Positions 1 to 41,164 of a stretch of 41,164 nt of DNA are shown piece by piece. Position 1 is the first letter of the stretch, and each line of letters starts with the position of its first letter. The DNA lies in assembly GCA_019084485.1 (NCBI GenBank), contig JAHRFU010000037.1:1-41164 (forward strand), read 5' to 3'. Both the position numbers and the translations under genes were made by a program. The DNA is from Desulforudis sp. (lineage in GTDB: Bacteria > Bacillota > Desulfotomaculia > Desulfotomaculales > Desulforudaceae). The notes below the pieces were generated by a model that saw nothing but the letters and a program-made list of their open reading frames with translations, was not told where the DNA came from and ran no database searches.

Positions 1-183
1 CTTCTTCCGCCGGCGTTCACCCCTTTCAATGACTTGCCTTATCTCTTCTGGGTTGGCATCCAGGTACTTGTAGACAGTGTTTCGGCACACACCCAGCTTT
101 CTAGCGATCTGGGATACGTTGAGTCCGATTTCCCTTAGGTTCTGAATCTCGAGATACATTCTCCACCTTTCACTGCTGGTCAT
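1..183 (-). CDS. istA: IS21-family transposase IstA, N-terminal fragment (runs off the window)
   Basis: The reading frame starts at the ATG complementary to 181-183, a few bases after a strong GAGGAGGGG ribosome binding site, and is still open at base 1. The 61 residues begin MTSSERWRMYLEIQNLREIG and continue with LNVSQIARKLGVCRNTVYKYL, a helix-turn-helix. This opening is characteristic of IstA, the DDE transposase of IS21 elements, which works with the AAA+ helper IstB. The catalytic domain and istB would lie to the left of the window. The family call is confident; whether the element is complete and active cannot be seen. Confidence 0.85.
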   Translation of the reverse strand, partial: MTSSERWRMYLEIQNLREIGLNVSQIARKLGVCRNTVYKYLDANPEEIRQVIERGERRRKK

Positions 184-262
184 ATTCCCCTCCTCGGCGA
201 TGGGACTGGATAATTTCCAGTTCCATGATAGCCGAAAAGGAAGGGTGTGGGATTTGTTGCTC
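1..262 (-). mobile_element. End of an IS21-family insertion sequence
   Basis: The stretch between the istA start and the truncated kinase has no gene. It contains a small palindrome at 206-220 (CTGGA-taatt-TCCAG), the kind of motif that sits in the terminal repeats of IS21 elements. The exact outer end cannot be fixed because the other end and the target duplication are outside the window. It lies somewhere between about 220 and 300, because the kinase frame loses its family sequence there. Confidence 0.6.
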
Positions 263-266
263 ACTC

Positions 267-2396
267 TTATTTGCCGAAATCTGTTGATTCTATTTTAGCG
301 GTCAGAGGCGTCAAGAGAAGAAGGACCTCATCGACCAGCGTCCCAACATCAACATCCTCACGGCGCAGCACAGTGTTCCGGGAGAAACTGAGCAGTTCCC
401 CCACAAGGTTGTTGATGCGATCGATTTCCTGACTAACGATCCGGGAAAAATTGTGGCGAAACTCATAATCCTCGTATTTTTCGGGTAGCAGTTCTGCGAA
501 AGTCTTAATGGACACCAAGGGGTTCTTGATCTCATGGGCCATACCCGCTGCCACCTCACCCAGAGATGCTAGCCGTTGAATGGTGTTCCTCTCCTGTTCC
601 AGTTCCTTAATCCTGGTAACGTCGCTTATGACCAGGATCGCCCCCCGCCCTCCGGTTTCAGGCTCTTCCATCAGCGCCGTACTACAGGAGATATAGCGCA
701 TACTGTCCTCCGCGGACATGGTCACCTCGACCTCGCTTATGCACTGCCCGTCTTCCACCGTCTGCCGCAGTAGCGCACAAAGCTCTGCACTCAACACTTC
801 CTCAACGGGTTTGCCCAGCACTGTCTCACTTGTCTTGGAGATGAACTTCTCGGCCGCAGTGTTGAAAGTGGTAACTAGGCCGTTAGCGTCCACTGCAACC
901 AGTCCATTCCCCATATGCTCCAGCACTCCCTCCAGGTAGCGCTTCATTACAAGCACTTCCTGGTAGAGTTGGGAGTTCTTCAAAGACACCGACAATTGTG
1001 AGGCTAACGCCGAAAGTAGCTTCACATCCTGGCTGGAATAAGGCTCGCCGGATTGCTTTGAGCCTAGAAGAAACACGCCTTCCAGTTTTCCTTCAACCAT
1101 CACCGGAACAGCAACCTCAGCCTGCAACTCGAACATTTCGTTTAGGATCAGATCCCTTTTCTCATTAAATGTCGCCACGTGCAGGTCCGTCTGCAACAAT
1201 ACATCCCCTGTACTCTCGAGGTGGAAAGACAGTCCTCCGGGTAATAATGGCCGGCTATCGTTATCATCAGGGGCATCAGGATTATTTGAAAATCGGGAGG
1301 CCATCAGGGTATAAGATCGGTCAACCGTTCGGACGTAGAATGAGGCACCCGTGATATGGACAGTGTCCACCACCCTAAAGACCAGGAACCTAAGCAGTTG
1401 ATCCCTGCTCAGCATAGAAACCATTCCCTTGTTAGCATCAATCAGTGTGTCAAAGTAATCGTAGACTCCCCTATAGAAATAGCGATCTACAACAGCTTGA
1501 ACAATCCTGTTAAGCGAATGGAAGAAAAGCGCAGCCGTAAGGGTTACAAGCACTAAGTAGCCATATAGAAGAGGCGATCCAAATACAATAGAGAAAAAGT
1601 GTTCCAACACAAATGCGGGCAATATACAAACTGCTGTCAGCAAAAATACCGCCAGACCATAAGAGACTACCTTGCGTAGGGCCAGATGAATATCCATCAA
1701 ACGGTACCGGATGATGGCATAGGAAATGGATCCTACCCCAACCAGAATCGACAAAGGACCAAGATTGCGAAAACCCGCCACAGTTACGCCCATCAAAGGT
1801 AGGAAGACGTTGACCATGCTCGCAAGGGTGACCGAAATCAAGATGCCGCCAAAAAAGTAACGTATTTGATACCGAACCAAGCCCCGTGAAACCTTTAACT
1901 GGCGAATAAGCTGGTAAAGGGCGAAAACGATTACCGTACCGTAGAATATCGGAAAAACTAGAAAATAGCGGCCGTAAACCAACTCTTTTTGCTCCAGAGG
2001 TACGGCCACATCCTGGATAATCATTGAAGACATACTAGCCCCAGCCAACAGAAAACCGAGGAGAAAGATAGGAACAACCTTACGATATGGGTAACTGTTT
2101 TCACCTTGGAAGGAGTAAGCGAGGGCAAAGATGAAACAAGCCAAAATAGCCCCCACAGCGTGGGAAAACCGCATCCAAAACAGAAGGCTGAGGTATTCAT
2201 TAAGGCATACAATTAATAGTACGGCAACCACCCAGAGACTGGTGGTTAGTACAAACCCGAAGAACAGACGATTAAGTAAGGCTTGGGGAGCCCTGACAAA
2301 AACGATTACACCCAATGCGACGTTAATTATCGCTGTCAAGATCAAGGCTACTGCTGTGAAAATGGTGAATCCCGACGCCGATCCTAGGATGTCCAA
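267..2396 (-). pseudogene. Membrane sensor histidine kinase truncated before its ATPase domain
   Basis: The 709-residue product has in order: an N-terminal region of about 240 residues with seven or eight hydrophobic segments (HisKA_7TM-like), a GAF domain (about 330-480), a PAS domain (about 490-610) and a HisKA dimerisation domain with the phospho-accepting H-box GMAHEIKNPL (about 620-690). The N, G1, F and G2 boxes of the HATPase domain are absent: translation stops at ...LTAKIESTDFGK, right next to the IS21 end. As it stands the protein could not autophosphorylate. The start is a TTG that overlaps the end of the upstream ketoacyl synthase gene by 13 bases, so it was the last gene of a methyltransferase-synthase-kinase operon. 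Truncation by the insertion sequence is the simplest reading; the missing part should lie beyond the element. Confidence 0.75.
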
Positions 2397-3622
2397 GGCA
2401 GTACCCCAGCTAGCTCAAGGTCGGAGATAATTAGGGAAGCAACACAGCCTCCCACGCCCGAAGCATTGATTAACACCCTGCTCACCCGGGCGACTCTACC
2501 TTGGTTCGGAATACAATCAAGATCACATTGTGGATCCAAATTCTCGTAGTTTGTAGTGGGCGGAATGAATTTGTGTTCAATGGATTGTGCGGCGGCGATC
2601 ACCTGCAGTGGACCGGAAGCCGCCAACGGATTTCCGATCATTGACTTAATGGAGCCTGTAGGCACGTTATTAGAGTAGCGCCCGAATACTTCCTTTATCG
2701 CGCTCACTTCGATCCGGTCAGTAAACATGATTCCAGGGGCATGAGCGGATATATAGTCAATTTCGTTGGGGCTAAGTCGGGCCTTATTCAATGCCTCAGT
2801 CATCGCCGCGACATAGGCCGCCTTCAACGTCTTTAGAGAAGTTGCATTCGCGATGCCCCAGCCCGCAATCCTAGCGTAAATCTTTGCCCCGCGTCGGCTA
2901 GCGCTCTCGCGGTCTTCCAAAAGAATCATGCCAGCTCCTTCTCCGATTACGCCCCCCTCTCGCTTAGCGTCAAAGGGCCGGCTGGCGGTGGACGGATTAT
3001 CCCCGAGACCCATATTGTTCACTGGGTGCAGACCAGCTTTCTCAAAACACGTCACCGTAAAAGGGGTAAGCGGAGCGTCCCCTCCGCCCGCTAGTACCAT
3101 ATCAGCCTCCCCGTCCAGGATAGAATCAGCTGCCGAAATAATGCTAATGATCCCGGAGGTGCAAGCTGAGGCATACGTCAGTACTTTTCCTTTGCACTGG
3201 AGGTCTTTTGCTATTTCTGCGGCCGCAGCGTGGGGAATAGTCGCCGCGATTACCGACGACGCAGTCGTACCGGACTGCTTAAATTTGTCGTACTCCCTTT
3301 CCCCAATCTCCATGTCTACCGCACCAATTCCGATCCTGATTCCGGAGCGTCGCCGCGAGAACTCATCCTTGCTAATTCCGGCATCAGCCATTGCCAGGTG
3401 CGAGGCCGTTACGATCATCAGATTACGCCAAGAACCGCCCTGCTCCCCACTTAGCCAATGTCTCGGCACAACCCCGGCAAACTCATGGTGATGATATTGC
3501 TCGGCAAAATGTTCAATATAGCGTATTCCAGACTCGCCCTTTTTTAGGGCATCCCAAAACTGTTCCTTGCCAACACCGTTGGGCGCAACGGGGCCAAGAC
3601 CGGTGATCACAACCTCACGCAA
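2384..3622 (-). CDS. Atypical beta-ketoacyl-ACP synthase (FabF/KAS II fold) with Cys-His-Asn site
   Basis: This 412-residue protein follows FabF along its whole length: MREVVITGLG at the start, nucleophile cysteine in ASACTSG, first active-site histidine in SAHAPG (FabF has NAHGTST), and the conserved lysine in KSMIGN. The second active-site histidine of FabF (TGHL) is an asparagine here (IGNPL), giving Cys-His-Asn as in FabH-type enzymes. The HGT motif is also altered. It is therefore probably not the housekeeping elongation enzyme, which is present at 23708-24955. It may extend an unusual acyl chain or be specialised in its primer. The TTG start overlaps the methyltransferase stop by 8 bases, so the two are translationally coupled. 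The substrate is unknown. Confidence 0.8.
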   Translation of the reverse strand: MREVVITGLGPVAPNGVGKEQFWDALKKGESGIRYIEHFAEQYHHHEFAGVVPRHWLSGEQGGSWRNLMIVTASHLAMADAGISKDEFSRRRSGIRIGIGAVDMEIGEREYDKFKQSGTTASSVIAATIPHAAAAEIAKDLQCKGKVLTYASACTSGIISIISAADSILDGEADMVLAGGGDAPLTPFTVTCFEKAGLHPVNNMGLGDNPSTASRPFDAKREGGVIGEGAGMILLEDRESASRRGAKIYARIAGWGIANATSLKTLKAAYVAAMTEALNKARLSPNEIDYISAHAPGIMFTDRIEVSAIKEVFGRYSNNVPTGSIKSMIGNPLAASGPLQVIAAAQSIEHKFIPPTTNYENLDPQCDLDCIPNQGRVARVSRVLINASGVGGCVASLIISDLELAGVLPWTS

Positions 3623-4391
3623 GATGTGCCCACCTTTCCCGATGCGTATCGATACCGCGACTAGTAAACTCCTTGGCGCAAATCATAAACCAACACTGCT
3701 CTCCATATACCCTTTCGCTCCGAATAACCTTGAAACCCGAGTCCCCAATAGATTCAACAAGTCTCTTAACCGAGTAAAAATGATACTCCTGCTGCCGTTG
3801 AATATGCGCATTCACTAGTGTAAAAACCAAGAGCTGCGGCAAAGTCCTGAGCACCTGACCGGCAAGCAGAAACGGCCAGAGAAGCGGCTGACTCAAACGC
3901 AACTCACTAATGTGCTCCTGGACAATAAAGCGCATCTTAGGTTGATTAGCCGGGTTGACCAAGACAAACCGCCCGTTAGGCTTTAAGACGCGATTTAGTT
4001 CCCGAAGCAATCTCTCGGGGTCTTCGACGGCATAAAGTACATTGACGCAGACAACCGCATCAAATTCGCTTTCAGCGAACGGAAGAAGGCGGTTGAGGTC
4101 GACTTGCCGGACGGTGACCTTTGAGTTATTCTTAACCTTTCTTGCAGCCCGCCGCAGCATAGCCGGAGCGAAATCAACAGCAGTCAACAGCGTTTCCGGA
4201 CGAGTCCGGGCAATGTGGGATGTGAGGTTGCCTGTCCCACACCCAGCGTCCAATACCTTCCATCCAGGTGCTGAGTTAAGCGCCTCGGCGGAAACCCGCA
4301 GCAGCCGGCGGTAAGGCAAAAACCTTAGCAGGATAGTATCATACACCCGGGCGTACAACTGCCACAGCCGATTTTCGACAATTCTCCACAA
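3615..4391 (-). CDS. Class I SAM-dependent methyltransferase (UbiE/Methyltransf_11 type)
   Basis: The 258 residues contain the Rossmann-fold SAM site LDAGCGTGNLT (motif I), the acidic residue at the end of strand 2 (AVDFAP) and motif IV/post-I features (FDAVVCVNVLYAVED, VLKPNGRFVLVNP). These are typical of small-molecule methyltransferases of the UbiE type. It is the first gene of the operon with the atypical ketoacyl synthase and the sensor kinase, so a role in modifying a polyketide-like or acyl product is a reasonable inference, but no substrate can be named. The probable start is TTG with only a weak ribosome binding site; in-frame alternatives a few codons downstream exist. Confidence 0.75.
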   Translation of the reverse strand: MWRIVENRLWQLYARVYDTILLRFLPYRRLLRVSAEALNSAPGWKVLDAGCGTGNLTSHIARTRPETLLTAVDFAPAMLRRAARKVKNNSKVTVRQVDLNRLLPFAESEFDAVVCVNVLYAVEDPERLLRELNRVLKPNGRFVLVNPANQPKMRFIVQEHISELRLSQPLLWPFLLAGQVLRTLPQLLVFTLVNAHIQRQQEYHFYSVKRLVESIGDSGFKVIRSERVYGEQCWFMICAKEFTSRGIDTHRERWAHLA

Positions 4392-4856
4392 CTTTTACGC
4401 ACCATCCTTGTAGACACCATAACCACTCGCTAAGAACGACATGCTTCCGCTTAATCTAGCATTCTTTGTCAGGGAATATAATTCCTGCCACTGTTCGAGC
4501 AAAAACGTGGTTTACTGCGCGGAAATTGACAATTGCAAATGAATTGACCTTCGAGCTTACCAGGCTGTCCGCAATCCCTTTACAAGCAATGGACCCGACC
4601 CTTAATTTCTTGGTCGGTGTGATGTATAGAACAGGTAGCTGGCAGGTCACATTAATAAATGGGGGGCTAACCCGGTTCGCGGTGGAAAATACATTATGGC
4701 CAAGCTTAAACGCAAGCATAGAGCTCCCCGCCATCCATTACGACAGGCACAGCATCGAAAACCGCTCCCCGTATACGCTGACGAGCAACACCCCGGTGAA
4801 GCGGCTGATTGTTTAAATCCGTCACATAATTCAAGTAAGATTAAAGATGGCAGTTG
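4392..4856. other. 465-bp stretch without a convincing gene
   Basis: Two long overlapping open frames lie antisense to each other: 4456-4734 on the minus strand (92 codons) and 4466-4816 on the plus strand (116 codons, TTG start). Neither has a good ribosome binding site, and I recognise neither translation. The minus frame has the more protein-like composition but could be decayed coding sequence. The stretch holds no obvious terminator, tRNA or repeat. I leave it as probable spacer or gene remnant. Confidence 0.4.
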
Positions 4857-6161
4857 CTAGAGAGCCTTCAGCCAGTAGTTCTGGATGATACTCTGTCCGT
4901 AGGTAGTGCCGGGAACCGCCCAGCGTCCGTTAAGCCCCTGCCAAGTAGAGGCGCAACCCCTCTGTACCAGGTTGAAACGCGGGCTTAAGAGAGTCTTGCC
5001 CGGCGGCAGTGGATCCTTACAAGAATAGGAATATAGGTGCTGGATGTGGGCTTCGACCCCGACTTCGGGCGTGGCGAAGGTAGCCCCGTGTCTTCCCGCC
5101 TCGAGCACAACCAGCCCGCGATCGGCACCGTTTATGGACTCTCCGCCCAACAGAATCTGTCCGGTGGCATAAAGGCCGCAGTAGTTGTTCTGATCCGGCT
5201 TCACCAAACCGGTATACTGCCAGAAATGGGTCTCCTTTGCCGCCTGAGCATAAGCCAGGTCACCTCGGATACCGTACTCGGCGCCAATGCGAATGTAGAG
5301 TTCAGCCAGGTCGGGAATCGGGATGAACGGTCGTCCTAGTTCCCCTTCCATCTTAGCTTTCAGGCGCGGGGTTTCGCTGTCTATCCATGCTCTTAGTTGT
5401 GCTGCCGTGGCCATGGACTGACCGCGGATGGTAAGGTCTGAGCTGGCGGTTACCGTACCGTTCGGTAACCGGATGGTCGGACTGTACTTCCCGAGTTCCG
5501 TTAGGTAGCGCTGAAATTGTTCAAGTTGTGCACTACTGAAGTCTACCTCAGTCCTGTACAGAAGCTCCGCCGAATTGATAAAGGTCATATCCAACAAGCG
5601 CAGGTTAGTCCGGTAGGAAGCCAGTTCATTCAGCAGACTGCTTGTCCCCGGAGGCGGCTGAATAGCGTCCGGAGGTCCGTTATCTCGCACCAACCCCCGG
5701 CTGGGTGGCGGAGGCAGTGGTGAAACAATGCTCACCGTACGGGTCGTAGAATCCCAGTTTACTCCGCAACCTAAAGCCTCACCAATAGCTCGAAAAGGAA
5801 CCACGACCCGGTTTAAGCTGGTGATGAAGGGCTGACCCAGATCGGCAGGGAAATCCTTTACAGATCCGTCGACAACAACCCGAATGTCTGTTTTTGCGGT
5901 TGATATTGTTATGGGAGCAAGACTGTGGCCCGCAGTGGCAATAAGAATCTGCCTGGGATTCGGCATCCACTCCACCCGGGCACCCAGGTTCTCACTGACC
6001 ACCCGGAGCGGTACGTAGACCCGGTCGTCCTTAATGAACGGAGATTGGTCTCCATCAGGGATTACTACCTGCTTCCCATCAATGACAATGCTGATCCCGG
6101 GCCTGTCCGCAGCTGCGGTCGGGGATCCCAGCAACATACATCCCATAAACAAAGCAAACAC
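4857..6161 (-). CDS. Secreted cell-wall hydrolase: two copper-amine-oxidase N-like stalk domains plus glucosaminidase domain
   Basis: The protein of about 434 residues starts with a hydrophobic signal segment ending TAAADRPG. Two copies of the copper amine oxidase N-terminal-like domain follow (about 25-80 and 85-150; VYVPLRVVSENLGA and VVVPFRAIGEALGC), a wall-anchoring stalk common in Peptococcaceae, then a proline-rich linker. The C-terminal part (about 290-434) resembles mannosyl-glycoprotein endo-beta-N-acetylglucosaminidase domains: YGIRGDLAYAQAAKET with its catalytic-type glutamate, NNYCGLYATG, and GVEAHIQHLY. It should cleave peptidoglycan glycan strands. The first usual start codon is GTG at 6161, but an ATT at 6186-6188 preceded by AAGGGTGAT would add MIRQLAAVAL, giving the signal peptide its usual positive charge. 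The gene stands alone and diverges from splB. Confidence 0.8.
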   Translation of the reverse strand: MFALFMGCMLLGSPTAAADRPGISIVIDGKQVVIPDGDQSPFIKDDRVYVPLRVVSENLGARVEWMPNPRQILIATAGHSLAPITISTAKTDIRVVVDGSVKDFPADLGQPFITSLNRVVVPFRAIGEALGCGVNWDSTTRTVSIVSPLPPPPSRGLVRDNGPPDAIQPPPGTSSLLNELASYRTNLRLLDMTFINSAELLYRTEVDFSSAQLEQFQRYLTELGKYSPTIRLPNGTVTASSDLTIRGQSMATAAQLRAWIDSETPRLKAKMEGELGRPFIPIPDLAELYIRIGAEYGIRGDLAYAQAAKETHFWQYTGLVKPDQNNYCGLYATGQILLGGESINGADRGLVVLEAGRHGATFATPEVGVEAHIQHLYSYSCKDPLPPGKTLLSPRFNLVQRGCASTWQGLNGRWAVPGTTYGQSIIQNYWLKAL

Positions 6162-6271
6162 TAACGCTACGGCCGCTAACTGACGAATGACCGATCACCC
6201 TTTCAAACCTCTCTCGCTAGGGAAGACGCCCGAAACCCGTTGGCGGATTTCCAATACCCGGTACTTGTCCT

Positions 6272-6301
6272 ATCATATACCGGGCTGAGGTAGTTCGACA
6301 A
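6272..6301 (-). promoter_or_regulatory. Putative sigma-A promoter of the cell-wall hydrolase gene
   Basis: On the minus strand TTGTCG (6296-6301) is followed after 18 bases by TATGAT (6272-6277). Both boxes are close to consensus, about 85-110 bases upstream of the likely start, in the gap shared with splB. Confidence 0.5.
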
Positions 6302-6417
6302 TATTCTCCAGCCAAGATTATCTTAGTACACCAAAAATGGATTTGATTATTTATAAGGTCACGGGGTCAATCGGAATGCCCCGGGGCAGACTTCTACCAA
6401 TAAGGAGAGTGAAAGGC

Positions 6418-7440
6418 GTGGCCTTTATCCCGGAAAGAGTATACGCACGAGAAAAGGCACTGGACTACCCACGGGGGCAGGAGGCAATAACCCAGTTTCG
6501 AAGGATGGGAGTACCAGTCAGCGTGCTAAAGGCTCGCCAACGTGTTCCGGGCATGGCCAAGGATTCAGTTCGCCGAGGCTACATCGAAGCCAAGAAGATA
6601 CTGATACTGGATGTGGTCAACACCGGTTCCTTCATTTCTTCCCGCCCCTCCGCTGACTATCAATTACCGCTTTCATCGGGCTGCACCGGGTTTTGCGAAT
6701 ATTGCTATCTTAATACAACGCTCGGGAAGCGGCCCTACCTTAAGGTGTACGTGAACCTGGAGGAAATCCTTAATCAGGCGGCAGCTTACATTGAAGAAAA
6801 CCCCGACCGGGAAGTAACCTTTGAGGGTTCCTGCACTTCGGATCCAATCCCGGTTGAACCCTATCTAGGTTCACTAGAAGCGGCTGTCAACTTCTTCGGA
6901 CGCCAGGAGCGCGGAAGATTCCGTTTTGTCACTAAGTACACCGACGTGGCATCTCTTTTACAATTGGATCATCGCAACCATACCCGCTTCCGTTTCAGCA
7001 TCAACATGGACGAAGTGATCCAACGTTTTGAGCATGGAACTCCCACTCTCATCCCCCGTCTGGACGCTGCCCGCAGAGTGATTGCCGCAGGCTATCCGTC
7101 TGGCTTCATCGTTGCTCCCCTGATCCTTGACGAGGGTTGGATGGAACAGTACAGCCGGCTCTTTTTGACTGTGCGTGAGATATGCGGTGACTTGGCCGGA
7201 GTGAATTTCACCTTTGAACTGATCACCCACCGCTATACCGATCGGGCCAAGCAGACCATTGAGGATGTCTTCCCCAAGACCAAGCTACCGATGAACCCTG
7301 AGTCCCGGATTTACCGGCGCGGACAATTCGGGTATGGAAAGTACCTATATCCGAAGGACTTGATGGCGGAGGCCAAAGAGCGTTTTGGGGATCTGGTGCG
7401 TAGCAATTTCCCTGACGCCCGTATCGACTACTTCATCTGA
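6418..7440 (+). CDS. splB: Spore photoproduct lyase (radical SAM DNA repair)
   Basis: SplB directly reverses 5-thyminyl-5,6-dihydrothymine, the UV lesion of spore DNA, during germination. From the GTG at 6418 the product has 340 residues, against 342 for the Bacillus subtilis enzyme as I recall it. The [4Fe-4S]/SAM motif is CTGFCEYC. The hydrogen-donor cysteine lies in EGSCTSD, and KTKLP and the terminal IDYF also match the family. The frame is open further upstream, but AAGGAG at 6402-6407 and the start of similarity (AFIPERVYAREKALDYP) favour GTG 6418; GTG 6409 is too close to the Shine-Dalgarno. The gene overlaps the convergent yraN by 8 bases. It would be expressed in the forespore if regulated as in Bacillus; I did not identify the promoter. 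Confidence 0.93.
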   Translation: MAFIPERVYAREKALDYPRGQEAITQFRRMGVPVSVLKARQRVPGMAKDSVRRGYIEAKKILILDVVNTGSFISSRPSADYQLPLSSGCTGFCEYCYLNTTLGKRPYLKVYVNLEEILNQAAAYIEENPDREVTFEGSCTSDPIPVEPYLGSLEAAVNFFGRQERGRFRFVTKYTDVASLLQLDHRNHTRFRFSINMDEVIQRFEHGTPTLIPRLDAARRVIAAGYPSGFIVAPLILDEGWMEQYSRLFLTVREICGDLAGVNFTFELITHRYTDRAKQTIEDVFPKTKLPMNPESRIYRRGQFGYGKYLYPKDLMAEAKERFGDLVRSNFPDARIDYFI

Positions 7441-7792
7441 TCTCAAAGGCGTCAGGAATATGTTCGATCGTCCGCAGGGCCAAGTCCTTACTGAAAGTGA
7501 TGGCAATGACGTCAAATCGAACTGGTGGAAGCTTTTTCAACGATAGCAGGTAGAACTCTGCTACCTGTGCCAGCTTGCGCTGTTTACGGTAAGTGACAGT
7601 CTCCTGCGGGAATCCGAAATAGGAACCGGTTCGGGAACGGACCTCGACAAAAACCAGCGTTTGACCGTCACGGGCGACGATATCAATCTCTCCAAGCCGG
7701 CAACGAAAGTTAGTCTCCAGAATGGAAAGACCCTTCTTGCGCAAGAGATCCACCGCAATTGATTCACCCTGACGCCCCACTTCAATTCGCAT
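7433..7792 (-). CDS. yraN: UPF0102 family protein YraN (predicted endonuclease-fold)
   Basis: The 119 residues match the UPF0102/YraN family throughout: MRIEVGRQGESIAVDLL, then ETNFRCRLGEIDIVARDG and TLVFVEVRSRTG. The GEID...EVR arrangement recalls the Holliday-junction-resolvase-like nuclease fold; biochemical function is unsettled. It lies downstream of rnhB, the usual neighbour, with a good ribosome binding site (GGAGGAACAGG). Confidence 0.9.
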   Translation of the reverse strand: MRIEVGRQGESIAVDLLRKKGLSILETNFRCRLGEIDIVARDGQTLVFVEVRSRTGSYFGFPQETVTYRKQRKLAQVAEFYLLSLKKLPPVRFDVIAITFSKDLALRTIEHIPDAFEIR

Positions 7793-7855
7793 CCCTGTTC
7801 CTCCGTGAGCACCCCTTAGGCACCGCTGTTATTCACTCACCGCAGTCTCACAAAC

Positions 7856-8680
7856 TTAACCGTTGAGTCGGAACCCAGCTGGTATGGCTATCTTCGGAGT
7901 TCGGGTACTGATAAGGCCGGCGATAAACTGCCCGCGATGAATGGGCGTAGGGCCGAACCTGATGATATCCTCGCAATGCTCCCGGGTACCGTAGCCTTTA
8001 TTGCGGTCGAATCCGTACTCCGGAAAGGCCTCGTGACACCGAACCATTAACCGGTCTCGCCAGACCTTGGCCAGGATCGATGCCGCGGCTATTGAAGCAC
8101 ATTTAGCATCGCCGTCCACCAGAGTAGACTGGGGAATGTGGATTCCCCGTATCTCCAGATTGCCGTCGACAAGAAGCCTCCTGGGCGGCACCGACAGTAA
8201 GCGTATAGCTCGGCGCATTGCCAAAAAGGTGGCCCCCAGAATGTTGTAACGCTCGATCTCGGTAACAGAAGCCACTGCAATCGCCCAGGCCTCGGCCTGA
8301 TTGCATATCTCTGCGGCCGTCTGCTCGCGGCGGGCCGGGGAAAGCTTCTTGGAATCATTCAATCCGGGGATGAATCTCTCAACCGGTAGAACCACCGCAG
8401 CTGCCACCACCGGACCGGCAAGCGGCCCCCGCCCCGCCTCATCCAGCCCGGCCACAGGCCCGACCCCCCGTGCGGCAAGCATCTCTTCGCGCTCATACAT
8501 CGCTCGAAGGCGACAGGCCTCAACAACCTCACATTCCAAGCGCCTGGACAAAACGTGAAAGAACTCCCTGGCACCAATTCGATCATCGTTACGCAGGGCG
8601 TCGTGAAGCTCCCGGTCAACACCAGCAGTATTTTTGATCAGCCGACCGATTTCGGCTAGGGTTAGCTTGGTTGTGTCCAT
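7856..8680 (-). CDS. rnhB: Ribonuclease HII
   Basis: RNase HII removes RNA from RNA-DNA hybrids and initiates excision of misincorporated ribonucleotides. Visible signatures are AGLDEAGRGPLAGP (two catalytic acidic residues), SKKLSP, ASILAKVWRD and GFDRNKGYGT. Starting at ATG 8680 (MDTTKLTLAEIGRLI) gives about 274 residues, including the helical N-terminal extension of about 70 residues usual in Firmicutes. The frame stays open to 8929, but that extension would read through the separate plus-strand element at 8746-8986 and has no family resemblance. An in-frame ATG near 8720 with an AAGGTG Shine-Dalgarno is a possible alternative start. Confidence 0.93.
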   Translation of the reverse strand: MDTTKLTLAEIGRLIKNTAGVDRELHDALRNDDRIGAREFFHVLSRRLECEVVEACRLRAMYEREEMLAARGVGPVAGLDEAGRGPLAGPVVAAAVVLPVERFIPGLNDSKKLSPARREQTAAEICNQAEAWAIAVASVTEIERYNILGATFLAMRRAIRLLSVPPRRLLVDGNLEIRGIHIPQSTLVDGDAKCASIAAASILAKVWRDRLMVRCHEAFPEYGFDRNKGYGTREHCEDIIRFGPTPIHRGQFIAGLISTRTPKIAIPAGFRLNG

Positions 8681-8745
8681 GAAGCATAATATTCTTCCCC
8701 TGAAAGATAAACCCTGCCACATGTAGCACACCTTACGTTGGATAG

Positions 8746-8776
8746 TCGACATACTCAAAAACACCCTAAGCATAAT
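8746..8776 (+). promoter_or_regulatory. Putative promoter of the plus-strand intergenic RNA
   Basis: TCGACA (8746-8751) and CATAAT (8771-8776) are separated by 19 bases on the plus strand, divergent from rnhB. Transcription would begin close to the first hairpin (8783). The match is moderate and the spacing one or two bases long. Confidence 0.35.
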
Positions 8777-8822
8777 CGGCGGGGGTGTACTCTGAGGAAC
8801 TGCAGAACAAACGAAAACACCC

Positions 8823-8876
8823 ACACCTGGAAGGTGCAGTCGCGCTGAGGGTATTGCCGGAACAAACGACAGGGAG
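8823..8876 (+). repeat. 54-bp dispersed repeat, copy 1
   Basis: It differs from the copy at 40997-41052 only by one inserted G after the CAGT at 8837-8840 and by AC against ATT just before AGGG. It contains the hairpin CACCT-gga-AGGTG, the string CTGAGGGTATTGCCGGAACA and a terminal AGGGAG. Both copies lie outside genes and are followed, 7 bases after AGGGAG, by a start codon. Confidence 0.9.
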
Positions 8877-8947
8877 TTGCGCAGTGAGCCGCGGATCAGA
8901 GTCGACCGCCTGTCTGAGTGAGCTAACAATTTTCATCATTCATGGTG

Positions 8948-8986
8948 CCGGTCGATAGACCGGAATAGGGCGACTGCCCCATTTTT
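8948..8986 (+). terminator. Rho-independent terminator of the plus-strand intergenic unit
   Basis: There are two consecutive hairpins, CCGGTC-gata-GACCGG (8948-8963) and GGGC-gact-GCCC (8968-8979), followed by CATTTTT. The T-run is on the plus strand only, so it does not serve rbgA, whose stop codon is just beyond it on the other strand. Confidence 0.6.
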
Positions 8987-8987
8987 C

Positions 8988-9821
8988 TTAGGCGTGGGGT
9001 TCGTCCAAGGTGAAGCGTCCCAGGCGTCCATCCTGAAACTCTTTGAGGAAAACAGCGGCGGTCTTAGATCGATCTGCACGCCCCCCGTGAAGCAGCAGTC
9101 CACGTTTAATCCCGATTAGATCCAACAGGTCACCGCTCTCTCCGGGCAAAGCCCGAAGATCAAACCGCTTCTTTAGAGCCGTCGGGGCATTAGCCAGGAG
9201 CCAGTTCAAGAGCCAATGGGCGATTTCCTCGACATCGACCACTTCCTCCCGGACGGCACCGGTCACCGCCAGCCGGTAACCGACGTTGGGATCCTCAAAC
9301 TTGGGCCATAAAACGCCGGGAGTATCCATCAATTCGATATTTCGCCCTACTCGAACCCACTGTTTTCCGCGAGTCAGTCCGGGGCGCTTGCCGGTGCGGG
9401 CGGACTTCTGGCCGACGAGACGGTTAATAAAGGACGATTTACCCACGTTCGGTATCCCTACAACCATCAAACGGAGCGGGCGTCCCAGTACCGCTGTGCC
9501 ACTCCTGGGTACAGCCTTCTGTACCGCGGCGGTAACCGACCGGACGCCGGTCCCTCTTATGGAATCCACCTTAAGAACCACGTGTCCCCGATCGTTGAAC
9601 ACGGACTCCCAACTGCGGGTGAGTCCGGGCTCGGCCAGGTCAATCTTGTTCAGCACGACAATCCGGGGCTTCTTCCCGAGGATTTCATTGACCATCGGGT
9701 TCCGGCTACTGGACGGAATGCGCGCATCCAGAAGCTCAAAAACGGCGTCACAGAGCTTGAGCTGCTCTCTGATCAGCCGTTTGGTCTTGGCCATATGTCC
9801 CGGAAACCACTGTACACTCAT
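8988..9821 (-). CDS. rbgA: Ribosome biogenesis GTPase RbgA (YlqF)
   Basis: RbgA is a circularly permuted GTPase that drives late maturation of the 50S subunit. The G motifs appear in permuted order: G4 NKIDLAEPG before G1 GIPNVGKSSFINRL, then G3 DTPGVLWPK. The opening MSVQWFPGHMAKTKR is diagnostic. Length is 277 residues, normal for the family. It sits in the usual position between lepB and rnhB. Confidence 0.95.
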   Translation of the reverse strand: MSVQWFPGHMAKTKRLIREQLKLCDAVFELLDARIPSSSRNPMVNEILGKKPRIVVLNKIDLAEPGLTRSWESVFNDRGHVVLKVDSIRGTGVRSVTAAVQKAVPRSGTAVLGRPLRLMVVGIPNVGKSSFINRLVGQKSARTGKRPGLTRGKQWVRVGRNIELMDTPGVLWPKFEDPNVGYRLAVTGAVREEVVDVEEIAHWLLNWLLANAPTALKKRFDLRALPGESGDLLDLIGIKRGLLLHGGRADRSKTAAVFLKEFQDGRLGRFTLDEPHA

Positions 9822-9864
9822 TGGATTTCACCTGCTTGTTCGCCCGCCGGCGTCGGTTTGGCGG

Positions 9865-10395
9865 CTAGCGGGCGACCCCTATTCGGTCGATCGGCCAGTA
9901 GATGGCCACCAGTTTTCCGATCAGCAGGTCATCCTGTAGAAAGCCCCAGACCCTGCTGTCATCACTATTGTTTCGGTTGTCCCCGAGCATGAACAGGTGT
10001 CCCTCGGGAACCTGCACCGGCCCAAAATCGGCGAAATCCAATCCCTCCGGAAGATAGGGTTCGGGCACCGGTTCGCCGTTAATATACAGCACTGAGTCCT
10101 GCAATGCCACCGTTTCGCCCTCCAGGGCAACCAGGCGCTTCACAAAAGCCCGTTTGGGATCGCGCGGATATTTGAAAACGATCATTTCCCCACGCTGAGG
10201 CTCACTGAAATAGTAGCTGAACTTGGCCACGACAATGCGATCATTAACCAGCAGAGTCGGTTTCATAGACTCCGACGGGATCACAAAGAACTGGAAAATG
10301 AATAAACGAATGATCAAAGCTAGGATTACAGCAATGATTAAGGACTCGAATACCTCGCCCACCAGGGATACGCGCTGCCGACCAGTCTTTTCCAA
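9865..10395 (-). CDS. lepB: Type I signal peptidase
   Basis: LepB removes signal peptides from secreted proteins on the outer face of the membrane. The 176 residues include one N-terminal membrane anchor (about 15-38), the catalytic serine in IPSESMKPTL, the general-base lysine in FVKRLVALEGE, and the GDNRNNSDDSR box. The size fits the single-anchor SipS-type enzymes. The start codon is TTG with GGAGGGG 9 bases upstream. It stands between rplS and rbgA, as in many Firmicutes. Confidence 0.95.
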   Translation of the reverse strand: MEKTGRQRVSLVGEVFESLIIAVILALIIRLFIFQFFVIPSESMKPTLLVNDRIVVAKFSYYFSEPQRGEMIVFKYPRDPKRAFVKRLVALEGETVALQDSVLYINGEPVPEPYLPEGLDFADFGPVQVPEGHLFMLGDNRNNSDDSRVWGFLQDDLLIGKLVAIYWPIDRIGVAR

Positions 10396-10442
10396 ACCTT
10401 AACCCCTCCACCACGGAATCTCATATATATTGAAAACAATAG

Positions 10443-10467
10443 CAAAAAGGGACTGCCCAGCAGCCCC
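10443..10467 (-). terminator. Rho-independent terminator downstream of rplS
   Basis: On the minus strand GGGCTGC-tgg-GCAGTCCC is followed by TTTTTG. It lies just after the rplS stop codon and before lepB, so at least part of the upstream transcription ends here. Confidence 0.65.
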
Positions 10468-10485
10468 CCATGCCTATTTCATACC

Positions 10486-10827
10486 CTATCGTCTGTCGCG
10501 AATTCGGGCTGCCTTACCGCGTAATTTCCGCAGGTAGAACAGTCTGGCCCGACGCACTTTGCCACGCCGCAGGACGTCAATCTTCTGTACACGCGGTGAA
10601 TGAATCGGGAACGTCCGCTCCACACCGACTCCGTATGAAACGCGGCGCACTGTGAAGGTCTCGCTTAAGCCCCCGCCACGGCGTCTGATAACCACGCCCT
10701 CAAACATCTGGGTACGCTCGCGCTCACCCTCCACCACCTTAACGTGCACTCTGACCGTGTCACCGGGGCGAAAGCTCGGAATATCTGTTTTCATCTGCTC
10801 TTCTTCTACAGAGCGAATCATTTGCAT
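10486..10827 (-). CDS. rplS: 50S ribosomal protein L19
   Basis: The 113 residues are a full-length L19: [56 protein letters not shown] and RRAKL-like [10 protein letters not shown]19 lies at the 30S-50S interface. The AAGGAG ribosome binding site sits upstream of the ATG at 10827. It is followed by a terminator and preceded by its own putative promoter. Confidence 0.97.
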
Positions 10828-10871
10828 TTTACTTTCAACTCCTTGTCAGGTCAGTCACACAACCAACCCTT

Positions 10872-10899
10872 ATTGTACCACAAGTTCGGAAAACCGCAA
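10872..10899 (-). promoter_or_regulatory. Putative extended -10 promoter of rplS
   Basis: On the minus strand TTGCGG (10894-10899), a 16-base spacer and TACAAT (10872-10877) preceded by TGG form an extended -10 promoter about 45 bases upstream of rplS. Together with the terminator after rplS it suggests an independent rplS transcript. Confidence 0.5.
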
Positions 10900-10903
10900 G
10901 GCT

Positions 10904-11659
10904 CTAAGCCTCTGTATCTCCTATTTCCGAAGCACGCCTGGCGATTTCCCGCAGGGTGCGCCGGTCTTCTTCGGTAAGACCCTCAGCCAGCAGATCGGGA
11001 CGCCGGACAAGGGTCCGAATGAGCGCCTCTTCCCTGCGCCACCGATTGATCTGCGCGTGGTGACCGCTCAGTAGAATCTCGGGTACCGGCAGGTTCCGGT
11101 ATTCACGGGGCTTTGTGTACTGCGGGTATTCCAACAGTCCCCCGGCAAAAGAATCGTCCTCGGCGGCATCCGGTTCCCCCAGAACTCCAGGGATCAAGCG
11201 GGAAACGGCGTCCACTACAACCATCGCCGGCAGTTCCCCTCCGGTAAGCACATAGTCTCCGATGGAGACCTCCAGGTCCACCAGCGGTCGAACCCTCTCG
11301 TCCATACCCTCGTAGTGTCCGCAAATCAGCACCGCGTGCTCCTGGTCGGCCAGTACCCGGGCCATACCCTGGTCAAAGGTGGCACCCTGAGGACACATCA
11401 GCACTACCGGTCCGAAGTTCCCGGAGCAGCGGTTGCGGAGATCGTCTACGGCCTCATACAGCGGTTCAGCCGTCATCACCATCCCGCCGCCTCCACCGTA
11501 CGGTGTATCGTCCACAGTACGGTGTTTGTTTTGGGAGTAGTCCCGAATGTTAACCAGATTGATCTTGATCAGGCTACGATCCACGGCCCTTCCAATGATA
11601 CTGGTGGTTAACGGTCCCTGAAACATTTCCGGAAACAGAGTAAGGATGTCAAAGATCAT
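10904..11659 (-). CDS. trmD: tRNA (guanine-37-N1)-methyltransferase
   Basis: TrmD makes m1G37 in tRNAs that read CNN/CGG codons and so prevents frameshifting. The 251 residues show the SPOUT trefoil knot: [50 protein letters not shown]. The ATG overlaps the rimM stop (ATGA), implying translational coupling, and the order rimM-trmD-rplS is the classical one. Confidence 0.97.
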
Positions 11660-12171
11660 AGTTCCAGTAACCCTTCGGGCAATTCCACGGTGATACGGCC
11701 GTTTTCCAGTGATATCTCCCGCACGAACTCTTTCCGGGCGGGAACCAGCAGAGGCTTCGGGCCGCCTCGGTTTATGACATAGATGTCGGTGGCTGAGGTC
11801 TGCAACACATCGGTGACCATCCCCAGGCGTTCTCCCTGCAAATCATATACTTCCAAACCGACAATTTGGAACAGGTAGTAGTGCTCATCTGGAAGCTCGA
11901 CTAAGTCATCCTGTCGAACCTGAAGCAACGAGCCCTTCAGTTCTTCCGCCGCATTCATGTCCTGGATCTCCCGAAACTTCAAAACAATGAAGCGCTTGTG
12001 CAGGTAGCTCTGTTCAATGTGCAATTCCCGCCGTTTGCCGTTACGAAAGACGGATACTGTTTCCATTCTTTCAAAACGCTCCGGATAGTCCGTCAATGGG
12101 ATAGCACGAACCTCACCCCGATTACCCTGGGTGTTTACAATCTCCCCGATGGACACGAAACCGTCACTCAT
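11656..12171 (-). CDS. rimM: 16S rRNA processing protein RimM
   Basis: RimM assists maturation of the 30S head domain by binding S19. The N-terminal barrel ([23 protein letters not shown]) and the C-terminal PRC barrel ([33 protein letters not shown]) are both complete. I place the start at ATG 12171 (MSDGFVSIG), 5 bases after GGGATGG and overlapping the ylqD stop by 8 bases; ATG 12180 is an alternative. Confidence 0.94.
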
Positions 12172-12583
12172 TTGAACCATCCCCGGTCGGCACTCCTTGC
12201 CGAATCTCAGCGACACGACCGTCCTCTAGTATAACTTCCACTTCCATCACCTGACGCCAGATATCCCCGACCTGAATCTCCACAATGCTCTCGACCCGAC
12301 CGTGCACAATCTCTGTACCGGATTCCAGCCCCAGCACCTTCTGGGCCTGATGCACCAGCTTCTCTCGGGCTTCCAGGTGCTTTTCCCGTTCCCGGTGCAG
12401 TTGTTCACGGTATTTGTCCGAGCCCGGAATCGGCAAAAATTTGCCATCCTCTGCTTCAAGGCGTTTCAACTCGGCGTTGAGCCGGTGCACGGAATAGTCC
12501 GTCTGGGCAGCATAGGCCTTCTTGTATCCGTCGGTAACCCGAATCTTAACGACTACCGGTCGGGTAATCGTAATTCTCTCCAC
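12164..12583 (-). CDS. ylqD: YlqD family protein
   Basis: A product of about 139 residues sits in the ylqD slot between khpA and rimM. It has an N-terminal beta-rich part (ITITRPVVVKIRVT), a central charged coiled coil (about 30-90, many E/K/R) and a C-terminal part (VQVGD-like IQVGDIWRQVMEVEVILEDGRVAEIRQG) as in YlqD. Its function is unknown. The start is GTG 12583, 8 bases after AGGGAG; GTG 12592 overlaps that Shine-Dalgarno and is less likely. Confidence 0.8.
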   Translation of the reverse strand: MERITITRPVVVKIRVTDGYKKAYAAQTDYSVHRLNAELKRLEAEDGKFLPIPGSDKYREQLHREREKHLEAREKLVHQAQKVLGLESGTEIVHGRVESIVEIQVGDIWRQVMEVEVILEDGRVAEIRQGVPTGDGSNE

Positions 12584-12606
12584 AAGGGTCACTCCCTAGC
12601 ATACTG

Positions 12607-12834
12607 CTAGACTATTTCCACCGTTACCCGCTTACGCTGTTTAATGGCCGCAGCCTTGACCAGCGTCCGAATCGCCTTGGCGATACGCCCCTGTTTACCG
12701 ATCACCTTACCCATATCTTCAGGAGCAACCCGGAGTTCAATGACCATGGATTTTTCCTGCTCCACGACACTTACCTTGACCTGATCCGGCTGATCCACCA
12801 GGGATCGGGCCAGAATTTCAACCAGTTCTTTCAT
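12607..12834 (-). CDS. khpA: KH-domain RNA-binding protein KhpA
   Basis: The 75 residues form a single KH domain with the GxxG loop in GKVIGKQGRIAKAIRTL. KhpA (YlqC) pairs with KhpB/Jag in Gram-positives and binds many RNAs, affecting cell elongation in streptococci. The position directly after rpsP (2-base gap) is diagnostic. Confidence 0.95.
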   Translation of the reverse strand: MKELVEILARSLVDQPDQVKVSVVEQEKSMVIELRVAPEDMGKVIGKQGRIAKAIRTLVKAAAIKQRKRVTVEIV

Positions 12835-12836
12835 GG

Positions 12837-13118
12837 CTAACCCTTCTCCTCCTCACCTTGCGTGGCACCCTTATTACCAAGGATACCCGCCTGCTTGAAA
12901 AGGGAGCGCACCGTTTCGGTAAGTTGGGCACCCTTATTCATCCAATCCCGTGCCTTTTCCTCATCAACCTTGATTTCAGCCGGTTTGCGAAGCGGATCAT
13001 AGTATCCGATTTCCTCGATAAACCGTCCATCACGCGGCGCACGGGCATCTGCAACCACTATCCGGTAGAACGGATCCCGCTTTGCTCCGAGCCGTCTGAG
13101 TCTGATCTTAACAGCCAT
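12837..13118 (-). CDS. rpsP: 30S ribosomal protein S16
   Basis: A 93-residue S16: [40 protein letters not shown]. The ATG at 13118 follows GGAAGGAGGTG. An in-frame ATG farther upstream (13139) merely reads through this ribosome binding site and is not used. It is the first gene of the rpsP-khpA-ylqD-rimM-trmD run. Confidence 0.97.
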
Positions 13119-13198
13119 TCTTGTGACACCTCCTTCCAAAATTCAACTACCATTCCATCTTGGTTTATCTGAAACACCGCAGCAAGCAGCACAGCACA

Positions 13199-13223
13199 GC
13201 AAGTGGGGACGGTTCTTGCTTGC
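13199..13223. repeat. Short REP-like palindrome (GTGGGGACGGTTC type)
   Basis: GCAAG and CTTGC arms flank TGGGGACGGTTCTTG. The core GTGGGGACGGTTC resembles the REP-like palindromes that many Firmicutes carry in numbers and that are linked to TnpA_REP (Y1) transposases. It is preceded by a short GCAGCA/CACAGC-rich tract. The rest of the 13140-13331 gap holds nothing I can identify. Confidence 0.5.
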
Positions 13224-13331
13224 CCGGTAATTAATGGTAGTAGCACAATAAGGTTAAGGCCCTTTTCTTGATACTCCTTGCATTAATCCGATCCCTTCAA
13301 GGCCCAAACCCGAGGTTGACCTGAGATTCTG

Positions 13332-14690
13332 CTACATAAACGGGAATTTCGGAAGGCGACGCTTTTTGCCGCCTTTTTTCGCAGTCTTTTCCCAGTCGGA
13401 GAACTGCCGAACCAGCTTGCGCGTCTGCTCAAACTGCTTCAGTAGCCGGTTCACTTCCTGCACCGAGGTTCCGCTACCGCGGGCCACCCGTTTGCGCCGG
13501 CTGCCGTCCATGATCTCCGGATTGGCTCTTTCCCTAGCGTTCATTGAATTAATAATCGCCTCGGCAAAAACCAGATCCTTTTCATCGAAGTCCATTTGAC
13601 CCTTCATCTTCTTGCTCATCTTATCGAAGCCAGGGATCATCCCCATAACCTGGTCGATGGGCCCCATTTTCTTGAACTGCCTGAGCTGGCTGAGGAAGTC
13701 ATTTAGGTCAAAATCGGCGCTCTTCAGTTTCTCCTGTAAGCGCTTCGCCTCATCGGCATCCATCGTTGCCTGGGCCTTTTCAATAAGCGTCAGTACATCA
13801 CCCATCCCCAGGATGCGGTCCGCCATCCGGTCCGGGTGGAAGGGTTCAAGCGCGTCCAGTTTCTCACCGATACCCGCGAACTTGATCGGACATCCGGTAA
13901 CCTGACGTACAGAGAGGGCGGCGCCACCGCGGGTGTCCCCATCGAGCTTGGTCAGAACCACACCACTCAAGCCCAGCCGCTTATGAAAGGTGTCGGCCAC
14001 CGCTACGGCATCCTGCCCGGTCATCGCATCAACCACGAGCAGGATCTCATGGGGCTCTACGCCCGCCTTTATCTGTTCCAGCTCCTGCATCAATTCATCA
14101 TTGATGTGGAGCCGGCCGGCAGTGTCGATGATCACCAGGTCCTGGCCGTTACGCCGGGCACTCTCTAGCGCGGCGCGGGCGATGGCGGGCGGTTTTTGTT
14201 CGCCCATCTGAAATACGGGTACGTCCAGCTTGTCGCCCAACACCTGAAGCTGCTTGATCGCCGCCGGACGGTAAATGTCCCCGGCCACGAGCAGGGAACG
14301 ACGCCCCTGAGCCTTGAAATGGTTAGCCAGTTTAGCCGAAGTAGTGGTTTTGCCGGAGCCCTGCAGCCCTACCATCATGATCACCGTGGGTGGCTTGTGG
14401 GCGATCTGGATTTTCGCATTCTGGCCCCCCATCAGGGAGGCCAGTTCATCACGGACGATCTTCACCACGTGCTGCGCGGGGGTAAGACTGGTGAGCACCT
14501 CGTCCCCAACGGCCTTGGCCCGCACACTGTTTACAAACTCCTTAACAACCTTAAAGTTTACGTCGGCCTCCAGCAGGGCTAAACGTACCTCACGCAGGGC
14601 CTCGTTAACATCGGCCTCCGTAAGACGACCTTTTCCCTTCAGCTTCTTAAAGGTCTCCTGAAGCCTCTCACTCAGGCTTTGAAACGCCAA
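13332..14690 (-). CDS. ffh: Signal recognition particle GTPase Ffh (SRP54)
   Basis: Ffh binds signal sequences and 4.5S RNA and docks with FtsY. The 452 residues comprise the N domain (1-85), the G domain with GLQGSGKTTTSAKLA, DTAGRL and TKLDGDTRGGA, and the methionine-rich M domain (GMGDVLTLIEKA, MGMIPGF, RRKRVARGSGTSVQEVN). The start is TTG 14690 with GGGAGGTG 8 bases upstream. ylxM lies 18 bases before it. Confidence 0.97.
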   Translation of the reverse strand: MAFQSLSERLQETFKKLKGKGRLTEADVNEALREVRLALLEADVNFKVVKEFVNSVRAKAVGDEVLTSLTPAQHVVKIVRDELASLMGGQNAKIQIAHKPPTVIMMVGLQGSGKTTTSAKLANHFKAQGRRSLLVAGDIYRPAAIKQLQVLGDKLDVPVFQMGEQKPPAIARAALESARRNGQDLVIIDTAGRLHINDELMQELEQIKAGVEPHEILLVVDAMTGQDAVAVADTFHKRLGLSGVVLTKLDGDTRGGAALSVRQVTGCPIKFAGIGEKLDALEPFHPDRMADRILGMGDVLTLIEKAQATMDADEAKRLQEKLKSADFDLNDFLSQLRQFKKMGPIDQVMGMIPGFDKMSKKMKGQMDFDEKDLVFAEAIINSMNARERANPEIMDGSRRKRVARGSGTSVQEVNRLLKQFEQTRKLVRQFSDWEKTAKKGGKKRRLPKFPFM

Positions 14691-14708
14691 CTGCCTTCAC
14701 CTCCCGAT

Positions 14709-15059
14709 CTAACCACCAGCGACACGGAGCACGTCCTGCAACAATGCCTTGATCCGCCGGTATCTGTCGCCCTGTTCAACCGGCAGCCCATCCAGTTCTT
14801 CGGCTGCCTCGGCGATTCTGGATCGCTGGTACAAAAACTTCTCAACAAGTCCCAGTTTCGCTTCATAACGCTCCAAGGCCAGGGTAGCCCTCTTGATGGT
14901 GTCATGCACAGCCTGTCTGGTTACACCCTGCACTGCGGCAATCTCTCCGAGGGACAGATCCTGGGCATAGTACTCCTCAAGGATCCTCTGTTGACGCTCG
15001 GTCAGCAGAGGACCGTAGAAATCAAACAGTAAATTAATTCTCGCAAACTTCTCCATCAT
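14709..15059 (-). CDS. ylxM: YlxM family helix-turn-helix protein (SRP-associated)
   Basis: This roughly 116-residue sigma-region-4-like HTH protein (ERQQRILEEYYAQDLSLGEIA, GVTRQAVHDTIKRA) matches YlxM, found directly before ffh in most Firmicutes and shown in streptococci to modulate SRP. Start ATG 15059 or the adjacent ATG 15056. It diverges from the plus-strand aminotransferase gene. Confidence 0.93.
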   Translation of the reverse strand: MMEKFARINLLFDFYGPLLTERQQRILEEYYAQDLSLGEIAAVQGVTRQAVHDTIKRATLALERYEAKLGLVEKFLYQRSRIAEAAEELDGLPVEQGDRYRRIKALLQDVLRVAGG

Positions 15060-15174
15060 ACCCCGTCTGCATGCTATCAAGTAGTTTTCCTTTACACCCT
15101 ATGATTTTAAACAACTTACCACTCATTGTCAAGAGAATGACTAGGCTCAATTTGGACGGAGAACCAGGTATCTA

Positions 15175-15204
15175 TTGCGATCTGCTACGGATGAGGTTTA
15201 GAAT
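15175..15204 (+). promoter_or_regulatory. Possible promoter of the aminotransferase gene
   Basis: TTGCGA (15175-15180), an 18-base spacer and TAGAAT (15199-15204) lie about 90 bases upstream of the start codon in the divergent gap with ylxM. The match is moderate. Confidence 0.3.
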
Positions 15205-15292
15205 AGATCAAACATGTCTTACCAGGCACGACTGTGAGCGGTACGTCTGTGGACAAAATGTCTATCACAATAACCCGTATGGAGGTTTACGA

Positions 15293-16687
15293 ATGTCTCT
15301 GATGAATGTCGATGACGCCTTGGGTCTACGCCGGGAACAGGTTCGGGAGAAATATAAGACCTACCTCAGCAGCCCCTTTGCCAGTATCCAGGTTCTGCTC
15401 AACTTCGACCGCCAATATGTAAGGGCTAAGGATACCCGGGTATGGGACGCCGAGGGCCGTGAATACCTGGATTTCGTAGCCGGGTACGGCTCGGTGAATG
15501 TCGGTCACAACCACCCGCGGGTGCTGGAGGCCCTAAAACAAATCGAAGACACCCCTAAGATTATGCCGACTGCGCTGCAGCAGCTGCCGGCTGCACTGGC
15601 CCATAATCTTGCGGAGGTGACTCCCGGCGGACTCTGCCGAACCTTCTTCTGTAACAGCGGCACCGAAGCCGTCGAAGGGGCGATCAAGATCGCCCGGGCC
15701 GCCACCGGACGCCCCCAGTTGGTGTCCACCATCGGCGGCTTCCATGGCAAGACCATGGGGGCCCTGTCGGTCTCCGGAAGAGACAAATATAAGACCCCCT
15801 TTGCACCGTTGCTGCCGGAATGTGTACAGGTCCCATACGGCGATTTGGACGTGCTGGAAGAAGTGCTGCAGACACAGCGGGCTGCAGCGTTCATCGTTGA
15901 GCTCATTCAGGGAGAAGGCGGGATTATCGTTCCTCCGCCCGGATACATCAAACAGGCCAGGGAATTATGTACCCGCTACGGTACGCTCTTTGTCGCCGAC
16001 GAGGTGCAGACGGGGATGGGCCGCACCGGTCACATGTTCGCCTGTGAAGGTGAGGACATCGTCCCGGATATCATCTGCCTGGCCAAGTCGCTGGGTGGCG
16101 GGGTGCTGGCGGTGGGGGCCTACGTGACCACCGATGAGGTCTTCAAAAAGGCTTATGGGGCAATGGACCGTGCGCTCCTGCATACATCGACCTTCGGCGG
16201 TTACTGGGGAAATGCCATGGCCTGTGCCGCTGCGATCGCTACCATTAACGTACTGATCGAGGAGAAGCTGCCGCAGCGTGCGGCCGAGGTCGGAGAATAC
16301 TTCCTCGGGCAGCTCAGGATACTTAAGGAGACGTCTCCAGTATTGAAAGACGTCCGCGGTCGGGGGCTGTTGATCGGTCTTGAGTTTGAACACTCCGGCC
16401 AAGGTTTCCTGAGCCGTTTCTCATCTGACATGTCGGTGAAGACGGTCGGTGACTTCGGTCACATGGCCAGCCTGATCGCGGTGGATCTGGCCAACCGACA
16501 TCAGATTCTTACGGTGTACACCTTGAATAATCCGAATGTGATTCGGTTGGAACCGCCGCTCACCGTGACCCGGGAGGAATGCGACCAGGTAATTCAAGCA
16601 CTCGCCCAGCTGCTGAAGCAGAAGAAGAGTTTTCTGGGGGCCGCAACCTCAACTCTGACCGGTGCCTTTAGATCCAGCAAAAAATAG
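15293..16687 (+). CDS. Class III PLP aminotransferase, putrescine-aminotransferase-like
   Basis: The 464-residue product is a fold-type I, class III aminotransferase: substrate/phosphate site CNSGTEAVEGAIK, GGFHGKTMGALS, IQGEGGI, PLP-binding aspartate in ADEVQTGMGRTG, and Schiff-base lysine in CLAKSLGGG. The whole sequence, including LNNPNVIRLEPPLT near the end, follows E. coli PatA (YgjG), which converts putrescine to 4-aminobutanal; acetylornithine or other omega-amino substrates remain possible. The ATG at 15293 is set by GGAGG (15281-15285); the open frame reaches farther upstream but lacks similarity. It is a monocistronic plus-strand unit closed by a bidirectional terminator. Confidence 0.85.
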   Translation: MSLMNVDDALGLRREQVREKYKTYLSSPFASIQVLLNFDRQYVRAKDTRVWDAEGREYLDFVAGYGSVNVGHNHPRVLEALKQIEDTPKIMPTALQQLPAALAHNLAEVTPGGLCRTFFCNSGTEAVEGAIKIARAATGRPQLVSTIGGFHGKTMGALSVSGRDKYKTPFAPLLPECVQVPYGDLDVLEEVLQTQRAAAFIVELIQGEGGIIVPPPGYIKQARELCTRYGTLFVADEVQTGMGRTGHMFACEGEDIVPDIICLAKSLGGGVLAVGAYVTTDEVFKKAYGAMDRALLHTSTFGGYWGNAMACAAAIATINVLIEEKLPQRAAEVGEYFLGQLRILKETSPVLKDVRGRGLLIGLEFEHSGQGFLSRFSSDMSVKTVGDFGHMASLIAVDLANRHQILTVYTLNNPNVIRLEPPLTVTREECDQVIQALAQLLKQKKSFLGAATSTLTGAFRSSKK

Positions 16688-16734
16688 CGGGGAACGAACG
16701 GGTCGCCAAGGTCAAAGATGACGGCTAAACAATG

Positions 16735-16765
16735 AGAAGAACCCTGCCCATAAGCGGGTTCTTCT
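16735..16765. terminator. Bidirectional terminator between the aminotransferase gene and mtaD
   Basis: A perfect 10-bp stem AGAAGAACCC...GGGTTCTTCT with an 11-base loop lies between the convergent genes. T/A-rich flanks are present on both sides but are short. Confidence 0.7.
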
Positions 16766-16788
16766 AAATTATGCCGGATTAAGTAGCG

Positions 16789-18090
16789 CTATCCGACCTC
16801 AGCCACCAGCCGGCGGGCGCGGCGCTCTGACTCTGCCATCACTGCCTCTTCATCGAGAACCAGTACCTCATAGTCGCGCATCAGCACCCTGCCGTCCACA
16901 ATAACCGTCCGGGCGTCGCTCCCGTGAGCGCTGTAGACCAGATGGGCGGCAACATCATACATTGGATGGAGATGCGGCTTGTGCATATCCCAAAGGACGA
17001 TGTCCGCTTTCTTCCCAACTTCGAGCGTTCCAATCCCGTCCTCCAAACCCAAGGCTCGGGCACCATTTACGGTAGCCATTGACAGCGCCTGCTCGGCCGG
17101 TAGCACCGTTGGATCCTCGTGGGTGACCTTCTGGAGAAAAGCAGCCGAACGCATTTCCTCGACCATGTCCAGGTCGTTGTTACTGGCGACACCATCGGTA
17201 CCCAGGCCGACGGTTATCCCCGCCGCTAGAAGCTTGACTACCGGTGCCGTTCCACTGCCCAGCTTCATGTTGCTCTGTGGGTTGTGCACCACCCGCACCC
17301 CGTAACGGGTCAGGATCGAAATATCCTCGTCCGAAAGATGCACACAATGTGCGGCAAGAACTGGAATCTCGAAGAGCCCCGTCTGTTCCACCAACTGAAC
17401 CGGTGTGCAGCCGTGCTCTTCCGCCGTCTGGGTGATCTCGCTCCGGGTTTCCGCAAGGTGAATATGGACACCCACTCCAAGCTCTACAGCCGCGTCCCTG
17501 ACCAGCCGCAAGTAGTCCGGAGGACAGGTGTACGGCGCGTGAGGCCCTAACATTACAGTGATCCGGCCGTTCGCCGATCCGTGGAATTCTCTTGCAAACC
17601 CATGGCTCCAAGTCAGGGCCTCTTCCCCGTTCGGAGCCACGCCGATCAATCCACGGCAAAGAGAGGCACGCATGCCGGCATCGCCTACGGCCCGTGCCAC
17701 TTGGTTCATATGGAAGTACATATCGGCAAAAGTGGTGGTGCCGGACCGGATCATCTCCAGGCAGGCGAGCATCGTGCCCCAGTAGATGTCCTCCTCCGTC
17801 AGTTTTTCCTCGATGGGCCAGATCTTGTTGTTCAACCATTCCATAAGCGGCAGGTCGTCGGCATAGCCCCGGAACAGGGACATAGCGGCGTGGGTGTGGC
17901 AGTTGATGAGCCCCGGAGTGGCTACTAATCCTTTTCCGTTAATCTCTATTTGCGGCTTAAACCCTTTTGGAGCGCAGCCCGCTGGACCAACGGCTGTAAT
18001 CTGGTTATTCTCAACGGCAATTTCCCCGCTCCTGATCATCGGGGTTCCGTTAACCTGCAGGATGTCAACATCCCTAACCAAAATGCTCAT
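16789..18090 (-). CDS. mtaD: 5-methylthioadenosine/S-adenosylhomocysteine (5'-deoxyadenosine) deaminase
   Basis: This amidohydrolase of 433 residues hydrolyses the 6-amino group of SAH, MTA and 5'-deoxyadenosine, giving inosine forms and ammonia (MtaD/DadD family). The metal ligands are visible: GLINCHTHAAMSLFRG, HIHLAETRSE, AAHCVHL, and the aspartate in LGTDGVASNND; HAPYTCPPDYL is also typical. It is the last gene of an operon with mtnP, mtnA, an AhcY homologue and a class II aldolase, which strongly supports a salvage role. It starts at ATG after GGAGACAGCAG. Confidence 0.9.
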   Translation of the reverse strand: MSILVRDVDILQVNGTPMIRSGEIAVENNQITAVGPAGCAPKGFKPQIEINGKGLVATPGLINCHTHAAMSLFRGYADDLPLMEWLNNKIWPIEEKLTEEDIYWGTMLACLEMIRSGTTTFADMYFHMNQVARAVGDAGMRASLCRGLIGVAPNGEEALTWSHGFAREFHGSANGRITVMLGPHAPYTCPPDYLRLVRDAAVELGVGVHIHLAETRSEITQTAEEHGCTPVQLVEQTGLFEIPVLAAHCVHLSDEDISILTRYGVRVVHNPQSNMKLGSGTAPVVKLLAAGITVGLGTDGVASNNDLDMVEEMRSAAFLQKVTHEDPTVLPAEQALSMATVNGARALGLEDGIGTLEVGKKADIVLWDMHKPHLHPMYDVAAHLVYSAHGSDARTVIVDGRVLMRDYEVLVLDEEAVMAESERRARRLVAEVG

Positions 18091-18104
18091 CTGCTGTCTC
18101 CTTG

Positions 18105-18764
18105 CTATTTCTGTCCGTAGGAATTCCGGTAGAAGTCCCGCAGTGCTATGATGTCTTCATCGGGCAAAGGAACGGGACTCCCTACGATTCTGGCGTATAC
18201 CAGAACCTGAGCGGCCTTTTCTACCACCCGGCAGACCTGAAACGCCTCTTCCAGCGTGTTTCCGATCCCGACCACTCCGTGATTAGCCAACAAGGCCGCA
18301 TTGACATTTTTCAGAGTGGCAGCGGTAATTTCAGCCAGTTGAACACTGCCGGCGGGAGCATAATCGGCTACCGGAACCGTCCCGCCCACCACTGAAACCA
18401 AGTCCTCCAAAATCGGCGGGATGCTCTGCCGGGCAACAGCCAGGCCGCTAGCGTACGGGGAGTGAGTGTGGATTACGGCATGCACGTCGGGACGGGAATG
18501 GTAAATCGCCAGGTGCATCGGCAGCTCCGTAGACGGGCGAAGGTGCCCTTCCACAGGAGCCCCTGCTAAGTCCACCACCACCATGTCCTTGGCGTGCAGA
18601 CGGCCGTAGTCGAGCCCACTGGGGGTAATCACCACCACGTCATCACGTCCCACCCGATAAGAAAGGTTGCCCCAGGAACCCAGAACCAAGTTCGCCTGAA
18701 CTACAGCCAGCCCCATCTTTACCAGTTGTTCCTTGGCCTTCTCTACCGCCAGACTCAATGCCAT
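18105..18764 (-). CDS. Class II (zinc) aldolase of the MtnB/FucA family, probably DHAP-shunt Ald2
   Basis: The 219 residues hold the family's metal site: GSWGNLSYR, TPSGLDYG, STELPMH, the HxH in IHTHSPYASG, and LLANHG. The family contains fuculose-1-P aldolase, ribulose-5-P 4-epimerase, MtnB dehydratase, and the aldolase of the DHAP shunt, which splits 5-methylthioribulose-1-P or 5-deoxyribulose-1-P to DHAP plus an aldehyde. Lying between mtaD and ahcY in an operon with mtnA and mtnP, and with no mtnC/mtnW-type genes here, the shunt role is the best inference. The ATG at 18764 follows GGAGAGGAGG; the longer open frame has no similarity. Confidence 0.8.
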   Translation of the reverse strand: MALSLAVEKAKEQLVKMGLAVVQANLVLGSWGNLSYRVGRDDVVVITPSGLDYGRLHAKDMVVVDLAGAPVEGHLRPSTELPMHLAIYHSRPDVHAVIHTHSPYASGLAVARQSIPPILEDLVSVVGGTVPVADYAPAGSVQLAEITAATLKNVNAALLANHGVVGIGNTLEEAFQVCRVVEKAAQVLVYARIVGSPVPLPDEDIIALRDFYRNSYGQK

Positions 18765-18801
18765 TACCTCCTCTCCTTCCGGTTCGTAGAACCGGTTTTC
18801 T

Positions 18802-20046
18802 CTACTCCCATCCCTGAAGGTAACGCGTCTGCTCAGCGGTGAGTTCATCAATGGTGATGCCGAGCGAGGCCAGTTTCAAACCGGCTACCCGCCGGTCGAT
18901 TTCGGGCGGGAGATTGTACACCCGTTTCTCCAGCGTGCCGACCTCGGCCAGGATGTGCCGGGCAGCTAACGCCTGCAGCGCAAACGACAGGTCCATGATT
19001 TCCGCCGGATGACCATCCCCGGCAGCCAGGTTCACCAGTCTGCCCTCGGCCAGAAGGTAGAGCACCCGTCCATCGGGCAAAACATACCCTTCAATGTTGT
19101 GTCGCGCCTGATAGCGGCGAGTGGATATCACCTCCAGGTCTCCCTGGTTAATCTCAACATTGAAGTGGCCGGCGTTTGCCAACACAGCTCCATTTTTCAT
19201 CCGGGAGAAGTGTTCCTCCCGTAGCACGTCCTTACAGCCGGATGCGGTGACAAACATGTCGCCTTCAGCTGCCGCGTCAAGGCTGTTCAGCACCCGGTAT
19301 CCGTCCATGTGCGCTTCTATGGCCCGGACCGGGTCCACCTCACAGATTATAACATTGGCGCCAAGACCGTCAGCCCGCATCGCAATCCCACGTCCACACC
19401 AGCCGTATCCGACCACGACCACGGTCTTGCCGGCTACCAACAAGTTCGTGGTTCTCAGAATCCCGGACCAGGCTGATTCCCCTGTGCCGTAACGGTTGTC
19501 AAACAGAAACTTGCAGCGGGCATCGTTGACGGCGTACATCGGGAAAAGCAGGCGGTTCTCCTTCTCCAGCGCCCGCAGCCGCATTACCCCGGTAGTAGTC
19601 TCCTCCGCACCGCCGATCACTCCGGACGCCACATCGGTCAGTTTGGTATGCAGCAGGTGAATCAGGTCGCCGCCATCGTCGATGACCAGGTGCGGCCTCG
19701 TAAGCAACACGGCTGTAAGATGGGCTTCATACTCTTCCGGTGTCGGGTCGTGCCAGGCGAAGACCGGGACACCTGCAGACACCAGCCCTGCAGCCACGTC
19801 GTCCTGCGTAGAGAGCGGATTACAGCCGGTGACCGCCAGTTCTGCCCCTCCGGCCCTAAGAACCAGCGCCAAGTAGGCGGTCTTAGCCTCCAAATGGATA
19901 CTCATCGCGATGCGGATCCCCTTAAAGGGCAGATCACGCTCAAACTCCGAACGAAGAATATTAAGTACCGGCATGTGCGCCTGCACCCATTCAATTTTTA
20001 GACGCCCCGCGTCAGCCAGTTCGACGTTGCGAATCTGATACTCCAA
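18802..20046 (-). CDS. ahcY: Adenosylhomocysteinase homologue, short form; possibly S-inosylhomocysteine hydrolase
   Basis: The enzyme cleaves SAH (or its deaminated form) to homocysteine and a nucleoside using bound NAD. The 414 residues include DDGGDLI and GGAEETTTGV, the catalytic lysine and aspartate in CKFLFDN, and the NAD site GYGWCGRGIA. It is the short archaeal/thermophile form: it ends TAEQTRYLQGWE, without the C-terminal Lys-Tyr tail of the long enzymes. Around the first active-site histidine it has SIHLEAKTA where the human enzyme has LHMTVETA, so the glutamate that contacts the adenine amino group in that enzyme is lysine here. With mtaD next door, S-inosylhomocysteine is a plausible substrate, as shown for Methanocaldococcus. 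Start TTG abuts the mtnA stop; GGAGGG lies 8 bases upstream. Confidence 0.85.
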   Translation of the reverse strand: MEYQIRNVELADAGRLKIEWVQAHMPVLNILRSEFERDLPFKGIRIAMSIHLEAKTAYLALVLRAGGAELAVTGCNPLSTQDDVAAGLVSAGVPVFAWHDPTPEEYEAHLTAVLLTRPHLVIDDGGDLIHLLHTKLTDVASGVIGGAEETTTGVMRLRALEKENRLLFPMYAVNDARCKFLFDNRYGTGESAWSGILRTTNLLVAGKTVVVVGYGWCGRGIAMRADGLGANVIICEVDPVRAIEAHMDGYRVLNSLDAAAEGDMFVTASGCKDVLREEHFSRMKNGAVLANAGHFNVEINQGDLEVISTRRYQARHNIEGYVLPDGRVLYLLAEGRLVNLAAGDGHPAEIMDLSFALQALAARHILAEVGTLEKRVYNLPPEIDRRVAGLKLASLGITIDELTAEQTRYLQGWE

Positions 20047-21087
20047 CTATGTACCCTCCGTCCACATTATTTCTTCGAGGGCTGGGCCATATGGAGAGCG
20101 CAGTACCCCCGCCTCTGTAATAATTGCCGTAATCAGTTCGTTAGGTGTAATATCAAAGGCCGGGTTCCAAACCCCGACACCTTCCGGTGCCACACGCCCG
20201 CCCCGGAAGTGGGTGATCTCGACGTGATCCCGTTCTTCGATCGGGATCCGGGCTCCATCCGGTACCCGCATATCGATCGTGGAGCGTGGTGCGGCGACAT
20301 AGAAGGGGACACCGTGGAACCGGGCCGATACGGCAAGCCCGTATGTTCCAATTTTATTCGCCACGTCTCCGTTAGCCGCAATCCGATCCGCTCCCACCAC
20401 TACCAGATCAAGGCCCCGAGCCGACATCAGGTAGGCAGCCATACCGTCCGTTATCAGAGTGACTTCGATCCCCTCCCGCATCAGCTCAAACGTCGTCAGC
20501 CTGGTACCTTGCATGTACGGACGAGTCTCCGTAGCATACACCCCGATTTCTTTCCCGGCCCGGTGCGCAGCCCGAATCACGCCAAGGGCGGTCCCGAATC
20601 CGGCCGTGGCTAGCGCCCCGGCATTACAGTGCGTAAGGATACGGGCCTGCTGCGGAACAAGTTCCTGTCCGTAGGCCCCCATCCGTTCATTAGACGAGAT
20701 ATCTTCTCCGAATATCGCTTCAGCCTCGTTGAGCATCACCGCACAGACGGCTTCGGAATCCCCCTCCGCGGCTGCCGCCCTAGCCATCATCCGCTCCAGG
20801 GCCCAGCGCAGGTTCACGGCCGTGGGGCGGGTCTCGATCAGGATCGAAGAAGCCCGGATCAGTTCATTTTGGAGTTCTTCACGATTCTTACTCAGAGCCG
20901 CCAGGGCCGCCAGTACCATTCCGTAGGCTGCTACGACCCCGATGGCCGGCGCCCCGCGCACCTGCATAGACCGGATCGTATCCGCCGCCTCGCTGTAAGT
21001 CCGGCAGGACACGTATTCGACGTCATGCGGGATGACAGTCTGATCCAAGACGTAGAGAACCCCGTCTTTCCAGTATAACGTCTCCAA
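20047..21087 (-). CDS. mtnA: S-methyl-5-thioribose-1-phosphate isomerase
   Basis: MtnA converts MTR-1-P, and in some organisms 5-deoxyribose-1-P, to the corresponding ribulose-1-P. The 346 residues show QVRGAPAIGVVAAYG, RPTAVNLRWAL, ILTHCNAGALAT, the catalytic cysteine and ETRPYMQGTRLT, GADRIAANGDVANKIGTY with the catalytic aspartate, and PFYVAAPRSTID. The start is TTG 21087, 6 bases after GGAGGG and 2 bases after the mtnP stop codon. The farther upstream frame overlaps mtnP and is spurious. Confidence 0.93.
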   Translation of the reverse strand: METLYWKDGVLYVLDQTVIPHDVEYVSCRTYSEAADTIRSMQVRGAPAIGVVAAYGMVLAALAALSKNREELQNELIRASSILIETRPTAVNLRWALERMMARAAAAEGDSEAVCAVMLNEAEAIFGEDISSNERMGAYGQELVPQQARILTHCNAGALATAGFGTALGVIRAAHRAGKEIGVYATETRPYMQGTRLTTFELMREGIEVTLITDGMAAYLMSARGLDLVVVGADRIAANGDVANKIGTYGLAVSARFHGVPFYVAAPRSTIDMRVPDGARIPIEERDHVEITHFRGGRVAPEGVGVWNPAFDITPNELITAIITEAGVLRSPYGPALEEIMWTEGT

Positions 21088-21089
21088 GG

Positions 21090-21896
21090 CTAGCCCTCCC
21101 CCTTCGAATGGACGGGACCACCGCTGACCGCCCAGTGACAGGCGCACTCTCGTTCTTCACCGATCATGGTAATCGCCTGCATTATCAACCGACGCAGGTT
21201 TTCGGCATTAAGGCTCATTACCTCCAGTACCTCTTCGTGAGTAAGGCGGGTCTGAGAGATCCCGGCCGCAAAATTGGTGACCATCGCTATGCTGGCGTAA
21301 CAAATTTCGGCTTCACGCGCCAAAACGACCTCGGGAACTCCGGTCATCCCAACCAAGTCCCCACCCAGTTGGCGAATCATGGTAATTTCAGCTGCGCTCT
21401 CAAAACGCGGGCCATCCGTACAGGCGTAGGTTCCACCGGACGCGGCCGGCTGGCGAAGTTCCCAGGCCGCCCGTACCAAGATTTCGCGTAGTTCCAAGCA
21501 GTAGGGGTCAGTGACGTCACAGTGGACCACCCCCTTTTCATCTCCGTCAAAGAAGGTCTGCGCCCTGGCCTTGGTAAAGTCGAGAAACTGGTCCACAAAT
21601 ACAAAGCTGCCGGGCTTCATTGCCCGGTTCAGAGAGCCTACCGCAGCCGTCGCCAGGATACTGCGCACACCGAGCTTCTTCAGGCCGGCGATGTTAGCCC
21701 GGTAATTGACACGATGAGGCGGGACGGTGTGACCCTGCCCATGCCGGGAAATAAAGGCGATCGGTTTCCCCCGGTAGGAACCGATATTCACGGAGATATC
21801 GCCGTAGGGTGTACTCACCTGCTCGGTACGAACGTCATCAAGTATCTCCGGGTCGTAAACTCCAGTACCACCGATGATTGCGATGCGTACGGTCAT
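21090..21896 (-). CDS. mtnP: MTA phosphorylase family enzyme, probably methylthioinosine (6-oxopurine) phosphorylase
   Basis: This purine nucleoside phosphorylase of 268 residues (IIGGTGVYD, SRHGQGHTVPPHRVNYRANI, ATAAVGSLN, DQFLDFTKAR, CTDGPRFESAAE) removes the base and yields the 1-phosphosugar. In human MTAP the purine is recognised by the aspartate of ATDYDCW; the equivalent here is asparagine (VTNFAAGIS), as in enzymes specific for 6-oxopurines. That fits the deaminase in the same operon: MTA is deaminated first, then phosphorolysed to hypoxanthine. Start ATG after TTGGAGGAGG. It is the first gene of the operon, behind a leader hairpin. Confidence 0.88.
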   Translation of the reverse strand: MTVRIAIIGGTGVYDPEILDDVRTEQVSTPYGDISVNIGSYRGKPIAFISRHGQGHTVPPHRVNYRANIAGLKKLGVRSILATAAVGSLNRAMKPGSFVFVDQFLDFTKARAQTFFDGDEKGVVHCDVTDPYCLELREILVRAAWELRQPAASGGTYACTDGPRFESAAEITMIRQLGGDLVGMTGVPEVVLAREAEICYASIAMVTNFAAGISQTRLTHEEVLEVMSLNAENLRRLIMQAITMIGEERECACHWAVSGGPVHSKGEG

Positions 21897-21916
21897 AGAC
21901 AGCCTCCTCCAAAATA

Positions 21917-21961
21917 TAGGACCTGGGGAGGTGTTAAGTGTGTATCACCTCTCAAGTCCTA
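21917..21961 (-). promoter_or_regulatory. Long leader hairpin upstream of mtnP, possible attenuator
   Basis: On the minus strand the arm 21946-21961 (TAGGACTTGAGAGGTG) pairs almost completely with 21917-21933 (CACCTCCCCAGGTCCTA), leaving a 12-base loop. TATTTT and then the mtnP ribosome binding site follow. Because ftsY already has its own terminator at 22025-22045, this hairpin is probably within the mtnP leader. I see no SAM riboswitch or T-box signature beside it. Confidence 0.5.
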
Positions 21962-22024
21962 GGTTGTGGTTAGATTACCTGATATATTCTTCTCCCTGAA
22001 AGGATTTCCTGTTCCCCTAACTAT

Positions 22025-22045
22025 AAAAAGCGCCCGACTGGGCGC
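22025..22045 (-). terminator. Rho-independent terminator of ftsY
   Basis: On the minus strand GCGCCC-agtc-GGGCGC is followed directly by TTTTT, 13 bases after the ftsY stop codon. Confidence 0.85.
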
Positions 22046-22057
22046 AATATTGATCTT

Positions 22058-22975
22058 TTACTGTTCACCGAAGATGGCATCGATGAACTCCTTGGCGTCG
22101 AAATAAGCCAAATCCCCGATCCCCTCACCCGTACCGACCAGCTTCACTGGAATCCGGAGTTCACGTTTGATCGCCACCACGATGCCACCCTTGGCTGTTC
22201 CGTCCAGTTTGGTAAGAACTATCCCGGTGACCCCCGTCGCCTCACCGAACATTTTGGCCTGACTAATCGCATTCTGCCCGGTAGTCGCGTCCAGAACCAA
22301 CAAAACCTCATGCGGTGCTCCTGGGATCTCCCGGCCCAGCACACGATAAACCTTTTTCAGTTCTTCCATCAGGTTAACCTTCGTGTGCAGCCGACCGGCC
22401 GTGTCCACGATAACCACATCATAGTCGCGGCTCTTTGCTGCCTGCAGGGAGTCATAAACAACCGCAGCCGGATCGGAGCCTTCGCTCTGCTTGATCACCT
22501 CGACCCCGGCACGTCTACCCCAGACTTCAAGCTGATCAATAGCCGCAGCGCGGAAGGTGTCGGCTGCAGCCAGCAGCACCCTCTTACCATCCTGACTCAG
22601 CACATGAGCCAGTTTACCGATAGTGGTAGTCTTACCGGTGCCGTTTACTCCCACGACCATGATTACCGAAGGTTTGCCAGGCAGGTTCAGGGCTACCTGG
22701 TCTTCCCCGGCCACCATTTCCGCCAGCTTTTCGCGCAGGATCGGCTTTAACTTGGTAGGATCGTCCCATCTCTTTTCTTTTAATACCGCCCGGACACCCT
22801 CAACCAGTTCCATGGAGGTGCCGACGCCAACGTCAGACTGAATCAAAATCTCTTCCAGCTTCTCGTAAAGCTCCTCGTCAACGGTTGCACGTCCGTAGAT
22901 CGCCGCCTCGACCCGTCCGGAAACCGCTTCCCGGGTCTTGCTTAAGCTTTGTTTCAAGCGGCCGAAAATACCCAT
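22058..22975 (-). CDS. ftsY: Signal recognition particle receptor FtsY
   Basis: FtsY is the membrane-associated SRP receptor GTPase. The 305 residues include a short amphipathic N-terminus ([16 protein letters not shown]), the N domain, and the G domain with [38 protein letters not shown] and [10 protein letters not shown]. The acidic A domain is very short, as in many Gram-positives. ATG 22975 follows GGGGAGGA; the longer frame into the rnc gap is not supported. smc, usually between rnc and ftsY, is absent. Confidence 0.96.
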
Positions 22976-23003
22976 TACGTCCTCCCCGGATAGTTGATCG
23001 GAT

Positions 23004-23708
23004 TTAGGCAGTCGGAGTACCCTGGTCTGATTCAATCAGTGCCTGCTTCGCCGCCGACTGCTCGGCTTCCTTCTTAGTGCGCCCCCGACCGGTTCCCAAT
23101 ACCTGTCCACCGTAAAGAACCGCCGAACAGAAAGCCTTACAATGGTCAGGGCCGTCCTCCCGGATAATCACGTATGTTATCGGGTTAGGCGACTTCTTCT
23201 GCAGCCGTTCCTGTAGTCTTGTTTTGTAATCCGGCTCCACCCGGCCGTCCATTGCATTTTGCACCGTTTCCCGCAGCACACCCTGGACGAAGGCCCGTGT
23301 CGGTTCCAGACCGCGATCCAGATACATTGCCCCGAGCAGGGCCTCGAAGGCATCCGCGAGAACAGACGGTCGTTCCCGGCCTCCCGAAAGCTCCTCGCCG
23401 CGCCCCATTCGTAGATACCTTCCAAGGCTGATTTTTCGGGCTACACCAGCAAGCGACGGTTCACAAACCGCCGCCGCACGCAACTTCGTCAATTCACCCT
23501 CACTTGAGCTCGGCAACAGGGCAAATAATTGCTCGCTGATCACAATCTCCAGGACGGCGTCACCCAAAAACTCAAGACGTTGGTTGTTTCGGCACCCCGG
23601 ATTCTCAAAGCTGTAGGAACTGTGGGTCAAGGCTTCCCGGAGCAGATCCGGACTGCTCCAGGAAACGCCGATGCTGGCCTGAAATGCTTTCAGGCTGTCC
23701 GGCGTCAT
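23004..23708 (-). CDS. rnc: Ribonuclease III
   Basis: RNase III cuts double-stranded RNA, including rRNA precursors. The 234 residues contain the signature NQRLEFLGDAVLEIVI, the second acidic site ADAFEALLGAMYLD, and the C-terminal double-stranded RNA-binding domain (about 160-230: DYKTRLQERLQ, KKEAEQSAAKQAL). The start codon overlaps the fabF stop (TAATG), so the two genes are coupled. Confidence 0.96.
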   Translation of the reverse strand: MTPDSLKAFQASIGVSWSSPDLLREALTHSSYSFENPGCRNNQRLEFLGDAVLEIVISEQLFALLPSSSEGELTKLRAAAVCEPSLAGVARKISLGRYLRMGRGEELSGGRERPSVLADAFEALLGAMYLDRGLEPTRAFVQGVLRETVQNAMDGRVEPDYKTRLQERLQKKSPNPITYVIIREDGPDHCKAFCSAVLYGGQVLGTGRGRTKKEAEQSAAKQALIESDQGTPTA

Positions 23709-24955
23709 TACCGTTCACCGCCCTCGTATTTCTTGAACAACAGAGTCGCGTTATGGCCGCCGAATCCGAACCCGTTGGACAACGCCACCTTCACCGGATA
23801 AGGCCGTGCTTTATTCGGTACATAGTCCAAGTCACAGTCCGGATCAGGTTCCTCATAGTTTATGGTGGGGGGGATCACCCCGTGCCGAATGCTCAATACG
23901 CTCGCGACGGCTTCCAGACCGCCGGCGGCACCGAGCAGATGGCCGGTCATCGACTTAGTGGAACTCACCAATACACGGGGCTGCTCACCAAAAACCAGCT
24001 TAATGGCCTTGGTCTCCGCAACGTCACCCAAAGGTGTGGACGTCCCGTGCGCATTGATGTAATCCACCTCTTCGGGCTTAGTCCCGGCATCGTGCAGCGC
24101 TGCCGTCATCGCCCTTGCAGCGCCACGCCCTTCAGGCTCCGGCGCCGTCATGTGATAGGCGTCACAAGAAATGCCGTATCCACCAAACTCCGCGTAGATC
24201 CGCGCCCCACGGCCAACAGCATGTTCCAAACTCTCAAGAACCAGAATCGCAGCCCCCTCGGCCATTACAAAACCATCCCGTCCGGAGTCGAACGGCCGGC
24301 TGGCCTTTTCGGGCTCATCGTTGCGGTTTGACATTGCCTTCATCGCAGAGAAACCGCCGAGGGCAAGCGGGGTAATCGCCGCCTCGGTACCTCCGGCAAT
24401 GATTACGTCCGCCTCACCGCGTTCAATCATCCTGGCCGCATCGCCGATAGCATTATTACTGGAAGCACAGGCGGTTACCAGTGTCGCGTTTGGACCACAG
24501 AAACCAAACCGTAGCGCTACCAGCCCGGCGGCCATGTTCCCGATCATCATCGGCACCAGAAAGGGGCTTAGACGCCCCGGACCACGTTCAAACAAGACCC
24601 TGGCCTGCTCCACAAGCGTCTGTATCCCGCCGATTCCGGATCCCAAAACAACCCCAACCCGGTCACAGTCAATGTCGTCCGGGTTCAAACCGGCATCTTC
24701 AAGTGCCATCGCCGCCGTGGCCACGGCAAATTGAGCCACCCGGTCCATGCGGCGGGCTTCCTTTTTCTCCATGTAACGGGTCGGGTCAAAATCAGGCACC
24801 AGTCCTGCCATTTGCGTACGATACTCCGATACATCAAATTGGGTAATCCGCCGGACTCCTGAGATACCCCCGGTAATGGCCTGCCAGAACTGCTCCAGAC
24901 CTGTTCCAACCGGGGAGATGATGCCCATACCGGTAATCACCGTGCGTACACCCAA
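23708..24955 (-). CDS. fabF: 3-oxoacyl-ACP synthase II
   Basis: FabF carries out chain elongation with malonyl-ACP. The 415 residues hold the complete Cys-His-His site: TACASSNNAIG, NAHGTSTPLGD and KSMTGHLLGAAG, plus NGFGFGGHNA. The intact triad contrasts with the altered synthase at 2384-3622. The start is TTG 24955 with GGGGGTG about 11 bases upstream. It lies after acpP in the fab operon. Confidence 0.96.
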   Translation of the reverse strand: MGVRTVITGMGIISPVGTGLEQFWQAITGGISGVRRITQFDVSEYRTQMAGLVPDFDPTRYMEKKEARRMDRVAQFAVATAAMALEDAGLNPDDIDCDRVGVVLGSGIGGIQTLVEQARVLFERGPGRLSPFLVPMMIGNMAAGLVALRFGFCGPNATLVTACASSNNAIGDAARMIERGEADVIIAGGTEAAITPLALGGFSAMKAMSNRNDEPEKASRPFDSGRDGFVMAEGAAILVLESLEHAVGRGARIYAEFGGYGISCDAYHMTAPEPEGRGAARAMTAALHDAGTKPEEVDYINAHGTSTPLGDVAETKAIKLVFGEQPRVLVSSTKSMTGHLLGAAGGLEAVASVLSIRHGVIPPTINYEEPDPDCDLDYVPNKARPYPVKVALSNGFGFGGHNATLLFKKYEGGER

Positions 24956-24995
24956 AACCTATTGCACCCCCTGTGAATCGAAAGCAAAACCCAGG

Positions 24996-25226
24996 TTACA
25001 TCCTGGAGTCGATAAACTTAACGGCATCACCCACGGTACGAATTTTTTCTGCTTCATCGTCCGGGATTGTGGTGTCAAAGCTCTCTTCAAAAGCCATGAC
25101 CAACTCAACCAAATCAAGTGAATCAGCACCCAGATCGTCAACAAAGGAAGCGCCTTCGGTCACTTCGTCCTCTTCAACACCTAATTGTTCGACGATGATG
25201 GACTGTACTTTTTCAAAGGTACTCAT
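24996..25226 (-). CDS. acpP: Acyl carrier protein
   Basis: The 76 residues are acidic, with the phosphopantetheine serine in [16 protein letters not shown]. It carries the growing acyl chain for the flanking Fab enzymes. AAAGGAGGG precedes the ATG. Confidence 0.97.
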
Positions 25227-25275
25227 TTCCTAACCCTCCTTTCTAAAAATCTAATAACTTCTGTTACCCAAATAC

Positions 25276-26019
25276 CTAAATGGCGAGACCGCCATCCACG
25301 GCAATCACCTGTCCAGTAATATAGCCGGCCGCATCTCCGGCCAGGAAACACGCCAGATTGGCGATATCGTCCGGCTCCCCGAATCTCCCCAACGGGATTT
25401 CTGAAAGCATCTTCTGCTTTACAGTTTCGCTGAGTTTACCGGTCATCTCGGTGGAGATGAATCCCGGTGCAATCGCGTTTGCCGTGATTCCGCGTGACCC
25501 GACCTCCCGGGCCACAGATTTGGTAAAGCCGATCAGGCCAGCCTTGGCCGCAGCATAGTTGGCCTGACCCGCGTTACCTCTCAGGCCGATAATGGAACTC
25601 ACCGCAATAATCCGCCCCCAGCGCGCCTTCAGCATCGGCTTCATAACCGCCCGGGTAGTATTAAAGGCACCCTTGAGGTTCACCGTAAGGACCGCATCCC
25701 AGTCCTCTTCCTTCATCCGCAACAGCAGGTTGTCACGCGTAATACCCGCATTGTTCACTAGGATGTCAACACCACCGAACTCGGCTGCTCCGGCACTGAC
25801 CAGCTTTTGAGCCTCGTCATAACTGGAAACATCCGCTTTAAACACTGCAGCCCGGCCGCCTCCGGCCAGGATCTGATCCTGTACCTCTTCGGCCGCCCTA
25901 GCGTTGCTGACATAATTGATCATTACTGAGGCGCCTGACTGTGCCAGTTTCAAGGCAATGGCGCGGCCAATACCGCGAGATGCCCCCGTTACAATGGCAC
26001 TCTTCCCATTAAGAAACAT
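25276..26019 (-). CDS. fabG: 3-oxoacyl-ACP reductase
   Basis: FabG is an NADPH-dependent short-chain dehydrogenase performing the first reduction. The 247 residues have TGASRGIGRAIA (cofactor), NNAGITRDNLL, the catalytic serine in ISSIIG-like VSSIIGLRGN, YxxxK in YAAAKAGL, and ITANAIAPGFI. ATG 26019, 8 bases after GGGAGG, is the likely start; an in-frame TTG at 26028 is too close to that Shine-Dalgarno. There is a one-base gap after fabD. Confidence 0.95.
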   Translation of the reverse strand: MFLNGKSAIVTGASRGIGRAIALKLAQSGASVMINYVSNARAAEEVQDQILAGGGRAAVFKADVSSYDEAQKLVSAGAAEFGGVDILVNNAGITRDNLLLRMKEEDWDAVLTVNLKGAFNTTRAVMKPMLKARWGRIIAVSSIIGLRGNAGQANYAAAKAGLIGFTKSVAREVGSRGITANAIAPGFISTEMTGKLSETVKQKMLSEIPLGRFGEPDDIANLACFLAGDAAGYITGQVIAVDGGLAI

Positions 26020-26020
26020 T

Positions 26021-26962
26021 TTAGCCAACCTCCCTCAGACGCGCAAGCGATTTCTCCAATGATTCCATGTTTTCTACGTTTAATAGAATTGTCTCTCGCG
26101 GCGCAATACGCTTAACCAGGCCCGACAAGACACTCCCGGGTCCGACTTCCACGAAACAACCCACGCCGTCATTTAGCATCCGCCGTACACTCTCCTCCCA
26201 GCGAACCGGGCTGTATACTTGGCGGAGTAGAGCGGTGCGCACATCATCGCCCCAGCGCAGGTAGTCCGCACTGACATTAGATACGATCGGTATTTTCGGG
26301 TTGAAAATCTCAGTTTCGCTGAGAACCACAGCCAAACGTTCTGCGGCATTACGCATCAATGATGAATGAAAGGGGCCACTGACCGCCAGAGGAACACATT
26401 TCTTCGCCCCTTGAGCCCTAGCCAGTTTCACCGCATTCTCCAGTGCCCCCACATGCCCGGCCAGGACAATCTGTCCCGGGCAATTGAAGTTTGCTATTTC
26501 AAGAACCCCGGACGAGGAAACTTGGGCACATACCCGTTTAGCCGTAGCGAGATCGAGACCCAAGACGGCTAACATCCCCCCGCTGCCAAGCGGCACCGCT
26601 TCCTGCATAGACTGGCCGCGCTCACGTACCAGACGAACCGCGTCCGCAAAGCGAAAGGCTCCTGAAGCCACCAGGGCGCTGTATTCTCCAAGGCTGTGCC
26701 CGGCTACCGCAGCCGGGAAAAAGCCAAATCCAGACAGTACTCGGTAACAGGCCACACTGGTGACAAGTACCGCAGGCTGTGTATTGACGGTCTTAGCCAG
26801 TTCTTCCTTCGGCCCTGAGAAACATAGTTCACTTAGGGCCGAGCCCAGAACCTGATCTGCAGTCTCAAAAGTCTCCCGGGCTTCCGGGAAAGAATCGAAA
26901 AACTCCTTACCCATTCCCACGTACTGGGAACCCTGGCCGGGGAAGAGAAAGGCTGTTTTCAT
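26021..26962 (-). CDS. fabD: Malonyl-CoA:ACP transacylase
   Basis: FabD loads malonyl onto ACP. The 313 residues start FLFPGQGSQYVGMG and hold the nucleophile in GHSLGEYSAL, the arginine in VRERGQSMQ, and the active-site histidine in VSGPFHSSLM. The ATG overlaps the fabK stop (TAATG). The upstream in-frame extension lies within fabK and is not used. Confidence 0.96.
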   Translation of the reverse strand: MKTAFLFPGQGSQYVGMGKEFFDSFPEARETFETADQVLGSALSELCFSGPKEELAKTVNTQPAVLVTSVACYRVLSGFGFFPAAVAGHSLGEYSALVASGAFRFADAVRLVRERGQSMQEAVPLGSGGMLAVLGLDLATAKRVCAQVSSSGVLEIANFNCPGQIVLAGHVGALENAVKLARAQGAKKCVPLAVSGPFHSSLMRNAAERLAVVLSETEIFNPKIPIVSNVSADYLRWGDDVRTALLRQVYSPVRWEESVRRMLNDGVGCFVEVGPGSVLSGLVKRIAPRETILLNVENMESLEKSLARLREVG

Positions 26963-27912
26963 TACACTATACCCGCCAGGCGACCGCACCGGCGAATGAT
27001 TTCTTCCGCTTCAGACGTAATTTCCTTCAGGATGTCCGCAGCGGGCATTATCCGGCTGACCATGCCTGCTATCTGCCCGGCCATCACCGATCCGTAGTCG
27101 ATGTCCCCGTCCACCATCGCAAGCTTAAGCCGTCCGGCGCCGAGCTTTTCCAGCTCAGCGAGATCGACACCGCGGCTTTCCAGTTCTTCAAACTGACGGG
27201 TCAGTTTGTTCCGAATACAGCGCACCGGATGACCGGTAGAGCGACCGGTTACAACGGTATCCCGGTCACGGGCCTTAACAATACGCGCCTTAACCTGCGG
27301 ATGCACGGTGCACTCGCTGGCACATACAAACCGGGTTCCCATCTGTACCCCTTGCGCCCCAAGCGCTAGTACCGCCGCCAATCCCCGACCGTCGCCGATA
27401 CCCCCGGCAGCGATCACCGGCACCTGGACGGCATCCACAACCTGGGGTACCAGGGCCATGGTGGTTAATTCCCCGATATGCCCTCCGGATTCCATACCTT
27501 CCGCGATCACCGCATCCACACCGGTCTGTTCCAATCGTTTGGCTAAGGCTACTGACGGCACCACAGGAATTACACGGGTCCCGGCGGCCTGTAGCATCGG
27601 GACATACTTGCCTGGGTTACCCGCACCTGTGGTTACCACGGCTACTTCTTCCTCGAGCACCACTTTTATCACATCGTTCGCAAAAGGAGAGAGCAGCATC
27701 ACGTTGACACCGAAAGGCTTTTTGGTTAATTCCTTGGCCTTTTTGATCTGTCCCCGGACCCAATCGGCGGGTGCGTGACCAGCACCGATAATGCCCAGCC
27801 CACCGCCTTCGGAAACTGCGGCCGCCAGGTGAGCCTCGGAAACCCAGGCCATTCCACCCTGGATAATCGGGTAATCGATTCCCAATAGAACGCACAGATC
27901 TGTCTTAATCAA
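26962..27912 (-). CDS. fabK: FMN-dependent enoyl-ACP reductase II
   Basis: FabK is the flavin enzyme that replaces triclosan-sensitive FabI in many Firmicutes. The 316-residue TIM-barrel of the nitronate-monooxygenase family shows PIIQGGMAWVSE, LGIIGAGH, the FabK histidine in GMESGGHIGE, AAGGIGDGRG and MGTRF. The location inside the fab operon separates it from true nitronate monooxygenases. It starts at TTG. Confidence 0.92.
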   Translation of the reverse strand: MIKTDLCVLLGIDYPIIQGGMAWVSEAHLAAAVSEGGGLGIIGAGHAPADWVRGQIKKAKELTKKPFGVNVMLLSPFANDVIKVVLEEEVAVVTTGAGNPGKYVPMLQAAGTRVIPVVPSVALAKRLEQTGVDAVIAEGMESGGHIGELTTMALVPQVVDAVQVPVIAAGGIGDGRGLAAVLALGAQGVQMGTRFVCASECTVHPQVKARIVKARDRDTVVTGRSTGHPVRCIRNKLTRQFEELESRGVDLAELEKLGAGRLKLAMVDGDIDYGSVMAGQIAGMVSRIMPAADILKEITSEAEEIIRRCGRLAGIV

Positions 27913-27944
27913 TCTCCATAACCCCCTTAACTAAACCCTCTCCG

Positions 27945-28937
27945 TCACTGCCACTTAAACGTCACTGCACCCCAGCTTAACCCTGCACCAAATCCGACCA
28001 TGACTACATTGTTGCCGGATATCAACCGACCTGAACGTATCGCTTCGTCCAGGGCAATCGGCACGGAGGCTGATGAGGTGTTGCCGTAGCGGTCCACGTT
28101 GACCAGTACCTTGTCCATCGGAAGCCCCAGCCTCTTAGCCGCCGCCTCTATGATGCGGATATTAGCTTGATGCGGAATGAACAAGTCGATGTCTTTTCTT
28201 TCCAATCCGGCTCGTTTTACAACCTCCAGAGCAGCCTCGCCCATAACTCTAACGGCAAAACGGTAAACTTCGCGACCATTCATGTGGAGACATTGCAGAC
28301 TCGCATCCAGAGTCTGATGACAATTGGGCATTCTCGAACCTCCAGCCGGGACCTGCAACAATGGACCACCTGATCCATCAGAACCCAGATAAGAGGCTAA
28401 AAGCCCATAACCCCGGGGTACCTCACGCAACACCACGGCCCCGGCCCCGTCCCCAAAGAGGATACAGGTGGAACGATCTTTCCAGTTGAGGAGTTTAGAC
28501 ATCGTTTCGGCACCGATAACTAACACGGTTTTGAAAGTACCACTGGATATAAAGGCGGCACCGGAAACCAGAGCGTACATGAACCCGGTGCAGGCCGCTG
28601 AGAGATCAAAAGCACCAGCCTTTGGACATCCCAGCCGATCTTGAACCAGACTGGCGGTAGCCGGAAATACGTGGTCGGGAGTGGCTGTAGCCACAATGAT
28701 CAGATCGACCTCGTGCGGTTCAACCCCGGCTGATTCCAGTGCTCTTCTGGCAGCCTCAACCGCAAGATCGGAAGTGGCTTCTTCGTTCTTAGCTATTCTT
28801 CGCTCACGGATTCCGGTTCGGTCTACGATCCACTCATCCGTCGTTTCGACCATTGTCTCCAGTTCTTTATTCGAAACTACCCTCTCGGGCAGGCACGTTC
28901 CAACGCCCACAATTCCGACGGGGACAAAATCAGGCAT
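27945..28937 (-). CDS. fabH: 3-oxoacyl-ACP synthase III
   Basis: FabH starts fatty acid synthesis by condensing acyl-CoA with malonyl-ACP. The 330 residues hold the catalytic cysteine in DLSAACTGFMYAL, histidine in FIPHQANIRII, asparagine in DRYGNTSSAS, and the C-terminal GFGAGLSWGA. The gene overlaps plsX by 8 bases. Confidence 0.96.
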   Translation of the reverse strand: MPDFVPVGIVGVGTCLPERVVSNKELETMVETTDEWIVDRTGIRERRIAKNEEATSDLAVEAARRALESAGVEPHEVDLIIVATATPDHVFPATASLVQDRLGCPKAGAFDLSAACTGFMYALVSGAAFISSGTFKTVLVIGAETMSKLLNWKDRSTCILFGDGAGAVVLREVPRGYGLLASYLGSDGSGGPLLQVPAGGSRMPNCHQTLDASLQCLHMNGREVYRFAVRVMGEAALEVVKRAGLERKDIDLFIPHQANIRIIEAAAKRLGLPMDKVLVNVDRYGNTSSASVPIALDEAIRSGRLISGNNVVMVGFGAGLSWGAVTFKWQ

Positions 28938-29937
28938 TTACCGTCTCGGCTCCCTTCGCAAACACTTCACCGATCCCCTCACTGATCGTCCCAACTAGAC
29001 CCAATCGAGAGGCCTCCGCCGCGGTTCGAATGGCATTCTTCACCGCTTTGGCCTTGGAACTGCCGTGGCTCACCACCACCACTCCATTGACACCGAGTAG
29101 CGGAACACCGCCATATTCGCTGTAGTCAAAACGCCGCCGGAGGTCCCGGAGTGTATGCGCCGCCGCGACCGCGGACACCTTGGCCATCCAACTGGAAGCG
29201 AGTTGCTGCTTAATTAGACCGGAGAAGGCCTTGGCCATGCCTTCTCCGGATTTGAGCACAATATTGCCGATGAAACCGTCACATACAACTACATCCACCC
29301 GACCGTTGAACAGATCCCGTCCTTCCACATTTCCGATAAAGTGAATCGGCGCTCTTTCTAGAAGGGGATGGGCCGCCAACGTCTGCTCATTACCTTTTGA
29401 GCTTTCCTCGCCGTTACTGAGTAGTCCCACGCGCGGGAGAACTATTCCCAGACCCTTTTCCGCATATTTGGAACCCATCACCGCAAACTGTAGCAGGTGA
29501 CTGGGGCGGCAGTCTACATTTGCGCCCACGTCAAGCAAAACCGTACATCCGGTAGGGTGCGGAATCACTCCGACCAATGCCGGCCGCTCCACACCACGAA
29601 TCCGTCCCAACACTAAAAGGCCGGCGGCCATGGTGGCTCCGGTATGGCCGGCCGAGACAATTCCGTCAGCCATTCCATCCTTTACCATTTGTACCGCCTT
29701 TACGATGGAAGACTCTTTCTTGCGGCGCACGGCTGAAACCGGCGATTCCTTCATCCCGATCACATCCGGGGCGTGCACAATCCTGAGCCTGGCTGTCTCC
29801 TGGACCTCTTCCCGCAACCGTGACTCGTCTCCTAGCAACAAGACACGTATACCCAGTTCCTCAGCCGCCATCACGGAGCCTTTTACGATCTCGGAAGGCG
29901 CATGATCGCCTCCCATAGCATCCACCGCGATGCGCAA
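28930..29937 (-). CDS. plsX: Phosphate acyltransferase PlsX
   Basis: PlsX makes acyl-phosphate from acyl-ACP for phospholipid synthesis. The 335 residues show AVDAMGGDHAP, VSAGHTGATMAAG, GANVDCRP, and VCDGFIGNIVLKSGEG. The start is TTG 29937 with AGAGGGGG 10 bases upstream. In many Firmicutes fapR precedes plsX; here there is none, and a terminator separates plsX from rpmF. Confidence 0.95.
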   Translation of the reverse strand: MRIAVDAMGGDHAPSEIVKGSVMAAEELGIRVLLLGDESRLREEVQETARLRIVHAPDVIGMKESPVSAVRRKKESSIVKAVQMVKDGMADGIVSAGHTGATMAAGLLVLGRIRGVERPALVGVIPHPTGCTVLLDVGANVDCRPSHLLQFAVMGSKYAEKGLGIVLPRVGLLSNGEESSKGNEQTLAAHPLLERAPIHFIGNVEGRDLFNGRVDVVVCDGFIGNIVLKSGEGMAKAFSGLIKQQLASSWMAKVSAVAAAHTLRDLRRRFDYSEYGGVPLLGVNGVVVVSHGSSKAKAVKNAIRTAAEASRLGLVGTISEGIGEVFAKGAETVNA

Positions 29938-29981
29938 GACAAAAAAACCCCCTCTGGTACGGATAAATAGAGCAAGTCATG

Positions 29982-29993
29982 TAACATATGTTA
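29982..29993. promoter_or_regulatory. Perfect 12-bp palindrome upstream of plsX
   Basis: TAACATATGTTA lies 45 bases before the plsX start, in the region that must hold the promoter of the fab operon. It could be an operator half-site pair. It does not resemble the longer FapR box I remember, and short AT-rich palindromes also arise by chance. Confidence 0.25.
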
Positions 29994-30050
29994 TTCCCTG
30001 GACTCCTAGGTGAGAGTATAACTGAGTTACCAGATAAATGCAACAATAAG

Positions 30051-30087
30051 AAAAATAGGCTTCTGGTGACACCAGAAGCCTATTTTT
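30051..30087. terminator. Strong terminator between rpmF and plsX
   Basis: A 17-bp perfect stem, AAAAATAGGCTTCTGGT paired with ACCAGAAGCCTATTTTT, has a 3-base loop and T-runs on both strands. The rpmF stop codon (30080-30082) lies within one arm, so the end of the gene and the terminator overlap. Confidence 0.9.
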
Positions 30088-30259
30088 CAATATTTACGAC
30101 CTTTTTTGCCTTATAAAAGCCACATTCGGGGCAAACTCGGTGGGATAGTGTCAACGCGCGGCACTGCGAGCAGGGAATCAACTTCGGTGCCTCTATCTTC
30201 CACTGTGCTCTGCGCTTGCGCCCGCGCTGCTTTGAATGTCTGCGCTTTGGAACACCCAA
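30080..30259 (-). CDS. rpmF: 50S ribosomal protein L32 (TTG start)
   Basis: The frame begins with TTG 30259, directly after the stop codon of the DUF177 gene, and encodes 59 residues: GVPKRRHSKQRGRKRRAQWK at the start, then CSQC...CPEC, the four-cysteine zinc ribbon form of L32, and a lysine-rich end. GGGGGTGG lies 7-8 bases upstream. Because the start is TTG and the gene is short, it is easily missed by ATG/length filters. Confidence 0.95.
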   Translation of the reverse strand: MGVPKRRHSKQRGRKRRAQWKIEAPKLIPCSQCRALTLSHRVCPECGFYKAKKVVNIEK

Positions 30260-30793
30260 TCATTCCACCCCCTTTTTCTTCAAGCCTTCCATCAAATGAG
30301 CAAGATCCTTTAGCCTGGGGTCAATTTCATCCTGTACACAGCCGCAAGTGGCTTCGGCCAACGGAACACCACAAGTCCCACAAAGACCTGGACAGTCATC
30401 CCGGCAAAGCGGTTTCATCGGTACCGCACCAAGGAGAACCGCTCTGACCTTCTGAGTAAGGTCAATACGCTCCGCAACAACCACGTTTGCATCCGAGTCG
30501 GACTCATCGGCCACTGTCTCAGTGTCATATTGCTCGATAAACTCGGCTTCAAGCAGGTGAGTAAAAGGCTCCAGGCACCGACCGCATTCCATCCCCATCC
30601 TGGCTGATACCTTCCCCTTGACTAGGTACACCCCTTTTAGAAAGGAATACTCGACTGCTATGGTCACCGGCTCCGCAGATTTTGGATCCTCACTTAGATC
30701 GCCGGTTTCAGGAATATATGACAGCTGCTGCCTGAATATCTGACCCGGTCTAATCGCTGCTTGAGACACATCAATAGTTAGCACTGCAGGCAC
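30260..30793 (-). CDS. YceD/DUF177 family protein
   Basis: The 177-residue DUF177 protein is the constant upstream partner of rpmF and is implicated in 23S rRNA/ribosome assembly in some bacteria. It has MECGRCLEPF, VDLTQ-like RIDLTQKVRAVLLGAVPMKPLC, and the cysteine-rich DDCPGLCGTCG. It starts at GTG 30793, about 20 bases after a near-consensus promoter. Confidence 0.9.
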   Translation of the reverse strand: MPAVLTIDVSQAAIRPGQIFRQQLSYIPETGDLSEDPKSAEPVTIAVEYSFLKGVYLVKGKVSARMGMECGRCLEPFTHLLEAEFIEQYDTETVADESDSDANVVVAERIDLTQKVRAVLLGAVPMKPLCRDDCPGLCGTCGVPLAEATCGCVQDEIDPRLKDLAHLMEGLKKKGVE

Positions 30794-30810
30794 CCCAATC
30801 CAACTAGCCC

Positions 30811-30840
30811 ATTATAATTGAGCCTTGCAGTAATTGTCAA
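30811..30840 (-). promoter_or_regulatory. Near-consensus sigma-A promoter of the DUF177-rpmF operon
   Basis: On the minus strand TTGACA (30835-30840) and TATAAT (30811-30816) are both perfect hexamers, separated by 18 bases. Transcription would begin about 10 bases before the GTG start, giving an almost leaderless mRNA. Confidence 0.75.
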
Positions 30841-30924
30841 CCAAAAACAATCTGGTCTAGAAGGCCGCCTTCAAGCCATAGACTCTAACTGGAGAAACAC
30901 CGAATAACCTCAGGAGCAATTGGT

Positions 30925-32106
30925 ATGCCGAGTACCCGTCTGCGTTTTGTGCTTACAGTACTAACCATTATCTTTACAGCCCTGATGATAACCCATCCAC
31001 AGGTCGTATTCGGGGGCGCCGTCCTAGGCCTGGACACGTGGTGGAATATCGTCTTTCCTTCTCTGCTCCCCTTTTTCATCATCAGCGAACTGTTGCTCGG
31101 ACTAGGACTGGTTCATGCTATCGGCATACTCTTGGAGCCGGTAATGAGGCCGTTCTTCAGGCTGCCCGGGGCGGCATCATTTGGTTTGGCTGTGGGGTAC
31201 AGCTCCGGCTACCCAATCGGAGCAACTATCGCCGCCCGATTGCGCTCTGAGGGACTCTGCACCAGAACTGAGGCTGAACACCTCTTATCATTTACCAATA
31301 ACTCCAGCCCCCTGTTTATGCTGGTCGCCGTATCCGTAGGGATGATGCATAACCCCGCCCTTGGACCCTTCATTCTCGGCGTGCACTATGTCGCCAACCT
31401 GATCGTGGGAATCAGCTATCGGTTCTATGCTCCTCAGGATCGTAGCCGCCCGGCGCCACAATCACGACTCTGGCAGCGATCCTACCACAAGTTTCTCGCC
31501 TTCAACGAGAAACACCCAGGGCAAATCATGGGAGATGCCGTCCGCGGTGCTATGAATAAGCTCCTCGTGGTCGGGGGCTTCATCATCCTCTTTGCGGTTC
31601 TGATTAATCTGCTCCGGGAAACCAACTGCCTGCCCCTGCTGGCGATCCTAATCGGATTTATCGTCGCCCCACTCGGGATTTCTCCCGAACTTCACGAACC
31701 ACTGGCCGCCGGTCTGTTTGAGATAACGATCGGGATTCGTCTGGTCGCGGAAAGTGGCGTGCCGCTACTGCATCAACTGGTTGCGATTCAGCTAATTCTG
31801 GCCTGGAGCGGCCTTTCAATTCAGGCCCAGGTAGCGGCCTTCATCGGCTCGACGGATATTCGGTATGCACCCTACTTAATCAGCCGCCTCATGCATATGC
31901 TTATTGCCGCTGTCTTAACCATCCTGCTCTTCCCGCTTTTTGAATCCGGTCTGACCGTGACGACTATCGGCGCTGCAGGAATGCTCGAGCCGAACTGGTT
32001 CCAGTATTTTAAAGTATCGGGCATGCTGGCGCTGGCACTGCCACTGTTCCTGGTCTGTTTCGGAATGTTGGTTTACACTACAAGGCGGCTATTTCATAGC
32101 CTTTAG
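30925..32106 (+). CDS. ylbJ: Sporulation integral membrane protein YlbJ
   Basis: YlbJ is a sigma-E-controlled membrane protein required for normal spore cortex in Bacillus. The 393 residues carry about eight to ten hydrophobic segments and the nucleoside-recognition/Gate-type motifs FPSLLPFFIISELLLGLG, GYSSGYPIGA and FTNNSSPLFM. AGGAG lies 8 bases before the ATG. The 3' end overlaps the convergent coiled-coil gene by 18 bases. The neighbours coaD and rsmD also flank ylbJ in Bacillus. Confidence 0.9.
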   Translation: MPSTRLRFVLTVLTIIFTALMITHPQVVFGGAVLGLDTWWNIVFPSLLPFFIISELLLGLGLVHAIGILLEPVMRPFFRLPGAASFGLAVGYSSGYPIGATIAARLRSEGLCTRTEAEHLLSFTNNSSPLFMLVAVSVGMMHNPALGPFILGVHYVANLIVGISYRFYAPQDRSRPAPQSRLWQRSYHKFLAFNEKHPGQIMGDAVRGAMNKLLVVGGFIILFAVLINLLRETNCLPLLAILIGFIVAPLGISPELHEPLAAGLFEITIGIRLVAESGVPLLHQLVAIQLILAWSGLSIQAQVAAFIGSTDIRYAPYLISRLMHMLIAAVLTILLFPLFESGLTVTTIGAAGMLEPNWFQYFKVSGMLALALPLFLVCFGMLVYTTRRLFHSL

Positions 32107-32535
32107 TTCAGACCGTCCGCTCTCAATCTCCTTGACCAAACGTTCGAGCCTGCTTTCCAGCCTCACCAGCACTTCGTCGGCATAGTCCCTGGCTCCGATG
32201 CGCATGTCACGGGAAGTCTGTTCCGCATTGCGGATGATTTCGTCCGCCATATCTTTCGCCTGCTTCAAAATTTCGCTCTCTTCGGCCCGGCGCTGGACCT
32301 CTTTTTGGGTCTCCTCGATCATCCTCGCGGCTTCAGCCTTGGTCTCATTAATGACCTTTTCCCGCTCCTGAACCACCCATTTTGCCTTGCGAACTTCCTC
32401 CGGCAGGATTGTCCGAATGCGATCCAGGAAATCGAGCATCTTATCCTCGTCAACTAGCACCTTCTTGGTCATTGGAACCCGCGAAGCATTCTGCACAGAT
32501 TCCTCCATCTCATTCAGGATCGAAAGCAGTTCCAA
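32089..32535 (-). CDS. Coiled-coil protein, DivIVA/ATP-synthase-B-like
   Basis: The 148 residues are almost entirely helical and charged, with a long coiled coil (about 45-140; KVINETKAEAARMIEETQKE, AKDMADEIIRNAEQT). Such proteins are often annotated as ATPase subunit H or B-like, but it has no membrane segment and no synthase neighbours, so I do not assign that function. It starts at TTG 32535 after GGAGGGG and precedes no other gene; it follows coaD on the same strand. Confidence 0.75.
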   Translation of the reverse strand: MELLSILNEMEESVQNASRVPMTKKVLVDEDKMLDFLDRIRTILPEEVRKAKWVVQEREKVINETKAEAARMIEETQKEVQRRAEESEILKQAKDMADEIIRNAEQTSRDMRIGARDYADEVLVRLESRLERLVKEIESGRSELKAMK

Positions 32536-32570
32536 CTTTCACCCCTCCTTAAACGTTTGGTGGGTAAGTC

Positions 32571-33062
32571 CTATTTAAGGCTCCGGTACTTTATGCTCAG
32601 CATGTCTTCCACAGAAGGTGGAACCATTCCTTTTACACATCCGCCGTATCGTGCCACTTCCTTGATCGTGCTGGAACTGATAAATGAATACTGGACCTCG
32701 GTCATTAGGAAAACGGTCTCAATGGCCGGCGCCAGTTTCTTATTCGTCAGTGCCATCGTAAACTCAAACTCAAAATCAGAAACCGCTCGAAGTCCACGGA
32801 TGATGGCCTGGGCTCCGTGTGTTTCAGCATACCGTACCGTAAGACCGTCGTAGCTGTCGATTCGCACATTGGAGAAGGCCGACAACACGTGATCCAGCAG
32901 CATCAGGCGTTCTTCCAAGCTGAACAAGGGATTCTTGGATGCGTTCAAAGAGACCGCTACAATAACCTCATCGAAGAGCACCGCCGCCCGCCTCACAATA
33001 TCCAGATGACCGTTGGTAATCGGGTCGAAGCTGCCGGGATAAACGGCAATCCGTACGGCCAT
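32571..33062 (-). CDS. coaD: Phosphopantetheine adenylyltransferase
   Basis: CoaD makes dephospho-CoA from 4'-phosphopantetheine and ATP. The 163 residues hold PGSFDPITNGHLDIVRRA (nucleotidyltransferase HxGH region), RGLRAVSDFEFE, and ISSSTIKEVARYGG. The ATG overlaps the rsmD stop (TAATG). Confidence 0.97.
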   Translation of the reverse strand: MAVRIAVYPGSFDPITNGHLDIVRRAAVLFDEVIVAVSLNASKNPLFSLEERLMLLDHVLSAFSNVRIDSYDGLTVRYAETHGAQAIIRGLRAVSDFEFEFTMALTNKKLAPAIETVFLMTEVQYSFISSSTIKEVARYGGCVKGMVPPSVEDMLSIKYRSLK

Positions 33063-33622
33063 TAGGCCTCCTCCATCCTGTAAAAGGAAAGCGCTGTGTC
33101 CCCGTAGGCACGATGCCGGACTAAAACCATCGTTCCAACTCTTTCCAAAGGCGGAATGCTCCTGGCAGACTCCACAACTACTACCGCCTTATCTTTTAGT
33201 ACATAAGGAGCACCACTGATGGCCTCAAGTGTTCGCTGCTCAAGCCCTTGTTTGTAAGGGGGATCCAAGAACACAATGTTAAAGCCCGGGTTCGTCGGAG
33301 ACTGTGACCTTATGAAGGCCGGCACATCCGCCCGGTACACCTTCTTTTCCCCGGGCAGTTTCGTTTCCTTAATGTTCTTCTCGATCACTGCCGTTGCTTC
33401 CGGGTTCTTTTCAACAAATACAACTTCGCCAGCCCCCCGGCTTAATGCCTCAAGACCAATCCCGCCGGAACCAGCATAAAGGTCGAGAAACCGACATTCC
33501 TGAAGATTCGATGCAAGGATGTTGAAGAGCGCTTCCCGAACCCGATCAGCGGTCGGCCTGGTATTAAGACCGCGCGGTGCTCGTATTCGCCTCCCCCTGC
33601 CTTCTCCGGCGATTATTCTCAA
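33062..33622 (-). CDS. rsmD: 16S rRNA (guanine-966-N2)-methyltransferase
   Basis: RsmD modifies G966 of 16S rRNA. The 186 residues contain RIIAGEGRGRRI, RPTADRVREALFNIL, the SAM site FLDLYAGSGGIGLEALSRGA, and the catalytic FLDPPYKQG. I set the start at TTG 33622, with AGGGTG 8 bases upstream, because similarity begins there; the 18 residues upstream in frame are hydrophobic and unrelated. Confidence 0.93.
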   Translation of the reverse strand: MRIIAGEGRGRRIRAPRGLNTRPTADRVREALFNILASNLQECRFLDLYAGSGGIGLEALSRGAGEVVFVEKNPEATAVIEKNIKETKLPGEKKVYRADVPAFIRSQSPTNPGFNIVFLDPPYKQGLEQRTLEAISGAPYVLKDKAVVVVESARSIPPLERVGTMVLVRHRAYGDTALSFYRMEEA

Positions 33623-33760
33623 GAAAATACACCCTATGACTCCAAATATAACTATTATTATATCACGTTGGGGCACAAATCATAGGCCTTCCGTGATGTT
33701 CGCATAAACCTCTCGGTGCGAGGTTACCATATTCTACGAAATACAGCAGGGGGTGCTAAT

Positions 33761-34705
33761 GTGCAAATACTGGGTGTTCGTACCGATCTGGCACTTGAGG
33801 CGCACGATCAGCTGAGAGCACAGACTGGACAAGAGATTCCGGGTGTAATTGTGGATCGCCAAAAATTTACGCACGGATTGGTAACCACGGTTGAAATCGT
33901 GGACGAATACGGTGAACAGGTAATGGGCCGCTCCAAAGGCAAGTACATAACTATTGAAGCTTCTGTAATCAGAGACAACAACAGACAGGCACATGGCGAA
34001 GTGGTCAAGATTTTTTCACAGGCTCTGACCGGTCTGTTCCAACTCTCTGAGCAGGCAAACGTACTGGTAGTCGGTCTTGGAAACTGGAACGCTACACCAG
34101 ATGCTCTAGGACCAAGAGTTGTAAAGCATACTCTGGTTACCCGCCACCTCTACCAGTATGCGCCCGAGGAGCTCCACGGCGGTATGAGATCCGTCAGCGC
34201 ACTTGCTCCGGGTGTGCTTGGCATAACCGGCATCGAAACAGCCGAAATCATTCGCGGCGTTGTAGACAGCATCAAACCCGAACTGATCATTGCCGTTGAC
34301 GCTCTGGCGGCCGGAGCCGTAGAACGGATTGCTTCTTCAATTCAACTGTGTGACACCGGTATCAATCCCGGTTCCGGCATTGGTAATAAACGTCGGGGCA
34401 TCACGAAAGAGGAAATGGGCGTTCCGGTTATCTCGGTCGGTGTGCCCACTGTCGTTCACGCCGCGCTTATCGCCGGCGATGCCATTAACAAACTATATGA
34501 AGTCTATGATCGTACACCTCCAGATGCGCAGACCCTCGATCAGATTATTGGGCAGCTACTACAGCCGTTTGGCGGCCATCTCATGGTCACACCAAAAGAA
34601 ATTGATGAGCTAATCCAAAACTGCGCTCGCATCATTGCCGGAGGTATCTCCACAGCTCTTCATCCAGGTGTTCCTGTGGAAGAGTATGCTACTTACCTAC
34701 ACTGA
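33761..34705 (+). CDS. gpr: Spore germination protease GPR
   Basis: GPR degrades SASPs during germination. The 314 residues follow the family: GVRTDLALEAHD at the N-terminus (the zymogen is cut in this segment), VGLGNWNATPDALGPRVVKH, APGVLGITGIETAEII, AVDALAA, CDTGINPGSGIGNKR, GVPTVVHA and MVTPKEIDELI. The GTG at 33761 follows GGGGGTG by 8 bases; a longer GTG frame from 33716 lacks similarity. It faces its likely substrate gene across a shared terminator. Confidence 0.95.
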   Translation: MQILGVRTDLALEAHDQLRAQTGQEIPGVIVDRQKFTHGLVTTVEIVDEYGEQVMGRSKGKYITIEASVIRDNNRQAHGEVVKIFSQALTGLFQLSEQANVLVVGLGNWNATPDALGPRVVKHTLVTRHLYQYAPEELHGGMRSVSALAPGVLGITGIETAEIIRGVVDSIKPELIIAVDALAAGAVERIASSIQLCDTGINPGSGIGNKRRGITKEEMGVPVISVGVPTVVHAALIAGDAINKLYEVYDRTPPDAQTLDQIIGQLLQPFGGHLMVTPKEIDELIQNCARIIAGGISTALHPGVPVEEYATYLH

Positions 34706-34720
34706 TTTGGCACATGGAAA

Positions 34721-34751
34721 AAGAGCAGACGGTCCAAAACCGTCTGCTCTT
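34721..34751. terminator. Bidirectional terminator between gpr and the SASP gene
   Basis: A perfect 13-bp stem AAGAGCAGACGGT...ACCGTCTGCTCTT with a 5-base loop lies between the convergent genes. Confidence 0.85.
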
Positions 34752-34792
34752 GGTAGGTTGCTATCTCTGATCAATTACACTACCGGTCTTAA

Positions 34793-35059
34793 TTACTGTC
34801 CCTGGCTGTTCAACGGATCGGGAGGCGCAGCCTGGGCAACCTGCGGGATCTGACCACCGGAGGCCATCGCACGCTCGGCAAAAGCAACCATCTTCTTAGT
34901 CATGTTTCCGCCGACGTAACCGTTGACTCTGGAAGGAAGGCTACCCTTGTCGACCTGCTGGTAGTTACCGATACCCAGCTCGTTCGCCACCTCAAATTTC
35001 AGGTTATTCAGAGCATTCTTGGCTCCCGGTACGACTTCATTGTTGGTGTTACGACTCAT
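34793..35059 (-). CDS. Alpha/beta-type small acid-soluble spore protein
   Basis: SASPs coat spore DNA and direct UV damage toward spore photoproduct, the lesion repaired by splB in this window. The 88 residues have the GPR cleavage region KFEVANELGI and the second conserved box NGYVGGNMTKKMVAFAERAM. The C-terminus is a short Gln/Pro/Ala tail. AAAGGAGGGG precedes the ATG. A sigma-G-like promoter lies upstream. Confidence 0.95.
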   Translation of the reverse strand: MSRNTNNEVVPGAKNALNNLKFEVANELGIGNYQQVDKGSLPSRVNGYVGGNMTKKMVAFAERAMASGGQIPQVAQAAPPDPLNSQGQ

Positions 35060-35103
35060 TCCTGATTCCCCTCCTTTAATTATAGTATTTTGTAGCTTAG
35101 TGC

Positions 35104-35133
35104 TAGTATGAACCTCGCGTCATACGAATATGT
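35104..35133 (-). promoter_or_regulatory. Putative sigma-G promoter of the SASP gene
   Basis: On the minus strand ACATA (35129-35133), an 18-base spacer and CATACTA (35104-35110) fit the forespore sigma-G pattern (GnATR and CATnnTA) with one mismatch in the -35 box. It is about 45 bases before the start codon. Confidence 0.5.
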
Positions 35134-35398
35134 TAGTACATTTTGTCGTGATTTCGTGCTTTTACCTTTGCCTTTTGTGCCTGTAGTTTGCGCAGACCGC
35201 GGTAGTCAATCTGTATTTCGCGCCCCAACTCGTGTCTGGCGTTTGGGTCAATGTTGTTTCCGAATTCTTCATTGGTACTTTTGACTTTATATCTCAAATC
35301 ATAGACATCCTCTCTATGTATATTGCTGTTTTTATTTTGGTTCCTAGGAACACAATTAATACAAGTTAAGTTTTCGACTTTAAGTATCTGTTATTCAT
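35133..35398 (-). pseudogene. Unrecognised small reading frame after recG, possibly frameshifted
   Basis: ATG 35398 overlaps the recG stop codon (ATGA) but its frame (MNNRYLKSKT) stops after 10 codons. One base away, from CAG 35390, a frame runs 85 codons to TAA 35133-35135. It holds a cysteine pair (TCINCV) and a charged C-terminal part (NIDPNARHELGREIQIDYRG, then LRKLQAQKAKVKARNHDKMY). Joining them at CTTAAAG (about 35381-35387) needs a -1 shift or a lost base. Without a shift, TTG 35297 could start a 54-residue protein, with GAGAGG 11 bases upstream. I do not recognise the protein. The composition looks coding; the rest of the 35060-35394 gap is the SASP promoter region. Confidence 0.4.
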
Positions 35399-37449
35399 GA
35401 GGAAAGCTTAATTATTAACGGTTCCAGTTTTGCAGTCAACGGCTGGTGATCTCGTTCGCAAAGATCAGGATCGTGCTCCAAAATGCCTATCGCTTCACGG
35501 CGCATTTGCTCCATGTATTCCCAGTCATTGATTAAATCTGTGACCTTAAACCCAGGTAGGCCGGCCTGGCGGGTTCCGAGAAACTCCCCCGGACCACGGA
35601 GGCGCAGATCTGTCTCAGCGAGCTTAAAGCCGTCGTTTGTGGAGGTTATGGTCTCCAGCCGCTGACGTGCTTCTTCTGTTCCAGGCTGCCCCACTAGAAT
35701 ACACCAACTCTGTGTAGCCCCCCTCCCGACCCGACCACGCAGTTGGTGCAGTTGGGCAAGCCCGAAACGTTCGGCATCCATGACCATCATCACCGTAGCA
35801 TTGGGTACGTCCACGCCGACCTCAACCACTGTCGTAGAAACCAAAACGTCGATGGCCCCATGGCGGAAGGCCGTTATCACCCGGTTCTTCTCATCTCCCG
35901 GCATCCGTCCGTGTAACAGACCGAGGCGAATCGCCCTAAAGGGACCGACGCGCAACTGTTCATAAAGCGTGGTCGCGGATTCGTTCTCCAGTTGCTCGGA
36001 TTCTTCGACGAGCGGACAAACGATGTAGGCCTGGCGTCCGGCAGCAACCTCCCGACCTACGAATTCATAGACCTTGGGTAGACGCGCAGGATAGACAAAG
36101 TGGGTATTCACCGGGTAGCGTCCCGGTGGGAGTTCATCGATCACAGAGACGTCCAGATCGCCGTAGAGGGTAAGCGCAAGCGTTCGGGGAATGGGAGTAG
36201 CGGTCATTACCAGCGAGTCCACAGCCAGACCCTTATCCTGCAATACCATTCTTTGCCTAACGCCGAAGCGGTGCTGCTCGTCAATGACCACCAGCCCAAG
36301 ACTCGCGAATTGAACTGAATCCTGAATAAGCGCATGCGTGCCGATGACCAGTTCGGCGTTCCCGGAGAGCAGGTTTTCCAGTATCCGTGTCCTCTCCCTT
36401 GGTGTTTGACCACCCAGCAGGAGTTCCACTCTGAGGTCTAATGAATTGAGTACCTGCTTTGCTTTGGTGTAATGCTGTTCAGCAAGCACCTCCGTGGGAG
36501 CCATCAGCGCCCCTTGAAGTCCAGCTTCTGTGGCCTTGACCAAGGCCAAAAGCGCAATGATGGTCTTACCTGATCCAACATCCCCCTGCAGCAGGCGGCG
36601 CATGGGTCTTGACCTCTGCATATCCTGGGAGATTTCGGACCACACCTGTCGCTGGGAAGGCGTGAGAGTGAACGGAAGGGATCGGATGAGGGCCGAAATG
36701 CGGTTGCCGTCCGTACCATGTGTGAACGGCTTATCCTGTTGTCCGGAAGTCCTCATTTTTGCCAGGGCAAGCTGGAAAAGCAAACACTCTTCACACACAA
36801 ACCGACGGCGTGCCACTGCTGCATCTTCCAGGGACGACGGATAGTGCATCTCACGCAGGGCCGTCCTTATTCTTGGAAGTACGTATCGGTTCAGCACGTC
36901 AGGTGGCAGAAACTCTACAATCTGATCAAGATAGACGCTCAAGGCGTGGTCTGTCAAACTGCGTATGGTCTTCTGATTCAAGCCCTCGGTTAAGGCATAT
37001 ATCGGCACTATCCGGGCCGCCGATAGCAACCGCCCCTGACCTACTAGTTCATGCTCACTGACGGCAATTTCGACAGAACGGAAACGCCGATCACATCGGC
37101 CCACAACCACTACTTCTTTGCCCGGGGTAAGCTGTCGGTGCACATGCGGCTGGTTGAACCAGGTAGCGTATACCACCCCGCTCTGGGACTCCAGAGCGAG
37201 TTTTGTAACCGACAACCCTTTTCGTGGACGCTGGAAGGATCCGCCCAACACCCTTCCCCTTACCCAGACCGTCTGTCCTTGTGCCATTTGGCTAACCGCT
37301 GTGGGAGTGCGCCGATCCTCATATCTTTTCGGGAAATAATAGAGCAAATCCACAACACTCTCAATTCCAGCTCGTTTGAGCCGGGCGGCACGTTGTGGAC
37401 CTACCCCTTTTAGGTACTGAACAGGATCGTCAAAGCCATGTCGATTCAT
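35395..37449 (-). CDS. recG: ATP-dependent DNA helicase RecG
   Basis: RecG remodels stalled forks and Holliday junctions. The 684 residues hold the wedge/OB domain (about 60-160), Walker A LQGDVGSGKTIIALLAL, APTEVLAEQHY, the DEAH-type box VVIDEQHRFGV, MTATPIPRTLALT, and motif VI QLRGRVGRG, followed by the TRG motif region GTRQAGLPGF. The N-terminal helix-hairpin-helix part (LKGVGPQRAARLKRAGI) is present. Length is normal for Firmicutes. Confidence 0.97.
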   Translation of the reverse strand: MNRHGFDDPVQYLKGVGPQRAARLKRAGIESVVDLLYYFPKRYEDRRTPTAVSQMAQGQTVWVRGRVLGGSFQRPRKGLSVTKLALESQSGVVYATWFNQPHVHRQLTPGKEVVVVGRCDRRFRSVEIAVSEHELVGQGRLLSAARIVPIYALTEGLNQKTIRSLTDHALSVYLDQIVEFLPPDVLNRYVLPRIRTALREMHYPSSLEDAAVARRRFVCEECLLFQLALAKMRTSGQQDKPFTHGTDGNRISALIRSLPFTLTPSQRQVWSEISQDMQRSRPMRRLLQGDVGSGKTIIALLALVKATEAGLQGALMAPTEVLAEQHYTKAKQVLNSLDLRVELLLGGQTPRERTRILENLLSGNAELVIGTHALIQDSVQFASLGLVVIDEQHRFGVRQRMVLQDKGLAVDSLVMTATPIPRTLALTLYGDLDVSVIDELPPGRYPVNTHFVYPARLPKVYEFVGREVAAGRQAYIVCPLVEESEQLENESATTLYEQLRVGPFRAIRLGLLHGRMPGDEKNRVITAFRHGAIDVLVSTTVVEVGVDVPNATVMMVMDAERFGLAQLHQLRGRVGRGATQSWCILVGQPGTEEARQRLETITSTNDGFKLAETDLRLRGPGEFLGTRQAGLPGFKVTDLINDWEYMEQMRREAIGILEHDPDLCERDHQPLTAKLEPLIIKLSS

Positions 37450-37668
37450 AAACTAGCTCCAATTTTCTAGTAATAGTAATTTCATACTAAAGGTATTAGA
37501 CGCCCGTTCAAGTGCTCCTGCAACAGGAGACGCTAATTGGATAGGTTTGACGGCATGTCCACCTTCTGCTAAACTAACCTTGAAAAGACTAGCCATTCCA
37601 GGTTTTTGGCATTAAATCGACCCCTACGGGCATAATAAGTCGGGTTCTGTCTTTGTGAGGGTGAGCGA
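37450..37668. other. Divergent spacer between recG and the activase-related gene
   Basis: It holds a small hairpin CTCCTG-caa-CAGGAG (37515-37529) and presumably promoters in both directions, but I could not single out convincing boxes. No RNA gene is apparent. Confidence 0.4.
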
Positions 37669-39849
37669 ATGAATACACTCGGGTTACCCCGGGCCATGTC
37701 CTATTACTATATGTACCCGTTCTTTTCGGCCTTTTGTAAAGCAATCGGTGTGGAACTTGTGGTTTCCTCGCCCACGAGTAAGAAGACGATGGACAACCTG
37801 GAGTTCTGCCCCACGGATGAACCGTGCGTGGCTGTAAAACTCCTCTTCGCACATGCTAAGGAGTTGCTGGACAGAGGTGTTGACCGTCTGTTGATTCCCT
37901 GCCTGATCAGTCTTGAACCTAAGAATTTCTGTTGTCCGAAGTTCATCGGCATCCCCTACATGGTTCAGAACGCACTGGGTAGCCGTGCTCGGGTATTCTC
38001 TCCGCAAATCGATCTCTACCACGGCAAGAACGAGTGGCACAGGAGTTTTTTCGAACTTGGAGAAGAGCTGGGTGTGTCGCGGAAAACCGTCACCAAAGCC
38101 TTGTCCAGTGCCTGGCAGGCACAAAGGGATTTTGAGGACTATTGTGTGTCCCAAAAAGCAACTACGGAGAAAGCATACCGTAGTCTCCTCGGAACGGGTT
38201 GCGGACGCAACCTATCCCGCGTCGTAGATCCGGCAACTACAGATCATCCCGACGTGGGTGTGGTCGCCGTGATCGGACATCCGTACATCATCTATGATGC
38301 CATCAGCCTAGATCTTCTGAACAAGGTCACCGGCTACGCGCGCGTGGTCACCGCCGAAATGGTCGATCAGGCGGAGACGAGGCGTCAGATGGACAGCCTG
38401 CTGGAAGGTGAACGGCTCTGGAGTTTTGAAGCCCAAATTCTCGGGGCGGCCCTCTATTACATACGCAATCGGCTTGTAGACAAAGTGATTCTGGTTGGGT
38501 CTTTTGAGTGCGGGCCGGAGTCCGTAATTGAGAACTACATCGAAGAAGAGGCCGAACGGGCCGGCATTCCCTTCATCCTCTTAACCCTGGACGAGCACAC
38601 TGCGGAAGCCGGGATAGTTACCAGGATCGAGGCCTTTATGGATGTGCAACCGATTAAGCCGATTGATTCGGCTCCGAGCGTGAGTCCGGTCTTTGTACCC
38701 GGCCCCCGCCGTGAGCTGATGGTACTGGGGATGCCCACCATGGGCTACTTGGATGTTGCGATCCGCTCGGCTCTAACTCAGTGCGGCGTGCACACCATTA
38801 AGACCCCTCACGCTGGCAAGGAAGTCATTGAACTGGGCAAGGCTTTGGCACCCGAATTTGTATGTCTCCCCTTTACCATAACCTTGGGACAAATGCGCTG
38901 GTTGCTCGACCACGGGGCCACACACCTGATGATGGTCGGCGGCAAAGGAAAGTGCCGACTGGGGTGGTACGCCCAGATGCAGGAGCAGCTGCTCCGCCGC
39001 CTGGGCTACGACTTTGAGATGATCATTATCGATTCGCCTCTGCCCTTCGGCGAGCGTTGGGCAAGCTTCCGGGACACCCTTAAGCACACTACCAAACAGG
39101 CATCCTGGTTGAAGATACTGCGTTCCCTCTATTTTGGTTACCACAAAATGGCCGCCATAGATAAGGCTGAGTCAATCTGCCACCGGGTGCGCGCCTTTGA
39201 AGTAAAGATGGGAACGGTCGACCGCGCCTTCAGGCAATTTGTACGAAGGATTGAGCGGGCTTCATCCACGGAGTCGGTCTGGCACCTAGCACACGAGTTT
39301 GCCGAGCATGCCGAAGCGATTGAAACTCTGGACACCGATCCGGTTCGGGTGCGTATTGTGGGCGAAATCTGGGTGGTTCTGGAGTCCCATGTTAACCTGC
39401 ACCTGGAAGAGATGCTCGGCAAGTCTCTGGAACCAAGGGTATGGGTAGACCGGGAGATCTCGGCCACGTCCTGGTTTCACCAGCACCTGTTCCCCAACCG
39501 CGAAGCCAACGCCCGAAAGAACCAGATTAAGCAGGCAGCCGGGCCCTATCTCGGGGCAGATCCGGGTGGTCACGGTCACAAAAGCGTCGGCTTAACAGCC
39601 CTGGCCAAACAGGAACAGATGGACGGCGTTATTCATCTGTTCCCTTTCACCTGCATGCCCGAGATCGTTGCTCAGAACATAATGATTCGGCTGGGTGAGG
39701 AACTGGATCTGCCCATCCTTACCTTTATTATCACCGACCAAACCGGTGAGGCCGGATTTGAGACCAGGGTCGAGGCCTTTCTGGACATCCTTCGGGATCG
39801 CCGCGATGTTCAGGAGGGAACAACGGTTAGTAGGCTGCACCTTGCATAG
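37669..39849 (+). CDS. Two-module DUF2229-type acyl-CoA dehydratase activase-related protein
   Basis: The 726-residue protein reads as two related halves. Residues 1-340 resemble DUF2229 proteins: GLPRAMSYYYMYPFF, TKKTMD-type TSKKTMDNLEFCPTDEPCVAVK, and CCPKFIGIPYMV. From about 350 a second module begins (LMVLGMPTMGYLDVAIRSAL, APEFVCLPFTITLGQM, GGKGKCRLGWYAQMQE), which in relatives is often a separate CoA protein activase gene. Both halves have the 2-hydroxyacyl-CoA dehydratase-like fold with conserved cysteines that may hold an iron-sulfur cluster. The next gene is the BcrA/HgdC ATPase. No dehydratase subunits are in the window, so the target is unknown. Confidence 0.75.
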   Translation: MNTLGLPRAMSYYYMYPFFSAFCKAIGVELVVSSPTSKKTMDNLEFCPTDEPCVAVKLLFAHAKELLDRGVDRLLIPCLISLEPKNFCCPKFIGIPYMVQNALGSRARVFSPQIDLYHGKNEWHRSFFELGEELGVSRKTVTKALSSAWQAQRDFEDYCVSQKATTEKAYRSLLGTGCGRNLSRVVDPATTDHPDVGVVAVIGHPYIIYDAISLDLLNKVTGYARVVTAEMVDQAETRRQMDSLLEGERLWSFEAQILGAALYYIRNRLVDKVILVGSFECGPESVIENYIEEEAERAGIPFILLTLDEHTAEAGIVTRIEAFMDVQPIKPIDSAPSVSPVFVPGPRRELMVLGMPTMGYLDVAIRSALTQCGVHTIKTPHAGKEVIELGKALAPEFVCLPFTITLGQMRWLLDHGATHLMMVGGKGKCRLGWYAQMQEQLLRRLGYDFEMIIIDSPLPFGERWASFRDTLKHTTKQASWLKILRSLYFGYHKMAAIDKAESICHRVRAFEVKMGTVDRAFRQFVRRIERASSTESVWHLAHEFAEHAEAIETLDTDPVRVRIVGEIWVVLESHVNLHLEEMLGKSLEPRVWVDREISATSWFHQHLFPNREANARKNQIKQAAGPYLGADPGGHGHKSVGLTALAKQEQMDGVIHLFPFTCMPEIVAQNIMIRLGEELDLPILTFIITDQTGEAGFETRVEAFLDILRDRRDVQEGTTVSRLHLA

Positions 39850-39935
39850 GCCACCGGAGTGAGTAAGACCGATTTTTGATCAGAATGAGCCGGAGAAAGC
39901 GTAGATTAATCCGGCTGGGAATCAAGGAGGACCTT

Positions 39936-40943
39936 ATGCGATACTATCTCGGAATAGATGTCGGGAGCGTTACTACCAAACTGGTACTGATCGACAGTGA
40001 CCTGAATTTGCATTATTCCAGTTATCTGCGTACCGAAGGCGGTCCGATCAACGCCATACAGCATTCTTTCAAGGAATTATCCGACGAAATAGGTGATATT
40101 AAGGTTGCCGGAGTTGGAACTACGGGAAGCGGGCGCCGTCTCGCGGGGATCATGGTCGGCGCAGATGTCATCAAGAACGAGATTACTGCGCACGCTATGG
40201 CCGCCAGACATGTAGAGCCCAAGGTACGCAGCGTGATCGATATCGGCGGTCAGGATTCCAAGATAATCTTCTTTCGTGACGGCGTACCCATCGGTTTCAA
40301 TATGAACACCGTGTGTGCGGCCGGGACCGGTTCGTTCCTTGACCATCAGGCCGTACGTCTGGGCATTCCGATCGAGGAATTCGGCGACTATGCGATCCGT
40401 TCTACCAGCCCGATTAAGATAGCGGGCCGCTGTGGGGTTTTCGCGGAATCGGACCTGATCCATAAGCAGCAGATGGGTTACAAAAAGGAAGACCTGATCG
40501 CGGGTCTCTGCCTGGCTCTCGTGGGAAACTATCTGGCCAACGTCGCCCGGGGGCGACAAATCGAACCCGTAGTCCTCTTTCAGGGTGGAGTCGCGGCCAA
40601 CGTAGGCATCCGTGGGGCCTTTAAGAAGCGGTTGGGTATTGACATCACTGTTCCCGAGAACTTTAAGGTAATGGGTGCTTTCGGTTCTGCCATCCTGGCT
40701 AAGCGCAATGCCGAACGGTACCGCCGGGCCACAAATTTCCGGGGGGCGTCCCACATTGCCGGGTTTACCTGTAACCCCCGCACCTTCGGTTGCTCCGACT
40801 GCCCGAACAACTGTGAAGTGAACGAGGTGTACATCAGCGGTGAGCTGGTCAGCAGGTGGGGCTCCCGTTGCGGAAAGTGGTACAACCTCAGCGTCTCCTC
40901 AGATGGCCGTACCGAAGAACGTGAAGCCCCGTTGAGTGTGTAA
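39936..40943 (+). CDS. BadF/BadG/BcrA/HgdC-type ATPase, dehydratase/reductase activase
   Basis: Such activases hydrolyse ATP to push an electron into 2-hydroxyacyl-CoA dehydratases or benzoyl-CoA reductases. The 335 residues (ASKHA fold) show YYLGIDVGSVTTKLVLID, GVGTTGSGR, DIGGQDSK, and the two cluster-cysteine sites NTVCAAGTGSF and AGRCGVFAESD. Unlike short HgdC it has a C-terminal cysteine-rich tail (CNPRTFGCSDCPNNCEV and SRCGKW), as seen within long fused activases. ATG 39936 is set by AAGGAGG; the upstream frame is not conserved. It is cotranscribed with the DUF2229-type gene. Confidence 0.85.
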   Translation: MRYYLGIDVGSVTTKLVLIDSDLNLHYSSYLRTEGGPINAIQHSFKELSDEIGDIKVAGVGTTGSGRRLAGIMVGADVIKNEITAHAMAARHVEPKVRSVIDIGGQDSKIIFFRDGVPIGFNMNTVCAAGTGSFLDHQAVRLGIPIEEFGDYAIRSTSPIKIAGRCGVFAESDLIHKQQMGYKKEDLIAGLCLALVGNYLANVARGRQIEPVVLFQGGVAANVGIRGAFKKRLGIDITVPENFKVMGAFGSAILAKRNAERYRRATNFRGASHIAGFTCNPRTFGCSDCPNNCEVNEVYISGELVSRWGSRCGKWYNLSVSSDGRTEEREAPLSV

Positions 40944-40996
40944 AAAAGGGGGCAGGCAATACTATTTTGGTAAAGTGGCCGACCTTGAGAAAACCA

Positions 40997-41052
40997 ACAC
41001 CTGGAAGGTGCAGTGCGCGCTGAGGGTATTGCCGGAACAAACGATTAGGGAG
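40997..41052 (+). repeat. 56-bp dispersed repeat, copy 2
   Basis: It is nearly identical to 8823-8876: the hairpin CACCTGGAAGGTG, the shared string CTGAGGGTATTGCCGGAACA, AAACGA, and the final AGGGAG. Here too a start codon (ATG 41060) follows AGGGAG after exactly 7 bases. The first hairpin and the terminator seen around copy 1 are not obvious here. Confidence 0.9.
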
Positions 41053-41059
41053 ACTTGTA

Positions 41060-41164
41060 ATGACAATACGCCTTCGGGGCTTTCGAACTCTGAAAAGCTT
41101 GTATTTTGATACGAATCTAGGGATGTCTCAATTGGACTGTGTCCAATCAAAAAATGCGCAGTGA
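41060..41164 (+). CDS. Short unrecognised reading frame downstream of repeat copy 2
   Basis: ATG 41060 after AGGGAG opens 34 codons ending in TGA at the last base of the window; the product begins MTIRLRGFRTLKSLYFD. I recognise no family. It may be a small leader-type ORF, the decayed start of a mobile-element gene, or chance. Confidence 0.3.
   Translation: MTIRLRGFRTLKSLYFDTNLGMSQLDCVQSKNAQ

Follow-up and report, generated by a model that had tools for sequence, protein, structure and literature searches.

Introduction

MITEs are short, non-coding elements with terminal inverted repeats and target duplications. They occur in many intergenic copies, and folded transcripts have been predicted for them (PMC10969869). 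BOX elements of Streptococcus pneumoniae are dispersed, intergenic repeats with extensive predicted RNA structure, and their trans-mobilisation by an IS has been proposed (PMC3049150). The Correia (NEMIS) elements of Neisseria are small inverted-repeat elements that lie in transcribed regions, where their transcripts form long hairpins (PMC2649163).

Here we analyse a 41,164-nucleotide stretch of Desulforudis DNA (the window), in which a core sequence occurs twice. We conclude that the window very probably contains, in two defective copies, a MITE-like mobile element of the non-autonomous kind, which is most likely mobilised in trans and whose fold would serve the element itself. Like MITEs, the element is short, non-coding and intergenic, has terminal inverted repeats and target duplications and reaches high copy numbers. 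Unlike MITEs, it is conserved in its interior and not in its arms, with supported base pairs common to many families; also unlike MITEs in general, it had no partner IS in the places examined. With BOX it shares small, dispersed intergenic repeats, extensive predicted structure and a proposed trans-mobilisation. BOX, however, was described in pneumococcus and is modular (boxA-boxB(n)-boxC), whereas the present element, compared by description, has a single fold of ~164 nt found in many families. It resembles Correia/NEMIS as a small inverted-repeat element but differs in size and host group, and the target duplication of Correia/NEMIS differs from the 4 bp seen here. As in REP/REPIN systems with RAYT, the genome from which the window comes has five Y1_Tnp matches and REP-like palindromes; unlike REP/REPIN, the structured element of the relatives is bounded by long terminal inverted repeats and generates duplications of 4 bp. 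HEARO and other mobile-linked Rfam families are likewise structured RNAs in a mobile, multi-copy context. In contrast to these, our element had no match in Rfam 15 at E ≤ 3, and no associated nuclease ORF was seen. On the best reading, the element is unusual for its phylum-wide conserved fold. To our knowledge, most descriptions of small palindromic repeats in bacteria concern one species or genus, and a literature search found no report of such a family in these bacteria.

Results

An insertion between rbgA and rnhB

Copy 1 interrupts a lepB-rbgA-rnhB row, the signal peptidase gene (lepB) adjoining. Copy 2 lies at the end of the contig. The features of both loci are listed below.

7856..8680, minus strand: rnhB (ribonuclease HII), flanking gene (Pfam PF01351, E 8e-41)
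8722..8987, plus strand: rbgA-rnhB intergenic insertion, ~257 bp longer than in the same-genus relative (ends approximate)
8722..8814, plus strand: upstream part of the insertion, with a second, diverged left-end-like motif CTGAGG..AACAAACGA (8792-8814)
8815..8878, plus strand: left end of copy 1, comprising the inverted-repeat arm and the 5' strands of helices P1 and P2
8879..8923, plus strand: first interior part of copy 1 (GCGCAGTGAGCCGCGGATC...CTGTCTGAGTGAGC), stopping at an internal deletion (compared with complete copies, e.g. L002)
8925..8980, plus strand: right tail of copy 1 (TTTTCATCATTCATGGTGCCGG...GACTGCCCC) with the REP-like motif (91% identity, E 3e-15)
8988..9821, minus strand: flanking gene for a ribosome-biogenesis GTPase (Pfam PF01926, E 5e-18), which we take to be rbgA/ylqF
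39876..40943, plus strand: gene for a BadF/BcrA-type CoA-enzyme activase, directly upstream of copy 2 (Pfam PF01869, E 3e-42)
40987..41052, plus strand: left end of the element in copy 2
41053..41164, plus strand: ~90-nt long-form insert of copy 2 (non-conserved short ORF) and first interior bases

In all seven family relatives (G001-G007), rbgA is directly adjacent to rnhB. The gap between the two genes is ~50 bp in the same-genus relative G001 as compared with 307 bp in the window, and both flanks can be aligned. Between stop and start, G001 reads ...CCTAAG..GGGTTTACC..GGGGAAGAATA. The adjacency in the relatives and the short gap in G001 indicate that the element arrived in the Desulforudis lineage of the window. 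Exact loss of the insert from the relatives would explain the same pattern less simply.

The initial annotation had described positions 8746-8986 as an independent plus-strand transcription unit, beginning with a promoter-like pair and ending in a terminator. Such a unit was not borne out: within 8650-9050 we detected nothing resembling a sigma-70 promoter, whichever strand was read, and no terminator-like site on the plus strand, the sole such site being on the minus strand. Other details of that description proved accurate. The CACCT/AGGTG hairpin, the GGGTGT/ACACCC pair and the two CTGAGG...AACAAACGA motifs (8792-8814 and 8845-8869) are all present at or near the places given for them. Further copies of the 8792-8814 motif were sought in the same genome and none was found; the upstream half of the insertion (8722-8822) is unique there.

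The recurrence of the core about 32 kb away was also confirmed, the copy at 40987-41052 being 91% identical over 64 positions (E 2e-18). The ORFs that follow the core had been called unrelated, a view that we could not uphold, as both downstream sequences enter the same repeat interior (GCGCAGTGA...). Both window copies do have AGGGAG followed after 7 bases by a start codon, as had been pointed out, but this is no property of the family, the common short form reading AGGGAGTATAGATCAAAAATG. We considered whether the short ORF that follows AGGGAG encodes a leader peptide and rejected this because the ORF shows no coding constraint.

Both window copies are defective or incomplete. Copy 1 has lost its 3' half: GAGTGAGC (8923) gives way to the tail at 8925. 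Copy 2 is truncated inside the repeat, where the contig stops. Neither was matched by our covariance model R2, and their membership in the family therefore rests on similarity to complete copies. The conserved structure suspected in the initial annotation is real, but it spans the whole interior of ~164 nt and is visible in complete copies only.

A dispersed repeat in the Desulforudis genome

In the genome of the window (2.34 Mb in 137 contigs), our search matched the left end of the element 40 times and the right end 42 times. The left end of copy 1 has ~40 matches, mostly at 85-94% identity, and the repetition of the core is thus beyond chance. Many copies are located at contig ends, which is where repeats that interrupt an assembly should lie. 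Comparison of the copies yielded an element of ~290 bp; complete copies range from ~290 to ~420 bp, those invaded by a group II intron excepted. It consists of a left arm AACACCTGGAAGGTGCAGTGCGCGCTGAGGGTATTGCCGGAACAAACGATAGGGAG, an interior ...GCGCAGTGAGCCGCGGATCAGCGTCGACCGCCTGTCTGAGTGAGCG... and a right arm ...CACGTACGTGTTTGTGTAGGCAATCCCTCAGGAAAGCGCACAGCACC, followed by a REP-like tail. The core is the left end of this dispersed mobile repeat. Of the three suggestions in the initial annotation (a structured leader, an sRNA or the end of a small mobile element), the last is thus the correct one.

About a dozen copies in this genome are of a long form that carries the ~90-nt insert. Among 13 copies, the ORF of the long form has 13 synonymous versus 73 non-synonymous codon differences. 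The changes are distributed 43/56/33 over the three codon positions, and there are frameshifts and stops. Short (~290 bp), with an unconstrained ORF and in multiple dispersed copies, the repeat has in these respects the properties of a MITE.

Two copies contain the 5' end of a group II intron at the identical place (L033:2262-2423 and L016:1684-1767; Rfam RF02005). At three further loci (L007, L035 and L036), the contig terminates in a long palindrome that surrounds the element, with inverted host sequence on either side; these may be assembly artefacts or genuine fold-back duplications.

Five matches to Y1_Tnp (RAYT) were obtained in this genome. The RAYT genes (L095-L098) each lie between inverted short repeats of their own, e.g. 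GGGACAGGCTACTTTTT / AAAAGTAGCCTGTCCC. Since the repeats flanking RAYT genes also occur inside several copies of the element, the elements nest. Several copies contain REP-like palindromes internally, in addition to those of the right tail. The REP-like motif, AACnATTTTCATCnTTCGTGGTGCCG-loop-CGGCATGGGGGACT, is conserved in several families of the order (L049, L051-L055, L057 and L060), where it is either solo or at one end of the element (the right end in the Desulforudis genome, the left end in family f14). The motif of the right tail also stands alone in other genomes, as solo copies in relatives.

Ends and target duplications in relatives

In two families of the relatives, f1 and f16, the outer arms of the element are terminal inverted repeats (AG[A/T]TTC..CTGAAAAA), as in MITEs; other arms are found elsewhere. 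An exact 4-bp target duplication is present in 16 of the 23 copies from f1 and f16 in which both ends could be recognised. The expected number is 2.07, and the maximum in 2000 re-pairings was 7. In the other seven copies the duplication is not exact, and lengths of 2, 3, 5 and 6 bp show no excess. Insertion sites read YTA-NN-TAR, the duplicated 4 bp being ANNT. The evidence for this fixed-length target duplication comes from the families f1 and f16; the composite of the Desulforudis genome has REP-like ends.

Derivatives of 58 bp and ~135 bp that have no P3-P6 core carry 4-bp duplications as well (L211, L212 and L214), which indicates that the arms suffice for movement. Two of them have a nearly identical internal deletion, and the derivatives themselves therefore appear to have spread.

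We looked for an autonomous partner near end-like matches in G003 and G090 and encountered ordinary genes only. Loci of PF05598, a transposase-associated family, had no such ends in the few genomes and the one family examined. The outcome that the initial annotation had set against its own reading, all copies being ends of an annotated insertion sequence, did not arise in its strict form, since we encountered no annotated insertion sequence that has these ends.

Distribution and neighbouring genes

Homologues were collected by DNA similarity within the same family and then with the covariance models R1 and R2. Model R1 had matches in 31 of 150 relatives. Model R2 had matches in 35 of 113 genomes of the class and, in a phylum-wide sample, in 35 of 398 genomes; the best E-values were 5e-43. 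The distribution of the element is thus patchy and phylum-wide. Carrier genomes usually hold many copies each and, judged by gene content and relatives, are probably Bacillota of the Desulfotomaculales type. The absence of the element from most genomes of the same order indicates that it is not essential. Phage, plasmid and viral collections yielded no homologue. Exact matches to the core in Macrococcus and in three viral contigs were dismissed as chance, the surrounding sequence being unrelated. In one genome, G090, at least four copies are arranged in tandem and repeat every ~229 bp (L144, G090:C45).

Clustering of the neighbouring genes at 56 loci revealed no conserved neighbour; the top shared cluster, a generic ABC ATPase, was present at 5. 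The window had no match above the curated gathering thresholds of Rfam 15, and element-bearing loci of several families had none even at E ≤ 3. The initial annotation could not assign the core to a known riboswitch class, and this stands: the element is no known riboswitch or ribozyme family. Its proposal of a structured leader does not agree with these results, nor with the arbitrary intergenic places in which the copies lie. A c-di-AMP riboswitch is located near one copy in G005 (L047:1815-1960), coincidentally as far as seen.

A covarying fold in the interior

The interior of ~164 nt folds as a single strand into a long rod composed of the helices P1, P2, P2', P3, P4 and P5 and the capped hairpin P6. 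The helices are parted by conserved internal loops (TTCAAAGA / ACAAnTATAA; GAGGAnAAG; CTGTYTGA / CGAGTT), in which the unpaired TTCAAAGA, GAGGAnAAG, CTGTYTGA and CGAGTT show strong conservation. Between families, the helices vary in sequence while their pairing is kept. Thus, AACAAAC/GTTTGTG of the Desulforudis genome is GGTCAC/GTGACC in relatives, GCGTCG/CGACGC is GCGGCG/CGCCGC and GCGCCGG/CCGGCGC, and GAAC/GTTC is GAGC/GCTC.

To quantify this, we counted double changes in a sequence-only alignment of 50 copies. They were present in 35 of 41 pairs and amounted to 325 double-change cells, as compared with 129 ± 10 after shuffling and 53-101 with the partners slid. A first phylogeny-aware test on 50 redundant copies gave 2 significant pairs, both within the structure. 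The test was then made against a tree-simulated null with 73 non-redundant copies, which had been gathered by the covariance models; significance was determined on a plain MAFFT alignment. Of 13,366 column pairs tested, seven were significant at E < 0.05, and all seven lie in the proposed helices (P1, P3, P4 and P5). At E < 1, the corresponding number was nine out of nine. Folds of single copies had z values of -6.1 and -6.3.

Within lineages, the rate of change was 7.4% for paired and 7.6% for unpaired columns. The decay of individual copies is thus neutral-looking. This equality suggests that single copies decay freely, while the form of the lineage keeps the fold. The ratio of G-U to A-C events, which a fold acting as RNA should raise, was 35:22 in the helices (p = 0.11); the outer arms gave 55:62.

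Discussion

The element occurs in many dispersed copies, with 4-bp duplications and a target preference in f1 and f16, a covarying fold and no fixed gene partner, and the site orthologous to that of copy 1 is free of the insert. Several explanations other than a MITE-like element were considered. A covarying fold with conserved loops, and the AGGGAG-7-start arrangement of both window copies, would suit a structured cis-regulatory RNA, that is, a riboswitch or attenuator leader reused many times in the genome. We regard this as highly improbable. No conserved downstream gene or function emerged from the 56 loci, Rfam gave no match at E ≤ 3, the short ORF is not conserved and the 3' half of the fold is missing in both window copies. 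Moreover, a related site lacks the insert, and the 4-bp target duplications and the random neighbours already contradict this explanation. It is also very unlikely that the core marks one end of an ordinary, annotated insertion sequence. The inverted-repeat arms and target duplications would be expected of one, but no transposase lies between the ends in any copy seen, and complete copies measure ~290 to ~420 bp, intron-invaded copies aside.

Two other explanations concern the interior. It might encode a stand-alone, trans-acting host sRNA, domesticated and riding in the MITE, whose genes were copied by transposition. The interior is conserved over many families while the arms change, and derivatives that have lost it still move, so something other than mobility keeps it. 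Such an sRNA is nevertheless unlikely, given that paired and unpaired positions decay equally and that most genomes of the same order do not have the element. Alternatively, the conserved structure could act at the level of DNA: the transposase, or proteins of replication and repair, would recognise it as a hairpin, single-stranded or cruciform, in the manner of REP/RAYT or attC. The element as a whole amounts to a single long palindromic rod, G-U is not clearly preferred over A-C in the helices, and the Desulforudis genome has both REP-like ends and RAYT (Y1_Tnp) genes. We consider this explanation doubtful because conserved internal loops of such asymmetry are what folded RNA typically shows, because the transposition of derivatives without P3-P6 argues against recognition of the core, and because the 4-bp duplications are unlike the known products of RAYT or integrons.

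We therefore favour a MITE-like element. An intact copy would consist of outer terminal inverted-repeat arms, which are genus-specific, and the folded interior of ~164 nt. Most likely, a transposase, probably of the DDE type, recognises the arms in trans, inserts the element at YTA-NN-TAR and duplicates 4 bp (ANNT). The composite of the Desulforudis genome may have a different mobiliser, since its ends have become REP-like and the genome contains RAYT genes. The fold would serve the spread or tolerance of the element itself and not a host gene, and selection on the fold is best supported as acting at the level of the element. Our preferred guess is that folding or processing of the transcripts that contain the rod would keep the harm done by insertions into operons, like the window copy, small. 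Such an effect has been proposed for the Correia elements, which are processed by RNase III. Some observations count against the MITE-like reading: no autonomous partner with the same ends turned up in the places examined, the evidence for duplications comes from f1 and f16 and not from the composite with its REP-like ends, seven of the 23 duplications are inexact, and deletion derivatives transpose without the fold.

We tentatively entertain a further possibility, namely that the element is a phylum-wide mobile lineage with a true functional RNA core. This RNA, and no protein, would be what was conserved as the lineage changed its arms and its mobilising enzymes. Such a core would promote spread or tolerance, for example by processing or anti-polarity in operons or by recruitment of a host or transposition factor.

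The pairing of the core is kept over many families while the ends change, which suggests that the fold itself is under selection. What purpose a folded MITE core serves is now a directly testable question. The covariance model can be used to annotate hundreds of unannotated repeats in the phylum that break assemblies and lie in operons.
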